A stretch of DNA of 64,000 nt, from NCBI RefSeq assembly GCF_003721435.2, contig NZ_CP054585.1:744001-808000 (forward strand). The letters run 5' to 3'. Of this stretch, positions 1-64,000 are shown piece by piece. Position 1 is the first letter of the stretch, and each line of letters begins with the position of its first letter. The notes beneath the pieces are model-generated. The model saw nothing but the letters and a program-made list of their open reading frames with translations. It was not told the origin of the DNA and searched no databases. This DNA comes from Halorubrum sp. CBA1229. Lineage in GTDB: Archaea > Halobacteriota > Halobacteria > Halobacteriales > Haloferacaceae. A program made the position numbers and the translations under genes.

Positions 1-1
1 G

Positions 2-772
2 CTGCTGGACGTGGTCGACGAGTGGGCCGCCGTCGTCGACGGCTTCCGCGCCGACGTGGCGTGGGGGGTCCCGCACGGCTTCTGGAAGGAGGTCGCCGAC
101 CGCGTCCCCGACGACGTACTCCTCCTCGACGAGACGCTCCCGCACGACCCCTTCTACGGCGAGGGGGAGTTCGACCTCCACTACGACACCTCCCTGTACG
201 AGGTCCTCTGCGACGCCGGCGCGGGCGAGGCGCCCGCGGACGCGGTCGCCGACGCGTTCGACCGCGCCGCGTGGCTCGGCTTCGACGACCCGGCCGCGCA
301 GCTGCGCTACGTCGAGAACCACGACGAGGAGCGGTACCTCGCCGAGTACGGCCGGGACGCGCTGAAGGCCGCCGCCGCGACCGTCTTCGCGCTCCCCGGC
401 GCGCCGATGATCTACGCCGGGCAGGAGCGCGGCAACGAGACGTACCGGGGCCCGATCCGGTGGCACGACGGCGACAACAACCTCACCGACTTCCACCGCG
501 ACCTCGCCGCGCTCCGCGAGCGCGAGCCGGTCCTCCGCGAGGGCGCCGTCGACTTCGAGGCCGCCGACGTGCGCGTCGTCGACGGCGACCCCGAGCGGGT
601 GACTGCGTGGGTCCGCGCCGCGGAGAATCGAGACGACCCTCTCCTCGTCGTCGTCAACTTCGCGAGCGAGCCGGCGACCGTCGCGGTGCCGGAGCGAGTC
701 GAGACCGACCTGTTCGCGGACCGGGCGGTCGGTGCCGAAGTCGACGTCGAAGCCGTCGCGGTTTTTAAATAA
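2..772 (+). CDS. GH13 alpha-amylase family enzyme, C-terminal part (5' end outside window)
   Basis: The frame is open from the first bases of the window, so the start lies upstream. All three GH13 catalytic positions are visible, counting from the GTG at 11: the nucleophile Asp15 in GFRADVAWG, the acid/base Glu41 in LLLDE, and the transition-state Asp105 in ENHDEER. PGAPMIYAGQE, typical of the end of the barrel, follows, then a short beta-sandwich-like C-terminal domain. The family hydrolyses or rearranges alpha-glucans. With a TrmB regulator directly downstream, a maltodextrin or cyclodextrin role is likely, but the exact substrate cannot be told from this part. Confidence 0.9.
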   Translation: MLDVVDEWAAVVDGFRADVAWGVPHGFWKEVADRVPDDVLLLDETLPHDPFYGEGEFDLHYDTSLYEVLCDAGAGEAPADAVADAFDRAAWLGFDDPAAQLRYVENHDEERYLAEYGRDALKAAAATVFALPGAPMIYAGQERGNETYRGPIRWHDGDNNLTDFHRDLAALREREPVLREGAVDFEAADVRVVDGDPERVTAWVRAAENRDDPLLVVVNFASEPATVAVPERVETDLFADRAVGAEVDVEAVAVFK

Positions 773-852
773 TCGGCCGCGGCGTCGACCGAGCGGCCGG
801 CGCGGGTTGCGGTCTCCGGCGTTTATAAGTGGGCGCCTCGTCCTCTTCCCGT

Positions 853-1953
853 ATGGACGACCGGACGCTGAACGACCTCCTCCGCCGGTTCGGGCTCTCG
901 GACAAGGAGATCGACACGTATCTCAGTCTCTTGGAGCACGGCGAGGCGAAGGCGAGCACGATCGCGGACGCCGCCGGCGTGTCGAAGCGCTACGTCTACA
1001 GCGTGAGCGAGTCGCTCGCGGACCGCGGGTTCGTCGAGGTGAACGACCACGTCGTGCCGACGACGATCCGCGCGAACCCGCCCGACGAGGTGATAAACCG
1101 GCTCCGCTCCGACGTCGACGCGATCCGGCCCGGGCTGGAGGAGCGCTTCTCGCGGGTGGAGCGGTCCGTCGAGCAGTTCGAGGTGATCAAGTCCCGCGTC
1201 ACCGTCATCAAGCGGATCCGCTCGCTGCTCGGCGACGCCGAGTCGGAGGCGGCGCTGTCGATCACGGCCGACCACCTCCCCGAGATCCGCGAGTCGCTCT
1301 CGGACGCGGTCGACCGGGGCGTCCTCGTGCTCCTCGTCGTCTCGGACGCCGAGGACGACCTCGCCGAGGAGGACCTCGACGTCGACGCGTTCGAGGGCGT
1401 CGCCAGCGTCGTCCGGACGTGGAGCGAGGCGATGCCCACGCTGCTCACCGTCGACTCCGCGGCCGGCGTCGTCGCCCCGCCCGAGCTCCTCCGCCGGTCC
1501 GACACCGACCGACAGGCGATCCACTTCTCGCAGGAGCAGCTCGCGCCCGTCATCGTCGGCTCCTTCCTCGGGAACTACTGGCCGGCCGCGACCGAGGCCG
1601 CGACCGCGCCGCCGGCGCCGCTGCCGGCGGAGTACGCGAACTTCCGGCACACCGTCCTGCAGGCGACCCTGCGCCTCCGCGCCGGACAGCTCCCGCGCGT
1701 GACCGTCGGCGGGCGGTGGACGGAGAGCGACGAGCCGGTCGAGCTCGACGGCCGCGTCGTCGAGGCGAAACAGGGGATGGTCGAGCCGACGAACAACGAG
1801 TTCCCGGTCCAACACTCACTCGTCGTGGAGACCGACGACGGCACCGTCACCGTGGGCGGCAAGGGCGCGTTCGTCGAGGACGTCGAGGCCGACCTCGTGC
1901 GGATCGAGGCCGGCGACGACGACGAGTCCGGCGGCACCGCCGACGCCGAGTAG
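853..1953 (+). CDS. TrmB family sugar-responsive transcriptional regulator
   Basis: The 366-residue protein begins with a winged helix-turn-helix (about residues 5-75; the recognition region includes AKASTIADAAGVSKRYVYS). A coiled region follows and then a C-terminal domain with the pattern of TrmB sugar-binding domains (PVELDGRVVEAKQGMVEP, VGGKGAFVEDVEADLVRIEAG). TrmB proteins control sugar uptake and central carbon genes in response to bound sugars. The ATG at 853 is chosen because TTTATAA at 822-828 sits about 28 bases upstream, giving a leaderless message. It lies 80 bp after the amylase gene and probably regulates it. Confidence 0.9.
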   Translation: MDDRTLNDLLRRFGLSDKEIDTYLSLLEHGEAKASTIADAAGVSKRYVYSVSESLADRGFVEVNDHVVPTTIRANPPDEVINRLRSDVDAIRPGLEERFSRVERSVEQFEVIKSRVTVIKRIRSLLGDAESEAALSITADHLPEIRESLSDAVDRGVLVLLVVSDAEDDLAEEDLDVDAFEGVASVVRTWSEAMPTLLTVDSAAGVVAPPELLRRSDTDRQAIHFSQEQLAPVIVGSFLGNYWPAATEAATAPPAPLPAEYANFRHTVLQATLRLRAGQLPRVTVGGRWTESDEPVELDGRVVEAKQGMVEPTNNEFPVQHSLVVETDDGTVTVGGKGAFVEDVEADLVRIEAGDDDESGGTADAE

Positions 1954-1995
1954 GTCCGCCCCGAGTGGATCGACGCCGCGCGGGTCGACGCCGAC

Positions 1996-3024
1996 CTACC
2001 CGCGGATCGGGGCGCTCGCCAGTCCGGCGGGCTCCTCGTCGGCGGCGGGCTCGATTCGGAGCCGCCAGCCCCCTTCCGCGGCGTCGACGCGGATCGCACT
2101 CGGGGGCGACCGATCGCCGTGTCGGCAGAGTTCGAGGACGATGGGTAGCGTCGGGAATCGCCCGTCCTGGGGGCTCAGCGCGTAGTCGGACACGTGGACG
2201 ACCCTCGACGCCGCTGGCGGCTCGTCGCCGCTCGGGTCGGCCGCGTAGCTCCCGACGACCCCCGCTCCGGCGAGGCGCTCGAACGCCCCCGCCACCGGGT
2301 CCGCGTCGGGCGCGGCGGGGAGCCGCGACGCGGCGTCGGCCAGCACCGCGGCCTGTTCGGTCGGCTCGAGGCCGCGGCGAAGCTCGAACGCCACCGCCTC
2401 GAGGAGCCGGAGACAGAGGCCGTCCGGGTCCGACCGCTCCTCCGCGAACGCGAAGTACGCGTCCATGACCGCCGACTCGACCGCGTCGTGGTCGCCCGCC
2501 GAGAGGGCCTCGAACACCGCCGCCGCCGCGTCGTGGCAGAACCCGACGAGGTCGCGGCTCGGAGCGGGAGTTCCGTCCGAGCGGCCGTCCCGACCCGGGC
2601 TCCGACCGCGATCCGAACGGTCGTCACCGTCTCGGCTCACGACTGGGTCGGAGAGCGACCAGGCCGCCGCCTCGGCCGCCGAGAACCGCCGCACGTCGTG
2701 CTCGCCGCCGGCGGACCGACCGCTTCCGGCGTCGCCGTCGGCGCTTCCGTCGCGGGCGCCGAGGCCGACGCCCTCGTCGCCAGCGTACTCCTGCCGCACG
2801 ATCACGTCGTAGTACGGGACCTGCGGGTCGTACCGACGGAGCGCGTCGCGGTACTGCTCGGTGGCGCGGGCCGCGGCGCGCGCGGCGGTCCGGCTCTCGA
2901 AGCGGAGCCCGGCCGCGGGGACCGGTCGGTCGCCGTAGCGAGCGCAGACGAGCGAGTACTCGCCGTCGGTCGAGGCCAGCGACTCGATGTGGTCGCTGAT
3001 CGCGGCCAGGGTCGTCCCGATCAC
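1996..3024 (-). CDS. Haloarchaeal hypothetical protein, last gene of iron-uptake cluster
   Basis: This 342-residue soluble acidic protein has no motif I recognise. It has a compact N-terminal half (about 1-85, with FESRTAARAAARATEQYRDALR), a low-complexity Asp/Ser/Arg linker (about 85-150), a helical middle (DAAAAVFEALSAGDHDAVES) and a C-terminal beta-rich part (SAIRVDAAEGGWRLRIEP). The GTG start at 3024 is supported by GAGGAG at 3037-3042 as ribosome binding site. It begins 24 bp after the upstream FAD oxidoreductase gene and is probably co-transcribed with it. Function unknown. Confidence 0.75.
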   Translation of the reverse strand: MIGTTLAAISDHIESLASTDGEYSLVCARYGDRPVPAAGLRFESRTAARAAARATEQYRDALRRYDPQVPYYDVIVRQEYAGDEGVGLGARDGSADGDAGSGRSAGGEHDVRRFSAAEAAAWSLSDPVVSRDGDDRSDRGRSPGRDGRSDGTPAPSRDLVGFCHDAAAAVFEALSAGDHDAVESAVMDAYFAFAEERSDPDGLCLRLLEAVAFELRRGLEPTEQAAVLADAASRLPAAPDADPVAGAFERLAGAGVVGSYAADPSGDEPPAASRVVHVSDYALSPQDGRFPTLPIVLELCRHGDRSPPSAIRVDAAEGGWRLRIEPAADEEPAGLASAPIRG

Positions 3025-3048
3025 GTCGGGGTCACGCTCCTCATGGGG

Positions 3049-3858
3049 TCACTCCTCCAAGCTCGGGTGCGTCTCCTGCGGGTCGGGGTGCGGGTCCGCG
3101 AACCGCTCGCGCGTCGCGTCGAGCGAGGCGGCCTCGCGCTCGCGGCGCTCCTCGGCGTCGATCTCCTCGCAGCCGGGCGGCAGGTCGCGGCCGCGGTCCG
3201 TGAAGTACCCCTCCGGCGCCACCCAGTCGTGGTAGAACGGCGCGTCGTCGTCCTCCAGCAGCGTGACCGCGACCTCGGCGCCGTGCCCGGCGCACACCGC
3301 GGCCTGATGGGGCTTCTCCGCGAGCCGCCCCGCCGCGTACAGCCCGTCGACGCCGGTCCGGCCGCGTTCGTCGACGTCGACGTACGCCTTCCCGCGGTCG
3401 AGGATCCCGACGCCGTCGATCCCGTCGAGGTAGCCGACCTCGTTCTTCGTGGCCGCGACGACGTACCGCGTCCGGACCCGGTCGTCGCCGTCGGTCTCGA
3501 CGGCGAAGCGGGCGCCGTCGTTCGGGTCGTCGCCGTTCGAATTGTCGCCGTCCGAGTCGTCGCCGTCGACATCGCCGGACCCCTCGATCGCCGCGACCCG
3601 CGTGACCCGCGCGTCGAGCCGGTCCGCCCCCGCGGTCTCGGCCTGCTCGCCGAGGAGGTCGAGCAGTTGTCGGGCGTTGACGCCGAGCGGGAACCCCGGG
3701 AAGTTCTCTAGGTGGGCGTTCCGCCGGAGGATCGACTCGCCGGCGTCGACGACGAGCGTGTCGAGCCCCTGCCGCGCCGTGAACACGGCCGCCGAGAGCC
3801 CGGCGACGCCGCCGCCGACGACGACGGCGTCGCGCGAGTCGGTCGGTCCCTCGGTCAT
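3049..3858 (-). CDS. FAD-dependent oxidoreductase, thioredoxin-reductase-like fold (copy 2)
   Basis: The 269-residue protein has the FAD dinucleotide motif VVGGGVAGLSAAVFTARQG near its N-terminus and the later flavin motif GVDGLYAAGR. It lacks the CxxC disulfide of thioredoxin reductases, so the electron acceptor must differ. Its N-terminus and layout match the gene at 7579-8562; both contain a variant of CAHLGNYLGFPGG (here NAHLENFPGFPLG). I chose the ATG at 3858 over the GTG-led start 7 codons upstream, because the latter adds a basic segment. Membership in the iron cluster suggests reduction of ferric siderophore, an inference. A stretch of NSNGDD/DSDGDD repeats lies mid-protein. Confidence 0.85.
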   Translation of the reverse strand: MTEGPTDSRDAVVVGGGVAGLSAAVFTARQGLDTLVVDAGESILRRNAHLENFPGFPLGVNARQLLDLLGEQAETAGADRLDARVTRVAAIEGSGDVDGDDSDGDNSNGDDPNDGARFAVETDGDDRVRTRYVVAATKNEVGYLDGIDGVGILDRGKAYVDVDERGRTGVDGLYAAGRLAEKPHQAAVCAGHGAEVAVTLLEDDDAPFYHDWVAPEGYFTDRGRDLPPGCEEIDAEERREREAASLDATRERFADPHPDPQETHPSLEE

Positions 3859-4006
3859 CGGTCGGCCTCCGGCCCGCACCGTCGGTCGCGGTCCGCGGTC
3901 CGTCCGTGGTTCGGATCCATACCCGGTGACGCGGGCGAGACGAAGTATGAGCTTCGGTCCCGCGGGTCAGGCGCGATGCGCGGTCGACCGGCCGGCCTCG
4001 CCTCGC

Positions 4007-4183
4007 TCATCGCCGCACTCGAACCGGGTTGGCGGCGGCGATGAACGGCTCGTCGCCGTCGGCCGCCGCGAACGCGATGTCGCCGGCGTCGCCGCGCTCG
4101 ACCCGCCACGCCGGCAGCGCCGGCACGTCGTAGTCGGTCGGGTCGCCGTACGTCGCCGCGACGGCCCACTCGCGGGCGCGCAT
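4007..4183 (-). CDS. Small haloarchaeal protein (58 aa), unknown function
   Basis: The 58-codon frame starts immediately after the stop of the binding-protein gene (TAAATG), the same junction used elsewhere in this cluster. It begins MRAREWAVAATYGDPTDY and ends FIAAANPVRVRR. Codon use is G/C-rich at third positions and the composition is acidic in the middle, as expected of a haloarchaeal gene. No domain is recognised. The tight coupling to the iron-uptake lipoprotein gene is the main support. It could be a chance frame, but the compact layout argues otherwise. Confidence 0.6.
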   Translation of the reverse strand: MRAREWAVAATYGDPTDYDVPALPAWRVERGDAGDIAFAAADGDEPFIAAANPVRVRR

Positions 4184-5422
4184 TTATACCTCCCCGTTGA
4201 TGACGTCCGCGACGCGCTGGCGGTCGAACAGCCGCTCTCCATCCGGGATTTCCGGGTACGGACCCTCCTCGTAGCGCGGCCACTCGCCGAACGTCTCGGG
4301 GTACAGCTGCTTCGCCGTCATCTCCAGCTGGAAGAGGTTGAGGACCGGCCCCTGATAGCGGGCGCCCTGCGGGTGGATCCGGTCGTTCTGTACCGCGGTG
4401 ACCTCCGAGCCGACGGGATCGTCCTCGAAGGCGGCCCGCCGCCCGGCCATGTCAGTCCCCGGCTCCATCCCGCCGAGGTAGAGGATTACGTCCGGGTCGG
4501 CCTCGAGTATCGTCTCGAAGTCGACGACCGTCCCCGACTCGACGCTCCCCTCGAACGCGTCGCGCGGGCCGAGCGGGCGCGTGTGCGACGTGAGGAAGCC
4601 GGGGTTGCTCAGCGTGTACGCGTAGATGCTCTCGATGTCGGCCGCGGCGATCATGATCGCGGTCGGTCGCTCCTCCTCCGGCGGCAGACCGCCTTCGATC
4701 GTCGACAGGAGGTCGTCGCGGACGCCCGCGAGTGCCTCGTAGCGCTCGCGCTCTCGGAACGCCTCGGCGACGATCTCGAACTGCTCCCAGAGCCCGTAGT
4801 ACTGGTACCCGTCGGCCCACTCGTCCGCCGGCTCCTGACGGCGGTCGCTGAGGGAGTTGCCGAACCACGGCGAGACGTTCTCGGCGATCTCGTCGACGTC
4901 GGCGCGGTCCCACGCGTCCTGCCGGGTGATCCACGCGGGGTCCGCGAGGTGGACGTCGCTGTCGAGGCCGTACAGCTTCTCCTTGTCCGGCTGCCACGAG
5001 GAGTAACGCCCGGACCAATCGAGCGAGACGCCCGGGAGCCGCTCGACGAACTGGTTCCAGAGGCCGTCGTAGTAGTCGGGCGCGTGCAGCGCGGTGACGT
5101 CGTTCCCCCGGCCCAGCGCGAACGCCATGCCCGCGTGGTGGGTGAGGCGCGTGAACACCGTCTCCGGCGGCGACTCGAAGGCCACCTCGCCCATCGGCGA
5201 GATCGACGCCGTGTAGCTCCCGTCGTCGGCGTCGGTCTCGGACTCCGCCGACTCGCCGCCGTCGGACGAATCGGAATCCGCCGCGCCGCCGTCCGGCGAC
5301 TCGGGGTCGGCGTCGCCGCCGCCGACACAGCCGGCGAGGAGGCCGCCGAGCGCGACCGTGCTGCCGTACTTCGCGAACGCTCTGCGGGTCGGGTCTCCGC
5401 GTGCCGCGTCGTCTCTGCGCAT
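4184..5422 (-). CDS. Iron/siderophore ABC transporter substrate-binding lipoprotein (copy 2)
   Basis: The 412-residue protein has a twin-arginine start (TRRAF at residues 12-16) and a lipobox LAGC with Cys32. It is probably exported folded by Tat and lipid-anchored outside the cell. A low-complexity Asp/Ser/Gly linker precedes the binding domain, which fits the class III (FepB/BtuF-like) group: EADPDVILYLGG and AVQNDRIHPQG are typical. It resembles the 8559-9821 protein along its length (NLFQLEMTAKQLYPE and FGEWPRYE are nearly shared). The start at 5422 lies just inside two iron-box palindromes. It would feed the permease and ATPase at 5504-7582. Confidence 0.88.
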   Translation of the reverse strand: MRRDDAARGDPTRRAFAKYGSTVALGGLLAGCVGGGDADPESPDGGAADSDSSDGGESAESETDADDGSYTASISPMGEVAFESPPETVFTRLTHHAGMAFALGRGNDVTALHAPDYYDGLWNQFVERLPGVSLDWSGRYSSWQPDKEKLYGLDSDVHLADPAWITRQDAWDRADVDEIAENVSPWFGNSLSDRRQEPADEWADGYQYYGLWEQFEIVAEAFRERERYEALAGVRDDLLSTIEGGLPPEEERPTAIMIAAADIESIYAYTLSNPGFLTSHTRPLGPRDAFEGSVESGTVVDFETILEADPDVILYLGGMEPGTDMAGRRAAFEDDPVGSEVTAVQNDRIHPQGARYQGPVLNLFQLEMTAKQLYPETFGEWPRYEEGPYPEIPDGERLFDRQRVADVINGEV

Positions 5423-5424
5423 GT

Positions 5425-5442
5425 TTTTAGGCTAGCCTAAAA
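5425..5442. promoter_or_regulatory. DtxR/IdeR-like iron box, proximal
   Basis: Perfect 18-bp palindrome TTTTAGGCTAGCCTAAAA, between the start codon at 5422 and the TATA-like TTAAAT near 5445-5450. It shares TTTAGG-N4-CCTAAA with three other sites in this cluster and resembles the known DtxR/IdeR operator. It would cover the expected transcription start, so repression by a metal-loaded DtxR-family protein is the likely reading. Confidence 0.75.
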
Positions 5443-5461
5443 CAATTTAACCGCTTCGGTT

Positions 5462-5477
5462 TTTAGGCCGGCCTAAA
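5462..5477. promoter_or_regulatory. DtxR/IdeR-like iron box, distal
   Basis: Perfect 16-bp palindrome TTTAGGCCGGCCTAAA. Its centre is 36 bp upstream of the proximal box centre, so the two sites bracket the TATA box of the copy-2 binding-protein gene. Confidence 0.72.
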
Positions 5478-5503
5478 CAAGTCGCGGAGACGGACGGACC
5501 GAT

Positions 5504-6409
5504 CTACTCCGACTCCGCGTGACGCGCGCGCAGCGGCGTGACGCGCGGTCCGTTCTCGGTCTGCACCACGTCGGCGTCGACGCGGAACACGTCCGCGAGC
5601 AGGTCCTCGGTGACGATCTCCTCGGGGGCGCCGCGGGCGCGGATCTCGCCGTCCTTGAGCGCGACCATCCGGTCGGCGAGCCGGGCGGCCTGCTCGATGT
5701 CGTGGAGCACGACGACGACGGTCACGTCGCTCTCGTCGCGGAGCGTCTCGATGATCTCCATCACCTCCATCTGGTGATGGAGGTCGAGGAACGTCGTCGG
5801 CTCGTCGAGGAGGAGCACGTCGGTGTCCTGTGCGAGCACCATCGCGATCCACGCGAGCTGCTTTTGCCCGCCGCTGAGGCTCCCTACCTCGCGGTCGCGC
5901 AGGTGACCGCAGCCGGCGAGCTCGATCGCCTCCTCAACCGCAACCGCGTCCTCGTCGGTCGTCCGCTCGAAGAAGCCGCGGTGGGGGTACCGTCCGTGGT
6001 ACACTAGATCCTCGACCGTGATGCTGTTCGGCGAGGTGCTCTCCTGCGAGAGCAGCCCGAGCTTCCGGGCGAGCGCCTTCGTGTCCATCGCGTGCACGTC
6101 GCGGCCGTCGACCAGCACGGAGCCGTCCTCCGGCGCGAGCTGCGTCGCCAGCCCCTTCAGCAGGGTGCTCTTTCCCGAGCCGTTCGGACCGACGAGGGCC
6201 GTGACGGCGCCGGGTTCGGCCGCGATCGACTCGCCGTCGATGACGGGCCCCGGGGCGTTCGGATACCCTAAGACGAGGTCCTCGCCGTCGAGGTCGCTCG
6301 CGTCCGTCGCGGGCTCCCCTCGGGCCGTCGCCGAGGCGCCCGCGTCGTTCGATCCGTCCGGTCCGTCCGTCGCGTCGATCTCCGTCGCGTCCGCGTTCTC
6401 CGTTGACAT
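5504..6409 (-). CDS. Iron/siderophore ABC transporter ATP-binding protein (FecE/BtuD type)
   Basis: The 301-residue cytoplasmic ATPase has Walker A GPNGSGKST (about residues 74-82), the ABC signature LSGGQ and Walker B VLLLDEPTTFLD. The closest group is the FecE/FhuC/BtuD importers. An acidic 45-residue N-terminal extension precedes the domain, common in haloarchaeal versions. The start codon follows the permease stop directly (TAAATG), so the two are translationally coupled. With one permease gene and one ATPase gene, this subunit probably serves both binding proteins. Confidence 0.93.
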   Translation of the reverse strand: MSTENADATEIDATDGPDGSNDAGASATARGEPATDASDLDGEDLVLGYPNAPGPVIDGESIAAEPGAVTALVGPNGSGKSTLLKGLATQLAPEDGSVLVDGRDVHAMDTKALARKLGLLSQESTSPNSITVEDLVYHGRYPHRGFFERTTDEDAVAVEEAIELAGCGHLRDREVGSLSGGQKQLAWIAMVLAQDTDVLLLDEPTTFLDLHHQMEVMEIIETLRDESDVTVVVVLHDIEQAARLADRMVALKDGEIRARGAPEEIVTEDLLADVFRVDADVVQTENGPRVTPLRARHAESE

Positions 6410-7582
6410 TTAGAGTTCACCCATGTTCTGCTGTCGCCGCATCAGGTACAGGAAGTACGGGCCGCCGATCAGCCCGGTGACGATTCCGACCGGGATCTGC
6501 GAGGCCGCGCCCGTGATCACGCCCATCCCGAGGCGCGCGCCCACGTCGGCCGCGACCATCAGCGCGGGACCGACGAACAGACAGCCGACGATCACCCGCT
6601 TGTAGTCGCTGCCGACGAGATTCCGCACCATGTGGGGGACGATCAGCCCAACGAAGCTGACGATGCCGGCCACCGCGATGCTGGCGGCGGCCGCCAGCAC
6701 GGCGACGCCGGAGAGCGCGAACCGCACCTTCTCGATCGACATCCCCAGCGACTTCGCCGTCTGCTCGCCCAGGAGGAGGAGGTTCAGCTGTCGCGACCCC
6801 GCGAGCGACAACGCCACCGCCACGGCCGTCCACGGCAGCGCCATCCGGACCTGCTCCCAGTCGGTCCCCGTCAGCGACCCCGTCGTCCACTGGATCGCCG
6901 ACTGGACGACGCCGATGTCGTCCGCGAAGAAGAACAGCCCCGTCTGGAGGCTGTTGAAGACGGTCCCGACGATTACGCCCGCGAGCACGAGCCGGACCGG
7001 GCTCGTCCCGTTCTTCCACGCGATGGCGTAGACGACCAGGAACGCGACCGCGCCGCCGAGCGCCGCGATCAGCGGGAGGAACGCCGAGAGCCCCCCGAAC
7101 ACCACGAGCGTCAGCAGGATCATCAGCCCCGCGCCCGAGGAGACGCCGAGGATGAACGGGCTCGCGAGCTCGTTCCTGGTGACCGCCTGGAAGATGGCTC
7201 CCGAGACGCCGAGGTTCATCCCGACGATAGCCGCGACGAACACCCGCGGAAGCCGGATGTTCCAGACGATGAGCGTCTCGTGTGCCAGCTCGGGGAGCTC
7301 CCCCTGAAAGCCGGTGATCGAGCGCATCAGCCCCTCGCCGACGACGAAGTTCAACAGCCACCGCGGGTCGAGGAGGACCGCGGGATCGAGGACAGCGCGC
7401 CACGCCTCGCCGATCGTCATCGAGTACGCGCCGAAGCTCACCTGCACGAGCCCGCCGGCGACGACGACCGCGACGCTGGCGAGCGCGACCGAGACCAGTT
7501 TGGGGTCGAACAGCGCCCCGATCCGCCCCTCTGACGCCCGGCGCGCGGCGCCCTCACCGGCGACCGACCTCCCGCCGCTCAT
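6410..7582 (-). CDS. FecCD-family iron/siderophore ABC transporter permease
   Basis: The 390-residue membrane protein has about ten hydrophobic segments in the FecCD/BtuC arrangement. Family-typical stretches include NIRLPRVFVAAIVGMNLGVSG, ASPFILGVSSGAG and GIVSFVGLIVPHMVR. The ATG at 7582 overlaps the stop of the upstream FAD gene as ATGA, which fixes the start; longer readings extend into the neighbour. It forms the membrane channel for the ATPase at 5504-6409. Confidence 0.93.
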   Translation of the reverse strand: MSGGRSVAGEGAARRASEGRIGALFDPKLVSVALASVAVVVAGGLVQVSFGAYSMTIGEAWRAVLDPAVLLDPRWLLNFVVGEGLMRSITGFQGELPELAHETLIVWNIRLPRVFVAAIVGMNLGVSGAIFQAVTRNELASPFILGVSSGAGLMILLTLVVFGGLSAFLPLIAALGGAVAFLVVYAIAWKNGTSPVRLVLAGVIVGTVFNSLQTGLFFFADDIGVVQSAIQWTTGSLTGTDWEQVRMALPWTAVAVALSLAGSRQLNLLLLGEQTAKSLGMSIEKVRFALSGVAVLAAAASIAVAGIVSFVGLIVPHMVRNLVGSDYKRVIVGCLFVGPALMVAADVGARLGMGVITGAASQIPVGIVTGLIGGPYFLYLMRRQQNMGEL

Positions 7583-8562
7583 CGCGTCCCCTCGGCGTAC
7601 GCGGCGATGTCCTCGTCGTCCATGGCGTCGAGCAGCGCGTCGGCCCCGTGGGCGTCGACGGCGGCGTCGGGGTCGATGTGGCCGGCGAGCGCGCGCCGTC
7701 CCTCGGCGGTCCGCGCCTCGACCTCGTCGGCGTCGACGTACGCCGACAGCGCCTCGTCGATCGCCGCCTCGCGGACCCGGGCGAACCGCTCCCCGTCCGG
7801 GTCGACGGGAGCGTCGGCGTGGCGATCGTCGAACCACTCGACCCACCGCTCGCGGTCGGCCCACTCCTCGTCGCGCTCGGCCTCGCGGCGCACCCAGTCG
7901 ACGCCCTCTGCCGCCGCGGGCCACCAGCCGTCGTCGATCCGCGCGTCCGTGACGACCCGCCGGGCGACGCGGGCGCCGCGCCCGGCCGCCGTGACCACCT
8001 GTCGGTCGGCCTCGGAGGGAGTGGCGACGTAGAGCCCGTCGACCGGCGTCGCCCCGTCGGGGTCGGCGTACTCCCGGTCGAAGTGCTCGTGGACCTCGCC
8101 GCCGTGGTCGTGGGTCTCGAACATCGCGTCGTCGTCGTCGAGCCCGCGGAGGTACTCGTCGCCGTACCGCGTCGCCGCCACCACGCGGCGGGCGGTGACC
8201 GGCTCGCCCTCCTGCGGGGTGACGCGGAACCGCGTCTCCGCCTCGCCTCCGTCCCGTTTCTCGGCCGACTCGACGAGGTCGTCGACGAGCTCGGCGCCCG
8301 CGCGCTCGACGTGCTCGTGCGCGAGGTCGTAGAACGTCTCGACGTCGATCCCGCCGGGGAACCCGAGGTAGTTCCCGAGGTGCGCGCAGCGCGCGATCGA
8401 CGACCGGCCGCGGTCGAACACGGCGACGTCGAGCCCCTCGCGGGCGGCGAAGACCGCGGCCGAACAGCCGGCGGGACCGCCGCCGACCACGACGGCGTCG
8501 TAGTCAATCTCCTCGGCGCCCTCGCCGCGGTCGGTCTCCTCGCGATCGTCGCCGTCGCTCAT
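7579..8562 (-). CDS. FAD-dependent oxidoreductase inside iron ABC operon (copy 1)
   Basis: The 327-residue protein has the N-terminal FAD motif VVVGGGPAGCSAAVFAAREG and the second flavin motif TPVDGLYVATPS. No CxxC redox pair follows the usual thioredoxin-reductase position. A charged helical C-terminal region of about 110 residues (from about 215) has no known match to me. It is coupled by ATGA overlaps to the binding-protein gene before it and the permease after it, so it must be made with the transporter. A ferric-siderophore reductase or siderophore-modifying role is the natural inference. Confidence 0.85.
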   Translation of the reverse strand: MSDGDDREETDRGEGAEEIDYDAVVVGGGPAGCSAAVFAAREGLDVAVFDRGRSSIARCAHLGNYLGFPGGIDVETFYDLAHEHVERAGAELVDDLVESAEKRDGGEAETRFRVTPQEGEPVTARRVVAATRYGDEYLRGLDDDDAMFETHDHGGEVHEHFDREYADPDGATPVDGLYVATPSEADRQVVTAAGRGARVARRVVTDARIDDGWWPAAAEGVDWVRREAERDEEWADRERWVEWFDDRHADAPVDPDGERFARVREAAIDEALSAYVDADEVEARTAEGRRALAGHIDPDAAVDAHGADALLDAMDDEDIAAYAEGTR

Positions 8563-9821
8563 TCCGCATCACCGGCGACGATCGCCGCAACCCGGTCGCG
8601 GTCGAAGAGGTGCTCTGACTCCGGAATCTCCGGGTAGTCGTCGCCGTGCTCGTAGCCCGGCCACTCGCCGAACCGCTCCGGGAACAGCTGTTTGGCGGTC
8701 ATCTCCAGCTGGAACAGGTTCATGATCGGTCCCTGCACCGGATGGCCCGAGGGGTAGAACCGGTCGCTCTCGACCGCGGAGAGCTCGCCGGCGACCGGGT
8801 GGTCGGCGAGCTCCTCGCGGATCGCCCCCACGTCGTAGTAGGAGGCGATACCGTACTGGTGGAGGACGACGTCCGGGTCGACCTCCAGCAGCCGCTCGTG
8901 GTCGTACGCCGTCTCGTAGGTGACGTCGTCCGCGGCGAAGGCGTCGGGGACGTCGAAGGGCCGGACGTGCGCGTTCGCGAATCCCGGCTCGTCGGTCCGG
9001 GAGGGGTAGTACGTCCCGTCCATGTAGATGAGCGCGGCGACCGTCGGGCGCTCCTCTGCGGGCGGGAGGTCGCCGCGGATCGTCTCGACCAGGTCCTCGC
9101 GGACGGTCTCGAGCGCGGCGAAGCGCTCCTCCTCCCGGAACGCGGCGGCGACGCGCTCGCCGATCTCCGGGAGCGTGTAGTACGCGTACTCGTCGCGACA
9201 CGGCTCCGGCGGCTCGGAGTGCCGACGGCTGTAGACGTTCCCGAACCACGGCGCGACGTTGTCGCGGACCTCGGCCACGTCGGCCTCGCTCCAGCCGTCG
9301 AAGGACGCGAACAGGCAGGGGTCCGCGAGGTGGAGGTCGCTGTCGAGCTCGTAGAGGAGCTCGCGGTCGACGGAGACGCCTCCCGAGCCGGAGTTGAGCT
9401 GCGCGAGCCCCTCGCGGTCGAAGGCGACGCCGTCGAGGCCGGCGTAGTAGGCGTCGAGCGTGTTCCCGCCGGCGTCCGCGTCGAACCCGAGGGAGTTCAC
9501 CGCGTCGCCGTGGCCAAGCGCGACGGCGAGGTCGGCGTACAACAGGCTGTACACCATGACGTCCTCCGGAACGGCGTCGAACGCGACCTCTCCGACCGGC
9601 GCCAGCTCGGCCGTGTACGATCCCGTGCCCGCGTCCCCGCTCGCCGAGCCGTCCCCCTGATCGGCAGCCCCCGAACCGTCGTCCCCGGATCCGGTCGACG
9701 CCGACCCGTCCGTCGGCTCGATCCCGGCACACCCCGCGAGCAGTCCCGCGCCGGCGGCGGCGCCGCAGTACCTGATCGCGTCGCGGCGCGTCGCGGCGGG
9801 TCGGTCCGCGTCTGGCTCCAT
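8559..9821 (-). CDS. Iron/siderophore ABC transporter substrate-binding lipoprotein (copy 1)
   Basis: This 420-residue first gene of the four-gene operon has a twin-arginine motif (TRRDAIRYCG, residues 11-20) and a lipobox with Cys31 (LAGC), so Tat export and lipid anchoring are expected. A Gly/Ser/Asp linker precedes the FepB/BtuF-type domain (LEVDPDVVLHQYG, FYPSGHPVQGPIMNLFQ). The start at 9821 lies about 28 bases from TTTAAT-like promoter sequence at 9845-9850 and is bracketed by two iron boxes. It is a diverged paralog of 4184-5422. Confidence 0.9.
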   Translation of the reverse strand: MEPDADRPAATRRDAIRYCGAAAGAGLLAGCAGIEPTDGSASTGSGDDGSGAADQGDGSASGDAGTGSYTAELAPVGEVAFDAVPEDVMVYSLLYADLAVALGHGDAVNSLGFDADAGGNTLDAYYAGLDGVAFDREGLAQLNSGSGGVSVDRELLYELDSDLHLADPCLFASFDGWSEADVAEVRDNVAPWFGNVYSRRHSEPPEPCRDEYAYYTLPEIGERVAAAFREEERFAALETVREDLVETIRGDLPPAEERPTVAALIYMDGTYYPSRTDEPGFANAHVRPFDVPDAFAADDVTYETAYDHERLLEVDPDVVLHQYGIASYYDVGAIREELADHPVAGELSAVESDRFYPSGHPVQGPIMNLFQLEMTAKQLFPERFGEWPGYEHGDDYPEIPESEHLFDRDRVAAIVAGDAE

Positions 9822-9825
9822 GGAT

Positions 9826-9841
9826 TTTAGGCGACCCTAAA
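9826..9841. promoter_or_regulatory. DtxR/IdeR-like iron box, proximal (copy-1 operon)
   Basis: TTTAGGCGACCCTAAA matches TTTAGG-N4-CCTAAA with full symmetry in the arms. Its centre is about 12 bp from the start codon at 9821, the same place as the proximal box of the copy-2 gene. Confidence 0.72.
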
Positions 9842-9861
9842 GGATTAAATCGGTTTCGAAT

Positions 9862-9877
9862 CTTAGGCAGACCTAAA
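9862..9877. promoter_or_regulatory. DtxR/IdeR-like iron box, distal (copy-1 operon)
   Basis: CTTAGGCAGACCTAAA has one mismatch in the outer arm. Its centre is 36 bp from the proximal box, identical to the spacing at 5425-5477. Confidence 0.68.
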
Positions 9878-9920
9878 CGATCGTCTCACGCGACGAGCTC
9901 GTTCGGAGACGGTCGGTGCG

Positions 9921-9967
9921 GGCGGCGAGGCGACGAATGAGAGCTGATGCAGGCGGCGAGGCGACGA
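9921..9967. repeat. Short direct repeat, 16-bp arms
   Basis: GGCGGCGAGGCGACGA occurs at 9921-9936 and 9952-9967, 31 bp apart, between the iron operon promoter and the end of the RIO2 gene. No function is apparent. Confidence 0.6.
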
Positions 9968-10013
9968 GACGGGGACCACCGCAGAGAACGGAATTCGTAT
10001 CGCGATATGAGAT

Positions 10014-10928
10014 TTATTCCGCCGCGAACGCGCGAACCGTCTCGAACGAGCCGTCGGCGATAGCGGCCGCGATACCGTCGGTATCGGCGTCTCTGGGGAC
10101 TTCGTGGGGGTACTTCCGGCTGAAGTAGCGCAGGAGGTTCGCGACGTCGCGTTCGAGGAACTCGCGAGCGTTCTCGTGGTCGACCGGGACCGCCTGCGGC
10201 CAGTCGAAGATCGTGACGCCGCTCTCCGCGACCGCGACGTTGTGCTCGGACATGTCGGCGTGGACCCAGCCGAGGTCGTGGGCGGTCACCAGCTCCCGGA
10301 GGACTAAATCGAGGACCGCGGAGGCCTGTTCGGGGTCGAGTTTCGCGCGAGAGAGCTCCGCGCCGTCGAACTTGTCCATCACGATGGCGTGCCGGTTGTG
10401 ATCGACCGGCCGCGGCACGCTCACGTCGGGGTACATCGCCTCCATCGCCTCGTACTCGCGTTCGGCCGCCTTGCGCGCGGTGTACATCCAGGAGACGTGG
10501 TCGCGGTCGGCGGTGTACTCGCGCTCGCGGTTCACCTCGCGGAAGTTGGTGTACCCCTCCCGGTGGTACTTCAAGGCGAGCGGCTTGAACGACTGCGCCT
10601 CGTACACGTCTCCCTCCTTGCCGAACCCCAGGGGCGAGCCCACGCCGTCGATGGTCTCGCGCTCGGCGAACGTCCGGAGCGCCAGGGCGTCGTACCCCTC
10701 GAACGTGAGCTGGTACCCCTCGTACTGGATCGTCTTCCGCTGGATCAGCTCGCGGTCGAGACACCGGTCGATCCGGTAGTCGACCTCCTCGCGCGTCAGG
10801 TCGGCGTAGTCGGGGAGCTTGTCGCGACGGACCCACTCGGAGAACCGCATCCCCTGCTCGACGCCCGAGAGGAGATAGAAGTCCTCGGGGTCGAGCTCCG
10901 CCATGTCGCCGGCGACGTTTCGAACCAT
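10014..10928 (-). CDS. RIO2-type serine/threonine protein kinase
   Basis: The 304-residue protein opens with the RIO2 winged-helix domain (about residues 1-90). The kinase domain follows: P-loop-like GFGKEGDVYEA (about 99-109), the ATP lysine in LALKYH, catalytic HADMSEHN and the metal-binding FDWPQ. RIO2 acts in late maturation of the small ribosomal subunit. The ATG at 10928 gives the expected N-terminus MVRNVAGDMAELDPEDF, with a TTTTAGG promoter element about 27 bases upstream. The longer frame upstream adds a basic, non-family segment. Confidence 0.95.
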   Translation of the reverse strand: MVRNVAGDMAELDPEDFYLLSGVEQGMRFSEWVRRDKLPDYADLTREEVDYRIDRCLDRELIQRKTIQYEGYQLTFEGYDALALRTFAERETIDGVGSPLGFGKEGDVYEAQSFKPLALKYHREGYTNFREVNREREYTADRDHVSWMYTARKAAEREYEAMEAMYPDVSVPRPVDHNRHAIVMDKFDGAELSRAKLDPEQASAVLDLVLRELVTAHDLGWVHADMSEHNVAVAESGVTIFDWPQAVPVDHENAREFLERDVANLLRYFSRKYPHEVPRDADTDGIAAAIADGSFETVRAFAAE

Positions 10929-11074
10929 ACGCCCCCTACTCCGGCGATTCCTAAAAGGGGAGCGCGTTCCGCGAACTAGGCTGATAAATCGCATTCCGCG
11001 ATAGCAAATCCGGTTTCGGCGGTCGCATCCCGCCGAGCGCAACGGCTTTCGGGGCGGCGGGCGGAGTGGCGCGC

Positions 11075-11998
11075 ATGACCGCGCCGACGGGGGACTGGCG
11101 ACTGATTCGAGAGGAGGCCCGTCCGGGGCCGATGCAGATGGCGCTCGACGAGGTCGCGGCGGAGACGGCGGCGGCCGGCGGGCCGGCGACGGTTCGGACG
11201 TACCGGTGGGAGCCGAACTGTCTCACGCTCGGCTACCGACAGGACCCGGCGACGGTCGACTGGGCGTTCTGCGAGCGCGAGGGGATCGACGTGACGCGCC
11301 GACAGACCGGCGGCGGCGGGATCTACCACGACGGGCGCGGCGACGTGGCCTACTCGATCGCGGTGCCGGCCGCCGACGTGCCCGGCGAGCTGCTCGACTG
11401 CTACCACCTGCTCTGTCAACCGGTCCTCGACGCGTTCGACCGCCTCGGGATCGACGCCGGCTACGTCGAGGAGTCCGTGCCGGAGCTGTATCACCCCGCC
11501 TGCTACCTCCGGGAGCTGCATCCGGCGCACGACGTGGTGGCGGGCGGGTCGACGGAGAGTGGCGGCGCGACGGGCGGTGACGGCGCGACGGACGGTGACG
11601 GCGCCGAAGGCCGTCGGAAGATCGCCGGTAACGCGCAGTACCGCAAACGCGACGCCGTGATCCAGCACGGCTCACTGACGTTCTCTGTGGACGCGGAACG
11701 CCACCTCGGGACCTTCGCCGACCCGCCGGTGACGCCGGGCGAGTTCGGGGAGCGCGTCGTCGGAATGGACGAGCTGGCCGACGTCGACCGGGCGGACGCC
11801 GTGGCGGCGGTCGAGGCGGCGCTCGTCGAGTGGGTGGTCGGGGCGGGCGACGGTGACGACCCCGAGGGCGACGGAGTCTCGCTCGACCGCGACGGGGCGT
11901 GGTCGAGCGCGGAGCTCGCGCGGGCCGAAGAGCTCGTCGAGGCGAAGTACCGCGACGACGGGTGGGTCCGGACGCGGCCCGGGAACGACGACGCGTAG
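11075..11998 (+). CDS. Lipoate/biotin protein ligase A/B family protein (LplA-like)
   Basis: The 307-residue protein has the lipoyl/biotinyl ligase fold: [10 protein letters not shown] near the N-terminus, [20 protein letters not shown] (the RRxxGGG.VxHD motif of lipoate ligases) and [11 protein letters not shown] with the catalytic lysine. The family attaches lipoate or octanoate to carrier domains of 2-oxoacid dehydrogenases or the glycine cleavage H protein. A Gly/Thr/Asp insertion (about 160-180) separates the lobes. I chose the ATG at 11075; a GTG 9 bases earlier is possible. An octanoyltransferase role cannot be excluded. Confidence 0.88.
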
Positions 11999-12072
11999 TC
12001 ACCCGAAGGGGAGAGGAGACAGACCGGCCGGCGTTCCGAAGGGGCTTTTTCAGTCGCCCCCGTGGTGTTCGT

Positions 12073-12948
12073 ATGAGTCTCAAGGTCGGCGCACACGTCT
12101 CGATCTCCGGTTCGCGGGCGTCCAACGATCCCGAAACGCCGCCGTACGGGAACATCGCGAACGCGGTGTTCAGACAGAAGCAGTTCGGCGGCAACTGCGG
12201 GCAGATCTTCACCCACTCGCCGCAGGTGTGGCAGGACCCGGACATCGGCGACGAGGAGGCGAAGCTGTTCCGCGAGGGGACCGAACGCGATCTGGTCGGG
12301 CCGTGGGTGATCCACACCTCCTACCTCGTCAACCTCTGCACGCCGAAGGAGGGGCTCCGCGAGAAGTCGCTCGACTCGATGCAGAAGGAGGTCGACGCGG
12401 CCGCGAAGCTGGACATACCCTACGTTAACGTCCACCTCGGCGCACACACGGGCGCCGGCGTCGAGGGCGGGCTCGACAACGCCGCCTCGGTGATCGACGA
12501 CGTCGACGTGCCCGACGACGTGACGATCCTCATCGAGAGCGACGCCGGCGCGGGGACGAAGCTCGGCGACGAGTTCGAGCACCTTGCGGGGATCATCGAC
12601 CGCACCGAGACCGACATCGACGTCTGCGTCGACACCGCCCACGCGTTCGCGGCGGGCTACGACCTCTCGACGGCCGGGGCGGTCGACGAGACAGTCGACG
12701 AGTTCGACGACGTCGTCGGGTTAGAGCACCTCGAGTACATCCACCTCAACGACTCGAAGCACGCCTGCGGCACCAACAAGGACGAGCACGCCCACATCGG
12801 CGAGGGGCACATCGGCGAGGCGGGGATGGAGCGGATCGTCAACCACCCGGACCTGACGGACGTGCCGCTGGCGCTGGAGACGCCGACCGAGGACGGGAAG
12901 AGCTTCGCGTGGAACATCGAGCGCGTCCGCGAACTGCGGGCGGACTGA
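12073..12948 (+). CDS. nfo: Endonuclease IV (AP endonuclease)
   Basis: The 291-residue TIM-barrel enzyme carries metal-binding signatures along its length: [63 protein letters not shown] and [11 protein letters not shown]. It cuts DNA at abasic sites in base-excision repair using a three-zinc centre. The ATG at 12073 gives [13 protein letters not shown], the family N-terminus; upstream in-frame sequence belongs to the shadow of the previous gene. Length is normal for the family. Confidence 0.95.
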
Positions 12949-13042
12949 GTTCGCGGGGCGCCTCGTCGGGGGCGGTAACGCGTCGATTTCGTTTAAAACC
13001 GTCCGACGCGCCTTTATATACCCGGAGCCGCGATCCACGGAT

Positions 13043-13525
13043 ATGACCACCACGAAGGCGCTCCTCATCGGTCAGCGGCGTCGCTTGGCCCTGACGATGG
13101 TCGGCGGGTTCGCCGGTCTCGTAGCGTTCTCGCTGGCGGTCGCGATAGTCGCCGAGCGCGCGGACCTCCCGACCGCGGCGGCGCTGACCGATCGGCTCGT
13201 GCCGCTGCTGGTGTTCTACGCGCCGGCGCCGATCGCGGCCGTCGGCGGGTACGCGCGCTGCGGCGGCCCGGCGTGTCTCGCGGTGGGCGCGGTGCCCGCG
13301 GTCGTCTTCGCCGCGCTCGTCGTCGTCGGGACCGTCTTCGGCGTGCCGGGCGTGGGCGCCGGCGACTCCCCGATCGGGGGAGTGACGATGGCGTTCGCGG
13401 CGGTCGGACTGAGCGGCGCGTTCGTCGGCTACTGCGCCGGCGTCACCGCCGCGCTCCTCGCGGACCTCGCCGGGTACGGGAGCGACGACGGCGAGGGCGA
13501 AGATGGCGAAGGCGACGCGGAGTGA
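13043..13525 (+). CDS. Haloarchaeal membrane protein, four predicted TM segments
   Basis: The 160-residue protein has hydrophobic segments at about 18-38, 52-70, 80-102 and 112-140 and ends in an acidic tail (SDDGEGEDGEGDAE). A basic MTTTKALLIGQRRRL start suggests the N-terminus inside. TTTATATA at 13013-13020, 30 bases before the ATG, is a clear promoter. I do not recognise the family. Confidence 0.8.
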   Translation: MTTTKALLIGQRRRLALTMVGGFAGLVAFSLAVAIVAERADLPTAAALTDRLVPLLVFYAPAPIAAVGGYARCGGPACLAVGAVPAVVFAALVVVGTVFGVPGVGAGDSPIGGVTMAFAAVGLSGAFVGYCAGVTAALLADLAGYGSDDGEGEDGEGDAE

Positions 13526-13591
13526 AAGTCGGACTCCGTCACGACGAGCGAGTTCCTCACGTTTAATTCGTCCCGCGTCGAACGCGGGGCC

Positions 13592-14398
<807 letters not shown>

Positions 14399-14467
14399 GC
14401 GGGCTAGCGGCTCTCCCGCATCGCCGCGTCCCGAAAGACGAAGTCGACCCGGAGCGACCGGTGAGAC

Positions 14468-15196
14468 ATGCCAGCCGCAGTCGTGACGGGGTCTTCTCGG
14501 GGTATCGGACGGGCGATCGCGCTTCGGTTCGCCGCCGACGGCTACGACGTCGCCGTCAACTACCACACCGGGGACGAGGCCGCCGAGGCGGTCGCCGAAG
14601 GAGTCCGCGACCGAGGCCAAGAGGCGGTCGTCGTGGGGGCGGACGTCTCCGACGCTGACGCGGCCGCGCGGCTCGTCGAGACCGCCGCCGACGCGTTTGG
14701 CGGGGTGGACCACGTCGTCAACAACGCCGGGATCGACCAGCACGTGTACACCGCCGAGCTCGATCCCGACGACTTCGACCGGGTGATGGACGTCAACGTC
14801 AACTCCGCGTTCAACGTCACGAAGGCGGCGCTCCCGCGCCTCCGCGAGTCCGAGGACGACCCCTCGGTGACGAACATTTCCTCCATCCTCGCGCACACCG
14901 GCGCGCCGATCGAGTGCCACTACGCCGCCTCCAAGGGAGCGCTCCTCTCGCTCACCCGGAGCCACGCCGAGGACTTCGCGCCCGACGTGCGGGCGAACGC
15001 GATCGCGCCCGGCCACGTCGAGACGGACATGACCGGCGACCGGACCCCGGAGGAGAAGCGCGAAGAGCTGGCGCGGATTCCGGTCGATCGATACGGCCAG
15101 CCCGAAGACATCGCCGACGCTGCCGCCTATCTCCGGGACGCGACGTTCGTCACGGGCGAGACGCTGAACGTGAACGGCGGGGAGCTGATGCGCTGA
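14468..15196 (+). CDS. SDR family oxidoreductase, FabG-like
   Basis: The 242-residue short-chain dehydrogenase has the cofactor motif TGSSRGIG, NNAG, catalytic Ser in ISSILAHTG, YxxxK in YAASKG and the C-terminal VTGETLNVNGG shared with 3-oxoacyl-ACP reductase-type enzymes. NADP preference is suggested by the SRG at the glycine-rich loop. Archaea lack classical fatty-acid synthesis, so the substrate is probably another 3-oxoacyl or keto compound. Confidence 0.9.
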   Translation: MPAAVVTGSSRGIGRAIALRFAADGYDVAVNYHTGDEAAEAVAEGVRDRGQEAVVVGADVSDADAAARLVETAADAFGGVDHVVNNAGIDQHVYTAELDPDDFDRVMDVNVNSAFNVTKAALPRLRESEDDPSVTNISSILAHTGAPIECHYAASKGALLSLTRSHAEDFAPDVRANAIAPGHVETDMTGDRTPEEKREELARIPVDRYGQPEDIADAAAYLRDATFVTGETLNVNGGELMR

Positions 15197-15299
15197 TCGG
15201 AGCGAAACGGAGATCGGACCCTTCGAGCCTCTCGATGACTGAGATGTGCGCTCCCGACCCGGTTAGCGCCAGGAGGATATATGCCGGTCAGTCCGGTAA

Positions 15300-15398
15300 A
15301 TTGCTACTACCCGTCAAGAACGCCGTGCGAGATACAGAGAGGAGATCGAGCACGCGGGGGCCGCTGCACTCGCCTCTCTCAGTGAATTGATAGAATAG
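15300..15398 (+). pseudogene. Possible C-terminal gene remnant (32 codons)
   Basis: After an in-frame stop at 15297, a frame reads RYREEIEHAGAAALASLSE and ends at a stop at 15396-15398. It looks like the end of a helical protein, but there is no start. The surrounding 15197-15495 interval has no intact gene. It may be the tail of a deleted small regulator or antitoxin. Confidence 0.3.
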
Positions 15399-15495
15399 CT
15401 ACACGCGGGCACGTCTCGTCCTCACTGTGAGTGGGCATCTTGGCTCCAGAGAACCGACTGCGGGCTATATGCTCTCTAAGTTCGATGCGTTACCT

Positions 15496-15888
15496 ATGAA
15501 CGCACGTACGATCGCCCTCGGATTGGGTGCCGCCGTCGCTACGTTCCTGCTGGCGGGTGCCGCGACCATAGAGCTGCTGGGCGCCGGGGAGGCCCCCGGT
15601 ATCGGTATCATCGGCGTTGTTGTCGGCGTCGCCGCCGGATTGCTGGCAGGCGGGCTTGTCAGCGTGTACGCTGGACGGCTCTCCGGGATCGCCGCGTCGG
15701 CCCTCGTCGCCTACGCGACGTTCGGTGTCGCGTTCATCGCGATCGCGGGACTGCGCTACGTCAACGTGCCGTATGCCGACGACACGTTCACGTTCCCCGT
15801 TCATCTCGGCGTGAGCGTCGTGGCTGCTGTCGTCGTCGCCCTGCTGATCGACCGTGCGGGGTCGGATGGCCGGACTGCGACCGCCTGA
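15496..15888 (+). CDS. Small membrane protein, four TM segments
   Basis: The 130-residue protein has hydrophobic segments at about 4-28, 36-58, 62-84 and 98-120, with Gly/Ala-rich helices. The ATG at 15496 is chosen because a TATA-like GGCTATAT (15463-15470) lies about 30 bases upstream; the longer frame starting at 15427 would begin before that box. No family recognised. Confidence 0.75.
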   Translation: MNARTIALGLGAAVATFLLAGAATIELLGAGEAPGIGIIGVVVGVAAGLLAGGLVSVYAGRLSGIAASALVAYATFGVAFIAIAGLRYVNVPYADDTFTFPVHLGVSVVAAVVVALLIDRAGSDGRTATA

Positions 15889-15998
15889 ATACGACCCCGA
15901 ACCGGCATCGAGGGCTGAGCGATACGCGCGGTGTCTCTCGCACGGCCATCGGGATGTGCATTACCCCAAGTTAAAACGGAACTCGACGGAGCCGGCGG

Positions 15999-17153
15999 TC
16001 AGTACTCCGCCAGCCCGGCCTCGATCCGATCGAACCCCTCCTCGAGCCGGTCGACGGAGTTCGCGAAGGAGAGCCGGAGCCGCCCGGGGGCCGTGTCGCC
16101 GAAGCCGTCGCCGGGCGCGAGCACGACGCCGTGCTCTTGGAGGAGGTACTTCGCGACGTCGATGGCGGGCGCGTCGAGCCCGGGGTCGAGGAAGGCGTAG
16201 AACGCGCCCTCCGGCCGGGGACACGAGAGCCCGTCGATGGCGTCGACGCGGTCGACGACGAGGTCCCGACGCTCCTCGAACGCGCGGTACATCTCCTCGA
16301 ACGGCTCCTGCGGGCCGGTAAGGGCGGCGATCGCGGCGTGCTGTGCGACGCTCGACGCGCAGGCCGTGGTCGATTCGCGGACCGTCGTCACCTCGTCGAT
16401 CACCTCCCGGTCGCCCGCGAGCCAGCCGAGCCGCCAGCCGGTCATCGCGTACCGCTTCGAGCAGGAGCCGACCGTCAACACGTGGTCCGGGTGGCCCGTG
16501 ACGGCGGCGATCCCCCGGGCGGGGCCGTCGTACGTGAGCCCGAGGTACACCTCGTCGGCGATCACGTAGGCGTCGTGGTCGGCCGCGGCCTCGACGACCG
16601 CGCGGCACTCGTCGGGGTCGAAGACGCGGCCGGTCGGGTTCGAGGGCGTCGTGAGCACGACCGCCGCGGTGTCGTCGCTCATCGCGTCGATCACGCGGTC
16701 GGCGTCGAGGGCGAAGCCCGTCTCGGCCGGCATGGGCACCTCGCGAAACGTCCCGTCCGCGAGCGTCGCCTGCGTCTCGTAGTTGGGCCACGTGGGGCCC
16801 GGGACGAGCAGCTCCTCGCCGGGCGACACCGTCGCGAGGGTCGCGAGGTGGAGCGCCTCCATCCCGCCGACGGTGACGACGATCTCGTCGGGGTCGTGCT
16901 CGACGCCGTACTCGCCCGCGAGCGTGTCGCTGATGGCGCGCCGGCACTCGGGGAGTCCCGCGTTGGAGGTGTAATGCGTCGCGCCGCCGCGGGCCGCGCT
17001 CGCGGCCGCGTCGATCACGTGCTCCGGCGTGTCGAAGTCCGGCTCGCCGACCTCCAGCCTGACGAGGTCGCCGTCGTGACGCTGTGCGAGGTCGAACATC
17101 ACGCGGATCCGCGAGCGCTCCGCGCGCCGGACGCGGTCGGTAGGCGTGGGCAT
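15999..17153 (-). CDS. Pyridoxal-phosphate aminotransferase, class I/II
   Basis: The 384-residue fold-type I enzyme has LEVGEPDFDTPEH near the N-terminus, TSNAGLPECRRAI, the LTTPSNPTGRVF motif, Asp in VIADEVYLGL, the PLP lysine in GSCSKRYAMTGWRLGW and the C-terminal Arg in PGRLRLSFANS. This fits aspartate/aromatic-type aminotransferases; the exact amino donor is unclear. The ATG at 17153 is preferred to the start three codons upstream. It converges with the membrane-protein gene at 15888. Confidence 0.92.
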   Translation of the reverse strand: MPTPTDRVRRAERSRIRVMFDLAQRHDGDLVRLEVGEPDFDTPEHVIDAAASAARGGATHYTSNAGLPECRRAISDTLAGEYGVEHDPDEIVVTVGGMEALHLATLATVSPGEELLVPGPTWPNYETQATLADGTFREVPMPAETGFALDADRVIDAMSDDTAAVVLTTPSNPTGRVFDPDECRAVVEAAADHDAYVIADEVYLGLTYDGPARGIAAVTGHPDHVLTVGSCSKRYAMTGWRLGWLAGDREVIDEVTTVRESTTACASSVAQHAAIAALTGPQEPFEEMYRAFEERRDLVVDRVDAIDGLSCPRPEGAFYAFLDPGLDAPAIDVAKYLLQEHGVVLAPGDGFGDTAPGRLRLSFANSVDRLEEGFDRIEAGLAEY

Positions 17154-17233
17154 ACCGTCCACACGGCGAACCGGTCAAAAAGCGGTCCGGTGGCGGCCAA
17201 ACGCGGTCGGCGGGCGGACCACTCGCCGGGCTT

Positions 17234-17884
17234 TTAAATCATATCGCCGCGAACCGACGCCCCCTCCTGCTCGGCCCGCCGGCGTGTGAGCACGTCCGCG
17301 GCCTCGCGCGCCACGTCCTCGTCGGCGCCGAGCATGCCGAGCGCGGCGGGGAGCGTCGGCATCGCGAGGGAGGCCTCGCGGAGCCGGTCGAACGCCTCCG
17401 CGTCGCGGGTGCCGTCGACCCACAGGCAGACGCCGCGCGGGTCGAGCACCTCCTCGTAGGCGTCGCGGGCCAGCGCTCCTTTTAAACGCTGGCGCACGTT
17501 GTCCTCGAAGCTCGCGTTACACACCTCGAGGTGAATCGGCTCGTCATCCGCGAGGAGTTCGGCCGCGAGGCACTTCTCGGGGGCGGCGTACCCGTTGTCG
17601 CTCGCGCGCACGCGGTCCGGGTGCGCCTCCGCCCACTCGGCGCGCACCGAGGTGCCGACGCCCTTCACGCCGTACTCGGCCTCGAAGTCGGCGGCGGCGT
17701 CGGCGTCGGCGTCGCCGCCCATGATCACATCCTTGGTGAGGTAGACATCGAGGCGCTCGACGGGGTCGAGCCCGAGCGCGACGTCGCCGAACGCCCACAC
17801 CTCACGGACGGGGACCGGCATCGTCTCGTTCTCGACTCGGTCGACGAGGGTCGCCAGCCGGTCGACGGCCTGCTCGCGGTTCAT
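17234..17884 (-). CDS. Conserved haloarchaeal protein, unknown function
   Basis: This 216-residue soluble acidic protein has no motif I can name. Visible features are DVYLTKDVIMGGD, APEKCLAAELLADDEPIHLEVCNASFEDNVRQRLKG and a C-terminal RRRAEQEGASVRGDMI. Two cysteines (CLAAE, EVCNA) are separated by about 17 residues. It lies between the aminotransferase and Mut7-C nuclease genes on the same strand, each with its own spacing. Confidence 0.78.
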   Translation of the reverse strand: MNREQAVDRLATLVDRVENETMPVPVREVWAFGDVALGLDPVERLDVYLTKDVIMGGDADADAAADFEAEYGVKGVGTSVRAEWAEAHPDRVRASDNGYAAPEKCLAAELLADDEPIHLEVCNASFEDNVRQRLKGALARDAYEEVLDPRGVCLWVDGTRDAEAFDRLREASLAMPTLPAALGMLGADEDVAREAADVLTRRRAEQEGASVRGDMI

Positions 17885-17966
17885 TACCGACCCGTACGCG
17901 GGTCGCGGGCAAACCGGTTACGCTCGGCGGCGGTCGCCGGGGGAGGGTCCCGCGGCGACCGCCGGG

Positions 17967-18551
17967 TCACACCTCGTCGAGCCGCGACGCGACCGACTCC
18001 CAGTGACCGCCCTTCCAGAACCAGCGCCCGCAGTCGCGACAGCGCCACGCGGGGCGGGCGCCGGCGTCGGGAGTGCCGCCCGTCGCCACGTCCGTCGCGT
18101 CGCCCGCCGGCGACGCGCCCACGTCGTCGGGCACGTACTCGGGGTAGTCGTCGGGGTCGACCTCGACGCCCTCCGGGCCGACCCGCTCCACCGGCCCGTT
18201 GCAGGCGCCGCACCGCGTCGGCGACGCGGCGAGTTCGACCGGGAGCCCCGCCGCGGCGACCTCCCGGAGTTGGTCGAGCACGTCGCGCTCGGTCAGGCAG
18301 AGCGCGTCGTCGGCGCGGGCGGCGAGCTCGCGGTCCCGGGTGATCAGGGTCCGGTCCTCGGCCGCCGCGAGCGACAGGAGCCGGTCGTCGGCCTCGACCC
18401 CGCGGTCGAGCGCGTACGCCGCGTCGTACCCGCACATCCGGAGGTACGTCGCGAGCTTCCCGCACATCGCGTCGCAGAGGACGGGAGGGCGGTCGGGAGC
18501 CGGCGCGTCCGGTTCGGTGGCCCCACCGCTGTCGCCCGCCGGCCCGGTCAT
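17967..18551 (-). CDS. Mut7-C RNAse domain protein (PIN-like, zinc ribbon)
   Basis: The 194-residue protein has the Mut7-C core: CDAMCGKLATYLRMCGYDAAY, DDRLLSLAAAEDRTLITRDRELA and LTERDVLDQLREV, carrying the acidic residues of the PIN-like nuclease site. Two CxxC pairs (RCGAC and RCRDCG) form a zinc ribbon, ending RWFWKGGHWE. An acidic haloarchaeal insertion lies between the pairs. The ATG follows the stop of the PolX gene directly (TAAATG), so the pair is translationally coupled. Confidence 0.88.
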   Translation of the reverse strand: MTGPAGDSGGATEPDAPAPDRPPVLCDAMCGKLATYLRMCGYDAAYALDRGVEADDRLLSLAAAEDRTLITRDRELAARADDALCLTERDVLDQLREVAAAGLPVELAASPTRCGACNGPVERVGPEGVEVDPDDYPEYVPDDVGASPAGDATDVATGGTPDAGARPAWRCRDCGRWFWKGGHWESVASRLDEV

Positions 18552-20324
18552 TTATAAAAGGAACGAGCGGAGCCCGTTGAGCGACCGGGCGTTGAGCACG
18601 TCGGCGGCCGCGGCCCAGCCCCGACGGGCGGTGTGGACCCCGTACCTGGCGTTGTCGAGTTCGCGAGGCGCGTGCGCGTCCGTGTTGACGGCGATCGTCG
18701 CGCCCGCCTCGACCGCGGCGCGGACGAACTCCCCGTCGGCGTCGAGGCGCGCGGGGTTCGCGTTCACCTCGATCGCGGTGTCGGCGTCGACCGCGGCGGC
18801 GACGACGGCCTCGACGTCCGGTTCGAGGCCCGGCCGCTCGTTGATCAGCCGTCCGGTCGGGTGACCGAGAACGTCGACGTGCGGGTGTTTGACGGCGCGG
18901 ACCAGCCGGTCCGTGGCCGCCTCGGCGTCCTGGCCGAGCGCCGAGTGAGGCGACGCGACGACCAGATCGAGGGCGGCGAGCGTCTCGTCGTCGGTCGAGA
19001 AGTCACCGTCGGCGTCGATGTTCGCCTCGATCCCGTGGAGCACGGGAATGTCGACGCTCTCGGCCGCTTCGGCGACCGCCGCGGCCTGCGATTCGATCTC
19101 GTCCTCGTCGAGCCCGGTGTTGCCGAATATCCCCGGGCCGGCGGCGTGGTCGGTGACGACGTGGTAGTCGTACCCCCGTTCGGCGGCGGCCCGCGCCATC
19201 TCGGCGATCGAGAACCCGCCGTCGGACCAATCGGTGTGGGTATGGAGGTCGCCGCGCAGGTCGTCCGGGTCGACGAGAAGCGGGAGCTCGCCCGCCGCGG
19301 CCGCCTCGACCTCGCCGTTGTCCTCGCGGAGCTCGGGCGGGACCGGATCCATGTCGAGCGCCTCGTAGACGCCGGCCTCGGTCTCCCCGGCGACGCGCTC
19401 GCCCACGCGCCGGGCGTCGGCGTCCGCGTCGTCGCCTCCGGCATCCGCGTCGTCGACGTCGCTGATATCGAACAGGCCGTACTCGTTGAGCTTCAGGTCG
19501 CGGTCGATCGCGCGGTTGCGCACCGCGACGTTGTGGGCGCGCGAGCCGGTGAAGTACTGGAGCGCGGCGCCGAACTCGTCCGGGTCGACGATCCGGAGGT
19601 CGACCCGGGTCCCGCTCGCGCGGACGCTCGCCTTCCCGGTGCCCGCCTCGATCGTCGCGTCGGCCTCGGGCCAGTCGGTGAGCGCCTCGACGATCGGCTC
19701 GCGCGCGTCGCTGGCGACGAGGAGGTCGATATCGCCGATCGTGTCCTTCCAGCGCCGGATCGAGCCGCACACCTCGACCAACTCGACCGCGTCGCGGTCG
19801 GCGAGGTAGGAGAGCGCCGCGTCGGCGACGGGCCGCGCGTCGCCGAGCCGGGTGCGCTCGCGGGCCTCGCGGGCGAACGGGATGTTGTCGAGGATGTTCT
19901 CCTCCGTCTTCGCGCCGAACCCGGAGACCTCCTGAATCTCGCCGGCCTCCGCGGCCGCCTCCAGCTCGTCGAGGGTGGTGACCCCGAGCGCCTCGTAGAG
20001 GCTCCCGACCGTCTTCGGGCCGACGCCCTCGACCGCCGTGAGCCCCGCCATGTCGACCGGGAGCTCCTCGCGCAGCTCCTCTAACTCCTCGATCTCGCCG
20101 GTCTCGACGTACTCGACGACCTTCGACGCGATCGCGTCGCCGACGCGGTCGATCTCGGCGACGGCGTCCTCGCCCTCGGCCGCGAGGCCCTCGATCGGAG
20201 CGGCGTGCTCGCGGACGTTCTCGGCGGCGCGGCGGTACGCGGTCGGCTTGTACTCCACGCCCGTCGCCTCGAGCAGGTCGGCGAACTCCTCTAAGAGGGC
20301 GGCGACCTCGTCGTTCCGGCTCAT
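18552..20324 (-). CDS. polX: DNA polymerase X family protein with PHP domain
   Basis: The 590-residue protein contains, in order, the 8-kDa helical domain with HhH (LTAVEGVGPKTVGSLYEALG, then EVSGFGAKTEENIL), the nucleotidyltransferase core with GSIRR and the acidic pair GDIDLLV, fingers/thumb (YFTGSRAHNVAVR), and a C-terminal PHP phosphoesterase domain (HTHTDWSDGGFS, GIEANIDADGD, VNTDAHAP). This PolX arrangement acts in gap-filling repair. An acidic loop (DDADAGGDDADADARR) around 285-300 is a haloarchaeal feature. Confidence 0.94.
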   Translation of the reverse strand: MSRNDEVAALLEEFADLLEATGVEYKPTAYRRAAENVREHAAPIEGLAAEGEDAVAEIDRVGDAIASKVVEYVETGEIEELEELREELPVDMAGLTAVEGVGPKTVGSLYEALGVTTLDELEAAAEAGEIQEVSGFGAKTEENILDNIPFAREARERTRLGDARPVADAALSYLADRDAVELVEVCGSIRRWKDTIGDIDLLVASDAREPIVEALTDWPEADATIEAGTGKASVRASGTRVDLRIVDPDEFGAALQYFTGSRAHNVAVRNRAIDRDLKLNEYGLFDISDVDDADAGGDDADADARRVGERVAGETEAGVYEALDMDPVPPELREDNGEVEAAAAGELPLLVDPDDLRGDLHTHTDWSDGGFSIAEMARAAAERGYDYHVVTDHAAGPGIFGNTGLDEDEIESQAAAVAEAAESVDIPVLHGIEANIDADGDFSTDDETLAALDLVVASPHSALGQDAEAATDRLVRAVKHPHVDVLGHPTGRLINERPGLEPDVEAVVAAAVDADTAIEVNANPARLDADGEFVRAAVEAGATIAVNTDAHAPRELDNARYGVHTARRGWAAAADVLNARSLNGLRSFLL

Positions 20325-20419
20325 TACCTCGGCGTTCGGCCGGGCTCTCCTTATACTACCCGGCGACCGGTGTCACGCGCGTCGCGGTCGGACGGTCAGG
20401 GGGCGACGTGGTCAAGCGA

Positions 20420-21733
20420 TCACGAGGCGGTGCGGTCGATCGGCGGCGCCGACGCGACGTACCGCCGGACGAAGAGCACGACGACCGCGCCGAGGAGGAC
20501 CAGCCCGCCCGCGGCGCCGAAGGCGACCGCGTAGCTCGCGGCGGCGAGCCGGCCGCCGACGACGCTCCCGACCCCGCCGGCGAGCGCGCCGAGCGCGGCG
20601 TAGGTCCCGAGCGCCTCCCCCCGGATCGAGAGCGGCGCGAGGCGGGCGACGAGCGTCCCCGCGGTCACCGCGATCACCGCCCACGTCAGCCCGACCACGG
20701 CGAAGGCGACCGCGGCGGCGCCGAACCCGAGCGCGGTCGCGCCCCACACCGCGCCGACGAGCGCGACCGCGGGGAAGGCGATCCCGCGGGTCGAGAGCGA
20801 GGCGACTTGGAGGATCGCGGCGTCGCGGTCGGCGGTCAGCCGGCCGGCGGCGCCGAAGAAGGTCGCGGCGGCGAGCCCGTTTATCAGGTACAGCGCGAAC
20901 ACGCCGTCGGAGCCGAAGCCGACGGAGGTGAGGAACGCCGGCAGCGGCGCGAAGAACACCGCGAAGCCGGCGAACGCGCAGAAGACGGCGGCGAAGTACA
21001 GCGCGAGGGCGGGCGTGAACCGCTCCACGAATCGGCGGGGATGGAGCCCGCGGAAGTCGGCCCGCCCCACGGTGAACGGGAACGCGGCGGTCCGGACGCT
21101 GAACCGGTCGGCCGAGCGGATGGCGCGTCGGAGGCGGTTTCCCGACGCCCGACGGTCGCCGCCGGGGCCTGGGTCCGCGGGCAGCGTCCGGACTCCGAGG
21201 CCGAGTCCGAGCACGGCGGCGGCCGCGAGCGGGACGAACAGCCACCGGATCACCGCTTCGGCCGAGAGGAACTGCCCGCCGACGCTCGTCCAGACCGCGC
21301 CAAGCAACAGTCCGATCGCCCAGCCGATGCCCTGGTACTGGTTCAACAGCGCGATCCGTTCGCTCCAGGCGCTCTCCGGGACGTCGGCGACCGCGAGCAG
21401 CGTCAGGACGGGCGTCGCCGCCGCGAACGCGAACCAGATCGCGCCGTTCGCGACGATCACCGGCGTCACCCGGTCGGTGAGCGGAACCACGGCGATGCCG
21501 GCGGCGGTGAGCGCCAGCATCGCGAGCACGATCGGGCGGCGCTTCCCAGTTCGGTCGGCGATCCGCCCGGCGCCCAGCGCGGCCGGGACCCCGACGACGG
21601 CGGCGACCGCGGCGAGCACGCCGAGCACGACCGGTCCCCCGCCGAGCTCGACGACGTACAGCGGGACGACGAGCGAGGCGCCGCCGAACGCGACCGACCC
21701 GAGCCCCCAGCCGTACAGCCAGCGTTCGGCCAT
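20420..21733 (-). CDS. MFS transporter
   Basis: The 437-residue membrane protein has two six-helix halves. AGRIADRTGKRRPIV at about residues 56-70 is the MFS loop 2-3 motif. A long cytoplasmic loop (DPGPGGDRRASGNRLRRAIR) separates the halves. The substrate cannot be told; sugar/drug exporters share this look. A 53-bp GC-rich tandem repeat (21781-21833) lies upstream of its start. Confidence 0.88.
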   Translation of the reverse strand: MAERWLYGWGLGSVAFGGASLVVPLYVVELGGGPVVLGVLAAVAAVVGVPAALGAGRIADRTGKRRPIVLAMLALTAAGIAVVPLTDRVTPVIVANGAIWFAFAAATPVLTLLAVADVPESAWSERIALLNQYQGIGWAIGLLLGAVWTSVGGQFLSAEAVIRWLFVPLAAAAVLGLGLGVRTLPADPGPGGDRRASGNRLRRAIRSADRFSVRTAAFPFTVGRADFRGLHPRRFVERFTPALALYFAAVFCAFAGFAVFFAPLPAFLTSVGFGSDGVFALYLINGLAAATFFGAAGRLTADRDAAILQVASLSTRGIAFPAVALVGAVWGATALGFGAAAVAFAVVGLTWAVIAVTAGTLVARLAPLSIRGEALGTYAALGALAGGVGSVVGGRLAAASYAVAFGAAGGLVLLGAVVVLFVRRYVASAPPIDRTAS

Positions 21734-21780
21734 GCCACCGAGTGGCGGAGGCTGTCGGATAGACGCACCGATCCGTCACG

Positions 21781-21833
21781 TGCCGGTCGGCGGCGCGGGG
21801 TGCCGGTCGGCGGCGCGGGGTGCCGGTCGGCGG
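21781..21833. repeat. Tandem repeat, 20-bp unit, about 2.7 copies
   Basis: TGCCGGTCGGCGGCGCGGGG occurs at 21781-21800 and 21801-21820, then a 13-bp partial copy. It sits in the divergent region between the MFS and DUF2237 genes. Confidence 0.9.
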
Positions 21834-21897
21834 AACGCACGCCCGAGACACGGGGAGCGCCACCGGCGTCATCGATAAGTCCCGCAGGCCCCGAACG

Positions 21898-22377
21898 GTG
21901 GACGTGTCCATCGACGAGACCGACGGCGGCGAGACCGACCGCAACGTGTTCGGCGGCGAGCTGGCGCCCTGCGGCGGCGAGCCGACGACCGGGTACCTCC
22001 GCGACGGCCGCTGCCGGGACGTCGACGGCGACGTCGGCGAACACACCCTCTGTGCGGTCGTGACCGCCGAGTTCCTGACGTACAGCCGCGAACGCGGCAA
22101 CGGCCTGATCACGCCGCGGCCGGAGTTCGACTTCCCCGGGCTGGAGCCGGGCGACCGCTGGTGCCTCTGCGTGGGCCGGTGGGTCGAGGCGGCCGACGCG
22201 GGGGTCGCGCCGCCGGTGGTGTTGGAGGCGACGAACGAGTCCGTACTCCGCGCCGTCGACCCCGACCGGCTCCGTGAGCACGAGTTCGACCCGGAAACGT
22301 TCGATTCGGACGGGTTCGAGCCGGACGGATTCGACCCGGACGGGGTCGGTGCGGACGGGGTCGGTACGGACGAGTAA
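21898..22377 (+). CDS. DUF2237 family protein with C-terminal repeats
   Basis: The 159-residue protein matches the DUF2237 pattern almost end to end: NVFGGELAPCGGEPTTGYLRDG, VGEHTLCAVVTAEFL, SRERGNGLITPRPEFDFPGL, GDRWCLCVGRW and APPVVLEATNES. Function unknown for the family; conserved Cys residues are kept. The last 25 residues are an Asp-Gly pentapeptide-like repeat (DSDGFEPDGFDPDGVGADG) absent from the family core. GTG at 21898 lies about 24 bases after a GATAAG box. Confidence 0.88.
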   Translation: MDVSIDETDGGETDRNVFGGELAPCGGEPTTGYLRDGRCRDVDGDVGEHTLCAVVTAEFLTYSRERGNGLITPRPEFDFPGLEPGDRWCLCVGRWVEAADAGVAPPVVLEATNESVLRAVDPDRLREHEFDPETFDSDGFEPDGFDPDGVGADGVGTDE

Positions 22378-22392
22378 CCGCCGACGCGGCGG

Positions 22393-22803
22393 CTACTCGG
22401 CGTCTTCGGCGGCCGCGTCGAGGAGCATGACCGCGCCGCCCAGCAGCGCGACGTTCTTCAGGAAGTTGATCTTGTTGCCGTGGCGCTCCTTCCCTTCCAT
22501 CGTCCAGAAGTTATGGATCGAGGGGGTCGTCCCGAGGAAGAAGACGATCAGCGCCCCGGCGGACGCCCGCGGGAACTTCCAGAAGACGACGCCGAGGTTG
22601 GCGACGAACAGCATGCCCGTGACGAACGGGACGAGCACGTCGGGCATCGGGACGCCCTTCTCCTCGGCGACCGAAACCCGCTTCTCGTTGTTCTTGAACC
22701 CGTCGACGGCCATGTACGCCAAGATGCCGCCGTAGAGGGCGCGACCGATCGCGGACGGCGGGGAGGCGGACTCCCCTCCAGCGGCCGCCTCGTCGTCGCT
22801 CAC
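22393..22803 (-). CDS. DoxX-family membrane protein
   Basis: The 136-residue protein has a short hydrophilic N-terminus, then four hydrophobic segments with DoxX-like features: AIGRALYGGILAYMAVDGF, VPFVTGMLFVANLGVV, GALIVFFLGTTPSIHNFW and NFLKNVALLGGAVMLL. The GTG start at 22803 overlaps the stop of the BNR-repeat gene (GTGA), so the two form an operon behind the promoter at 23886-23903. DoxX proteins act with quinone-linked oxidoreductases in some systems; the role here is unknown. Confidence 0.85.
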   Translation of the reverse strand: MSDDEAAAGGESASPPSAIGRALYGGILAYMAVDGFKNNEKRVSVAEEKGVPMPDVLVPFVTGMLFVANLGVVFWKFPRASAGALIVFFLGTTPSIHNFWTMEGKERHGNKINFLKNVALLGGAVMLLDAAAEDAE

Positions 22804-23852
22804 GCCGACACCACCTCGATGCGGCTGACGTTCGCGTCGACGCGCCCGACCGTCTCGTAGGCGCCGTCGTCGCTCCGGCGCATGATCCGGCCCTCGACGT
22901 CGTCGCGCTGGTCGGGCACGTCGAACAGCCCGGAGCCGCAGATCACGTCGCCGTCGTGGACGGCCCACGTCTCGACGATCTCGTGAGGCTCGCCCGGGAA
23001 CGGGACGCGCTCGAAGTCGCGGCCGAAGTTCGTCGACTCGAACAGCGCGACCTCGTGGTCGTCGTTCACCCACGCCGGCGGCGCCTCCTCGCCGCCGCAG
23101 AAGAAGACGGTGCCGTCGTGGACGAACACCCGCCGGATGTACGAGAAGTCGTTTCCGGCGTCGATCCGGCTCCACGACTCGCCCGCGTCGGTCGTCCGCC
23201 AGAGCCCGCCCTCGCCGACCGCGTGGCCGAGGCCGAGGTTCTCCAAGTCGTGGTCGAGGTAGCCGGTCGCCGCGAGCCACACGTCCTCGGAGATCGGCAG
23301 GACCTGGTGGACGTCGTCGACGATTGTGTCACGCCGGTCCGCCCACGTCTGTCCGGCGTCGTCGCTGAGGTGGATCCCGCCGGCCTCGACGCCCGCGATC
23401 AGCCGCTCGGGTCGCCCCGGGACGGCCTCCAGCGCTCGGAGCCTGGCGTAGTGGGGGTCGATCGGCGACTCCCAGCGGCCGCGCGAGGGCAGGTCGCGGA
23501 ACCCCTTCAGCTCCGTCCACGTCTCCCCGTCGTCGACCGAGCGGAAGATGTAGGGGTCGTTCGTCCCGGCGTACAGCGCGCCGTCGGCCGTCGCGAGGAT
23601 CGACCAGACCTCGCTCTGCCCGGCGTGCCAGAAGCGGTCGCCGAGGGGGACCTCGAGGTCCTCCCACGTCCGGCCGCCGTCGCGGGAGCGGTACGCGCCC
23701 GTCGAGGAGGCCACGAAGACGCCCTCCGCGTGGTCCCACGACTTCACCGCGGTGACGACCTCGCAGTCGAGCACCCGCTCCGCCTCCTCGCGCTCGAACG
23801 GCACGTCGTCGACTCGATAGAGCCCGTCGTCCGTCCCGATCAACAGTGTCAT
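22800..23852 (-). CDS. BNR/sialidase-like beta-propeller protein
   Basis: The 350-residue protein has several Asp-box repeats of the S-x-D-x-G-x-T-W type: RSRDGGRTWEDL, RSVDDGETWTEL, LSDDAGQTWADR and TTDAGESWSRI. It should fold as a beta-propeller. There is no signal peptide, and no hydrolase active site is evident, so it may be a binding or scaffold protein. The ATG at 23852 lies 35 bp from the inner edge of the inverted repeat at 23886-23903, with a CTTTAGTA promoter box between. Confidence 0.85.
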   Translation of the reverse strand: MTLLIGTDDGLYRVDDVPFEREEAERVLDCEVVTAVKSWDHAEGVFVASSTGAYRSRDGGRTWEDLEVPLGDRFWHAGQSEVWSILATADGALYAGTNDPYIFRSVDDGETWTELKGFRDLPSRGRWESPIDPHYARLRALEAVPGRPERLIAGVEAGGIHLSDDAGQTWADRRDTIVDDVHQVLPISEDVWLAATGYLDHDLENLGLGHAVGEGGLWRTTDAGESWSRIDAGNDFSYIRRVFVHDGTVFFCGGEEAPPAWVNDDHEVALFESTNFGRDFERVPFPGEPHEIVETWAVHDGDVICGSGLFDVPDQRDDVEGRIMRRSDDGAYETVGRVDANVSRIEVVSA

Positions 23853-23885
23853 ACACGGATACGTGGGTCGGACGCCTACTAAAGT

Positions 23886-23903
23886 TTTTACCAAGCTGTA
23901 AAA
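23886..23903. promoter_or_regulatory. Candidate TetR-type operator (BNR / TatD-like promoter region)
   Basis: TTTTAC-N6-GTAAAA is a perfect inverted repeat directly upstream of the TATA box of the 23852 gene, in the divergent region with the TatD-like gene. The core TTTAC-N6-GTAAA recurs at 27846-27861 next to a TetR gene. Confidence 0.65.
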
Positions 23904-24002
23904 CGCTAAGTGGCCGGGGGTGTAATCGGAGAGCGACGAGGGGTCGCCGGCGGCGTGACCGCGCTGCCGCGGCGCGGCGTCGGCGGACTCATGAGACCAC
24001 CT

Positions 24003-25010
24003 ATGACCACACCGCACCCGACCAAGCGACCGACCGACGCGGCGCACCTCGACGACGACATCGACCCCCCGCGGGAGCTGCTGAACCTCCCGTGGATCGA
24101 CATCCACAACCACGCGCACACGCTCTCGTGGGACGACCGCGAGCGCTACGCGCTCTCCGGGTGTCGCTCCATGCTGATGGTCGCGTCCGGCTACCACTGG
24201 ACCCCCTACAAGCCGGTCGAGGCCGACGACATCCGGTTCCTCTGGGACGACGCGATCAACCGCCGCGCGGCCATCGAGCGCAATCACTTCTTCGAGGCGA
24301 AGCTCGGGCTCGGCGTCCACACCGGCGTCCGCATCGAGAACCCCGACGAGCTGATCGAGGCGATGGACGACTACTGCGCGCTCGACGAGGTCGCCGCCGT
24401 CGGCGAGACCGGCGTCGTCCCCGCCGGCCACGTCGAGGGGTGGGCCCTCGACGAGCAGCAGGCGGTCGTGGGAGCGCAGATGGAGCTCGCCGAGAGACAC
24501 GACCTCCCCGTGATCCTCCACACGCCGAACACGTCGACGGAGTCGAAGCGCTCCTACCGGGACGGGCTCGGCGTCACTCCCGGCTACGAGAAGAACGCGG
24601 GGCTCGGCACGGACCCTGTCCTCGACGGCGAGAACCCCGCGCTCGACGCGGTGCGGCTCGACGTCGAGGCGATGCGCGACGCCGGGCTCGACGACGAGCG
24701 TGTCGTCGCCTCCCACGCCGACCGCAACAACACCGAGTACCTGATGAAACAAACCGACTGCTACCTGAGCTACACCATCGGCCACTCGTGGCTGGTCGGC
24801 GTCGACGCCGCAGATGTCGCCGACGCGATCGACGAGTACGGGCCCGACCGGATCATGGTCGACACCGACTGCGCGAACGTGCTCCGCACCGACCCGTACG
24901 CCCTCAAGCGCGCGATCTTCGAGCTGTATCGGTACGGGATCGACGTCGACGATATCCGAACTGTCGTGCTGGAGAACCCGCGAGAGGTCTTCGACTTCGA
25001 GCAGGAGTAA
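24003..25010 (+). CDS. TatD-like metal-dependent hydrolase
   Basis: The 335-residue protein has the metal-dependent TIM-barrel pattern: IDIHNHAHTL near the N-terminus, AAVGETGVVPAGH, LPVILHTPN, ASHADRNN and MVDTDCANVL. These give the His/Glu/His/His/Asp ligands of TatD-like or amidohydrolase enzymes. The ATG at 24003 is preferred; the frame is open to a GTG at 23910, but the added 31 residues are Gly/Arg-rich and unlike haloarchaeal proteins. It is divergent from the BNR gene and shares the candidate operator. Substrate unknown. Confidence 0.82.
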   Translation: MTTPHPTKRPTDAAHLDDDIDPPRELLNLPWIDIHNHAHTLSWDDRERYALSGCRSMLMVASGYHWTPYKPVEADDIRFLWDDAINRRAAIERNHFFEAKLGLGVHTGVRIENPDELIEAMDDYCALDEVAAVGETGVVPAGHVEGWALDEQQAVVGAQMELAERHDLPVILHTPNTSTESKRSYRDGLGVTPGYEKNAGLGTDPVLDGENPALDAVRLDVEAMRDAGLDDERVVASHADRNNTEYLMKQTDCYLSYTIGHSWLVGVDAADVADAIDEYGPDRIMVDTDCANVLRTDPYALKRAIFELYRYGIDVDDIRTVVLENPREVFDFEQE

Positions 25011-25080
25011 GCGCGATCCCGCCGGGGCGACCCGCCTAAACCACGTTCTTCAGGCAGATCCCTGAGCGACGGCGACGATC

Positions 25081-25440
25081 GCTTATAAATCGACACCGTG
25101 CAGTGGCGTGCGCCTCCGAGTGGCCGCCACCGGCGGCCACGAGGAGCACGCGCGAGGGAGTCGCTGGCGCCGGCGGCGCCAGCGACGAGGCTGGGGAGGT
25201 GTGAGGTGCGGTGCTGTGCGGGTGGGACTCAAAGGGGCAGTCGCGAGGACGACTTAGGCGACGAAAGCACCGCAAGGAGCGAGTGAAACGAGCGACTGAG
25301 GAGCGCAGCGAGCGTAAGTCGTCCTCGCGACTGGGGCTTTGGAGGTGTTCACTGCCGATCCGTAGTCAGCGATTTATAAGCGAGCGACTGGGGCTTTGGA
25401 GGCGTTCACCGCAGCGTCAGCGACCACGGATAAACAGCCG
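25081..25440 (+). ncRNA. Highly structured intergenic element, candidate non-coding RNA or dispersed repeat
   Basis: There is no credible gene from 25011 to 25520. After a TATA-like CTTATAAA (25082-25089) come three strong hairpins: 25120-25140 (9-bp arms, 3-nt loop), 25160-25186 (12-bp arms, 3-nt loop) and 25238-25333 (perfect 19-bp arms around a 58-nt loop). Then follow two near-identical 24-nt boxes at 25329-25352 and 25386-25409 containing CTGGGGCTTTGGAGG, 57 bp apart. A second TTTATAA lies between the boxes. The pattern suggests a structured RNA or a haloarchaeal palindromic repeat; strand is inferred from the first TATA. Confidence 0.5.
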
Positions 25441-25464
25441 ACGGCAACACCACTCGACCGCTTA

Positions 25465-25489
25465 TAAAAGTCGCGAGCCGACTCGGCTC
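25465..25489 (-). terminator. Possible terminator for the FAA hydrolase operon
   Basis: Downstream of the stop at 25521 on the minus strand, GAGCCGA-N1-TCGGCTC (25475-25489) is followed by GCGACTTTTAT. A short stem then a T-run is compatible with termination. TTATAAA in the same place could alternatively be a plus-strand promoter. Confidence 0.4.
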
Positions 25490-25520
25490 ACGTACTCCCG
25501 TGAGAGTCGTCGCGTCGCTA

Positions 25521-26414
25521 TTATTTGTCGTACGCGAACTCGCTCGTGAGTTCGCCGACGCCCTCCACGCCGACCGTGACGCTGTCGCCGTCCTCCAAGA
25601 GGACCGGCGGCTCGCGGTAGACGCCGACGCCCGGCGGCGTGCCGGTGAACAGCAGGTCCCCCGGCTTCAGCGTGAACGCCCGACTGCAGAAGGAGACGAG
25701 CTCGTCGATCCCGAAGATCAGGTTCGCCGTCGTCGACTCCTGGAGCCGCTCGCCGTTCACGTCCGCCCAGATGTCGAGGTCGTGCGGGTCGTCCACCTCG
25801 TCGGTGGTCACGATATCCGGGCCGATCGGGGCGAACGAGTCGAGGCTCTTGCCGCGGACCCACTGGCCGTCGCCGTGCTGGAGGTCGCGGGCGGACACGT
25901 CGTTGCCGACGGTGAAGCCGGCGACGTACTCCAACGCCTCCTCGGGGTCGACGCGGCGGGCCTCCTCGCCGATGACGGCGACGAGCTCGGCCTCGTAGTC
26001 GACCTTCCCCGTGAGCTCCGGGTCCCACGAGACGGTGTCTTCGGGCCCCGTCACCGAGGTCGGGAACTTCGAGAAGAGGACGGGCTCGTCCGGGATCGGG
26101 TTGTCGCCCTCCTCCGCGTGGTCGCGGTAGTTGAGCCCGACGCAGACGACCTTCTCCGGGTCGGAGACGGGCGCCGCCCGCGAGACGGCGTCGGCGTCGT
26201 AGCGCCCGACCCCCGTCTCCGCCGCGTACTCGACCGCCAGTTCGGCCTTCCGGCGCCACTCCCAGTCGGCGAGCAGGCCGGTCGTCGATTCGTCGATGTG
26301 GACCCCGGTGGCCGCGCCCGCTTCGGGGAGGCTGACGACCGCGTCGCCGCCGTCGATCAGCGCGCCGCACCAGGGCTCTGCCGCGTCCGTCGTTCGGTAT
26401 TGTCCGATTTTCAT
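25521..26414 (-). CDS. Fumarylacetoacetate hydrolase family protein
   Basis: The 297-residue protein has the FAH C-terminal domain: VCVGLNYRDHAEEG, VDYEAELVAVIG with the metal-binding Glu residues, GFTVGNDVSARDLQ, GKSLDSFAPIGPDI and LLFTGTPPGVG. The family cleaves or isomerises beta-diketo and 2-oxo acids in aromatic and related catabolism. It begins 41 bp after the amidohydrolase stop and is probably transcribed with it. The reaction here is unknown. Confidence 0.92.
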   Translation of the reverse strand: MKIGQYRTTDAAEPWCGALIDGGDAVVSLPEAGAATGVHIDESTTGLLADWEWRRKAELAVEYAAETGVGRYDADAVSRAAPVSDPEKVVCVGLNYRDHAEEGDNPIPDEPVLFSKFPTSVTGPEDTVSWDPELTGKVDYEAELVAVIGEEARRVDPEEALEYVAGFTVGNDVSARDLQHGDGQWVRGKSLDSFAPIGPDIVTTDEVDDPHDLDIWADVNGERLQESTTANLIFGIDELVSFCSRAFTLKPGDLLFTGTPPGVGVYREPPVLLEDGDSVTVGVEGVGELTSEFAYDK

Positions 26415-26455
26415 GTGAGATGAGGGAATGAGGGTGGTGAAATCGATCGCGGGGG

Positions 26456-27811
26456 CTACAGGTCGATGCCGGCGTCGTCGAGCAGGCGCTCGCCGGAGGC
26501 GACGAACCGGTCGAACTCCTCGCCGAGCTTCGGGTTCGTCAGCTCGCCGTCGCGCTTGACGACCTCGCCGTCGACGAGCACCGTGTCGATGTGGGAGGGG
26601 TCAGACTGGAAGACGACCGTCTGGACCGGCGAGTGCGAGGGCGCCGTCAGGAAGTCGGTCGCGTCGAAGAGAACGAGGTCGGCGCGCTTGCCGGGCGTGA
26701 TCGTTCCGATCTCGTCGTCCAGGCCCAGCGCCTTCGCGCCCTCGATCGTCGCCATCTCCAGCGTGTCGCGCGCGGAAATGCTCACTTCGGTGACCTCCTC
26801 GTCGCCCTCTAAGACCGCCTGGTTGTCGAACATCCGCTGGAGCTGCATCCCGATCCGCATCTGGCTGCCCATGTCGCCGCTGACGTTCGAGCAGACGTCG
26901 ACGCCCCACGCCGGGCGGCCGCCCGCCTCGAGCACCTTCCCGGTGACGGGGATGCCGTGGCCCATCTGCATCTCGACCTCGGGCGTCGAGGAGAAGGAGA
27001 CGCCCTGCTCGACGGCGTGGTCGACGTCCTCCTGCGAGAAGTGGTTCCCGTGGGCGACGTTGATGTCGGGCCCCAGCATGTCCTCAATAGCACCGAAGCC
27101 CTGGTAGTCGTCACCGTACACCGACGACGGCCACAGCGCGGCGCCCATGTGGATCGTCGAGAGCACGCCCAGGTCCCGTGCCAGTTCGAGGTCGCCCCGG
27201 GCGGTCTCGTCGGTACAGAAGTCCGGCCCGCGGAGCCCGAGGGCGAGGCTGAGCAGGTCGTCGTCGCGGATCTTCTCCTCGTAGAGGCTCCGGACGTTCT
27301 CCTCGGGGAGGCCGACGTCGCTCTCGTACCACCACTTCGCCGCGTCGTCGCCTGGCGGGCCGTAGGTGTACACCGCGCGCAGGCCGGTGTCCTGCAGCGC
27401 GTCGACGGCGCGTTCGCCGTGTTCGAGCGTGTTCGGGTACGACCAGTCCAGGGCCGTCGTCGTCCCCGTGTGGAGCTTCTCGAACGCGCCGAAGAGCCCC
27501 CCGAGGTACATGTCCTCGGGCTGGTAGAGCCCGGTGATGTTGCCGAGCATGTGGTCGAAGTACTCGCCCATGAGCGACCAGTCCCCGGCGATCCCCCTGA
27601 CTTGGGTCTGCGCGAGGTGGATGTGCGAGTCGACGAAGCCGGGAACGACGATCTGGCCGGACGCGTCGATGACCTCGGCGTTCTCGGCCGAGAGTCCGTG
27701 ACCGACGTCGACGATCTCGCCGTCCTCGATCAGCACGTCCGCCCCCTCCAAGTCCCCGATATCGGGATCGAGAGAGACGACCGTCCCGTCCCGAATGATC
27801 TTTCGTGTCAT
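26456..27811 (-). CDS. Amidohydrolase, cytosine/SAH deaminase-like
   Basis: The 451-residue protein has the amidohydrolase fold with N-terminal beta-sandwich (IIRDGTVVSLDPD, VLIEDGEIVDVG), metal motif PGFVDSHIHLAQ, then STIHMGAA, NVAHGNHFS and DVCSNVSGDM, and the closing TPGKRADLVLFD. It belongs near chlorohydrolases and deaminases acting on amine-bearing rings. The start at 27811 has a TTTTTAA promoter box about 27 bases upstream. The inverted repeat 27846-27861 abuts that box, divergent from the TetR gene. Confidence 0.9.
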   Translation of the reverse strand: MTRKIIRDGTVVSLDPDIGDLEGADVLIEDGEIVDVGHGLSAENAEVIDASGQIVVPGFVDSHIHLAQTQVRGIAGDWSLMGEYFDHMLGNITGLYQPEDMYLGGLFGAFEKLHTGTTTALDWSYPNTLEHGERAVDALQDTGLRAVYTYGPPGDDAAKWWYESDVGLPEENVRSLYEEKIRDDDLLSLALGLRGPDFCTDETARGDLELARDLGVLSTIHMGAALWPSSVYGDDYQGFGAIEDMLGPDINVAHGNHFSQEDVDHAVEQGVSFSSTPEVEMQMGHGIPVTGKVLEAGGRPAWGVDVCSNVSGDMGSQMRIGMQLQRMFDNQAVLEGDEEVTEVSISARDTLEMATIEGAKALGLDDEIGTITPGKRADLVLFDATDFLTAPSHSPVQTVVFQSDPSHIDTVLVDGEVVKRDGELTNPKLGEEFDRFVASGERLLDDAGIDL

Positions 27812-27845
27812 GTCCGACTGTACCGTTTGACCATGAGGTTAAAAA

Positions 27846-27861
27846 TTTACTGTATGGTAAA
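27846..27861. promoter_or_regulatory. Candidate TetR-type operator (amidohydrolase / tetR divergent region)
   Basis: TTTAC-TGTATG-GTAAA is a perfect inverted repeat. Its inner edge is 35 bp from the start codon at 27811, exactly the distance of the matching core from the start at 23852. It also lies upstream of the CTTATGTA box that serves the tetR gene. Confidence 0.68.
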
Positions 27862-27912
27862 TCGAGCGGATCGGTGGGATCGCTTATGTATCTCACCGTC
27901 GGAGAGGGCCGT

Positions 27913-28527
27913 ATGAGCGAATCCCGCGAGACCGTCTCCTCCAAGGACACCGAGGAGGTGATCATGGAGGCGACGTTCCGTGCGCTGAGCAAGCACGGGT
28001 ACACCGACCTCCGGATGCGCGACATCGGCGAGGAGATGGACCTGACGCGGCAGGTGATCCATTACCACTTCGACGGCAAGTACGACCTGCTGTCGTCGTT
28101 CCTCGAGTACGTCATCGACCAGTACGAGGGGAGCGTCGAGGTGGACGCGGACGACGATCCCCGCACGGAGCTCGACGCGCGGATCGACCAGTGCTTGTTC
28201 GGACCGGAGTTCGAGGAGTTCTCGCACTGGGAGCGCATGAAGGTGTACCACGAGCTGTACACCCACGCGCAAAACGACGGCGACCACCGGGAGATCTTCA
28301 ACGAGCACTACGACCGCGTCCGCGGGAGCATCGTCGAGGTCGTCGAAGAGGGGATCGAACAGGGCGAGTTCGAGCCCGTCGACGCCGAGCGGATGGGCCA
28401 GCTCATCACCGACATCATCCACGCCGCCCGCGGCCGCCGGATGGCGCTCGGCCACGAGGACGCGCCGGCGGAGGCGCGGAAGGCGATCGACCAGTTCGTC
28501 CTCGACTCGCTGTACGCCGACGACTGA
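27913..28527 (+). CDS. TetR family transcriptional regulator
   Basis: The 204-residue protein has the N-terminal TetR helix-turn-helix (VIMEATFRALSKHGYTDLRMRDIGEEMDLTRQVIHYHFDGKYDLL, residues about 17-60) and an all-helical C-terminal ligand domain. It is divergent from the amidohydrolase gene. The ATG at 27913 follows a CTTATGTA box by about 28 bases. It probably binds the repeat at 27846-27861 and, by sequence match, the one at 23886-23903. The ligand is unknown; a substrate of the neighbouring catabolic enzymes is likely. Confidence 0.92.
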   Translation: MSESRETVSSKDTEEVIMEATFRALSKHGYTDLRMRDIGEEMDLTRQVIHYHFDGKYDLLSSFLEYVIDQYEGSVEVDADDDPRTELDARIDQCLFGPEFEEFSHWERMKVYHELYTHAQNDGDHREIFNEHYDRVRGSIVEVVEEGIEQGEFEPVDAERMGQLITDIIHAARGRRMALGHEDAPAEARKAIDQFVLDSLYADD

Positions 28528-28550
28528 CGGGAGCGCCGGCGGTCACGGCG

Positions 28551-29777
28551 CTACGCCGTCGCCCACAGTCCGGCGGCCACGAGGGCCGCCGCGCCCACCG
28601 AGCCGGCGAGCAGCGCGAAGGCGGGGCGGAATCCGGCGACGTCGGCGAGCGCGCCGACGAAGGCGGGCGCGACCGCGCCGGCGCTCATGGTCAGCGTCCG
28701 GACGACGCCGAGGCCGCCGCCGGCCAGCCGCTCGGGGAGGGCCTCGACGAGGTAGGCGGCGCGGACGGGGCGGAGCCCGTGGGACCCGACCCCCAGCGCG
28801 ACGACGAGCACACCGAGGACGACGGCGCCCGATCCCGCGAGCGCGACGATTCCGACGAGGGCCGCCGCCGCGAGCCCGAGCGCGGCGACCATTACCGGGA
28901 ACCGACCGAGTCGGTCAGAGAGGTCACCGGAGACGAGCTGCACGAACGTGACCGCGAACAGCGCGGAGTACAGCAGGCTCGCGGTCGTCGTGTCGAGGCC
29001 GGCCGCCTCGGAGAGGTACAGCGGGAGGAACGCGACCGTCCCGTTGTACGCGAACGAGAAGGCGATCGTCACGAAGACGAACGCTCCGATCCGCCTGTCC
29101 TCGAACAGCGCGAGGTAGTCGCGGGCGCTCGGTTCCGGGCCGTCGCGCACCGGGCCTCGGTCGGCGTCGACCGGGAGCCGCCCCGGGACGCGAACGAGGA
29201 AGGTCGCGGCGAGCGCGAGCGCGACGATACCGGTGACGACGAAGAGCGCGCGCCAGTTCGCGCCCGGCAACCGCGAGAGCGGGGTCGCGAGCGCGGGGGG
29301 CGGGGAGACGAACAGCACCACGGCCGCGGGCGCGACCACCCCGCCGAACGCGCCGACGGTGTCGAGAATGCCCAGTGCGCGCCCGGTTCGAGCCGGATAC
29401 ACTCGTGCGAGCAGCCGGATCGCGACCGTTTTGTGCACGCCCGTCCCCACGCCGATAACGAGCATCGCGCCCACGAGCGCGACGAAGGGCGCGTCGAACA
29501 GCACCGCGAGCGACCCGAGGCCCGCGACGGCCGCTCCCGCCGCGATCACCCGGACCGCACCGACGCGGTCGGCGACCGTTCCGCTCGGGAACTGCAGCAG
29601 CGCGTAGGCGGCCATGAATCCCGAGAACGCGGCGCCGACGGCGGCGTTGCTCACGCCGTAGCTCGCCTGTAACGGCTCGAAGAGGGGCGGGAACGCGTAC
29701 CGAACGAACTTCCCGAGAAACCAGATCAGGGCGGTCAGCGCGAGCACTTCGTACTCCCTGACTCGCCCGAGGTTCAT
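28551..29777 (-). CDS. MFS transporter
   Basis: The 408-residue membrane protein has about 12 hydrophobic segments. FPSGTVADRVGAVRV gives the loop 2-3 motif, and a charged central loop (VDADRGPVRDGPEPSARDYLALFEDRR) separates the halves. The ATG at 29777 follows a CTTATACG box by about 28 bases. It converges with the TetR gene and could carry a compound of the catabolic cluster, but there is no shared operator in its promoter. Confidence 0.88.
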   Translation of the reverse strand: MNLGRVREYEVLALTALIWFLGKFVRYAFPPLFEPLQASYGVSNAAVGAAFSGFMAAYALLQFPSGTVADRVGAVRVIAAGAAVAGLGSLAVLFDAPFVALVGAMLVIGVGTGVHKTVAIRLLARVYPARTGRALGILDTVGAFGGVVAPAAVVLFVSPPPALATPLSRLPGANWRALFVVTGIVALALAATFLVRVPGRLPVDADRGPVRDGPEPSARDYLALFEDRRIGAFVFVTIAFSFAYNGTVAFLPLYLSEAAGLDTTTASLLYSALFAVTFVQLVSGDLSDRLGRFPVMVAALGLAAAALVGIVALAGSGAVVLGVLVVALGVGSHGLRPVRAAYLVEALPERLAGGGLGVVRTLTMSAGAVAPAFVGALADVAGFRPAFALLAGSVGAAALVAAGLWATA

Positions 29778-29920
29778 CGAGCGAACGTACTCCGGTGGCA
29801 CGTATAAGCGTCGTGAAGGCCCCGAGCGGAGTCAACGAACCCTGTTGGCGTTGGGTGAGAAGCGGACGGGCGGGGGTGGAGAGGCGATCGCAGCCGTCGG
29901 CGAACCCCTGCTGGCGGCGT

Positions 29921-31315
29921 TCAGAACGGGCCCTTGCCGCCGCCCATCATGTCGCCGAGGCCGCCGCCGCCGTCGCCGCCCATCTTCTTCATCATGCGCT
30001 GCATGTCGCCCTCGCCCATCCCCTGGAACTGGCTGATCGTCTGTTCCATCATGGAGTGCTGCTCTAAGAGCTGCTGGACCGTCTCCTCGTCGGTGCCGGA
30101 GCCGCGGGCGATCCGCTCGGTGCGCGACTGGCCGACGACGCGGGGGTTCGTCAGCTCCTCATCTGTCATCGAGTCCATGATGCGCTCGAACTTGCGCATC
30201 CGGTCCTGCGTCACGTCCATCGCGTCGTCCGGGAGCTGGTCCATCATCCCGCCGCCCATGCCGGGGATCATGTCCATCACCTGGTCGAGGGGGCCCATCC
30301 GGTTCATCGCGTCCATCTGCTTTTTCATGTCCTTCAGGGTGAACTCCCCCTGCAGCATGTCCTGGGGGTCCCAGTCCTCGTCCTCGTCCTGGGCCTCCTG
30401 CATGGCGCGCTCGACGCGCTCGGAGAGCTGTTTGAGGTCGCCCATCCCGAGCAGCCGCGAGATGAACCCGGAGGGCTCGAACCGCTCGATGTCCTGGACG
30501 GTCTCGCCGGTCCCGAGGAAGGCGATGGAGGAGTCGGTCTCGTTGACCGCCGTGAGCGCGCCGCCACCTTTCGCGGTCCCGTCGAGCTTGGTGATCATCA
30601 CGCCCTCGATGCCGATCGACTCCTCGAACTGGCGGGCCTGCTCCTTCGCGCCCTGCCCGATCGCGGCGTCGAGCACGAGGAGGGAGCGGTCGGGGTCGAC
30701 CGCGCGCTCGATCTCCTCGATCTCCGCGATGAGGTCGTCTTCGAGCGCGTGGCGCCCGGCCGTGTCCACGATGTGGACGTCGGCGTCTTCGGTCTCCGCT
30801 AAGCCCGTCCGAGCGATGTCGACGGGGTCGTCGTTGTCGGGGTTCCCGTAGAAGTCGACCTCCGCGCGCTCGCACATCTGCTTGGCCTGGTCGTACGCGC
30901 CGGGACGGAAGGTGTCCGTCTGGATGACCGCGGGGCGGAGTCCCTTCTTCGAGAACCACCACGCCATCTTCGCGGCGGAGGTGGTCTTCCCCGACCCTTG
31001 GAGGCCGGCGAGGAGGATCGTCTGGTTTTCGAGGGGGAGCTCCGTCGAGTCCCCGACCAGCTCGACCATCTCCTCGTAGACGATCTTGAGGACGTGGTCT
31101 TTCGCCGTGGTGCCGCCCGGCGGCTCCTCTTCGAGGGCCCGGGACTTGATCGAGTCCGACAGCTCCATGACGAGGGAGACGTCGACGTCGGCCGAGAGGA
31201 GCGAGCGCTGGATCTCCTTGACGATCTCCTCGACGTCGCTCTCGGAGAGCCGGGACTTCCCCTGGAGCTTGTCGAGGCTGCCCCGCAGGGACGAACCGAG
31301 GTCGTCGAGTACCAT
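29921..31315 (-). CDS. srp54: Signal recognition particle GTPase SRP54 (Ffh)
   Basis: The 464-residue protein has the N domain (helical, 1-90), the G domain with P-loop [39 protein letters not shown] and [17 protein letters not shown], and a Met-rich M domain ([23 protein letters not shown]) with the RNA-binding helix [17 protein letters not shown]. The Gly/Met-rich tail is normal. It binds 7S RNA and targets nascent membrane proteins. The ATG at 31315 has a GCTTTACC box about 28 bases upstream. Confidence 0.97.
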
Positions 31316-31400
31316 TTGCCGGAGATAGGCGGTCGACGCGGTAAAGCTTTGTTCGTCGGCGTCGCCGAAGGCGGCCGCGGGATCGCGCGGGCCGCCCGCC

Positions 31401-32168
31401 TCAGAGCTCCTCGGCGATGTGCCGCTCCAGTCGGGTCACGAGCTCCGGGCGAAACGTCCAGAAGCCGTCCCAGACGTTGGGTTCGTCCTCGAGCGCGAGC
31501 AGCGCGACGTGGTCTCCCTCGGAACCCCTTGGCGGCGTGAACACGACGAACCACGACCGTCGGTACGGGTACGAGGTGCCGGTGTGGACCGTCAGCGGGA
31601 GCGCCGAGAGCTCCTCGGGGTCGCCGACGCCGTAGACGTGGACGTCGACGCCCGTCTCGGCGACCCGTTCGTACACCGCGTTGGTCCCGCGTTCGTCGTT
31701 GATCCGCGAGAGGCGCTGGAACGAGGCCCGGAGCGTTCCGTCGCCGCGCTCGGCGGCGATCCGCTCTATCACTCGCGAGACGAGGATCAACAGGAGCTTC
31801 TCTTTGTCCGACGCGGGGTATCCGCGGACCCGAAACGGGACCTCGTCGAGGCCGCGGAGCACGTCGGGAAGCTCGATCTCGTCGAGTCCGACCGTCCCGG
31901 TCTTGTACAGGTCGGAGTTGATGAGCAGCACCGACTCGAGGAGCTCGTCGAGCGTCGACCGCGCGATCACGTCGCCATCCTCCACCAGCGCGACGACGTC
32001 GGCGTCGCTCGCGGCGTCGGATTCGACCTCTGAAACGCTGACGGGCTGGCCGTCGAGGAGCGAGTCGATCAGATTTCGCACTGGGTCCGGCGACGACCGG
32101 TTCACCACGACGAGGTGTCGGTCCGGTGATTCGAGCTCGTCGAAGAACGAGCGGAGCGATTCGATCAT
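31401..32168 (-). CDS. DICT sensory domain protein
   Basis: The 255-residue protein starts [26 protein letters not shown] and carries the DICT region ([34 protein letters not shown], then [26 protein letters not shown]). DICT domains occur with diguanylate cyclases and regulators and are thought to sense signals; some haloarchaeal versions stand alone. The ATG at 32168 is preferred over an upstream extension. It neighbours, but is not clearly an operon with, SRP54. Confidence 0.82.
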
Positions 32169-32199
32169 ACCTGAACAACGCCCTACCGAGTCAAAACGG

Positions 32200-33159
32200 T
32201 TACTCGACACCGCCGCCGACGAGCCGCGCGCCGGCGGCGTCGATCCGACAGGCCTCGGGGTCGTACCCCGCGTCGGAGAGCCCGGTGTCGAGCGCGAAGA
32301 CGGTGCGACCGAGCATCGCCATCGCAGCGCCGGAGTCGGCTCTGCCCCCGCCCGAACCGTCGCCCCTACCCGAACCGTCTCCCCCGCCCTCCGCGTCGTC
32401 GACCGCCGCGATCGCCTCGGCGACCTCGGGGACGAGGAGGTCCGCCTCGCGGGCGAACGCGCGGGCCGCGTCCATCAGGGTCGGCAGCCGCGGGTCCGCG
32501 CGGAGCCGGTCGAGCGCGTCCGTCCCGGCCGCCGAGAGCGCGGTCGTGTCGCCGCCCAGCACCGCCTCGGTCGACAGCTCGCCGAAGGTGACGTACTCCA
32601 CGCGGGCGGCCGCGGGGACTCCGTCGAGTTCCCCGACGCCCGGCGCGCCGGGCTCCAGCCGGACCGGGACGCCGCCGCGCGCCTGCGCGACCACGTCGCC
32701 GAGGCCGGTGCCGCGGCCCACCTCCGCCTCGTGGGCGATTCGGACGAGCTCGTTCTCGGAGCGCCCGCGGTCGAGGGCGTCGTTGGCCGCGAGCGCCGCG
32801 CCGAGCGCCGCGGCGCCGGAGACCCCGAAGCCGGCGCCGATCGGGAGGTCGGTCTCGATCGCGACGTCGACGGGTGCCCCGTCGGCGCCGTCCACACCGC
32901 CCGCACCACCCGCACCACCCAGCTCCGCGAGCACGTCCTCGACTGCGCCGATCGTCCCGGACTCGCCGTCGATCGTGCGCGATCCGGCGTCGGCGTCGCT
33001 CTCGGCTCGGTCCGCCGCCGACACCCGGACCGTCACCCCGTCGGTAAGCGTGAGTCCGGCCCCGCGCGACCCGGCGGCCGCGGCGCGCTCGGCCGGATGC
33101 GCGCTGAAGAAGGCGGTGACGTGCCCGGGGACGAACGCGGTCGCCCGCTGCCTGCTCAT
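32200..33159 (-). CDS. Pantoate kinase (archaeal GHMP type)
   Basis: The 319-residue GHMP-superfamily enzyme begins with ATAFVPGHVTAFFSAHP, the archaeal pantoate kinase signature, and has the phosphate loop LPIGAGFGVSGAAALGAALA and the C-terminal VFALDTGLSDAGYDPEACRIDAAGARLVGGG. It phosphorylates pantoate in the archaeal route to coenzyme A. A low-complexity stretch (GGGDGSGRGDGSGGG) interrupts it at about 255-270. Confidence 0.92.
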   Translation of the reverse strand: MSRQRATAFVPGHVTAFFSAHPAERAAAAGSRGAGLTLTDGVTVRVSAADRAESDADAGSRTIDGESGTIGAVEDVLAELGGAGGAGGVDGADGAPVDVAIETDLPIGAGFGVSGAAALGAALAANDALDRGRSENELVRIAHEAEVGRGTGLGDVVAQARGGVPVRLEPGAPGVGELDGVPAAARVEYVTFGELSTEAVLGGDTTALSAAGTDALDRLRADPRLPTLMDAARAFAREADLLVPEVAEAIAAVDDAEGGGDGSGRGDGSGGGRADSGAAMAMLGRTVFALDTGLSDAGYDPEACRIDAAGARLVGGGVE

Positions 33160-33284
33160 GGCGAACCGGAGGATCGGACATCGATTAACGGTTGTTATCC
33201 GCGGCGGACGGAGCGCCGATGCCCGGGACCGGGCGCCCCGCCGACACCGCAGGCCTAAATATCCCCCACCCAAATCCGGGCCGT

Positions 33285-33788
33285 ATGCGAGACCAGTTGC
33301 GCCCCCTCCTCGCCGCCGTGCTGGCGCTAACGTTCCCGGGACTCGGCCACCTCGTCTTGCGCCGGTGGGGGCGGGCGCTGCTGTGGCACGTCACGATCGT
33401 CGGCGGCGGCGTGGCGCTGCTCGCGCTCTACGACGTCGACCCGAGCGGGTCGACCGGGTCGCCGTTCGAGGCCGCCGCCGCGCTCCCGGACGAGATCGCC
33501 CTCCCGATCGTCCTGCTGTCCGTGCTGTCGGCGATCGACGCCTACCTCGTCGGCCGGGCGGACGTCGCCGAGCGGAAGCGCGTCGACGCGACCGCCGAGG
33601 CGGTCCGCCGCCGCGCCGCGAGCGCCGACGACGACGTGGGGGCCGCGGGCTCGCCGGTCGCCGAGGTCACCGGCGAGGGCGGCGAGGACCTGCGGGTCGA
33701 GTGCCCGAACTGCGGCAAGGAGACCGACGCCGAGCTCGACTTCTGTCACTGGTGTACGGAGCCGCTCCCGTGGGACGAGGCGGAGTGA
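33285..33788 (+). CDS. Membrane protein with C-terminal zinc ribbon
   Basis: The 167-residue protein has hydrophobic segments at about 8-25, 28-48 and 66-86, then a charged linker and a zinc-ribbon ending (ECPNCGKETDAELDFCHWCTEPLPWD, CxxC-x11-CxxC). CCTAAATA about 30 bases before the ATG is the promoter. Its stop codon lies 4 bp from the TnpB-element hairpin, so the mobile element landed exactly at its 3' end. Confidence 0.85.
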   Translation: MRDQLRPLLAAVLALTFPGLGHLVLRRWGRALLWHVTIVGGGVALLALYDVDPSGSTGSPFEAAAALPDEIALPIVLLSVLSAIDAYLVGRADVAERKRVDATAEAVRRRAASADDDVGAAGSPVAEVTGEGGEDLRVECPNCGKETDAELDFCHWCTEPLPWDEAE

Positions 33789-33792
33789 ACTA

Positions 33793-33836
33793 CCCCACCC
33801 TACTCAGCCACAGGCGTGGCTTCGTTGAGGGTGGGG
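33793..33836 (-). ncRNA. Candidate omega-RNA (reRNA) scaffold hairpin at TnpB element right end
   Basis: Nested perfect stems: outer CCCCACCCT (33793-33801) with AGGGTGGGG (33828-33836), inner AGCCAC (33806-33811) with GTGGCT (33816-33821), loop AGGC. The structure overlaps the last codons and stop of tnpB, where the guide RNA scaffold lies in IS200/IS605 and IS1341-type elements. The guide would be read from sequence just outside, below 33793. Confidence 0.6.
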
Positions 33837-35050
33837 CTTCCTGTTTCCACGACGCGCTTTGCAGACACGCGAGTGGTGTCCGTAGGGAGCGCAGTCTCCA
33901 CAGGCGTGGATTCGGGCCATCCCAGCCCTAGTTCAGCAAACCCTCTCTGCAAGACGTTCATCGCCGCGTTCGCGTCACGGTTACACTTGAACCCACAACT
34001 TGGACACGAGTGCTCTCTGACCCAGATGGGTTTCGCTGTCTCCACACCACATGTCGCACACTCTTTGGTCGTTCCCGCTGCTTCGACTTGCACGACGTGT
34101 GTCCCGTACAGCTCACCTTTGTATTCCAGAAGAGTGATGAACTGTCGCCACGCCGCAGCCTGCTTGTTCCGCGCGTTCCCATCGCCTTGAAGCATCTCAG
34201 CGACGTTCAGGTCTTCCACGAACACCGCATCGTACTCTGTGACGAGCCATATCGTGAGCTTGTGCTGGTAGTCCAGCACCTTCTGACGGATGTGGCGTTT
34301 GACCTTCGCAACCGCTTGGCGCTGGTTTTCGTAGTTGTTTGACCCGTGTTCTTTCCGTGAGAGTTTGCGTTGTTCACGGTCCAGACGCTCATATTCGTCT
34401 TCGAGGTCGATCCAGTCCACAGTCGTCCCGTCCGAAGTGTGGATGTAGTTGAGGATGCCGAGGTCAACGCCGACGCTATTGTCCGTGTTGAGCGAGTCCA
34501 CGTCGGGTTTCTCGGGCAGATCAGCCTCGTCGGTTTCCAGCCCGAACGAAATGAACCAGTCACCGGTCGTCTCTTTTTTCACTGTCATCTCTTTAATAAC
34601 TGCTTCGTCGGGGATCTCGCGGTGGTAGCGGAGTTTGATCTCTCCGATTTTGGAGAGCCAGAGCGTCGCGCGTCGGCCACTCGTGTTTTTGAGTTTGAAG
34701 CCAGACTGCGAATACGTTATACTCTGGAACTCTCTCGGAGACTTCCAGTTGAGCTTCCCGACCTTGCGTCCGTTTTGCTTCCGCTCGGAGAGTCCAGTGA
34801 GATTCTGGTAGAACCGAGTGACGGTTCGTTGCAGAGCCTTCGAGTTGACTTCCGAGAAAACGGGGAACTCGTCTTTCCAGTCGGGGAGTCGGGAGTGGTG
34901 CTTGTACGCAGAGCCGATGTCGTCGGCGTCAACGTTCTCGTACTCGTACAGGGTGTAGTTGTACGCTTGGCGATGAATGTCGATATGGAAGTCTAGTTCA
35001 GCCGCTACCTCTTGTGTCGGGTAGGCATGGTAGCGGTGACTATACTCCAT
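33800..35050 (-). CDS. tnpB: RNA-guided endonuclease TnpB family protein
   Basis: The 416-residue protein appears intact. It has the RuvC-like Asp in VGVDLGILNYI (about residues 194-204), the bridge-helix region, Glu in AVFVEDLNVAEML, the zinc finger CATCG...CPSCG and the last catalytic Asp in CNRDANAAMNVLQRG. Such proteins cut DNA using a guide RNA made from the element right end and help keep the element in the genome. Codon use is less GC-rich than in the neighbours, in line with mobility. The C-terminus overlaps the hairpin at 33793-33836. Confidence 0.93.
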   Translation of the reverse strand: MEYSHRYHAYPTQEVAAELDFHIDIHRQAYNYTLYEYENVDADDIGSAYKHHSRLPDWKDEFPVFSEVNSKALQRTVTRFYQNLTGLSERKQNGRKVGKLNWKSPREFQSITYSQSGFKLKNTSGRRATLWLSKIGEIKLRYHREIPDEAVIKEMTVKKETTGDWFISFGLETDEADLPEKPDVDSLNTDNSVGVDLGILNYIHTSDGTTVDWIDLEDEYERLDREQRKLSRKEHGSNNYENQRQAVAKVKRHIRQKVLDYQHKLTIWLVTEYDAVFVEDLNVAEMLQGDGNARNKQAAAWRQFITLLEYKGELYGTHVVQVEAAGTTKECATCGVETAKPIWVREHSCPSCGFKCNRDANAAMNVLQRGFAELGLGWPESTPVETALPTDTTRVSAKRVVETGSPTLNEATPVAE

Positions 35051-35269
35051 CGCTGTCTATTGATTATCGATATGTTGTATTAATGGTTTGTACTGGTGTG
35101 CGGCGATTCATCCCCTCCCTACTCGCTCCCGTTGGTCGCTCCTCGAGGAAGGGGCATTCTCGCCTCACTTCTGGTAAACCCGCCGTGCGTCGGCGGGCCC
35201 GGGAGTTCGATCGTGATCGTTGATTGATAGGCGGGGTGTCTATTTGTCCCTCCGTCACGTGTCGGTCGT

Positions 35270-35698
35270 ATGGAACACGCAGAGTACGTGTACACCAGCG
35301 GACTGTCCGAATCCGACATCGACGAGTACCTGCGAGCGGGCGATCACGGCGTCCTCGGGCTGGCGGACGGCAACGACGCGTACGCCGTCCCGCTGAGCTA
35401 TCACTACGACGGCGATCGATTCCTGCTCCGAGTGAGCGAACACGACGACAGCGAGAAGGAGCGGTTCATCGAAACGACCGAGACCGCCACGTTCGTGTGC
35501 TACGAGGCGTCGACGGCGGAGTCGTGGAGCGTCCACGTTCGCGGTCCGCTCCGGGAGTGGCGGGCGGACGTCGACGAGAAGACGCTCAACGAATGGTTCC
35601 CGCCGTTCCGGCTGTTCGACGAGGCGGTGGAGAGCGTCGGGTTCTCCCTGTACGAGCTGGAAATGGAGAGCATCACCGGTCGGAAAACTGTGGAGTAG
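35270..35698 (+). CDS. Pyridoxamine 5'-phosphate oxidase family (FMN-binding split barrel) protein
   Basis: The 142-residue protein has the split-barrel pattern: HGVLGLADGNDAYAVPLSYHYDGDRFLLRVSEHD, then ERFIETTETATFVCYEA and WSVHVRGPLREW. These small proteins bind flavin or haem-like cofactors. It is a distant paralog of 39120-39584. CTATTTG about 28 bases before the ATG gives the promoter. Function unknown. Confidence 0.87.
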   Translation: MEHAEYVYTSGLSESDIDEYLRAGDHGVLGLADGNDAYAVPLSYHYDGDRFLLRVSEHDDSEKERFIETTETATFVCYEASTAESWSVHVRGPLREWRADVDEKTLNEWFPPFRLFDEAVESVGFSLYELEMESITGRKTVE

Positions 35699-35878
35699 GG
35701 AACTCGCCGCACGGAGTCGACCCCTTCCCACGATCGGGACCGACCCCAAGCTATCGCGGGGCGGCGTTCCGAACGACTCCGACAGGCGGATGTCGGCGAA
35801 CCGCTGGCGTGGACCGAACTCGTCCGGGACGTGTCGTCGGCCCCGGGCTTCTTTCCGCGAGGCGGCCGAACGGCCCGT

Positions 35879-36595
35879 ATGGCGAACCCGCCGCCAGCGG
35901 TCGATCTCAAGCCCGACCTGACGGACGACGTCGCCCTCGTCACGGGGGCGAATCGCGGGATCGGCGCCAAGATCGCCGCGAGACTCGCCGAACTGGGAGC
36001 GACCGTCTACGCCGGCGCTCGGGATCCGAGCGACGTCACCGCGGCCGACCGACACGCGGTCCGACTGGACGTGACCGACGACGACGAGATCCGGGCGGCG
36101 ATCGACCGGATCGAGCGCGAGCGGGGCTCGCTCGACGCCTTGGTGAACAACGCGGGCGTCTTCCCCCGGTCGGGGCCGCTCCACGAGATGGAGATGGACG
36201 CGTTCGACCGCACGACGGCCGTGAACCTTCGCGGGCCGGTCGCGGTGACCAAGCGCGCGCTGCCGCCGCTGCTGGACGGGGACGGGAGTCGCGTGGTCAC
36301 CCTCTCGTCGGGGCTCGGCCGGTTCACCGAGGGCGAAATGGGCGGTCAGTACCCGGCGTACCGACTCTCGAAGGTCGGGGTCGGCGGGCTGACCGCGTAC
36401 CTCGACGGCGAGTACGGCGACCGGGGACTCATCGCGAACGCGGTCTCACCCGGCTGGGTCCGAACGGACATGGGCGGGGAGGGCGCTCCCCGGTCGCCGT
36501 CGAAGGGGGCCGAGACGCCGGCCTGGCTCTGTCGGTTCGCGCCGGGAAGCCCGAGCGGACGGCTCTGGAAGGACCGCGAGCGAATCTCGTGGTAG
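35879..36595 (+). CDS. SDR family oxidoreductase, carbonyl-reductase-like
   Basis: The 238-residue protein has ALVTGANRGIGAKIAARL, the acidic VRLDVTDDDE, NNAGVFPRSGP, catalytic Ser in VVTLSSGLGRF and YxxxK in YPAYRLSKVGV. This resembles plant/animal carbonyl reductases more than FabG. Substrate unknown. The ATG at 35879 is chosen; upstream in-frame sequence is not SDR-like. It starts 180 bp after the PPOX gene and precedes another SDR in the same direction. Confidence 0.9.
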   Translation: MANPPPAVDLKPDLTDDVALVTGANRGIGAKIAARLAELGATVYAGARDPSDVTAADRHAVRLDVTDDDEIRAAIDRIERERGSLDALVNNAGVFPRSGPLHEMEMDAFDRTTAVNLRGPVAVTKRALPPLLDGDGSRVVTLSSGLGRFTEGEMGGQYPAYRLSKVGVGGLTAYLDGEYGDRGLIANAVSPGWVRTDMGGEGAPRSPSKGAETPAWLCRFAPGSPSGRLWKDRERISW

Positions 36596-36668
36596 CCACC
36601 CGGATCGACACCGAGTCGGCCGGCGAGGGCCCGGCGGGTCTCAAGTGCGTTCGGACCCAACGGGCGCC

Positions 36669-37580
36669 ATGACGAAGCATCCGGAGACTATCGCGGGCGT
36701 CCATGACGTCGACTGCGCGGGCCTCCAGGCGCTCGTGACCGGGTCGACGAGCGGTATCGGACGCGCCGCGGCGCTCGCGCTCGGTCGGCTCGGCGCCGAC
36801 GTCATCGTACACGGCCGCGACCGGGAGGCCGGAGCGGCCGTCGTCGACGAGCTCGAGGCGACCGGTTCGCACGGCCGGTTCGTCCGGGCGGACTTCGCGG
36901 ACTCCGATTCGGTGCGGGAGCTCGCCGCGAGCGTTCGCCGGGAGACGGACGAGCTCGACGTGCTGATCAACAACGCCGGCGGCTTCTTCCGGAAGGGGCG
37001 ATTGACCGACCTCGGCGTCGAGTACACCTTCCACGTCAACCATCTCAGTCCGTACCTCCTGACGGCCGAGCTGCTCGATCACCTCGCCGACGGCGCCCGG
37101 GTCGTGACGACGGCGTCGGCCGCCCACCGGGGAACGGAGCTCGACCTCTCGAGGGTATGCACGGTCGAAGGGCACTCGGCGACGTGGGCGTACGGCCACT
37201 CGAAGCTCGCGAACGTCCTGTTCGCGAACGAACTTGCCGCCCGCTTGGACGCGACCGACCGGAACGTCGTCTCGAACAGCGTCCATCCCGGCGCGATCCC
37301 GGGGAGCGGGTTCAGTCGATTCCTCCCGGCACCGCTGCCGCGCGTCCTGGGGGCGCTCGACGCCCTGCCCGTCGTCACGAGCGTCGCGGACGGCGCCGCC
37401 GAACTGCTCGTCCCCGCCGTGTCGCCCCGAACGGCCGACGTGTCTGGCCGGTACTTCTCCGGTCAGCGACCGACGCGGCCGGCGCGCGCGGCGGTGGACG
37501 CGGCCGCCGCCCGCCGTCTCTGGAAGGCGAGCGCCGAGCTTCTCGACACTGAGCCGCCGCTCTCGACCGCCAGGTCGTGA
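36669..37580 (+). CDS. SDR family oxidoreductase, retinol-dehydrogenase-like
   Basis: The 303-residue protein has ALVTGSTSGIGRAAALALG, INNAGGFFRKG, the long substrate loop HVNHLSPYLLTAELLDHL, catalytic Ser in VVTTASAAHRG and YxxxK in YGHSKLANVLF. The extended C-terminus (about 200-303) is usual for the retinol dehydrogenase-like branch. The start ATG at 36669 follows the previous SDR stop by 73 bp. Confidence 0.9.
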   Translation: MTKHPETIAGVHDVDCAGLQALVTGSTSGIGRAAALALGRLGADVIVHGRDREAGAAVVDELEATGSHGRFVRADFADSDSVRELAASVRRETDELDVLINNAGGFFRKGRLTDLGVEYTFHVNHLSPYLLTAELLDHLADGARVVTTASAAHRGTELDLSRVCTVEGHSATWAYGHSKLANVLFANELAARLDATDRNVVSNSVHPGAIPGSGFSRFLPAPLPRVLGALDALPVVTSVADGAAELLVPAVSPRTADVSGRYFSGQRPTRPARAAVDAAAARRLWKASAELLDTEPPLSTARS

Positions 37581-37624
37581 ATCGGGCGGTCGACGTTCGA
37601 GAGAACCGGTCGACGAGCGGGGCC

Positions 37625-37843
37625 TCACTTCGCCGGACAGCGGTCGATGCCGAGCGCTCGGTACAGCAGACACCGCCGCGTCGCGCCCTCGACGATCAGG
37701 ACCGCCGCGGCGATACCGAGGCCGACCGCGGAGACGACCGGGACGCTCACCGTGCCGCTCGCGACGAGGAGTGCGAGCGCCGCGGTCGCGACGCCGCCCG
37801 CGATTCGGGCGATCGCGTCGATCCGTCCGACGTTTCGCTGCAT
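37625..37843 (-). CDS. DUF2892 (YgaP transmembrane-like) small membrane protein
   Basis: The 72-residue protein matches the small two-helix DUF2892 pattern: NVGRIDAIARIAGGVATAALALLV then a second hydrophobic segment and the closing RRCLLYRALGIDRCPAK with two Cys. The ATG at 37843 is preferred to one three codons earlier because a CTTTAGCC box sits about 24 bases upstream. Function unknown; in other organisms the domain accompanies rhodanese sulfur-transfer proteins. Confidence 0.85.
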   Translation of the reverse strand: MQRNVGRIDAIARIAGGVATAALALLVASGTVSVPVVSAVGLGIAAAVLIVEGATRRCLLYRALGIDRCPAK

Positions 37844-37977
37844 ACGCGTCATAGCGGCTCCGCGGGCTAAAGCGCTGGGTGACTGACCCCCGGCGAAGGG
37901 GCGAGAATGCCGTCGCGTCGTCTCGAGCGTGCCGATCACGCGGACGTCGCCGTCGAGCTCGCCCGGGCGACGGCCCG

Positions 37978-38244
37978 CTACCGCTGTGTGACCCGCCACG
38001 TGGTCGCCCCGGTGTACGACCACTTCTCGATCTCGAGGTCCTGCATCGAGTCCTGGAGCCGGACGATCAGCGCGCCGATCTCCTTCGGCGAGAGGTCGAC
38101 GTCGTCGGCGATGAACTTCGCTTTGAAATACGTCTCGCCGTCGGCCGCCTCGGCCCGGAGGAACTCGGCGAGCCGGTCGGCCTTCGACTCCGACGACTCG
38201 GGCGAACTCGCGGCCGACCGCTCGGCGGTGTCGGTCGCGCTCAT
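37978..38244 (-). CDS. Small conserved haloarchaeal protein (DUF7123-like, from memory)
   Basis: The 88-residue protein has a Ser/Glu-rich start (SATDTAERSAASSPESSE) and a conserved core TYFKAKFIADDVDLSPKEIGALIVRLQ followed by EIEKWSYTGATTWRV. The core looks like a small winged-helix-type fold. I recall similar sequences in nearly all haloarchaea; the family number is from memory. The start overlaps the stop of the 38501 membrane protein (ATGA), so the two are coupled. Confidence 0.82.
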   Translation of the reverse strand: MSATDTAERSAASSPESSESKADRLAEFLRAEAADGETYFKAKFIADDVDLSPKEIGALIVRLQDSMQDLEIEKWSYTGATTWRVTQR

Positions 38245-38501
38245 GACCGGCTCGCGGCGCTGTCGTGGTCGTGACCGATGACGACGCACGCCGCGTGGAG
38301 GGCGATGAGCGCCAGCGGGCTCCACCCCTCGAATCCCATCGCGCCGTAAGCGGCGGGCACGTACGCGAGCGGCAGGATGATCGCCGCCCAGAAGGCGACC
38401 GCGCGAACGCTCGCGACCGCTCGGTTCCAACAGGCGCTCGAGACGCTGGCCCCGATCCGCATCGGCGCTCGAATCCGTGAGGAGGACGTTTTGCTTGACA
38501 T
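38241..38501 (-). CDS. Small membrane protein, two TM segments
   Basis: The 86-residue protein has a basic N-terminus (SSKTSSSRIRAPMRIG), two hydrophobic segments (AVAFWAAIILPLAYVPAAYGAMGF and LALIALHAACVVIG) and a short tail with HDHD. A TTATATG box at about 38541-38548 gives a short leader if the ATG at 38501 is used. It forms a two-gene operon with the downstream 88-residue protein gene. Confidence 0.75.
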   Translation of the reverse strand: MSSKTSSSRIRAPMRIGASVSSACWNRAVASVRAVAFWAAIILPLAYVPAAYGAMGFEGWSPLALIALHAACVVIGHDHDSAASRS

Positions 38502-38686
38502 GGGGAACACCGGACGTACTCGTCGCATGGAGCGGGGACATCATATAACGGCCAGAGCGTTGGCGCTGGTTCGCTTGGATTAACCGAGATACCGGACGTT
38601 TCGGGACCGTTCACGAACCGCCCGCGACCGTTCAAATAGCGTCCAGAGACTATTAAACGGTTTATAATCCGCTGAGAGGATGTTAT

Positions 38687-39046
38687 TCAGGAGCGCAGTC
38701 GGTCCGCGGGCGGCGACCGAATCACGTCTCGACGGAGCGCGATATCCCGCGGTCGCTCTTCGGGTCGCCATCGACCGCCGATCTGGTCGCGCGGGTAGTC
38801 CCGATAGGTGCCGTCGAGGAACGTGGTGACGCAGCCGATCGCCGCGGTGAGCGTGACCGCCCAGACGACCTCCTCGCGGAACGAGGCCTCCAGCGCGCTC
38901 AGGTGCGTGGTCCCCGTCCAGTCGCGGGTGCGATGTCGTCGCCTCCCGGCATCTCGCCCGGCGACCGTTCGGACTGCCGACCGGATCCCCGCCCCCGACG
39001 ACGGCGAGGGCGAGGACGAACGGCGAGTCGTCGCTGAGACGCTCAA
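38687..39046 (-). pseudogene. Possible degraded membrane-protein gene
   Basis: A 119-codon frame contains a plausible segment EEVVWAVTLTAAIGCVTTFLDGTYRDYPRDQ near its end, but a Ser/Arg-rich, non-haloarchaeal N-terminal half. In the neighbouring frame, SDDSPFVLALAVVGGG reads well just upstream. The pattern fits an old gene broken by a frameshift near 38990. No other gene is seen between 38502 and 39119. Alternatively this is untranslated sequence. Confidence 0.3.
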
Positions 39047-39119
39047 CCGGACGCACAGGCCGAGAAGGACCCGTCAACGGCCGCGATGGATTTATGTTTT
39101 CTCTGGTACATTTCGACGT

Positions 39120-39584
39120 ATGAATCAGCCGCCAGCAGAAGCGCTGGACGACGCGGCGATCGAGTCGTTCCTCGAAACGCAGTCGGTGGGGACCCTCTCG
39201 CTCGCCAAGGCGGACGAGTCGTACGGCGTCCCCGTCGCGTTCACCTTCGACCCGGACGCCCGAGACCTGTACTTCCGGCTCGGGTACGCCCCGGGGAGTC
39301 GCAAGCGAGAGTTCGTCGACTCGACGGATCGAGCGACGTTCGTCGTCGCCGACGAGACCGAGGCGGGCTGGAAGAGCGTCCTCGCGCGCGGCGAGCTCGA
39401 ACACCGCAGCACCGTCGAAAGCCTCGACACGCACCGGTCGGGCGACGACTCGGTCAGTCAGGCCGAACGCGAACTCGCGATCCCCTTTTATAATGTGTTC
39501 GACGAGCCCGAGGACATGGTCTTTGCACTCGTCCGCCTCCCGATCGACGAGGTGACCGGCGTGGCGGAAGCCGGCACCAACTGA
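39120..39584 (+). CDS. Pyridoxamine 5'-phosphate oxidase family protein
   Basis: The 154-residue split-barrel protein shows SVGTLSLAKADESYGVPVAFTFDPDARDLYFRLG, REFVDSTDRATFVVADETEAGW and VLARGELEH. It is a distant paralog of 35270-35698. TTTATGTT at about 39091 lies 28 bases before the ATG. Small haloarchaeal proteins of this type are numerous; the cofactor is probably FMN. Confidence 0.87.
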   Translation: MNQPPAEALDDAAIESFLETQSVGTLSLAKADESYGVPVAFTFDPDARDLYFRLGYAPGSRKREFVDSTDRATFVVADETEAGWKSVLARGELEHRSTVESLDTHRSGDDSVSQAERELAIPFYNVFDEPEDMVFALVRLPIDEVTGVAEAGTN

Positions 39585-39796
39585 CGCTAGGCGCTCGGAA
39601 CCGGGGCGTGGGGCGAGTTCGGTCGGAGCCGGCCGAGACGGAGAGCCGCGACCGGACGAGTCGGATTCCGGGCGACGGCGCGAGCGCGAGACCGAGGCGC
39701 CGGGCGAATAGTTTCTCATCAGTGATAACTGCGGAGGAACTATCATATATCTCGGTGGCCGACCGTGTCGGTACGGACGCGAACGACGGACGGAAC

Positions 39797-40300
39797 ATGA
39801 GTCTGAATCCACGGCAATACGACGTACGGGAGCTGCGCCGGATCGCGGACGCACCGCGGGACGGCGCGGACGAAGCGCCTCGGGAGCGGCCGCTTCGTCA
39901 GCCGAACCGGAACCGAGCGGAGCAAGCGGCCCGCTCGGCCGCGTTCACCGAGCTGCTCCAGCGTCAGCGAGGGCTGCGGCTGTCCGGCGACGGGTCTCGA
40001 CCCGCAGACGCCGAGGACCGCCCGTACCTGCGGGCGGTCCCGGCCTCGCCGGACGCGGAACGCGAGGTCGGCGACTGGCTCGGCTACCTCGTCGACGTCG
40101 GCGGTCACCTGCGGAGCCGCGACGCGCTGTCGTACTACGCCGAACTGGGCTGGGTCGCCCCCGCCGCGGTCGACGCGCTGACGCGTCGGCTGGAGGGGTT
40201 CGACGCCCCGCGCCACGATCGGCCGTTCACTCCCGCGGACCACCGGATCAGTCTCGTCTCCATCGTCCGAATCGCTTCGTGTGCGAGTGATCAAGAATGA
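39797..40300 (+). CDS. Archaellum D/E-domain (FlaD/FlaE-like) protein
   Basis: The 167-residue protein has an Arg/Ala/Glu-rich N-terminal half and a C-terminal match to the FlaD/E domain: RPYLRAVPASPDAEREVGDWLGYLVDVGGHLRSRDALSYYAELGWVAPAAVDALTRRLEGFD has the hallmark W-x-x-Y-L, G-G, YY-x-x-x-GW and final G-F. It is not in an archaellum operon. Its stop overlaps the start of the actin-like gene (ATGA), which suggests a joint function. The leader after a TCATATAT box (39744-39751) is about 20 bases. Confidence 0.78.
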   Translation: MSLNPRQYDVRELRRIADAPRDGADEAPRERPLRQPNRNRAEQAARSAAFTELLQRQRGLRLSGDGSRPADAEDRPYLRAVPASPDAEREVGDWLGYLVDVGGHLRSRDALSYYAELGWVAPAAVDALTRRLEGFDAPRHDRPFTPADHRISLVSIVRIASCASDQE

Positions 40301-41352
40301 GCGACGACGACGAATCCACGGAGATCAACGGTACAGACGGCCCCGAAGCGGTCGGCGTGAAACTCGGCAGCACCCGGACGGTGCTCGACCTCCCCGACGG
40401 TCGAGGCGGCCGCGAGCGCCACTCGACGCTGACGTGTCTGGCGACGTACGAGGACGCCATCACGGGCGAAGAGAAGGTCCTGTTCGGCCACGAGGCCGCG
40501 ATCGAGTACCCCGACACGGTGCGGTTCATGCTCCGGTCCGGGCTGCCCGAGGACGACGAGAGCGTCGCGGACGCCGAGCGCTTCTTCGAGGCCCTCGTGG
40601 ACGCCCACGACGTCCCCGAGGACAGCGCGGTCGTCTACGCGGTCCCCACCATCGACAACGAGGCGGGCGTGAAGAACCTCAAGTCGGTGATCGAGGGCTC
40701 CTCCATCGGTGAGGTCGAGACGCGGAGCTACCCCGAGTCGCTGTGCGGGGCGATCCCCGCCTACGGCGACGATCTGGCCGCCATCGACGAGGTGTTCGTC
40801 TCGATCAACATGGGGTCGACGACGCTGGAGGCGTGCGCCTACCGGCGCGGCGAGCAGCTCTCGCCGTTCTCGACCGGCTCGGTGACGGGCAACGAGGTCG
40901 ACCGCCGGATCGTCGCCGCGGTCGAGGAGGAGAGCCAGGGCCGGGTCCACATCGACCGGACGACCGCTCGGGAGTACAAGGAGGAACACGCCGACGTGTA
41001 CGACTTCGAGCCGTTCACCGACGTGATCCAGCAGCCCGGCGGCGGGAGCCACGAGTTCACCGTCGACCGCGGCGTCCGGGAGCCGGTCGACCGCTACATC
41101 GACGAGGCGGTCGACGCCGTCGCCAACGAGTTCCTCCCGGAGCTCGCGAACGACCACATGAAGCCGTACCAGCTCGCGCTTGGGCGCCCCATCGCGGCGA
41201 CCGGCGGCATGGCCTGCATCCCCGGGCTCACTGAGGAGTTCGAGAAGCGCCTCTCGGCCGAGCTCGACCGCGACGTCGAGGTCGTCTCCCCCGACGACCC
41301 CGCGACCGCCGCCGCCGAGGGCGCCGGTCGGATCGCCGAGCGCCTGATCTGA
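40297..41352 (+). CDS. Actin-like ATPase (MreB/salactin/volactin-type)
   Basis: The 351-residue protein has the actin/Hsp70 fold motifs: phosphate 1 VGVKLGSTRTVLDL (about 18-31), phosphate 2 VFVSINMGSTTLEACAY (about 167-183), the connect region GSVTGNEVDRRI and the adenosine motif IAATGGMACIPGLTEEF (about 304-320). The length suits the haloarchaeal actin homologs described as salactin and volactin, which affect cell shape. An acidic N-terminal tail (DDDESTEINGTDG) is present. It overlaps the upstream archaellum D/E-domain gene by ATGA. Confidence 0.82.
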   Translation: MSDDDESTEINGTDGPEAVGVKLGSTRTVLDLPDGRGGRERHSTLTCLATYEDAITGEEKVLFGHEAAIEYPDTVRFMLRSGLPEDDESVADAERFFEALVDAHDVPEDSAVVYAVPTIDNEAGVKNLKSVIEGSSIGEVETRSYPESLCGAIPAYGDDLAAIDEVFVSINMGSTTLEACAYRRGEQLSPFSTGSVTGNEVDRRIVAAVEEESQGRVHIDRTTAREYKEEHADVYDFEPFTDVIQQPGGGSHEFTVDRGVREPVDRYIDEAVDAVANEFLPELANDHMKPYQLALGRPIAATGGMACIPGLTEEFEKRLSAELDRDVEVVSPDDPATAAAEGAGRIAERLI

Positions 41353-41377
41353 TCGGGCGGGTCACCCCCGACGCTAT

Positions 41378-41851
41378 TTAAATATCGAACAGCCGCTCGG
41401 CGTCTTCAGCCTGCCGGCGGTAGATCCCCCGTCCCTTCAGCCGCGGCACCTCGTGCCGGTGGAGCGTCTCCGCCTCGCAGTCGTACAGCATGGGAAAGAC
41501 GTTGGTCCGGCGGCGGGCGACCGTGTACGAGCACGCCGCGTCGACGAGCGACGGGTCCGGGTCGGCGACCGGGAAGACGACGTAGCCGAGGGGGGTCGTC
41601 GACCCGTGTCGGTCGTCGACGCGGTCGACGAGCACGTCGCGGAACGCGTCGGCGGTCGAGACGAGGTTCTCCGGCTCGGGATCCGAGTCGTCGTCGACCA
41701 GAGTGGCGAGGACGGTGACGGACCCGATCGAGTCGTCGTCGTCGCGTACCTCCCATACCGGGTCGAACCCGTTCGTGTTCCCCTCGATCGGCTCGAAGCC
41801 GTGTTTCCGGCGATTCGCGACGACGGCGTCGCGGTACTGCGTATGGTCCAT
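41378..41851 (-). CDS. Haloarchaeal hypothetical protein (157 aa)
   Basis: This soluble protein starts MDHTQYRDAVVANRRKHGFEP and contains DPVWEVRDDDDSIGSVTVLATLVDDD, GSTTPLGYVVFPVADPD and RRRTNVFPMLYDCEAETLHRHEVPRLKGRGIY. It has an alpha/beta look with no recognised motif. A TTTTTTATC box lies about 28 bases before the ATG at 41851, which decides against longer starts. It converges with the actin-like gene. Confidence 0.75.
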   Translation of the reverse strand: MDHTQYRDAVVANRRKHGFEPIEGNTNGFDPVWEVRDDDDSIGSVTVLATLVDDDSDPEPENLVSTADAFRDVLVDRVDDRHGSTTPLGYVVFPVADPDPSLVDAACSYTVARRRTNVFPMLYDCEAETLHRHEVPRLKGRGIYRRQAEDAERLFDI

Positions 41852-41947
41852 GCGCACACACATGGACCGGATGATAAAAAATGACACACATACCGGCGAC
41901 CGTCGCCCGTCGCAGCCCGGTCGCCGACGGAGTCCCGACGAGTCGGA

Positions 41948-42397
41948 TCAGCGGAGCCGGTCGAGCTCGTCAGCCGCCGCGAGCTCCGCGATTATATACC
42001 GGTGTTGGACCGCCCAGAGCCGCTTCGCGACCGCGTAGGCGACGGCGACGGCGGCGACCGAGAGGAGGCCGGCGGCCGGGCCCGCCGTGACGGCGACGAC
42101 CGAGGACTGGTAGCCGAGCGCGCAGACGACGAGCGCCGCGACGACGGTGGCGAGGGGGCGACGCAGCGGGTTCCGGGCGAGATCAGCGAGACTCCGGAGG
42201 TCCCGTTCGAACGCCGCCGGCAACTCGCCGTCGAGGCGGATCCGCTCCGCCGCCGCCCACGTGTGGGAGTCGTCGGCGGCGTGGGGGACCGGATCGGCGT
42301 CGGCAACCGGATCGGCGTCAGCAACCGGATCGGCGTCGGCAACCGGATCGCCGTCGCCCTCTCTCCCCGACCGCGGCGACCGAGGGGATCCCGACAT
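41948..42397 (-). CDS. Membrane protein with N-terminal Asp-Pro-Val-Ala-Asp-Ala repeats
   Basis: The 149-residue protein has a repeated N-terminal segment (DPVADA three times, encoded by 18-bp repeats), a helical region and two hydrophobic segments (LATVVAALVVCALGYQSSVV and AAGLLSVAAVAVAYAV) near the C-terminus. TATTTATAAG at about 42419-42430 places the start at 42397. No family recognised. Confidence 0.75.
   Translation of the reverse strand: MSGSPRSPRSGREGDGDPVADADPVADADPVADADPVPHAADDSHTWAAAERIRLDGELPAAFERDLRSLADLARNPLRRPLATVVAALVVCALGYQSSVVAVTAGPAAGLLSVAAVAVAYAVAKRLWAVQHRYIIAELAAADELDRLR
42291..42356. repeat. 18-bp tandem repeat, about 3.6 copies
   Basis: GGATCGGCGTCGGCAACC repeats at 42291, 42309 and 42327, with a partial copy at 42345. 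It lies inside the gene at 41948-42397, in frame (six residues per unit). Confidence 0.9.
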
Positions 42398-42553
42398 ACG
42401 GGTGCGAAGGGGCACGCAGCTTATAAATACCTTGTGGATAGTTCACATGTAACGGAGGCGCGGGACGTCGGTCGGGAGTGATCCAACGAGTGAGTCGGAT
42501 GAAAGCCGGGAAACCTGACGAAGCCGCCGCCCGCGACGGCGTCGGGAGTGCCC

Positions 42554-42895
42554 CTACTCGTCGTCGGATTTCCCCGGCCACGTCACGGAGCCGAGGAACG
42601 GGACGCCGGTCTGTTCCGCCGCTCGCGAGATCATGTGCGCGCCGGTCGGCACCGTCAGGAACAGGAAGACGATGCCGATGAGCGACGAGAGACCGGCGCC
42701 TCCGGGACCGAAGTAGACGAACCCGGCGAGGAAGACCGCGACCGCGCCGATGGTCGCCGGCTTGCTCGTCGCGTGCATCCGGTTGTACACGTTCGGCAGC
42801 CGCAACAGCCCGATCGTCCCGACCGTGAGGAAGAACGTCCCGACGGCGATGAAGCCGATGACGATCCAGGTCCGTAGCGGGGTCGATTCGATCAT
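42554..42895 (-). CDS. mnhG: Mrp Na+/H+ antiporter subunit G
   Basis: The 113-residue protein has three hydrophobic segments with the MnhG pattern TIGLLRLPNVYNRMHATSKPATIGAVAVFLAGF. It is the last gene of the antiporter operon. The ATG at 42895 lies within ATGA with a 23-codon frame upstream (42892-42963), a possible coupling device. MrpG is part of the membrane-embedded antiporter complex that exchanges Na+ for H+. Confidence 0.92.
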   Translation of the reverse strand: MIESTPLRTWIVIGFIAVGTFFLTVGTIGLLRLPNVYNRMHATSKPATIGAVAVFLAGFVYFGPGGAGLSSLIGIVFLFLTVPTGAHMISRAAEQTGVPFLGSVTWPGKSDDE

Positions 42896-42963
42896 CGGCG
42901 GTCCCCTCCGGAAACGCGATGCCCCGTCGAAGCGTGCGATTGTGTTCGGTGTCGGTGATTCAT
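42892..42963 (-). CDS. Possible minicistron between mnhF and mnhG
   Basis: A 23-codon frame begins 6 bases after the mnhF stop and ends in ATGA overlapping the mnhG start. The product would be basic (MNHRHRTQSHASTGHRV), unlike haloarchaeal proteins, so it may act in coupling rather than as a protein, or be chance. Confidence 0.3.
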   Translation of the reverse strand: MNHRHRTQSHASTGHRVSGGDRR

Positions 42964-42968
42964 GATGG

Positions 42969-43262
42969 TCACTCCCGCGTAACGATGATGTCGCCTTCGG
43001 TGATGAACTTGGCAACCGCGACCGTCGAGAGGAACGCGATGATCGCGAGGACGAGGCTGACGTTCACGAAGATCCCCCGGCCGGTCTTGATCGCGAACAG
43101 GACGGCGATCGCGACGACGTTCGTCGCGATGGCGTCCAGCGCGACCACGCGGTCGGGAACCGTCGGTCCTCGGACCGCGCGGTAGCCGCACAGCAGGTTC
43201 AGCAGCGCCACGAGGACGATGGCGGCGTCGATGACCGGCAACAGGGCTCCCTCAGCGGCCAT
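42969..43262 (-). CDS. mnhF: Mrp Na+/H+ antiporter subunit F
   Basis: The 97-residue protein has three hydrophobic segments and the MnhF signature YRAVRGPTVPDRVVALDAIATN, including the conserved Asp. The ATG at 43262 lies inside the end of mnhE, an 11-bp overlap; a GTG-led start three codons upstream is possible. Confidence 0.92.
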   Translation of the reverse strand: MAAEGALLPVIDAAIVLVALLNLLCGYRAVRGPTVPDRVVALDAIATNVVAIAVLFAIKTGRGIFVNVSLVLAIIAFLSTVAVAKFITEGDIIVTRE

Positions 43263-43986
43263 TCTTGTCACCTCCCGTGGTCTCCTCGGTCCGCGGATCG
43301 GTCTCTGTCTCCTCGGTCCGCGGATCGGTCTCTGTCTTCTCCATCGGTGAGTCGGTCTCTGTCTTCTCCATCGGTGGGTCGGTCTCCTCCCCCGCCTCCG
43401 GAGCGGCCTGTTTGAGGGCGGGATGCGTTCGGTCGGGCGGGTAGACGGCGAAGTCCGGCGCGGGGTCGCTCGGCGAGAGCTCCTCGTCGAAGATGACGAG
43501 GGCGTAGCGCTCCCACTCGCGGATCGGGTCGACGATGTCCTCCGGATCGCTCCCGTCGATGACGTGGACGTACAGCGCGTTCTCCTCGGGATCGTAGTTG
43601 AGCGTGAGCGACCCGGGGGTCATCGTGATGCTGTTGGCGATGGTGGTCACGCCGAGGTCGGTCCGCACGCGCAGGGGGATGAGGATCACCTCGGACTCGA
43701 TCGGCCCGGCGGGCGCGAGCACGCGGTACGTGACGTCGAGGCTGGCGACGATCGCCTCCCGAACGAACGTCAGCGCGTACAACAACGCGTACGGGACCCC
43801 GCGAAGCGTCCGGGGGAGATCGACGGTCGCCCCGTACAGGCGTCGGAAGACGAAGGCCGTGGGCAGGCCGACCACGAGGCCGATCAGCAGCGACCCGACG
43901 AGCGGTTCGGGCGCGATCGGCGGCCCCTGGACGAACACCCAGAGGACGGCGAACAGGGACCCGGCGACCGGCCAGGTGCGGGTCAC
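43252..43986 (-). CDS. mnhE: Mrp Na+/H+ antiporter subunit E with C-terminal repeats
   Basis: The 244-residue protein has the MnhE domain over about residues 1-160 (VFRRLYGATVDLPRTLRGVPYALLYALTFVREAI, LTLNYDPEENALYVHVIDG). A cytoplasmic tail ends in four 9-residue units of the type TEETETDPR/MEKTETDPP. The usual protein ends near the domain, so the repeat tail is an addition. The GTG start overlaps the mnhD stop (GTGA). Confidence 0.92.
   Translation of the reverse strand: MTRTWPVAGSLFAVLWVFVQGPPIAPEPLVGSLLIGLVVGLPTAFVFRRLYGATVDLPRTLRGVPYALLYALTFVREAIVASLDVTYRVLAPAGPIESEVILIPLRVRTDLGVTTIANSITMTPGSLTLNYDPEENALYVHVIDGSDPEDIVDPIREWERYALVIFDEELSPSDPAPDFAVYPPDRTHPALKQAAPEAGEETDPPMEKTETDSPMEKTETDPRTEETETDPRTEETTGGDKNGR
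43284..43391. repeat. 27-bp tandem repeat, four units, in mnhE
   Basis: Units at 43284-43310, 43311-43337, 43338-43364 and 43365-43391. The first two are identical; the next two are a variant. Each encodes nine residues in frame. Confidence 0.9.
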
Positions 43987-45590
43987 GGGCCGTCACCCCC
44001 GCTCAGGCCCACGACGTCGACGTAGCCCTCGGCGTCGAGCGCGGCGGTCGCGGCCGCCTCCGCGAACCGGTAGATCGGGTCGAACCCCACGCCGACGAGA
44101 ACGACGGCCGCCGCGAGGGCGACGAGGACAGAGACCTGTCCCACCTCGGCGGAAGCGGTCTCGACCGCCGCCGACTCCCGCCCCCAGAACCCGCCGACCC
44201 AGACGCGCGTCGAGTACAGGATCGTGAGGACGGCCCCGAGGAGCAGCGCGACCAGTACGAGCGCCGACAGGGTGCCGGGACCGGACGCGAGTCCCCGAAC
44301 CGCCGCGTCGAACGCGAGGAGCTTCCCGAAGAACCCGGTCAGCGGCGGGAGGCCGATCAGCGAGAGGAGCCCGACGAAGACGGCCCCCGAGAGCACCGGC
44401 GAGCGACCCGCCAGCCCGCCGAGGTCCCGCAGCCGCTCGGTCTTGGTCGCGTCCTCGATAGCGGCCACCGAGAGGAAGAGCAGCCCCTTCGCGAGCGCGT
44501 GGTGGAGCGCGAACACGAGCGCGGCCGCGACGGCGACCCCCCGGAGCGCCCCCGTGGGGTCCGCCGCCGCGGCGATGGCGATGGAGACCGCGATGAAGCC
44601 GACCTGTCCGATGCTCGAGTACGCGAACACGCCGTCGAGCCGGTCCTGACCGACGGCGCCGAACCCGCCGACGACGATGCTCGCCACGCCCATCGCTCCC
44701 AGCACCGGGGCGAGGAAGGCCAGCGGCGACGCGCCGGTGATCCCCGGCAGGTCGATCGGGATCGAGGCGGCCGCGAAGACGGTGAAGTAGAGGCGAACGA
44801 TCGCGTAGACGCCGACCTTCTTCGTGACGCCGGCGAACATCGCGGTGACGGGCGCCGGGGCGGCGCCGTAGGCGGCCGGCACCCAGAACTGGAAGGGGAC
44901 GAGCCCGGCCTTCAGCGCGAACACCGCGAGCAGCAGCGCGGACAGCCCGACGACGGGCGCGGGGTCGATGCCGTACGCCTCGGGGGCCGCCAGCCGCCGG
45001 GCCATGTCGGCCATGTTGAGCGTCCCCGTCGTGGCGTACAGGCCGCCGACGGCGACGAGCATGAGCGCGCTTCCGAACACGTTCATCACGAGGTACCGGA
45101 ACGACGCCGCGGTGGCGCGATCGGTGCCGTAGAAGGCCACGAAGACGTAGCTGACGATCAGCATCACCTCGAACCAGACGAACAGGTTGAACAGGTCGCC
45201 GGTGAGGAACGAGCCGGTCACGCCAACGAGCAGCGTGTGGAACAGCGGATGGTAGTACACGCGCTGGTTCTCGGAAGTCACGTACCGGACCGAGAACAGT
45301 ATCGAGGCGATGCCGACGCCCGCGGCGATCGCCAGCATGAACGCCGACAGCCCGTCCAGCACGAGCGTGATCCCGAAGGGGGCGGGCCAGCCGCCGACCT
45401 GATAGACCGCCGCGCCGGGGGCCGACGGCCCGAGAACGAGCGTCCGAACGGCGACGGCGACGGCTCCGACGTAGCCGACGACGCCGGCCACGCTCGCCGC
45501 GCGTTGGACCCGCGGCAGCCGGCCGAGCGCGAGCGTCAGTACGGCGGCGGTCACCGCGATCAGTAGCGGCGCGATCACGAGCACGCTCAT
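43983..45590 (-). CDS. mnhD: Mrp Na+/H+ antiporter subunit D
   Basis: The 535-residue membrane protein is homologous to Complex I antiporter-like subunits. It has SILFSVRYVTSENQRVYYHPLFHTLLVG, the conserved Glu in LFVWFEVMLIVSYVF, Lys in FALKAGLVPFQFWVPAAYGAAPAPVTA and GLPPLTGFFGKLLAF. Its ATG overlaps the mnhC stop (ATGA, reading mnhC then mnhD). Confidence 0.95.
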   Translation of the reverse strand: MSVLVIAPLLIAVTAAVLTLALGRLPRVQRAASVAGVVGYVGAVAVAVRTLVLGPSAPGAAVYQVGGWPAPFGITLVLDGLSAFMLAIAAGVGIASILFSVRYVTSENQRVYYHPLFHTLLVGVTGSFLTGDLFNLFVWFEVMLIVSYVFVAFYGTDRATAASFRYLVMNVFGSALMLVAVGGLYATTGTLNMADMARRLAAPEAYGIDPAPVVGLSALLLAVFALKAGLVPFQFWVPAAYGAAPAPVTAMFAGVTKKVGVYAIVRLYFTVFAAASIPIDLPGITGASPLAFLAPVLGAMGVASIVVGGFGAVGQDRLDGVFAYSSIGQVGFIAVSIAIAAAADPTGALRGVAVAAALVFALHHALAKGLLFLSVAAIEDATKTERLRDLGGLAGRSPVLSGAVFVGLLSLIGLPPLTGFFGKLLAFDAAVRGLASGPGTLSALVLVALLLGAVLTILYSTRVWVGGFWGRESAAVETASAEVGQVSVLVALAAAVVLVGVGFDPIYRFAEAAATAALDAEGYVDVVGLSGGDGP

Positions 45591-45931
45591 CTCGTCCACT
45601 CCGTGACGTCCATGGATTCGTTCTCCTCGTAGGCGCGGTACGACAGCACGAGCGCCAGCGCGGTCGTGCCGAGACTGATGACGATCGCCGTGAGGACGAG
45701 CGCCTGAACCACCGGGTCGGCGATCTCGGGGACTCCGCCGCCGTGACCCTCGAGGACGGGCACGAGGTCCCGGGTCCCCTCGTCGACGCCGCCCATCGCG
45801 ATCAGGTAGACGAACGTCGCCTGCGAGACGACGGCGACCCCGAACACGACCCGCACGAGGTCGCGCTGGAGGAGGAGGAACGTCCCGACGGCGAACAGGC
45901 CGCCGACCGCGACCGCGAGGGCGACGCTCAT
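45587..45931 (-). CDS. mnhC: Mrp Na+/H+ antiporter subunit C
   Basis: The 114-residue protein has three hydrophobic segments in the NuoK-like order, with LLLQRDLVRVVFGVAVVSQATFVYLIAMG and DPVVQALVLTAIVISLGTTALALVLSYRAY, both typical. It begins 46 bp after mnhB and overlaps mnhD at its end. Confidence 0.94.
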   Translation of the reverse strand: MSVALAVAVGGLFAVGTFLLLQRDLVRVVFGVAVVSQATFVYLIAMGGVDEGTRDLVPVLEGHGGGVPEIADPVVQALVLTAIVISLGTTALALVLSYRAYEENESMDVTEWTR

Positions 45932-45977
45932 CGCTCACCCGCCCCGCGTCCCGTGCCCCGCGTCGCTCCGCTCCGGG

Positions 45978-46442
45978 TCATTCGGCGCTCACCACCGAGA
46001 CGATCGTCAGGAGGCTACCGACGACGACGAGGAACACGCCCAGATCGAACGCGAGCGCGCTCGCGAGTTCGACCTCGTGGTAGATCGGGACGCCTTCGAG
46101 GTGGACGTACCCCTGCGTCAGGAACGGGTCGCCGACGAGGATCCCCGCGACGCCGCTGCCGAGAACGACCACCAGACCCGCGAGCAGCGTGCGGCGGTAG
46201 GCGGTGACCGTTCGGTGCTCGAAGACGCTGGTCCCGGGGTCGACCTCCCGACCGAGCACCCCCGACTCCAGGAAGTCGAGGTCGTAGGCGACGTATATCA
46301 GCACGAACGCCGCCGTGGTGAGGACGCCGCCGATGAAGCCGCCGCCGGGCAGGTTGTGCCCCTGAAGGAACAGCGAGATCGAGACGACGAGCACGATGGG
46401 AACGGTCACCCGGGCCGTCGTCCGCATGATCGTCGTCGTCAC
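45978..46442 (-). CDS. mnhB: Mrp Na+/H+ antiporter subunit B
   Basis: The 154-residue protein has the MnhB pattern: SISLFLQGHNLPGGGFIGGVLTTAAFVLIYVAYD and EHRTVTAYRRTLLAGLVVVLGSG, then a final helix. The GTG start overlaps the mnhA stop (GTGA). Here the MrpA C-terminal half and MnhB are separate genes, as in classic operons. Confidence 0.94.
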   Translation of the reverse strand: MTTTIMRTTARVTVPIVLVVSISLFLQGHNLPGGGFIGGVLTTAAFVLIYVAYDLDFLESGVLGREVDPGTSVFEHRTVTAYRRTLLAGLVVVLGSGVAGILVGDPFLTQGYVHLEGVPIYHEVELASALAFDLGVFLVVVGSLLTIVSVVSAE

Positions 46443-48835
46443 GGCGAGTCACCTCCGTCGGGAATCGGCCCCCCGTCGCCCTCGGTCGCGGCCGCTTCGC
46501 CGCGGGTCCGCATCGTCACGAGCACGAGGATGGCGATCGCGGCAATCGCGACGACCAGCAGCTCGCCCAGCGTGTCGAACGCCCGGAAGTCCACGAGGAT
46601 GACGTTGACGACGTTCGTGCCGCCGCCGCCCGGAACCGCCTGCTCCGTGTAGTACGTCGCGACGCTCGTCGGGTCGGCGTCGGGGCCGGGGATCGTCAGG
46701 AGGACCGAGACGAACGCCGTCGCGCCCACGAGGATCGAAACGGCCGCATCGCGGGCGATCGCGAGCGGGCGGACCTCCGAGTAGAACGACGGCAACCGCT
46801 GGAGAACTAAAAGGAAGACGAGGAGGACGAGCGTCTCGACGACCAGCTGGGTGAGCGCCAAGTCCGGCGCGCTCGCGAGGATGAAGAAGATGGCGAGCAT
46901 GAATCCGAGGATCGACAGCATGAGCACGCCCGACACGTGCGACGAGGCGGTCGCCACGGCCACGCCGGCGAGGGTCGCGACGCCCAACACGACGGCCACT
47001 GCCGCCGGCACGCCGAGCTCGCCGATCTCGAGGGAGACTCCCGTCGCCGCGAAGCCGGCGAGGGCGAGCAGGCTCCCGGCCGCCGCCACCCATCCCACGT
47101 ACGTCCGGAGGAGGCCGTTATGGACGGCCGGGCCGAACCGAGCGCTCGTCGCCGCCGCGGTCGAGACGGTCCAGTCGTACCACCCGCTGGGCCGAACGGG
47201 GATCGGCGCGTCGACGCCGCGTCGAATTGCCGCCGCCAGCCGCCCGCGAAGCGGGTATGCGCCGAACCCGCCGAGGACGGCGACGGCGGACATGGCGACC
47301 GGGGGCGAGAGGTGCGTCGGCAGTCCGACCTCAAGCTGCGCCTCGCCGGTGGCGGTGGCCTCGACGGCCCCCTGGACGATGATGTCGACAGCCAACTGCG
47401 GCGCGACGCTGACGACGGCCGCCGCGACGGCCAGCACGGCGGGGGGCCCGACCAGCGCGATCGGGGGTCGGTGGACCTCCGCGACGGGGGCCCGCCGCTC
47501 GCCGAAGAACATCGCGAGGAACTGCAGCGAGTAGACGACCGTCAACACGCTCGCGAGGGTCGCCACGGCGGGGTACAGCCAGGCGAGGCCGCCGGCCTCG
47601 TGGGCGACTTCGTACGCCGCCTCGAACAGCAGCTCCTTGGAGTAGAAGCCGTTGAACGGCGGGATACCGGCCATGCTCAACGCGGCGACCCCAGTGACGG
47701 CCGCCGTCACCGGGAGCTCCCGCCACAGTCCCCCGAGGTCGTCGAGGTTCCGGGTTCCGGCCTCGTGAACGACGATCCCGGCGACGAGGAACAGCGGCGC
47801 CTTGAACAGCGCGTGGTTGAGCAGGTGGAACGCGCCGGCCTCGCCGCCGTAGACGATATCGAAGCCGAAGCCGGCGACCATCAGCCCGAGGTGGCTCGCC
47901 GTCGAGTAGGCGAGCAGCTCCTTGGTGTCGGTCGCGGCCACCGCCAGCAGCGCCCCCACGGTCATCGTCAGCAGTCCGAGGGTCGCGACGATCAACACCC
48001 ACTCGGGACTCATCAGGAGGGGACGCACGCGACCGAGGAAGTAGACGCCAACCTTGACCATCGTCGCGGAGTGGAGGAACGCGGAGACGGGCGTCGGCGC
48101 GACCATGGCGTTCGGCAGCCAGAAGTGGAGCGGCACCTGCGCGGACTTGGCGGCCGCGGCGACGACGATGAGGCCCAGCGCCGGGACGAACAGCCCCGAC
48201 TCGCGGAGGGCCGCGCGCATCGCCTCGTCGTTCGCGATCATCGCCGTCAGGTCGAAGGTCGCGCCGCCGAGGGCGCCCCGCGCCGCCGCCGCGAGCATGA
48301 GCAGCCCCGCGAGCAGACACAGGCCGCCGCCCACAGTCACGACCATGGCCATCCGCGCCGAGTAACGGGACCCGTCGTCCTCGGTGTAGTGGCCGATGAG
48401 CACGAACGAACAGAGGCTGGTCAGCTCCCAGAACAGGAAGATCGACACGAGGTCGGAGGCGAGCGCGACGCCGAGTATCGAACCCATAAAGGCCAACAGC
48501 GCCGCGTAGTAGCGCGCAAGCCCCTCCTCGCCGTGCATGTACGCCGCCGAGTAGACGAACACGAGGACGCCGATCCCGCTGGCCAACAGCGCGAAGAGGA
48601 GCCCCCACCCGTCGACGGTGAACCGGATCCCCACGTCGAGCGCGGGGACCCACGGCACCCCGACGGTGCCGTACTCGCCGATCCCCGTCGCCAGCAGTCC
48701 GAAACTGGCCGCCGCGACGACGGCCCCCGCGTAACCGGTCCGTTCGCCGAGGACGCGATACAGAAGCGGCGAGAGGGCCGCGGCGGCGAACGGAAGCGCG
48801 ACGGCGGTCGAAATGACCGTCAGGTCTGGTGCCAT
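46439..48835 (-). CDS. mnhA: Mrp Na+/H+ antiporter subunit A
   Basis: The 798-residue membrane protein has an N-terminal NuoL-like half (ARYYAALLAFMGSILGVALASDLVSIFLFWELTSLCSFVLIG; KSAQVPLHFWLPNAMVAPTPVSAFLHSATMVKVG; GIPPFNGFYSKELLFEA). The C-terminal half resembles MbhD/MbhE (LGFMLAIFFILASAPDLALTQLVVETLVLLVFLLVL; VNVILVDFRAFDTLGELLVVAIAAIAIL). It is the first gene of the seven-gene operon. The start at 48835 is chosen over an upstream extension. The complex exports Na+, suiting a salt-loving cell. Confidence 0.95.
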   Translation of the reverse strand: MAPDLTVISTAVALPFAAAALSPLLYRVLGERTGYAGAVVAAASFGLLATGIGEYGTVGVPWVPALDVGIRFTVDGWGLLFALLASGIGVLVFVYSAAYMHGEEGLARYYAALLAFMGSILGVALASDLVSIFLFWELTSLCSFVLIGHYTEDDGSRYSARMAMVVTVGGGLCLLAGLLMLAAAARGALGGATFDLTAMIANDEAMRAALRESGLFVPALGLIVVAAAAKSAQVPLHFWLPNAMVAPTPVSAFLHSATMVKVGVYFLGRVRPLLMSPEWVLIVATLGLLTMTVGALLAVAATDTKELLAYSTASHLGLMVAGFGFDIVYGGEAGAFHLLNHALFKAPLFLVAGIVVHEAGTRNLDDLGGLWRELPVTAAVTGVAALSMAGIPPFNGFYSKELLFEAAYEVAHEAGGLAWLYPAVATLASVLTVVYSLQFLAMFFGERRAPVAEVHRPPIALVGPPAVLAVAAAVVSVAPQLAVDIIVQGAVEATATGEAQLEVGLPTHLSPPVAMSAVAVLGGFGAYPLRGRLAAAIRRGVDAPIPVRPSGWYDWTVSTAAATSARFGPAVHNGLLRTYVGWVAAAGSLLALAGFAATGVSLEIGELGVPAAVAVVLGVATLAGVAVATASSHVSGVLMLSILGFMLAIFFILASAPDLALTQLVVETLVLLVFLLVLQRLPSFYSEVRPLAIARDAAVSILVGATAFVSVLLTIPGPDADPTSVATYYTEQAVPGGGGTNVVNVILVDFRAFDTLGELLVVAIAAIAILVLVTMRTRGEAAATEGDGGPIPDGGDSP

Positions 48836-49051
48836 CAGTAATCGCTCTTTCGGCCGATACGTCACCGCCGGGGTCGGTCGGATCGGCCTCTACCCGACCA
48901 TCTGACGCCTCCGCTAAAACTCCTGTGCCTGATGCGGTGGCGGCGGCCGAACGAGTCCCGAGGCGACGAGTTCCGACGCCGATCGATCCGAGCGGCACGC
49001 TCTCGGCTCGCAGTGGAGTTCGCGGCAGAAGTAGTCCTCACGTCGTTCGGA

Positions 49052-49078
49052 GAATAGTCCCGGGCGGATTCGAACCGC
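49052..49078. repeat. 27-bp duplicate of the tRNA-Gln 3' end
   Basis: Positions 49052-49078 repeat 49151-49177 exactly. They cover the T-arm, acceptor 3' strand and adjacent flank of the tRNA gene, 99 bp away. Homology continues imperfectly outward (CACGTCGTTCG against CACTTCGTTCG). This is how attachment-site scars of tRNA-targeted integrases look. The 48836-49153 interval otherwise holds no gene. Confidence 0.8.
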
Positions 49079-49153
49079 GAAGACTCGAATCCTCTCGTCT
49101 TCTGGGCTCGAATCCTCGTTGTGACTATTCGTGCTCACTTCGTTCGCACGGAA

Positions 49154-49304
49154 TAGTCCCGGGCGGATTCGAACCGCCGTCAATGGCTGACTTCGGGCAT
49201 CCGACGGCCGTCTCCGGCGAACCGGACTACGATCGCGTCTCAACCGCGGACGCCGACGGATTCCCTCCAAAGGCCATTATGATTGGCCACTACACCACGG
49301 GACT
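49154..49304 (-). tRNA. tRNA-Gln(TTG) with 78-nt intron
   Basis: On the minus strand the 5' acceptor AGTCCCG (49304-49298) pairs with CGGGACT (49161-49155), discriminator A at 49154. The T-stem is GGCGG/CCGCC around TTCGAAT. The anticodon stem is ATGGC (49277-49273) with GCCAT (49187-49183), anticodon TTG at 49270-49268. An intron of about 78 nt (49266-49189) interrupts it one base after the anticodon (37/38), the canonical archaeal place. Haloferax tRNA-Gln(UUG) is also intron-bearing but with a shorter intron, from memory. No CCA is encoded. Confidence 0.88.
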
Positions 49305-49405
49305 GCGATCGTGGGTTGTCCGCGCGCACTCAAGTAGGTTACTTTCCCTGACGGGTCGACGACCGATCGCCGGAGCTACGTGCGCCGATCGCGGAGCCCT
49401 CGGAC

Positions 49406-50299
49406 ATGGCAACCATCCTCGTCACGGGGAGCCGCGGCGGCGTCGGGAGCTGGACGGTCGACCGCTTCGCCGAGGCCGGCCACGAGGTCGTCGGCGTCGA
49501 CCGCCGGCTCCCGCCGGGCACCCGCGAGAACGCCGCGTTCAAAGCGGCCGACCTGACCGACTACGGCGAGACGAGGCAGCTGGTCGCGGCCGCCGACCCG
49601 GACGCCGTCGTCCACCTCGCCGCGATCCCGAACCCGGACCATCACGCCGGCTCGCGCGTCTTCGAGAACAACGTCGTCAGCACCTACAACGTCCTCGACG
49701 CCGCGGGCGCGGCCGGCGCGCGGATCGCGTGGGCGTCGAGCGAGAGTCTCTACGGCACCGTCTTCGCGGAGGAGCACTGGCTCCCAGACGCGTTCCCGAT
49801 CGACGAGGAGACGCCGACCGAGCCGGAGGACCCCTACGGCCTCTCGAAGGTGGTCGGCGAGGAGATCGCGGCGCGGGTCGCCCGGCGGTACGGCGTGCCC
49901 GCCGTCTCCCTGCGCGCCTCGTGGGTGAACTACCCCGGCGCCTACGAGACGCGCCCGGCGCGGGAGGGGTTCGACCCCGCGACCGCCGACCCCAGCGGGA
50001 ACTTCTGGACCTACGTCGACGTGCGAGACCTGATCGACGCGATCGAGGCCGCGATCGACCCGGAGACCGCGATCGAGGGCCACGAGGCCGTCCTCGTCAC
50101 CGCGGCGGAGAACTTCATCGGGCGCGACACGGCCGCCGCGATCGAGGCGGTCCACGGCGACCTCCCGGACGACTGCGACCTCGACGGCGACGAGGCCGCC
50201 TTCGACCTCGGGAAGGCGAAGCGGCTGCTCGGTTGGGAGCCGGAGCACTCGTGGCGCGAGGCGGAGGGGCTCGACGTCGACGGCCCCGACTTCGTCTGA
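49406..50299 (+). CDS. NAD-dependent epimerase/dehydratase family protein
   Basis: The 297-residue extended SDR has ILVTGSRGGVGSW, VVHLAAIPNPD, catalytic Ser in WASSESLYG, YxxxK in YGLSKVVGEE and the C-terminal DLGKAKRLLGWEPEHSW typical of nucleotide-sugar epimerases and uronate dehydrogenases. The HLAAIPNPDH and STYNVLDAA segments suit the sugar-acid dehydrogenase branch. Substrate uncertain. Confidence 0.9.
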   Translation: MATILVTGSRGGVGSWTVDRFAEAGHEVVGVDRRLPPGTRENAAFKAADLTDYGETRQLVAAADPDAVVHLAAIPNPDHHAGSRVFENNVVSTYNVLDAAGAAGARIAWASSESLYGTVFAEEHWLPDAFPIDEETPTEPEDPYGLSKVVGEEIAARVARRYGVPAVSLRASWVNYPGAYETRPAREGFDPATADPSGNFWTYVDVRDLIDAIEAAIDPETAIEGHEAVLVTAAENFIGRDTAAAIEAVHGDLPDDCDLDGDEAAFDLGKAKRLLGWEPEHSWREAEGLDVDGPDFV

Positions 50300-50317
50300 G
50301 CGCCCGGCGCGCGGGGC

Positions 50318-51622
50318 TCAGTCCCGGCCGTCGTCGCCCGTGGGTTCGTCGCGGGTTTCGGGGTCATCCGGCGCGTCGGATCCGTCCGTCGCATCGTCGA
50401 TGCCCACCGCCTCCTCGACCGTCGTGAGGTCGTCGACGGCGGACTCCTCGTCTCCGTCGGCGGTAGGAGCCTCGCCGGCTCCGGCGGCGGTCGCCTCGTC
50501 GCCCTCGACGGCGGCCCCCTCGGCGCCCCCGTCGCCGGACCCGACCGCCGGCGGCGACGGCGGCCGGTACGTGTAGACGAACTCGCCGGCCACGGCGTGG
50601 TACGCGCCCGTCTCTGGGTCCTCCACGACGCCGGTGTCGTTGTCGATGGCGAAGTCGACGAGGTCGCGGAGGCTCTCCGCCTCCGCCTCGGGGCGCTCGT
50701 GGACGGACGCCGGGAGGCGGAACGTCGTGATCCACTCCGCGAACTCGGACCGGTCGTCGCTGTACGAGAGGTAGTCGCGCTCGGCGGGCGTGAGCGCGAG
50801 GTCGCGCTTCCGGCGGACGTACGCCAGCGCCCCGCCGCCGAGGAGTCCGAGCACGAGGAGCATCGGGCCGCCGATCGACCGGAGCGGCCCGTAGCTGCGC
50901 TCGACGGTCACGGTCTCCGTGCGCTCGGAGGTGTCCGACTGGACGCCGGGGTCGGAGACCGTGTAGGTGTCGCCGCCGTGGTCGATCCCAAGCTCGACCG
51001 TCCGGGCGTACGAGGTCGACTCGCCGTTGATCGTCCCCTCCACCGTCACGTCGGTGACGACGAATATCTCCGTCTCGCCCGGGGACGCGCCCAGCTCCTC
51101 CTCGATCGCGGCCGCGGTCGCCGAGGCCGCCGAGCTGTTGAGCGCGAACGACGACGCGGCGGTCTCGCCGGGCTCGACGCCCGAGACCGTCTCCGACGCC
51201 AGCGTCTCGCGCTCGCTCCAGTAGACGGTGCCCCCGTCCTCGCCGACGTTGCGGACGACGAGGACGGAGTCGAACTGCACGTCGACGTTGGCCGCGGACG
51301 AGGCCGCGTAGCTCGTCTCGACGTCGACGTCGAGCTCGGGGGCGATCCGCGTGAAGTACGTGCTGCGGCCGTCGAGGACCGTCCCGGTCTCGAACACCGA
51401 GTTCGGCTCGGTCACCTCGGCGGAGTGGTTGTACGCCGTCTCGACCGTGAACGAGGAGACGGTCTGCTGGCGGGTCTCGGTGCCGGGGTCGACGTGCGTC
51501 GTGTAGACGAGCCCGCCGCCGACGGCGGCCGCGATCAGGCAGACGGCGATAATCACGGCGAACTGTGCGTCGAGTAGCGCCCGGAGTCGGAGTCGGGTCT
51601 CGTCGGGGGATGAAGAGCTCAT
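50318..51622 (-). CDS. DUF5305 family membrane protein
   Basis: The 434-residue protein has an N-terminal TM segment (FAVIIAVCLIAAAVGGGLVY), an extracellular beta-rich domain with VDPGTETRQQTVSSFTVETAYNHSAEVTEPNSVF, a second TM segment near 260-280 (SIGGPMLLVLGLLGGGALAYVRR) and a cytoplasmic region ending in an acidic, Ala-rich tail. This layout is DUF5305, found next to signal peptidase genes in archaea. It starts 4 bp after the signal-peptidase stop, so the two form an operon. Confidence 0.88.
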   Translation of the reverse strand: MSSSSPDETRLRLRALLDAQFAVIIAVCLIAAAVGGGLVYTTHVDPGTETRQQTVSSFTVETAYNHSAEVTEPNSVFETGTVLDGRSTYFTRIAPELDVDVETSYAASSAANVDVQFDSVLVVRNVGEDGGTVYWSERETLASETVSGVEPGETAASSFALNSSAASATAAAIEEELGASPGETEIFVVTDVTVEGTINGESTSYARTVELGIDHGGDTYTVSDPGVQSDTSERTETVTVERSYGPLRSIGGPMLLVLGLLGGGALAYVRRKRDLALTPAERDYLSYSDDRSEFAEWITTFRLPASVHERPEAEAESLRDLVDFAIDNDTGVVEDPETGAYHAVAGEFVYTYRPPSPPAVGSGDGGAEGAAVEGDEATAAGAGEAPTADGDEESAVDDLTTVEEAVGIDDATDGSDAPDDPETRDEPTGDDGRD

Positions 51623-51626
51623 TCGG

Positions 51627-52790
51627 TCACCTGTAGAACTGGCGGAGGACGCGGCGATACAGCGGGGGTTTCTCGCGCGATTCGCGGGAGCGGATCCGCG
51701 CGGGCTCGCCGCGCAGGAGAAGGAGGCCGAGGCCGACGATACCGCCGCCGAGCAGGCCGTTGATCGCGACGAGCGGCGCCCACGGGTGGACGCCGTACAG
51801 CTGGTCGACCACGCCGTGCGGGAGCACCGCGAGGTACCGGTGCTCGGCGACGAACAGCCGGTAGTAGCCGGTCTCGGGCGGCGCCGTGAGCGTCACCGTG
51901 GTGGACGCCTCGCCGCGGCTCCCGACCGCGAGCCGCTGCGGCTCGACCTCGACGCCGGGGCTCGCCGGGGTGACGTACGCGTACACCGGGACCAGTCCGG
52001 CGTTGGGGACGACGTACTCCAGCTCCTGGCTCGTGCCGCTCTCGATGACCGTGGGGTTCTCCGACTCGAACTCGGCGCTCACGACGCCGTACTCCTGCGT
52101 GCCGGCCGGGACGACCATCGCCGCGGTCGCGGTCGCCATCAACACCAGCGCGAGCACGGCGACGACCGCGAACACCGAGGTGCCGTCGTCCCGGGACCGG
52201 TCGCGTTCACGGGTCCCGCGTGAGTTCCGGTTCAGGTACCAGTCGACCGCGTACGCGACCATCGAGAGCGCGAAGAGGATGTACGCCAACCCCTGCGTCC
52301 CCTGGAGCGACCGGACTCCGAACGTGACCGCGAGCCACGTCTGGAACGAGCCGAGCCCGGACTGGACAGCCATCGCGACGGTGCCCAAGTGCGGGATGAC
52401 GACCACGCTCCCGCCCACCGAGAGCGCCACGGCGACGATGTCGGCGTCCTGCACGACGGGTTCGCCCCCGTCCTGATCGGTGAACGGGTTGTTGTCGCCC
52501 CGCGTGATATACCCGCGCTCCGTCTCCTCGACGACGCGGTGGGTGGTCAGCCCGCCGCCCTCGATCTCCTGGGCGTCGAACGTCACCACGTCCCCGACGC
52601 CGATATTCCCGGCGAGCGGCGCGGGGATCGCGACGAACCCGTCGCCGGGGTCGAGGGTGGGCTGCATGCTGCCGGTCTCGACGAAGCTGAGCAGGATCGG
52701 CTGCCCGAGGAGCTGGCCGACGACCAGCGAGAGGACGACCAAGACGACCGCGACCTGCAGCGTTATCGAGAGGACGCGTTTGGGTGACAT
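51627..52790 (-). CDS. Signal peptidase I, archaeal/ER (SipW/Sec11) type
   Basis: The 387-residue protein has an N-terminal TM segment, box B with catalytic Ser in FVETGSMQPTLDPGDGF (Ser about 41), GVGDVVTFDAQEI, the catalytic His in LTTHRVVEE and the Asp-bearing RGDNNPFTDQDGGEPV. His rather than Lys marks the ER/SipW type. A long C-terminal extension with further TM segments and an extracellular domain follows (VYAYVTPASPGVEVEPQRLAVGSRGEASTTV). SipW cleaves special substrates such as TasA; candidates lie at 53976-62060. A TTATAAA box at 52880 suggests a leader. Confidence 0.92.
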   Translation of the reverse strand: MSPKRVLSITLQVAVVLVVLSLVVGQLLGQPILLSFVETGSMQPTLDPGDGFVAIPAPLAGNIGVGDVVTFDAQEIEGGGLTTHRVVEETERGYITRGDNNPFTDQDGGEPVVQDADIVAVALSVGGSVVVIPHLGTVAMAVQSGLGSFQTWLAVTFGVRSLQGTQGLAYILFALSMVAYAVDWYLNRNSRGTRERDRSRDDGTSVFAVVAVLALVLMATATAAMVVPAGTQEYGVVSAEFESENPTVIESGTSQELEYVVPNAGLVPVYAYVTPASPGVEVEPQRLAVGSRGEASTTVTLTAPPETGYYRLFVAEHRYLAVLPHGVVDQLYGVHPWAPLVAINGLLGGGIVGLGLLLLRGEPARIRSRESREKPPLYRRVLRQFYR

Positions 52791-52957
52791 GGGTCGTGTC
52801 GGTTTGCGCGCCACGCCGCGGGCGTCGGTCTCGTCGCGGAGCCGGCGCGTGGCTTCGATCGTGGAGTGTCAGCGAGGCGTTATAAATTCGTGGATCGGAG
52901 CAGGATGGGACGGGCGTTTCGCGGTCCGCGGCGGGGGCGTCCCGCCGTGCCGTGGTG

Positions 52958-53863
52958 TCACTCCTCGAACGCCCCGACCGCGAGCAGGGCGAAGGGTCCG
53001 ATGAAGGCGAGCGAGAAGCCCAGCAGGTGGACGTAGAGGTTCACGACGCTGCCCGCGCCGGTCGGGTCGCTCGGGAATCCGACGACGGGGTAGCCGACGA
53101 CGAGCACCGCGCCGACGGCGAACAGGTCCCCCTCGCCCGGGCGCGAGGCGATCTCGCGGGCCCCCCGGCGCGCGGTCGCGAGGACGCGGATCCCCGCGCT
53201 CGACGCGTAAATGAGCGCGAGCAGCGCGCCCGCGACGCCGACCGCGAGCCCGGCGAGACCGACGCCGGTCGTCGAGAGCGGGAGCGCGAGCAGCGCGATC
53301 CAGCCGAGGAGCGCGAAGAAGACCGCGGGGAGCGCGCGGAGCGACGCGCCCGGGGCGAACCGCTCGCGGGCGTACGTCCCGAGCAGCAGCGGGAGCAGTC
53401 CCGCGAGCGCCATGTTGATCCCGGAGAAGCCGAAGCCGATCGCGTCCCGCGGGACGGCGAGGTTCAGCCCCGAGAGGGCGAACGGGAACGCCAGCAGGAA
53501 CGCCGCCAGCGCGGTCAGAAAGAAGCGGCGGGCGCCCCCGAGGACCGCGAGCGCGTAGCCGACGCCCGCGAGGAGGCAGTAGCTCGCCACGTTCCCGGCG
53601 AGGTGGCCGGCGTCGAGGTGGACGTAGTGCGCGGTGAACGCGGTCGGAACGGTCGGGTCCGCGTACGCGAACGCGAGCGACCGGCGGGTCGACTCCGGGA
53701 GCGCGAAGACCGCGATCAGGACCGCCGGCACCGCGAGCAGGACGAGCAGGTCAATCGCTCGGGCGCTCGCGAGCAGCTCCCGGCGGAGGGACCGGTCCCC
53801 GTCCCGGTCGGCGGTCGCGGCGCCGGCGGCACGGTCGCGCTCGTCGGTCGGTGACGCGGTCAC
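52958..53863 (-). CDS. Rhomboid family intramembrane serine protease-like protein
   Basis: The 301-residue protein has about seven hydrophobic segments with rhomboid marks: the HN-like LDAGHLAGNVASY, catalytic-type Ser in GFGFSGINMALAGLLP (G-F-S-G) and a C-terminal His in LYVHLLGFSLAF. Catalysis is therefore plausible. A hydrophilic N-terminal tail (RDRAAGAATADRDGDRSLR) precedes it. It lies between the signal peptidase and a DUF1102 secreted protein gene on the same strand, suggesting a second protease in surface-protein processing. Confidence 0.82.
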   Translation of the reverse strand: MTASPTDERDRAAGAATADRDGDRSLRRELLASARAIDLLVLLAVPAVLIAVFALPESTRRSLAFAYADPTVPTAFTAHYVHLDAGHLAGNVASYCLLAGVGYALAVLGGARRFFLTALAAFLLAFPFALSGLNLAVPRDAIGFGFSGINMALAGLLPLLLGTYARERFAPGASLRALPAVFFALLGWIALLALPLSTTGVGLAGLAVGVAGALLALIYASSAGIRVLATARRGAREIASRPGEGDLFAVGAVLVVGYPVVGFPSDPTGAGSVVNLYVHLLGFSLAFIGPFALLAVGAFEE

Positions 53864-53975
53864 GGGCGGGACCTCGCCGACCAGCGGTTAAGACCTGTCG
53901 GCGCGCGTCTCACCGCCGCAAGATCGATGCCCAAGAGGGCGGTTCGGACGAGAAACTCTCCCGACGACCGATCGG

Positions 53976-55511
53976 TCATCGCGGCATCCGCCGGACGAGC
54001 GTGAGAGTGGCGAGGGAGATGACCACGAGCGCGAGCGGGCCGGCGAGGTCTGCCGGGTCGATCCCGAACGGCTCCTCCGTGGTCCCGGTGACGGTGGCGG
54101 AGTCGTCGCCGCCGACGTTCGACTCGCCGCCCGATCCCCCCGCGTCGTCGCTCGCGAGGTCGCCGACGAGCAGCGTCCCGACGGCGGTCCCGTCGACCGC
54201 GAGGTCGTAGGCGCCGGGGGACTCGAAGGTCGCGTCGAACGCCACCGTCGCCGTCTCGTTCGGGTCGAGCGCGACGGTCTCGTTCGCGATCGGGGTGCCG
54301 TTCGCCGTCAGCGTGACCGCGCGCTCGCCCGCCGCGCCGCCGCCGTTTCGCAGGGTGGTCCGGACCGTGACGTTCTCGCCGGGGTCGATCGCCTCGGGCG
54401 CGACCGTCGCCTCGGTCACGTCGAACCGGGGCTCGTGCGCCGCGACCGCGAACGTCGACGACAGGTCAGTCGTTGCGCGGAAGTGGACGCGGTCCTCGGG
54501 GAGCCCCAGCATTCGGGCCACGTCGTCGTCAACGACCTCGACCGGCACCTCCTCCCACGCGCCCGCGTCCGTTTGCCGGTAGAGCGTCACGTCCTCCGGG
54601 TCGGTCCCGGTCGCGTTCAGGTGGTCCGGGTCGGCGCTGAACCGGACCGTCATCGCGTCGACCGCGTCGGGGTCGAAGTCGGGCGCCAGCGAGAGGTACC
54701 CCATCGGGCGCGGCCTCGTCGGCGCCGTCAGCGGGCCCGCGTCCGCGAACGGCTCCGGGCTCCCCGCGGCGTCCAGCTCGACGCGCTCGTTGTCGATCCC
54801 GTCCAGGTCGATCCCCTCCAGCGTCACGTTCTCGCCGTCGAGGTGCATCCCCTCCGCGAGCCACCGGACCGACTCTCCGCGGTCGATCCCGCTCGCGACG
54901 AACTCGCGGTGGGTCGCGTTCGGCGCCCTGACCGTGGTGGTCGGGCCGCCGTCGCCGTCGTCGTTGTCGTCGTCGAACGACGTGAATCCGGTCGTGTCGA
55001 CGTCATCCGGCTCCGCGAGGCTCGCGTTGATCCTGAACTCGTCGGTGCCCAGCTGCGTCCCGGCGGCCGCGTCGCCCGCGTCGAGCGCGAGGCCGACCGT
55101 GACGGTCTGGTTGGGTCCGAGCGTGACGTTGTTCGCCTCGCCCTCGATCGAGTCGCCGTCGGAGACGAAGGTGACCTCGCCGTCGCCGTCGTACTCGATC
55201 CACACGTGCGCGTACCGCTCGGCCGTGTACGTGATCGTGAAGACGTCGTCGATCGTCGCGGTCGAGTCGACGTTGACCCCCTCGAAGTCGGCCGGGAGGT
55301 TCGGGTTCGCCGCCGAGATGTCGATCGCGATCTCGTCGTCGTTATTTAAATAGGCGTAGTCGCCGTTCGGGCCGTCGGCCGGCTGGACCGCGAGGTCGTC
55401 GTCCACGAAGTCCGCCGGGCCGTTGACCACTGCTGCACCCGTGGCGAAGGCGAGGGAGCCCGCCGCTACGAGGAGGAGGGCGAGGGTCAGGGTGCGGCGG
55501 GTATTGGGCAT
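53976..55511 (-). CDS. Secreted surface protein, DUF1102-like plus CARDB-like domain
   Basis: The 511-residue protein has a signal peptide (RRTLTLALLLVAAGSLAFATGAAVVNGP), then a DUF1102-like region (DGPNGDYAYLNNDDEIAIDIS through about 170). A linker and a CARDB-like domain near 345-440 (FDVTEATVAPEAIDPGENVTVRTTLRNGGG) follow, then a Gly/Ser/Thr-rich segment and a C-terminal TM helix (LAGPLALVVISLATLTLVRRMPR). It is thus anchored at the cell surface. PGF-CTERM is not present, but the layout is similar. Asn-x-Thr sites suggest glycosylation. Confidence 0.85.
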   Translation of the reverse strand: MPNTRRTLTLALLLVAAGSLAFATGAAVVNGPADFVDDDLAVQPADGPNGDYAYLNNDDEIAIDISAANPNLPADFEGVNVDSTATIDDVFTITYTAERYAHVWIEYDGDGEVTFVSDGDSIEGEANNVTLGPNQTVTVGLALDAGDAAAGTQLGTDEFRINASLAEPDDVDTTGFTSFDDDNDDGDGGPTTTVRAPNATHREFVASGIDRGESVRWLAEGMHLDGENVTLEGIDLDGIDNERVELDAAGSPEPFADAGPLTAPTRPRPMGYLSLAPDFDPDAVDAMTVRFSADPDHLNATGTDPEDVTLYRQTDAGAWEEVPVEVVDDDVARMLGLPEDRVHFRATTDLSSTFAVAAHEPRFDVTEATVAPEAIDPGENVTVRTTLRNGGGAAGERAVTLTANGTPIANETVALDPNETATVAFDATFESPGAYDLAVDGTAVGTLLVGDLASDDAGGSGGESNVGGDDSATVTGTTEEPFGIDPADLAGPLALVVISLATLTLVRRMPR

Positions 55512-55550
55512 GCTAATTATCTTAGGGCGCGATTATGATGATTCGCGGTG

Positions 55551-55635
55551 TTTGAACCACTCATATATTTTTGAACCAGTCCTCTCGACATCGTCTGACT
55601 CGCCACCGGATTCCAACAGCTGGCTCTTTGAACCA
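55551..55635. repeat. Three direct repeats TTTGAACCA upstream of the DUF1102 gene
   Basis: TTTGAACCA at 55551-55559, 55570-55578 and 55627-55635, with start-to-start spacings of 19 and 57 (three times 19). They lie above a CATAATC promoter box that serves the start at 55511. A multi-site regulator is possible. Confidence 0.5.
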
Positions 55636-55734
55636 TCTGAATCGAGGGGTATAATTTCATCGACCAGCGCGAGAGCACAGCCGCGAAGCCGATTGAAATA
55701 ATTTAATGACGGATATATGCTACTTGTCGGCGAT

Positions 55735-56490
55735 TTATTTTGCCTTTGTGCTGCCTTCGGAGTTGGTCTCGGAGGTAGTCGAAGCGGCTTCGTTGGTCAC
55801 CGTCACGTCGAAGTTCCCAGTTGCGACACTCTTACCAACCGTCCCGTCATCATTATCGAGCAGAACGTATCCGCCGTTATTGTTCTCGCGATAAAATCTT
55901 ACAATCTTTTTGAAGGTAATGGTGTATGTCGTCGATGAGTCGTCGGTATTAACATCGAGATCGCCGATATCCTGCCCAATAATAGCTGGATCTTGGATAC
56001 TATCTTGACTAATAGGCGCTCCCTCATCAGCAAGAATTGTCCACTGGATATCGGAGTTCACTTCACCTGCCAGCGCATTAGCGCCAGCCGACGAGCTGTC
56101 TTCATCCACCGCGTCGATAGTCCCGGTCTCGCCAGAACCGCCCCAGCCACCGTCAGCGATTAGCTGAACGGAAACCGGGTCACCCTTCTGAAGAACGTAC
56201 TCTCCATTACTGCGATCGTTTCCTCCTCCGTCAACGATCGAGATTCGGTTCTCGAATGCAACCGCGTCAACACCCACGTCGAAGCCGTCCCAGGAAATCT
56301 CGTGATCCAGTGAAACGATAACCTCGGATAGGTCACCATCGTCGTTTGAAATTGAGTTAGCGTCAGCGATATTGAGCGTCGAGGTCGTCTGAGCAGATGC
56401 GCCGCCCGACATCGCGATAACGCCAGCTCCGCCAGCACTTGCTGTTGCTGCGATACCACCGATAGCCTTTAGCAGATTGCGTCGTTCCAT
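55735..56490 (-). CDS. Secreted SipW-substrate-like protein, family A
   Basis: The 251-residue protein starts MERRNLLKAIGGIAATASAGGAGVIAMSGGASAQ, a signal peptide with twin-Arg-like start and A-S-A-Q cleavage region. A beta-rich extracellular part follows, DDGDLSEVIVSLDHEISWDGFDVGV, ending NFDVTVTNEAASTTSETNSE. The same pattern (GDLS-x-V, SW-x-x-x-D, FDV-x-VTNE) occurs in 59177-60268. G+C is lower than in the window core. A CATAAC element lies 94 bases upstream of the start. Likely a secreted structural protein; no enzyme motif. Confidence 0.8.
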   Translation of the reverse strand: MERRNLLKAIGGIAATASAGGAGVIAMSGGASAQTTSTLNIADANSISNDDGDLSEVIVSLDHEISWDGFDVGVDAVAFENRISIVDGGGNDRSNGEYVLQKGDPVSVQLIADGGWGGSGETGTIDAVDEDSSSAGANALAGEVNSDIQWTILADEGAPISQDSIQDPAIIGQDIGDLDVNTDDSSTTYTITFKKIVRFYRENNNGGYVLLDNDDGTVGKSVATGNFDVTVTNEAASTTSETNSEGSTKAK

Positions 56491-56583
56491 AGTTATCGAA
56501 TACCGTTGATCGTTTGCGGCCATTCCCGATCACACCGAACTGCTATCCCATCGGGCCGGACCGCAACGTCATACTACACGAGA

Positions 56584-56601
56584 GTATCCCATATCGTTAT
56601 G
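56584..56601 (-). promoter_or_regulatory. CATAAC element upstream of family A gene
   Basis: CATAACGATATGGGATAC on the minus strand, its inner edge 94 bases before the start at 56490. The identical 18 bases occur 93 bases before the start at 61416. TTTCTGTC precedes it, as a TTCTGC-type sequence does in the other copy. The rest of 56491-56956 holds no gene. Confidence 0.68.
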
Positions 56602-56909
56602 AACTGACAGAAACACTTCCGGGCGGGACTGAATATTCGACCGGCCGGTTCCGCCCTCGCCTGAACCCCGATCCGACCGCTTCAGGCCCTGCCTGAGATT
56701 AACTCGGGACGCATTCAGGGCCATCTTGAAGCGGCAATCGTTGCTGCTGAGATATTCATGTGTTTGATAAGAACTGATAAACGGCGACAAACGGATCAGT
56801 GACATCGATCCCCACAAACACTAATTTACGGGCTTTCAACCGATAATACGCCCGAATGACGTGTTCGGTACTCTGATTGTTTGAACTTCGAGAAAGTTTA
56901 GCAGATTAT

Positions 56910-56920
56910 CATAACCATGG
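56910..56920 (+). promoter_or_regulatory. CATAAC element upstream of HTH membrane-protein gene
   Basis: CATAACCATGG, next to the CATTTATGTT box that probably serves the start at 56957. It is a shorter match to the element upstream of 56490, 57640 and 61416. Confidence 0.5.
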
Positions 56921-56956
56921 CATTTATGTTGGCCTATGAATATGTGTCTGACAGAA

Positions 56957-57538
56957 ATGGCGTCGGTACAGCAGATAGACGGGGGAGGGGCAGAACCGAC
57001 GACGGAGGTGTCCGAGGACGAGCTGTTCGAGGTGTTGGCGAATCAGCGCCGGCGCTTCGCGGTACACCTGTTGAAAAAAGAAGAGGACGAGACGATCGCG
57101 ATCGGGGACATGGCCGAGCAGATCGCGGCCTGGGAGAACGGGATCGACACGACGGAGATCACGGGTAACGAGCGCAAGCGCGTCTACACCGCGCTCCAGC
57201 AGTCGCACCTGCCGAAGATGGACGACGCGGGCGTCGTGGAGTTCAACAAGGACCGGGGCATCGTCGAGCCGACGCCCGCGCTGCAGAACGTCGACTTATA
57301 TATGGACGTCGTCGAGGGGAAGGAGATCCCTTGGAGCACCTACTATCTGGGGCTCTCGGGGGTCGCCGTCGCGCTCACCGGCGCGGTGGCGCTGGACGCG
57401 TGGCCGTTCGTGCTGCTGCCCGACATGGCGTGGACGGTCGCGATCGTCGTGGCGTTCGCGTTCTCCGCGATCGCGCACAAGTACTACACCGCGGAGATGA
57501 AGGTCGGCGAACCCGAGGAGCCGCCGGAACTCACCTGA
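56957..57538 (+). CDS. Haloarchaeal HTH membrane protein (DUF7344-like) regulator
   Basis: The 193-residue protein has a winged-helix-like domain at about residues 18-105 (SEDELFEVLANQRRRFAVHLLKKEEDETIAIGDMAEQIAAWENG, then RKRVYTALQQSHLPKMDDAGVVEF) followed by two hydrophobic segments (about 132-152 and 158-178). This is the shape of haloarchaeal HTH regulators tethered to the membrane. It sits between the divergent family A gene and a secreted protein gene, all sharing the CATAAC element, so it is the obvious candidate regulator. Start 56957 is chosen; two ATGs lie up to 21 bases earlier. Confidence 0.8.
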   Translation: MASVQQIDGGGAEPTTEVSEDELFEVLANQRRRFAVHLLKKEEDETIAIGDMAEQIAAWENGIDTTEITGNERKRVYTALQQSHLPKMDDAGVVEFNKDRGIVEPTPALQNVDLYMDVVEGKEIPWSTYYLGLSGVAVALTGAVALDAWPFVLLPDMAWTVAIVVAFAFSAIAHKYYTAEMKVGEPEEPPELT

Positions 57539-57579
57539 GATCAGTGTTTCAGGCAGCGGTTTCGGGTCTTCCGGCAGCG

Positions 57580-57592
57580 CATAACCATAGGG
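57580..57592 (+). promoter_or_regulatory. CATAAC element upstream of secreted protein gene
   Basis: CATAACCATAGGG, preceded by TTCCGGCAGCG, about 48 bases before the start at 57640. It matches the other copies in CATAAC-N-ATA and GGG. Confidence 0.58.
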
Positions 57593-57639
57593 TCGGAACA
57601 CGTCGGATAGCGTGAACAAAGTGTGAGACACCACCGCAT

Positions 57640-58533
57640 ATGAGGCGACGAAACCTCATCCTGTTGCTTGGCGGCGCGAGCTCCAGCGCGATGAGCGTCG
57701 GTACCGGCGCGTTCAGCAGTATGGAGGCGGAGCGGGGAGTGGAGGTGAACGTCGTCGAGGACGACGAGGCGTTCGTCGGGTACGAAACGCCAAAAGAAAA
57801 CAAGAACGGGAACGTTCCAGTATCTGACGGGGATCGTCTAACATTAGTGACGGTTCGGAACCGATTCAGCTCGAACCACGCGATCGGTCTGGTGGGTTTC
57901 GAGATTGACGATGACGGGAAGGATATAATTGAAGACGTCAGTATCGACGTTGAGCCACCCGACAAAAGCGAGAAAGATCCAAGTTCGATTGAGGATCTAG
58001 GAAACGAATACGACGTCCAGTCGCCTGAGAAAACTTTCAAGCCACCTGGAAAAGCACAGATCACCGCAGACATCGACGGAATTTCGTCCGGACAAACAGT
58101 CGATATCGAAGTCACGATCACGGTCAAGGGGACTGGCGTCGCAGCCCGGCTGTTCGGCGATACGCGAATGTTCACGCTCGAAGGGACCGGTCCCGCAAGA
58201 ATTGACAGCCTCACGTTCAACGGTGCGCGAAACGCGAATACTGACGGCGCGTCCGGAACCTACACACTCGACTTCTGGCTCGTAAATAAGAACGACTCAG
58301 ACGACTACATCACGCAAGAGCGCGAGTGGAACGGAACTGGAAACGTCAATTCAGGTAACGGTCAGGGGAACAGCGAAATCAACAATTATCGCCTCCTCGC
58401 GGTCCGATTCCATGAGACGAATCAGGCGTTTTATCGCCCAAACTGCGGCATCAACGAAACCGACCTACCGTGGAATGTAGGGACGGTTGTCGAAGCCGAC
58501 GGAAACGGGAATTCCGCGTGTAATCCGAACTAA
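57640..58533 (+). CDS. Secreted SipW-substrate-like protein (DUF1102-like start)
   Basis: The 297-residue protein begins MRRRNLILLLGGASSSAMSVGTGAFSSMEAERGVEVNVV. The GTGAFS turn after the hydrophobic segment is the same as in 61416-62060 and resembles the W/Y-A-x-F-x-D end of TasA/camelysin signal peptides. The mature part is beta-rich (LTLVTVRNRFSSNHAIGLVGF, GQTVDIEVTITVKGTGVAARL) and ends with two Cys (PNCGINETDLPW, SACNPN) that could form a disulfide. It lies 102 bp after the HTH gene. Confidence 0.82.
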   Translation: MRRRNLILLLGGASSSAMSVGTGAFSSMEAERGVEVNVVEDDEAFVGYETPKENKNGNVPVSDGDRLTLVTVRNRFSSNHAIGLVGFEIDDDGKDIIEDVSIDVEPPDKSEKDPSSIEDLGNEYDVQSPEKTFKPPGKAQITADIDGISSGQTVDIEVTITVKGTGVAARLFGDTRMFTLEGTGPARIDSLTFNGARNANTDGASGTYTLDFWLVNKNDSDDYITQEREWNGTGNVNSGNGQGNSEINNYRLLAVRFHETNQAFYRPNCGINETDLPWNVGTVVEADGNGNSACNPN

Positions 58534-58661
58534 GCAGTACTAGTCGACCCATTACGACTGCGGATCGTATCTCCACTGGAATACACAAAGTGACGAGTAT
58601 TGGTTCGTCTATAGCAGGTCACAGATCGTTTTTGCGGCAGCGTGCAACTCGTCTAGTTTCT

Positions 58662-58669
58662 ACATGTTC
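58662..58669. repeat. 8-bp target-site duplication, left copy
   Basis: ACATGTTC directly adjoins the left inverted end of the element at 58670-61117. The same 8 bases follow the right end at 61118-61125. Confidence 0.85.
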
Positions 58670-58853
58670 GGCTCTGTTGAAATCCTTAAGAACTGATAGG
58701 ATTGGCGTGCGAGATGAAATGCGCGTATCGGTCACGTTCTATTAGTCCAATCCCTAATGATTCTCGGACGCTGTTTTTTGTTTATTAGTTCGAATATTAG
58801 ACTACCCCTGCTAGATTAGGATTGAATGGGTGGTAGTTATACTGGGTGACAAC

Positions 58854-59060
58854 TCATCGAAACGTAGTTTCATACCCCAAAATATATTGATCGCTTCGGT
58901 TCGTGGGTATAAGCCCTGAAAGCTGTTGATTCAAATCGAGAGTAAACACCGTTTTAACGGGGTTGTTGCTAGTTTCAAGCAATCCCTGAGCCTCGAGAAG
59001 GAGAATCTGGGCACACCTGAAACTAAATAGGAGGTCCAGCGTGTCATTCAGGGCTACCAA
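58854..59060 (-). other. Doubtful 68-codon frame inside transposon
   Basis: The frame reads ILLLEAQGLLETSNNPVKTVFTLD in its middle, weakly like the end of a small winged-helix regulator. It starts only at a TTG and has no clear ribosome binding site. It may be a remnant. Confidence 0.25.
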
Positions 59061-59176
59061 TATATTTTCACATGAGGCCTGTCATTAACGGCGGTCCTAT
59101 CAGGCACCTCAATACAATATAGGGAGGTGTACATGGACGAGATGAGCGCTCCCGAAGTGGGACACTCGGTTGACTC

Positions 59177-60268
59177 ATGCAACGACGTAAACTCCTCAAG
59201 ACGGTCGGCGGTATCGGCGCGGTAGCAACAGCCAGTGGTGCAGGCATCCTCGCAACGACGGGGAGTGCGGCGGCGTCAACAGTGAACATCAGCGCCGGGA
59301 ACCCCGGTACGGTCAAGAATGACCGTGGTGACCTGAGCCAGGTCACTATCGACCCTGAATTTACGGTGACTTGGGAAGACCTAGACGACTACGTGGGAAA
59401 GATATTCTACCTCGTGGAAGCGAAGGTGGGAGGCGGCGACTGGGAACCGATCTACCGAGCGACTCCGTGGATCGGTTTTGAGGTCAAGAACAATTCGTAC
59501 TTTCGCGTCGAGCCAGGGACGACTGGAGAGTACCGGTTGAAGCAGCCGTTCTCGGTGGCAACGTCTCAGGACCCCCGATTCAATGACGGTGATGGTCCTG
59601 ATATCAGTGCCAGCCCACTCGTCATCGCAGACGAGCAGGGGAAGCCTGACTACTCGTCTCTGTCCTTCCCCGGTGGTGTGGATATCGATTCCTTCCTGGA
59701 CGGGACGAGCATTGGAGGCGCAAGTGACTACCCCGGTGCTCACGAGGACGGTGGATTCCAGAACAACTACCACGATATCGACGCTGGATACTACGGAGCG
59801 GCTTCGGACACAGCCCCGTTAGACAACGGGGACGACAACGCTGGCGAAGGCTCGACCAAGACCACGCCGGTCCAGCTTCGGTACACGTTCGAGCTCCAGC
59901 GCCCGAACCTGAGTCAGCTCAAGTACGCCATCACCACGATGTACGGCGGTCAGCGTGTTCTGGCTGACGACCAGGCGACGACGTGGGCAAGTCTCTCGGA
60001 CTCCGAGAAGAAGGAGGCAGGCGCAAGCCGAATTGACGGACTCGAAGTCTCGGACATCAACGCAGGCAACTCCGAGATAGTGATGTACGGCGAGGACGGA
60101 TACACCGACTTCGGTGGCGCTACTCCGTCCGGACTCTCGTACTCCCAGATGCAGAACAACGACGGCCACGTCGGTGTCATGGTCGCCACGACGAGCTTCG
60201 ACGTGAGTGTGACCAACGAAGGGTCGGGCTCCGGAGTCACGGGCGACTCGAACACCGGGGCGAACTAA
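59177..60268 (+). CDS. Secreted SipW-substrate-like protein, family A paralog, transposon cargo
   Basis: The 363-residue protein starts MQRRKLLKTVGGIGAVATASGAGILATTGSAAASTVNIS, a close match to the 55735-56490 N-terminus, continues KNDRGDLSQVTIDPEFTVTWEDLDDYV and ends SFDVSVTNEGSGSGVTGDSN like its paralog. A middle section of about 110 residues (Gly/Asp/Tyr-rich, FQNNYHDIDAGYYGAASD) is extra. It appears intact. AATATAGG at about 59116 and GGGAGG nearby suggest its own promoter. It lacks the CATAAC element of its chromosomal relatives. Confidence 0.82.
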   Translation: MQRRKLLKTVGGIGAVATASGAGILATTGSAAASTVNISAGNPGTVKNDRGDLSQVTIDPEFTVTWEDLDDYVGKIFYLVEAKVGGGDWEPIYRATPWIGFEVKNNSYFRVEPGTTGEYRLKQPFSVATSQDPRFNDGDGPDISASPLVIADEQGKPDYSSLSFPGGVDIDSFLDGTSIGGASDYPGAHEDGGFQNNYHDIDAGYYGAASDTAPLDNGDDNAGEGSTKTTPVQLRYTFELQRPNLSQLKYAITTMYGGQRVLADDQATTWASLSDSEKKEAGASRIDGLEVSDINAGNSEIVMYGEDGYTDFGGATPSGLSYSQMQNNDGHVGVMVATTSFDVSVTNEGSGSGVTGDSNTGAN

Positions 60269-60323
60269 GGTACTGGCAAACAAGCTCTCCAGCACTTTCA
60301 CATACATTAGGAAATATATCGTA

Positions 60324-61011
60324 GTGTTCAGATAAGCTGATTCCATGCGAAAGCGAACGATCTGAGCCACTCGTCAGCAGTTTCTGCTTCGGCGTTGCTG
60401 AAACAGTTTGAGAAACAGGTAGTTCTCCGTTTTACCTCACGAAAAACACGTTCGACGCTGTTTCGATTTCCATGTCGTTCGTGTCTGAAATCGAGGTTGT
60501 GTTTGTGACAGGCTCGCTAAAGTGATGCTGATCATCGACGAGAACAGTTGCGTCATCAATATCGTGTTTGTCACGGAGATCAGCGAAAAACAGATCTGCG
60601 AGAGCGTTATTTGTAGTTGGTTCAAACTGTGTGTGTAGCAAATCGTTTGTTTCCGGATCGACAGCAGCATACAGCCAATACTGTTCATCGTTAAGTCGAA
60701 TCACTGTCTCATCGACCGCAACGTGATTTGGGCTCCGACCAGATTCCGGCTATAGATCGGCCTTGTGAACCCAGTTATGAACGGTGGAGCGAACTCGATC
60801 AACACCGAATACCTCAAGAAACGAAACAGTATTCGAAAGCGATAATCCAGCCAAATGAAGCTGAATACTGAGCTTCATCAGCAGTTTCGGTGTTGCCTCT
60901 CGCTCCACAAACTCTAAGTTGATCTCGTCTAAACAGCCGCCGAGGCGGGCGTTTTCGGGATAGGTCACTTTGAAGACGCACCGCCTCGCCTTTCAATCCT
61001 TATCTGAACAC
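60324..61011 (-). mobile_element. IS6-family-like insertion sequence, defective
   Basis: The 688-bp unit has perfect 13-bp inverted ends (GTGTTCAGATAAG at 60324-60336 and complement at 60999-61011), the length of small haloarchaeal IS6-type elements. Its only gene is the broken transposase at 60328-60968. No 8-bp target duplication is visible, so one end may have been rearranged. It lies inside the larger transposon. Confidence 0.8.
60328..60968 (-). pseudogene. IS6-family DDE transposase, broken by stop and frameshift
   Basis: The N-terminal part reads CLDEINLEFVEREATPKLL and AGLSLSNTVSFLEVFGVDRVRSTVHNWVHKADL, then hits TAG where the family has Gln. The frame continues HVAVDETVIRLNDEQYWLYAAVDPETND, keeping the first catalytic Asp. 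After DDQHHFSE one base is missing (GAGCC for GAGGCC); the other frame resumes with RHERHGNRNSVERVFREVK and ends at the TGA at 60328-60330. It therefore cannot make a full transposase. Confidence 0.88.
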
Positions 61012-61117
61012 CGCCCTGCTGGTGAGGCAAAGAACTACGGAGTGAATTGCTGACTACATCCTCTGTATTCAGCAGAACGCTGAGAACATATCACCAGTTG
61101 AGGATTTCAACAGAGCC

Positions 61118-61125
61118 ACATGTTC
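61118..61125. repeat. 8-bp target-site duplication, right copy
   Basis: ACATGTTC follows the right inverted end directly and matches 58662-58669. Confidence 0.85.
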
Positions 61126-61305
61126 AGGTTATAGGATGAGATCAGGCCGGTCTGGATCACACGGGAGAGAGTCATCGAAACGCAACTGCGAGTCAGCCAG
61201 ATAATCGGTTGAAGGGGCTGCTTGAAAAGCGACAGAGCAAGCCTGAATCGGGATAGAACGACTCTGAAACGTCTTCAGTACTTGCCAGACAGTCTTCTGC
61301 CGACT

Positions 61306-61323
61306 CATAACGATATGGGATAC
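61306..61323 (+). promoter_or_regulatory. CATAAC element upstream of DUF1102-like gene
   Basis: CATAACGATATGGGATAC, identical to 56584-56601 in the reverse orientation, its inner edge 93 bases before the ATG at 61416. GTGTAGTA occurs 13-17 bases downstream of both copies. The remaining 61126-61305 sequence holds no gene. Confidence 0.7.
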
Positions 61324-61415
61324 GTCCCATGAGTGTAGTAGAGCGACCCGGGGTGACACGGGATGTCTCGTGTCCCCGAACGCGGGTCGCGTGCGGTAAC
61401 AGAGGTAGACCAACC

Positions 61416-62060
61416 ATGGAACGACGCAAATTCATGATCGGACTTGGATCGCTCGCTGCTGGCGGGGCAGCTGCAACTGGGACGGGCGCCTTCTCAGAAG
61501 TTACGGCAACCCGTAATGCAGATGTCCAGATTGCGTACGACGGAGACGCCTACCTAGCGATGAAGCCGGATTCGGGGCCGAATGGCGATTACGCCCAGTG
61601 GGCAGGTGACGGATCTGGAACACTCACACTCGATTTTAGCGGCAGCAACAGTGATGTCACCGGTGGCGGAGCCGGTGTCAATAACCAAGCGGAGTTCCGA
61701 GCAGACCGCGTGTTCACGATCACAAACCAGGGAACGCAAGATGTCTGGGTTTGGTTTGAGGATGGTGTCCCCGATGAAGGAGATCCCTTGGACGTGGTCG
61801 GGTACCCCGGTTCAACAGATGGGCCGTTCGATATCTGGTTCTACCACTTTGAGGCACGTAGCCCAGAGCAAGCGCTTGACGGCGCTGCAGGCTATGTCAA
61901 CTTAGGTCCCGGAGATAGCTCAAGGATCGGTGTCGCAATCAACACTGACGTAGATGGCAATCTCAGCGAATATACTGTCCCCGTCAAGGTGATAGCTAAC
62001 GATACTCGCCCGGACGACAAGCCGACCCCTGAAGGCGTGGACAGCAAGAGCGGATTCTAA
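61416..62060 (+). CDS. Secreted SipW-substrate-like protein, DUF1102 family
   Basis: The 214-residue protein begins MERRKFMIGLGSLAAGGAAATGTGAFSEVTATRNADVQIAYD, a signal peptide ending in the GTGAFS turn shared with 57640-58533. The DUF1102 part follows: YLAMKPDSGPNGDYAQW, EFRADRVFTITNQGTQDVWVWFEDG and VNLGPGDSSRIGVAINTD. The DGPNGDYA motif is also in 53976-55511. Likely secreted or fibre-forming; no TM anchor. Lower G+C than the chromosome core. Confidence 0.83.
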   Translation: MERRKFMIGLGSLAAGGAAATGTGAFSEVTATRNADVQIAYDGDAYLAMKPDSGPNGDYAQWAGDGSGTLTLDFSGSNSDVTGGGAGVNNQAEFRADRVFTITNQGTQDVWVWFEDGVPDEGDPLDVVGYPGSTDGPFDIWFYHFEARSPEQALDGAAGYVNLGPGDSSRIGVAINTDVDGNLSEYTVPVKVIANDTRPDDKPTPEGVDSKSGF

Positions 62061-62165
62061 GAGACCAATAGAATCTGAGAATCACACGTATTGGAGTCAA
62101 GCACTAAGCTATTCGGCTGTTGTTTCCATATTGTTCAACAATAATTAGTATGATTAATTTCCTAG

Positions 62166-62381
62166 TTTCTCGTTCACAATCACGTTGATATCTCGAAGTC
62201 CACAAGTCAGGCGTACGGTCAGTATTCTTATATCAAGTCGCTACAATACGTGATCGATGGTCTTGGTGAAATGGGTTACAAAAGACAGCCTTTCTCTCCC
62301 ACTCCACACCACGATCCCTCAGCGGTAATACTCGATAGCATCTCGCGCGGTTCACTGGAGGCTCCGCTCGTGGTCGTATAG
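62166..62381 (+). pseudogene. Possible gene remnant (71 codons without start)
   Basis: Between stops at 62163 and 62379 an open frame reads GQYSYIKSLQYVIDGLGEMGYKRQ and then SAVILDSISRGSLEAPLVVV. It looks like a protein fragment but has no start codon near its beginning and no match I know. A 9-bp inverted repeat (GGAGGCTCC at 62357-62365, complement at 62403-62411) lies at its end. The rest of 62061-62530 shows no gene. Confidence 0.25.
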
Positions 62382-62546
62382 CTCACACCTAGACAAAGAC
62401 AGGGAGCCTCCTAACCAACGTTTCGAGTCATTAACGCACGAGTATTTATTACGGCTGGTACGTGGTGCCGGACGCATACACGAAGATCGCTAGGAATCTG
62501 GAATCGTTCGAGTAACGAGTATCAGGGCTCGTGAGAAAATCTCGGT

Positions 62547-62660
62547 ATGGCGTCGTCGCTCCCGCTATCAGAGGAGGAAAAAGAACGAATGCGGCGCGGC
62601 CGAGTCAGTTCCAGGGTCGCGACCGACGAAGCGGATATCGACGAGATACTCTACGGCTGA
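62547..62660 (+). CDS. Possible small protein (37 aa)
   Basis: The frame starts MASSLPLSEEEKERMRRG and ends TDEADIDEILYG. The acidic tail is haloarchaeal in style and resembles ends of small antitoxin-like or adaptor proteins. It could be the truncated tail of a larger lost gene, since a stop lies just upstream and no promoter is clear. It converges with the gene at 62675-62953. Confidence 0.35.
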   Translation: MASSLPLSEEEKERMRRGRVSSRVATDEADIDEILYG

Positions 62661-62674
62661 GTTCTGGTGTCGAT

Positions 62675-62953
62675 TCACTCCCCGTCCTCACCATTCCCAT
62701 CGCTCTCACGTTCCGCTCGCAACGTCTCCTGCGCGAACTCCCGAATTCGCTTTTTATCATCGACGCTCACGTCGACCGCCTGTGCGCTCTCGATCTGGCC
62801 GTTCACGACCGCGTTCTGCTGTGGCCCCCACACCTCGGGCGGCTGTTCCTTTATATACTCGGCCCACCGGATCACCTGCTCGTAGCGAGGCGGTCGCTCG
62901 GGGTCGTCGTCGGCTTCGGCCGAGTCCTCTTCAGGCGTTCGTGAGTCGCTCAT
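62675..62953 (-). CDS. Small partner protein of nucleotidyltransferase-like gene
   Basis: The 92-residue acidic protein has DDDPERPPRYEQVIRWAEYIKEQPPEVWGPQQNAVVNGQIESAQ and a C-terminal helix VDDKKRIREFAQETLRAER. No family is recognised. Its start overlaps the end of the nucleotidyltransferase-like gene by 23 bp, so the pair is co-translated, as in many toxin-antitoxin cassettes. Confidence 0.75.
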   Translation of the reverse strand: MSDSRTPEEDSAEADDDPERPPRYEQVIRWAEYIKEQPPEVWGPQQNAVVNGQIESAQAVDVSVDDKKRIREFAQETLRAERESDGNGEDGE

Positions 62954-63533
62954 AGCGCTCCTCGACGTCGAGTCGTTCGACCCACGTTTCGAGTCGGTCG
63001 CGGGAAAGCGTTTCTCCGAAGACGGTGTAGAGGTGCGCGGCGTCCTCGAGGTCGGTGCGACCGCCGAGCGAGAGCTTGTACGCGATCTGGAGTTCGAGCG
63101 GGCCGATGGGGACCGTGTGGCCGCCGACGTGCGCGTCCACCGCGTTCGCGAGGGACGCGTCGTCGAACTCGTCGCTCGGGAACTTCACTTCGAGGTGGGG
63201 CGTCATCTCGCCGTCCGGAGCGACCCAGATGTTCGTCTCGTTGGAGAGATTCCCGTACGTCTCGGAGAGCGGCATCGCGGGGCCCCAGTACCCCTCGCGT
63301 TCCAGCTCGGCGACGAGCCCGTCGATCCGCTCGGCCGAACAGCGCTCGATGAACACGTCGATGTCCTCGGTCGACCGCGACCGACCGGCGAGGATCGCGA
63401 CGTAGCCGGCGACGAAGACGTGGTCGATGTCGAACCGAGAGAGGATCTCGGAGAAGCCGACCGCGAGCTCGTCGAGTCGATTCGGCTCGCGGTCGACGAC
63501 GAGCCCCCGATCGGTGAGTTCGACGCCGGTCAT
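62931..63533 (-). CDS. Nucleotidyltransferase-fold protein (AbiEii-like)
   Basis: The 200-residue protein has the nucleotidyltransferase pattern FVAGYVAILAGRSRSTEDIDVFIE, where the glycine-rich turn is altered to GYVAI but the D-x-D pair is kept. TPHLEVKFP could carry the third acidic residue, and GPLELQIAYKLSLGGRTDLEDAAHLY is typical of AbiEii-like toxins and related transferases. A GATTTATCC box lies about 28 bases before the ATG at 63533. With the small overlapping partner gene it may be a toxin-antitoxin pair; that is inference. Confidence 0.8.
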   Translation of the reverse strand: MTGVELTDRGLVVDREPNRLDELAVGFSEILSRFDIDHVFVAGYVAILAGRSRSTEDIDVFIERCSAERIDGLVAELEREGYWGPAMPLSETYGNLSNETNIWVAPDGEMTPHLEVKFPSDEFDDASLANAVDAHVGGHTVPIGPLELQIAYKLSLGGRTDLEDAAHLYTVFGETLSRDRLETWVERLDVEERYERLTNA

Positions 63534-63658
63534 ACGGGCCGATTCGCGCGATGGCGGATAAATCTCCCCGACGAACCCTCCGGGAACTGCGCGATCGGGC
63601 GTCGTATCCGCCGCCCGGTTCAGATGCGCTTATATGTCCGCCGTACTGACCCTCGCAC

Positions 63659-63808
63659 ATGGACGACCACTCACACGAGCCCGACCCGGACGAGCGCGTG
63701 ACCGCCCCCATGCAGGAGTTCGGCAGCCGCGAGGTCGGCATCGGCGCGGCGGTGACCCTCGTCGGCCTGCTGGTCGCGTACGTCCTCCCCTTCCTGTTCA
63801 GCTTCTGA
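63659..63808 (+). CDS. Small haloarchaeal membrane protein (49 aa)
   Basis: The 49-residue protein starts MDDHSHEPDPDERVTAPMQE and has one hydrophobic C-terminal segment, IGAAVTLVGLLVAYVLPFLF. I recall such tiny proteins (a DUF75xx family) in many haloarchaea. CTTATATG at about 63629-63636 is 28 bases before the ATG, giving a leaderless message. Confidence 0.82.
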   Translation: MDDHSHEPDPDERVTAPMQEFGSREVGIGAAVTLVGLLVAYVLPFLFSF

Positions 63809-63865
63809 GCGACACGCGTCGCTTCCCGATTTAAAAGACACGACGAACCGCCGCCAGCGACGCGC

Positions 63866-64000
63866 TTACCGCGGGTACCAGGCCAGCGGGTGGTCGGCGG
63901 TCAGCTCTAAGCTCACGGGCTCGTCGAGCCCGAACTCCTCGACGTGGTTGTGCAGGCAGTGGACCGTGTCGCCGGTCTCCAGCTCCACCCGGTAGACGAA
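63866..64000 (-). CDS. ABC transporter ATP-binding protein, C-terminal end (partial)
   Basis: The last 44 codons of a minus-strand gene run off the window edge. YRVELETGDTVHCLHNH and DEPVSLELTADHPLAWYPR look like the C-terminal TOBE domain of spermidine/iron/thiamine-type ABC ATPases. No catalytic motifs fall inside the window, so the transported substrate cannot be told. Confidence 0.65.
   Translation of the reverse strand, partial: FVYRVELETGDTVHCLHNHVEEFGLDEPVSLELTADHPLAWYPR

Follow-up and report, generated by a model that had tools for sequence, protein, structure and literature searches.

The stretch of DNA analyzed here, hereafter the window, comprises 64,000 nucleotides of the genome of Halorubrum sp. 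CBA1229 (contig NZ_CP054585.1, positions 744,001 to 808,000), and positions below are counted from its first letter. On its minus strand lies a gene for tRNA-Gln(UUG), recovered as a match to the Rfam family RF00005 and missed by ARAGORN. The 3' end of this gene, 27 bp at 49151-49177, recurs downstream at 49052-49078 with 100% identity and a spacing of 99 bp, as an earlier note on this DNA had claimed, and the two repeats flank 72 nt of structured non-coding DNA. The weaker similarity that the same note had mentioned outside the repeat corresponds to a motif, GAACGA(A/C)GTGAG, present at both 49134-49145 and 49037-49048. The earlier note was silent on a further element, an imperfect inverted copy of the tRNA end between the two direct copies. 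The features of the locus are as follows:

49154-49304, minus strand: tRNA-Gln(UUG) gene (Rfam RF00005, 47.3 bits)
about 49189-49266, minus strand: putative tRNA-Gln intron of 78 nt at the canonical 37/38 position, its ends placed from the cloverleaf
49154-49175, minus strand: proximal 22-nt 3' end of the tRNA itself, T-loop through discriminator base (from the sequence)
49130-49150, minus strand: H1 hairpin CGTGC-GAACGAAGTGA-GCACG whose stem is closed by GA...GA (from the fold, with comparable stems in other tRNA-Gln units)
49104-49129, minus strand: imperfect copy, in inverted orientation, of the tRNA 3' end (from folds, with inverted arms at other tRNAs)
49077-49103, minus strand: H2 hairpin AGAAGAC-GAGAGGATTCGA-GTCTTC-GC (from covariation over 28 tRNA-Gln units)
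49055-49076, minus strand: distal direct copy of the tRNA 3' end, GGTTCGAATCCGCCCGGGACTA, which with its flanks makes up the 27-bp repeat at 49052-49078
49035-49051, minus strand: second H1-like hairpin TCC-GAACGACGTGA-GGA beyond the distal copy (from the sequence and the motif match at 49037-49048)

We refer to this arrangement downstream of a tRNA as a unit; that of the window is single rather than tandem, and its inverted arm is predicted by folding to be able to pair with either the distal copy or the tRNA itself. The tRNA-Gln intron is variable within Halorubrum: of 36 loci, 17 are intron-less, with the 3' core starting 51 nt after the 5' end, and the distance is 91, 108 or 128-131 nt for the remaining ones. 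One assembly (G012) contains two different tRNA-Gln loci on separate contigs, one with and one without an intron, which may reflect either a mixed assembly or a true second gene. ARAGORN also called two tRNA-Gly genes in the window, at 2264-2350 and 50421-50510, both of which look doubtful because they are absent from the Rfam matches of the window; a whole-genome tRNA search lists neither of them, and this search also misses the tRNA-Gln.

In the genome of the window strain (G000), 18 of 47 tRNA loci repeat their own 22-nt 3' end within 350 nt downstream with at most one mismatch, and the removal of one match that is a neighboring complete tRNA-Asp leaves 17 of 46. The test set was obtained by excluding nine of the 55 Rfam tRNA matches, all in one cluster (C1:314068-316061), and adding the tRNA-Gln. 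When 3' ends of foreign tRNAs were used as a control, even three mismatches were attained in only 1 of 2040 swaps, while the own 3' end was found upstream at 1 of 46 loci and the own 5' end downstream at 1 of 47. Given 17 of 46 own ends against a single foreign one, the recurrence is not a product of chance. The excluded cluster packs nine tRNA matches of 28.9-61.3 bits into 2 kb and may belong to a mobile element or virus; eight of the nine tRNAs were examined, and none has a trailer copy. At four tRNAs of G000 without a 22-nt copy (C1:1753723, 2007238, 447518 and 1273060), inspection by eye pointed to a shorter copy of the acceptor end, roughly 13-16 nt, after a GC-rich hairpin, which is perhaps a reduced form of the same module.

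Comparable figures emerged from three further genomes, from each of which the 30 best-scoring tRNA matches (out of 46, 49 and 45, respectively) were taken. After exclusion of complete neighboring tRNAs, own-end copies with up to three mismatches follow 14 of 30 tRNAs in another Halorubrum (G026), 7 of 30 in a Haloferax (G059) and 13 of 30 in a Natrialba (G060), as against 2 of 804, 3 of 808 and 0 of 802 swaps. Across the four genomes, units are present at 51 of 137 tRNA loci, and the direct copy is that of the 3' end of the very tRNA that it follows. In a wider sample, consisting of 69 tRNAs (18 and 51) picked among the best-scoring of 1282 matches outside G000, own-end copies follow 6 of the 18 tRNAs taken from four other genomes of the order, and none of the 51 tRNAs from 25 genomes of the phylum outside the order, where the best candidate never fell below 8 mismatches.

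The tRNA-Gln region itself was matched in all 59 genomes searched, and downstream stretches were available from 57 of them (all except G035 and G051). Within 150 nt of the tRNA-Gln, its 3' end was detected again in 20 of 35 Halorubrum genomes at up to five edits, and in 16 of 35 at up to two mismatches; in other genera of the order, a unit follows the tRNA-Gln in 9 of 22 genomes at up to five edits, a further, doubtful case (G054) being left uncounted. When named genomes were scanned for pairs of exact copies separated by 62-92 nt, 38 stretches were recovered, all under haloarchaeal names, including Halorubrum, Haloarcula, Haloferax, Natrialba, Natrinema, Natronomonas, Halogeometricum, Halobaculum, Halolamina and Halopiger. 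The recurrence at tRNA-Gln in relatives and these named stretches together indicate that the duplication is no private event of the window strain. Turnover of the individual units is high. When near-identical tRNAs of G000 and G026 were paired, which gave 31 pairings, some of them between paralogues, units were present in both members of 7 pairings, in one member of 12 and in neither of 12, and paired units are 48 to 94% identical. Such a high turnover implies that no given unit is essential.

Most units show the same order, namely tRNA, H1, inverted arm, H2 and direct copy, with a distance of 89-152 nt between the proximal and distal 3' ends in 43 of 51. Alignment of each tRNA with its copy over the 51 units, using a 22-nt window that was selected for identity and flanks that were not, gives 96-100% identity at positions -21 to -3 and 90 and 96% at -2 and -1, with a fall at the upstream edge from 82% at -22 to 41% at -23; past the tRNA end the identity is 70, 66, 49 and 45%, compared to 46, 53, 32 and 32% in swaps. 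What is copied is hence mainly the part of the mature tRNA that begins at the T-loop and runs through the discriminator base. A retrocopy of the mature tRNA was considered and rejected, since CCA follows 0 of 51 copies. An inverted 13-nt arm with up to two mismatches to the own tRNA is found in 20 of 51 units as against 60 of 644 swaps, and at least three mismatches in 13 nt separate arm and tRNA in the other 31; accordingly, the inverted arm is own-like but imperfect. Several genera have related H2 sequences, which are found behind more than one kind of tRNA. A search of G000 and G026 with two H2 patterns, one of which has no match in G000, gave 18 exact matches, and all 18 lie within 420 nt downstream of a tRNA; among inexact matches, 6 of 12 with one mismatch and 3 of 4 with three mismatches lie away from tRNAs. 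The short motif GARCGAAGYGAG is likewise enriched behind tRNAs (14 of 42 sites on C1, with 0.2 expected) and also occurs elsewhere.

The earlier note had read the 99-bp duplication as resembling an integration scar. Spelled out here, such a reading would make the distal copy an attR, which remained after a tyrosine-integrase element inserted at the T-loop of the tRNA was lost by internal deletion. The copied segment has just the boundaries that an attP restoring the tRNA would require, and the suggestion that the locus serves as an attachment site in relatives was borne out: tRNA-Gln(UUG) is a real attachment site in two of them. In G021, about 17 kb separate the tRNA-Gln from a distal repeat, with a phage-integrase match 0.9 kb inside, and in G034 about 24 kb do so, with an integrase match 0.5 kb inside the distal repeat. 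The 27-bp repeat as the att sequence of such islands fared less well, as the repeat of the G021 island comprises 13 nt of tRNA sequence (14 bp if the following base is counted) and that of the G034 island 18 nt (20 bp with the next two bases), against 22-27 in the window; these two are the only islands known. Moreover, the G021 genome carries the island at the tRNA and a complete unit beyond the distal repeat, a side-by-side placement that already weakens the scar reading. In the window, the direct repeat of the tRNA 3' end is present with its 27 identical bp, but no integrase or other mobile gene was found between or beside the copies, and the nearest integrase match (PF00589) of the genome lies about 260 kb from the tRNA-Gln. 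The window unit had no match in 72,556 plasmid and 50,697 phage records, where it might have appeared as an attP, nor had the two H2 patterns any exact match in viral contigs. Independent losses of integrated elements would not be expected to leave units at 51 of 137 loci with such regular spacing, own inverted arms and shared hairpins, nor to favor the transcribed strand in folding, as described below. With about 100-bp units at many tRNAs, each copying its own tRNA, the scar interpretation is rejected for this copy, and we regard it as quite improbable. The earlier note had also held that conservation of the duplication throughout the genus without islands would tell against it; the duplication does recur through the genus, if not in every species, but islands do occur.

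A scan of viral contigs with the 22-nt end of tRNA-Gln recovered two contigs with a complete intron-less tRNA-Gln and no unit in the 300 nt inspected; in both, the tRNA is followed by nearly identical sequence, CTCAAAATTCYTACATAGTCC. Thirteen ORFs near the tRNA-Gln of genomes with island-like signatures were inspected by eye.

A related possibility is that the copies are decoys or spare attachment sites, kept by hosts so that integrases land downstream of the gene. The copy does include the tRNA part of both island repeats, and in Halorubrum sp. Atlit-26R a signature resembling an island end adjoins the distal copy, without a distal repeat in the 6 kb read. This case, which the scar reading could equally claim, suggests that the copies may have consequences at the DNA level. 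In all, nine island-like signatures adjoin the tRNA's own end and one adjoins a unit copy, a count that leaves out a further match after the unit of Haloferax denitrificans; seven genomes with such signatures (G017, G018, G028, G029, G032, G040 and G049) lack a phage-integrase match within 200 kb on the same contig, and their signatures are unproven as islands. The predominance of the tRNA's own end and the G021 island, seated at the tRNA with the unit beyond it, are contrary to a decoy function, which moreover has no need of hairpins or a strand bias; we deem it very improbable.

The direct-inverted-direct order of tRNA ends is typical of tandem-inversion duplication events. The units might on these grounds be neutral by-products, generated by template switching at small palindromes and turned over by recombination between the direct copies, with no function. 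Besides the order of the parts, the polymorphic presence between the two Halorubrum genomes speaks for such an origin, as do perfect tandem arrays: 13 of the 51 unit-bearing loci have multiple copies, and the tRNA-Lys of G026 is followed by 4.2 identical copies of 111 bp. Tandem duplication, which the earlier note had offered as an alternative, can in this light be retained as a mode of expansion. It also fits a minority of 10 of 51 units in which tRNA and copy share at least 8 of the 10 bases past their ends, as against 0.7% of swaps. In most units, by contrast, similarity drops sharply at the discriminator base, and a functionless by-product would account neither for related H2 hairpins at different tRNAs in several genera nor for the covariation of H1 and H2 and the better folding of the sense strand. 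A neutral origin thus appears unlikely, if less far-fetched than the preceding proposals.

Covariation in the stems and strand-biased folding point to an RNA. For H2, covariation was measured in 28 of the 59 tRNA-Gln units, drawn from several genera and chosen by their H2 letter pattern: 96.4% of the cells are paired as against 89.3% after shuffling, and 22 cells show double changes as against 7.9, with 0 of 500 shuffles reaching either value (these counts, like the fold and strand counts below, are raw and uncorrected for relatedness). Two of the five H2 measures do not stand convincingly above shuffles, namely pairs changed on both sides (257 of 500) and further pair types (48 of 500). For H1, perfect 5-bp stems occur in 28 of 59 units versus a mean of 4.3 after permutation of the arms. 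The non-Watson-Crick pairs in 84 H1 stems comprise 21 G-T, 16 C-C, 11 A-G, 8 C-T, 5 T-T, 5 G-G, 3 A-A and 3 A-C. The sense strand is the better folder in 49 of the 58 tRNA-Gln units compared; among the units of the four genomes it is so in 42 of 51, as against only 31 of 84 trailers that lack a unit. With the distal copy removed, the advantage is retained in 37 of 59 and 40 of 51, respectively. The mean fold z is -3.8 for trailers with units and -1.2 for those without, and the window unit alone folds at -45.7 kcal/mol with a z of -5.3. The excess of G-T over A-C pairs, along with the strand bias, is expected of an RNA and not of a recombination site, though the 16 C-C mismatches count against an RNA. 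The idea that the units serve chiefly as a DNA cruciform or recombination site was set aside on account of the bias of folding toward the sense strand.

Hence, we consider it likely that the repeat in the window is one instance of a haloarchaeal RNA trailer module that imitates the end of its own tRNA. From the sequence evidence, a precursor trailer that mimics the tRNA end, akin to E. coli RttR, is probably the best reading. The module consists of the tRNA, H1, an inverted copy of the tRNA's own end from T-loop to discriminator, H2 and a direct copy, at times in tandem, and we infer that it is transcribed within the pre-tRNA and acts as RNA. Either 3' end could serve the inverted arm as a pairing partner in such a precursor, and the distal copy would compete for the 5' acceptor strand of the tRNA, so that the full precursor would have two alternative acceptor stems and with them two potential tRNase Z sites. 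The predicted fold of the window precursor pairs the 5' acceptor strand with the distal copy; of 51 predicted precursors, 42 show this pairing at P>0.5, and 6 show pairing with the own 3' strand at that level, in ViennaRNA folds that leave out tRNA tertiary structure, modification, salt and co-transcriptional folding. The two acceptor stems thus compete on paper only, real tRNAs being folded while they are made and with tertiary contacts.

As to what such a trailer might do, we can offer only a tentative answer: its likeliest use would be to shape precursor folding and 3' processing, and a stable RNA mimicking the tRNA end might be released, as with RttR, to occupy enzymes of tRNA 3' ends or other partners. 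Recombination between the direct copies could alter copy number. A still bolder and rather doubtful generalization would be that about a third of the tRNA genes of haloarchaea come with self-mimicking trailers, composed of one antisense and one additional sense copy of the tRNA end, which yield bistable precursors and control maturation in cis through a modular and renewable device, the class being present in one archaeal order and, independently, as RttR in E. coli. On this bistable reading, the 5' acceptor strand would close on either its own or the distal 3' strand. If transcribed, the module would be a common structured element attached to tRNA genes. In genome annotation, a repeated tRNA 3' end next to a tRNA of a haloarchaeon should not, on its own, be taken as evidence of an integrated element.

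Among known systems, the integrative elements of haloarchaea that target tRNA genes, such as the islands of Haloquadratum and the proviruses of the HF1 group (PMC3119063, PMC7230728), likewise have a direct repeat of the tRNA 3' end, but place kilobases of mobile DNA and an integrase between the repeats, in contrast to the 72 nt of structured non-coding DNA in the window. The genome paper on Haloferax gibbonsii LR2-5 from 2021 mentions partial tRNAs or tRNA remnants directly adjacent to full copies (PMC7921747); its passages on these give no architecture, inverted arm, generality or function. Beyond the term 'partial tRNA', the module is described nowhere in the main-text portions covered of the open-licence literature (including PMC9897764, PMC12306157, PMC8371274, PMC7714728, PMC6104027 and PMC4983044).

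Like the units, REP elements and BIMEs are small intergenic hairpins with tandem amplification. The units differ from them in containing the neighboring tRNA's own sequence, and rather than being dispersed through intergenic regions, the exact matches of the two H2 patterns in the two genomes searched lie behind tRNAs alone, with some inexact ones elsewhere. A general REP-type repeat was set aside on these exact matches.

The closest counterpart in layout is found in E. coli, where the tRNA-Tyr gene tyrV is followed by 178-bp tandem repeats that contain the final 19 nt of the tRNA in three exact copies. Folding of the first rttR unit predicts a stem between an inverted GGGGAAGGAT arm and the copy, which encloses a structured head. 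Although Rfam includes an RtT model, RF00005 is the sole family passing the gathering threshold in the window. As in E. coli, the window has a same-strand unit immediately behind the tRNA, with a copy of this tRNA's 3' end to finish it; pairing of the inverted arm with the copy is predicted for both the window and the E. coli units, and is imperfect in many others; and tandem arrays, absent at the window's single unit, are seen in relatives and at other tRNAs. The two differ in that the E. coli copy includes the encoded CCA, in that rttR overlaps a small annotated CDS, tpr, and in that a single locus was looked at in E. coli while about a third of the tRNA loci examined are involved in haloarchaea. 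Accordingly, the haloarchaeal module resembles RttR in layout, with tandem units directly after a tRNA and tRNA ends in direct-inverted-direct order, a likeness that we do not put forward as homology. The obscure RttR of E. coli thereby acquires many counterparts in layout in genetically tractable archaea, in which its function becomes testable.
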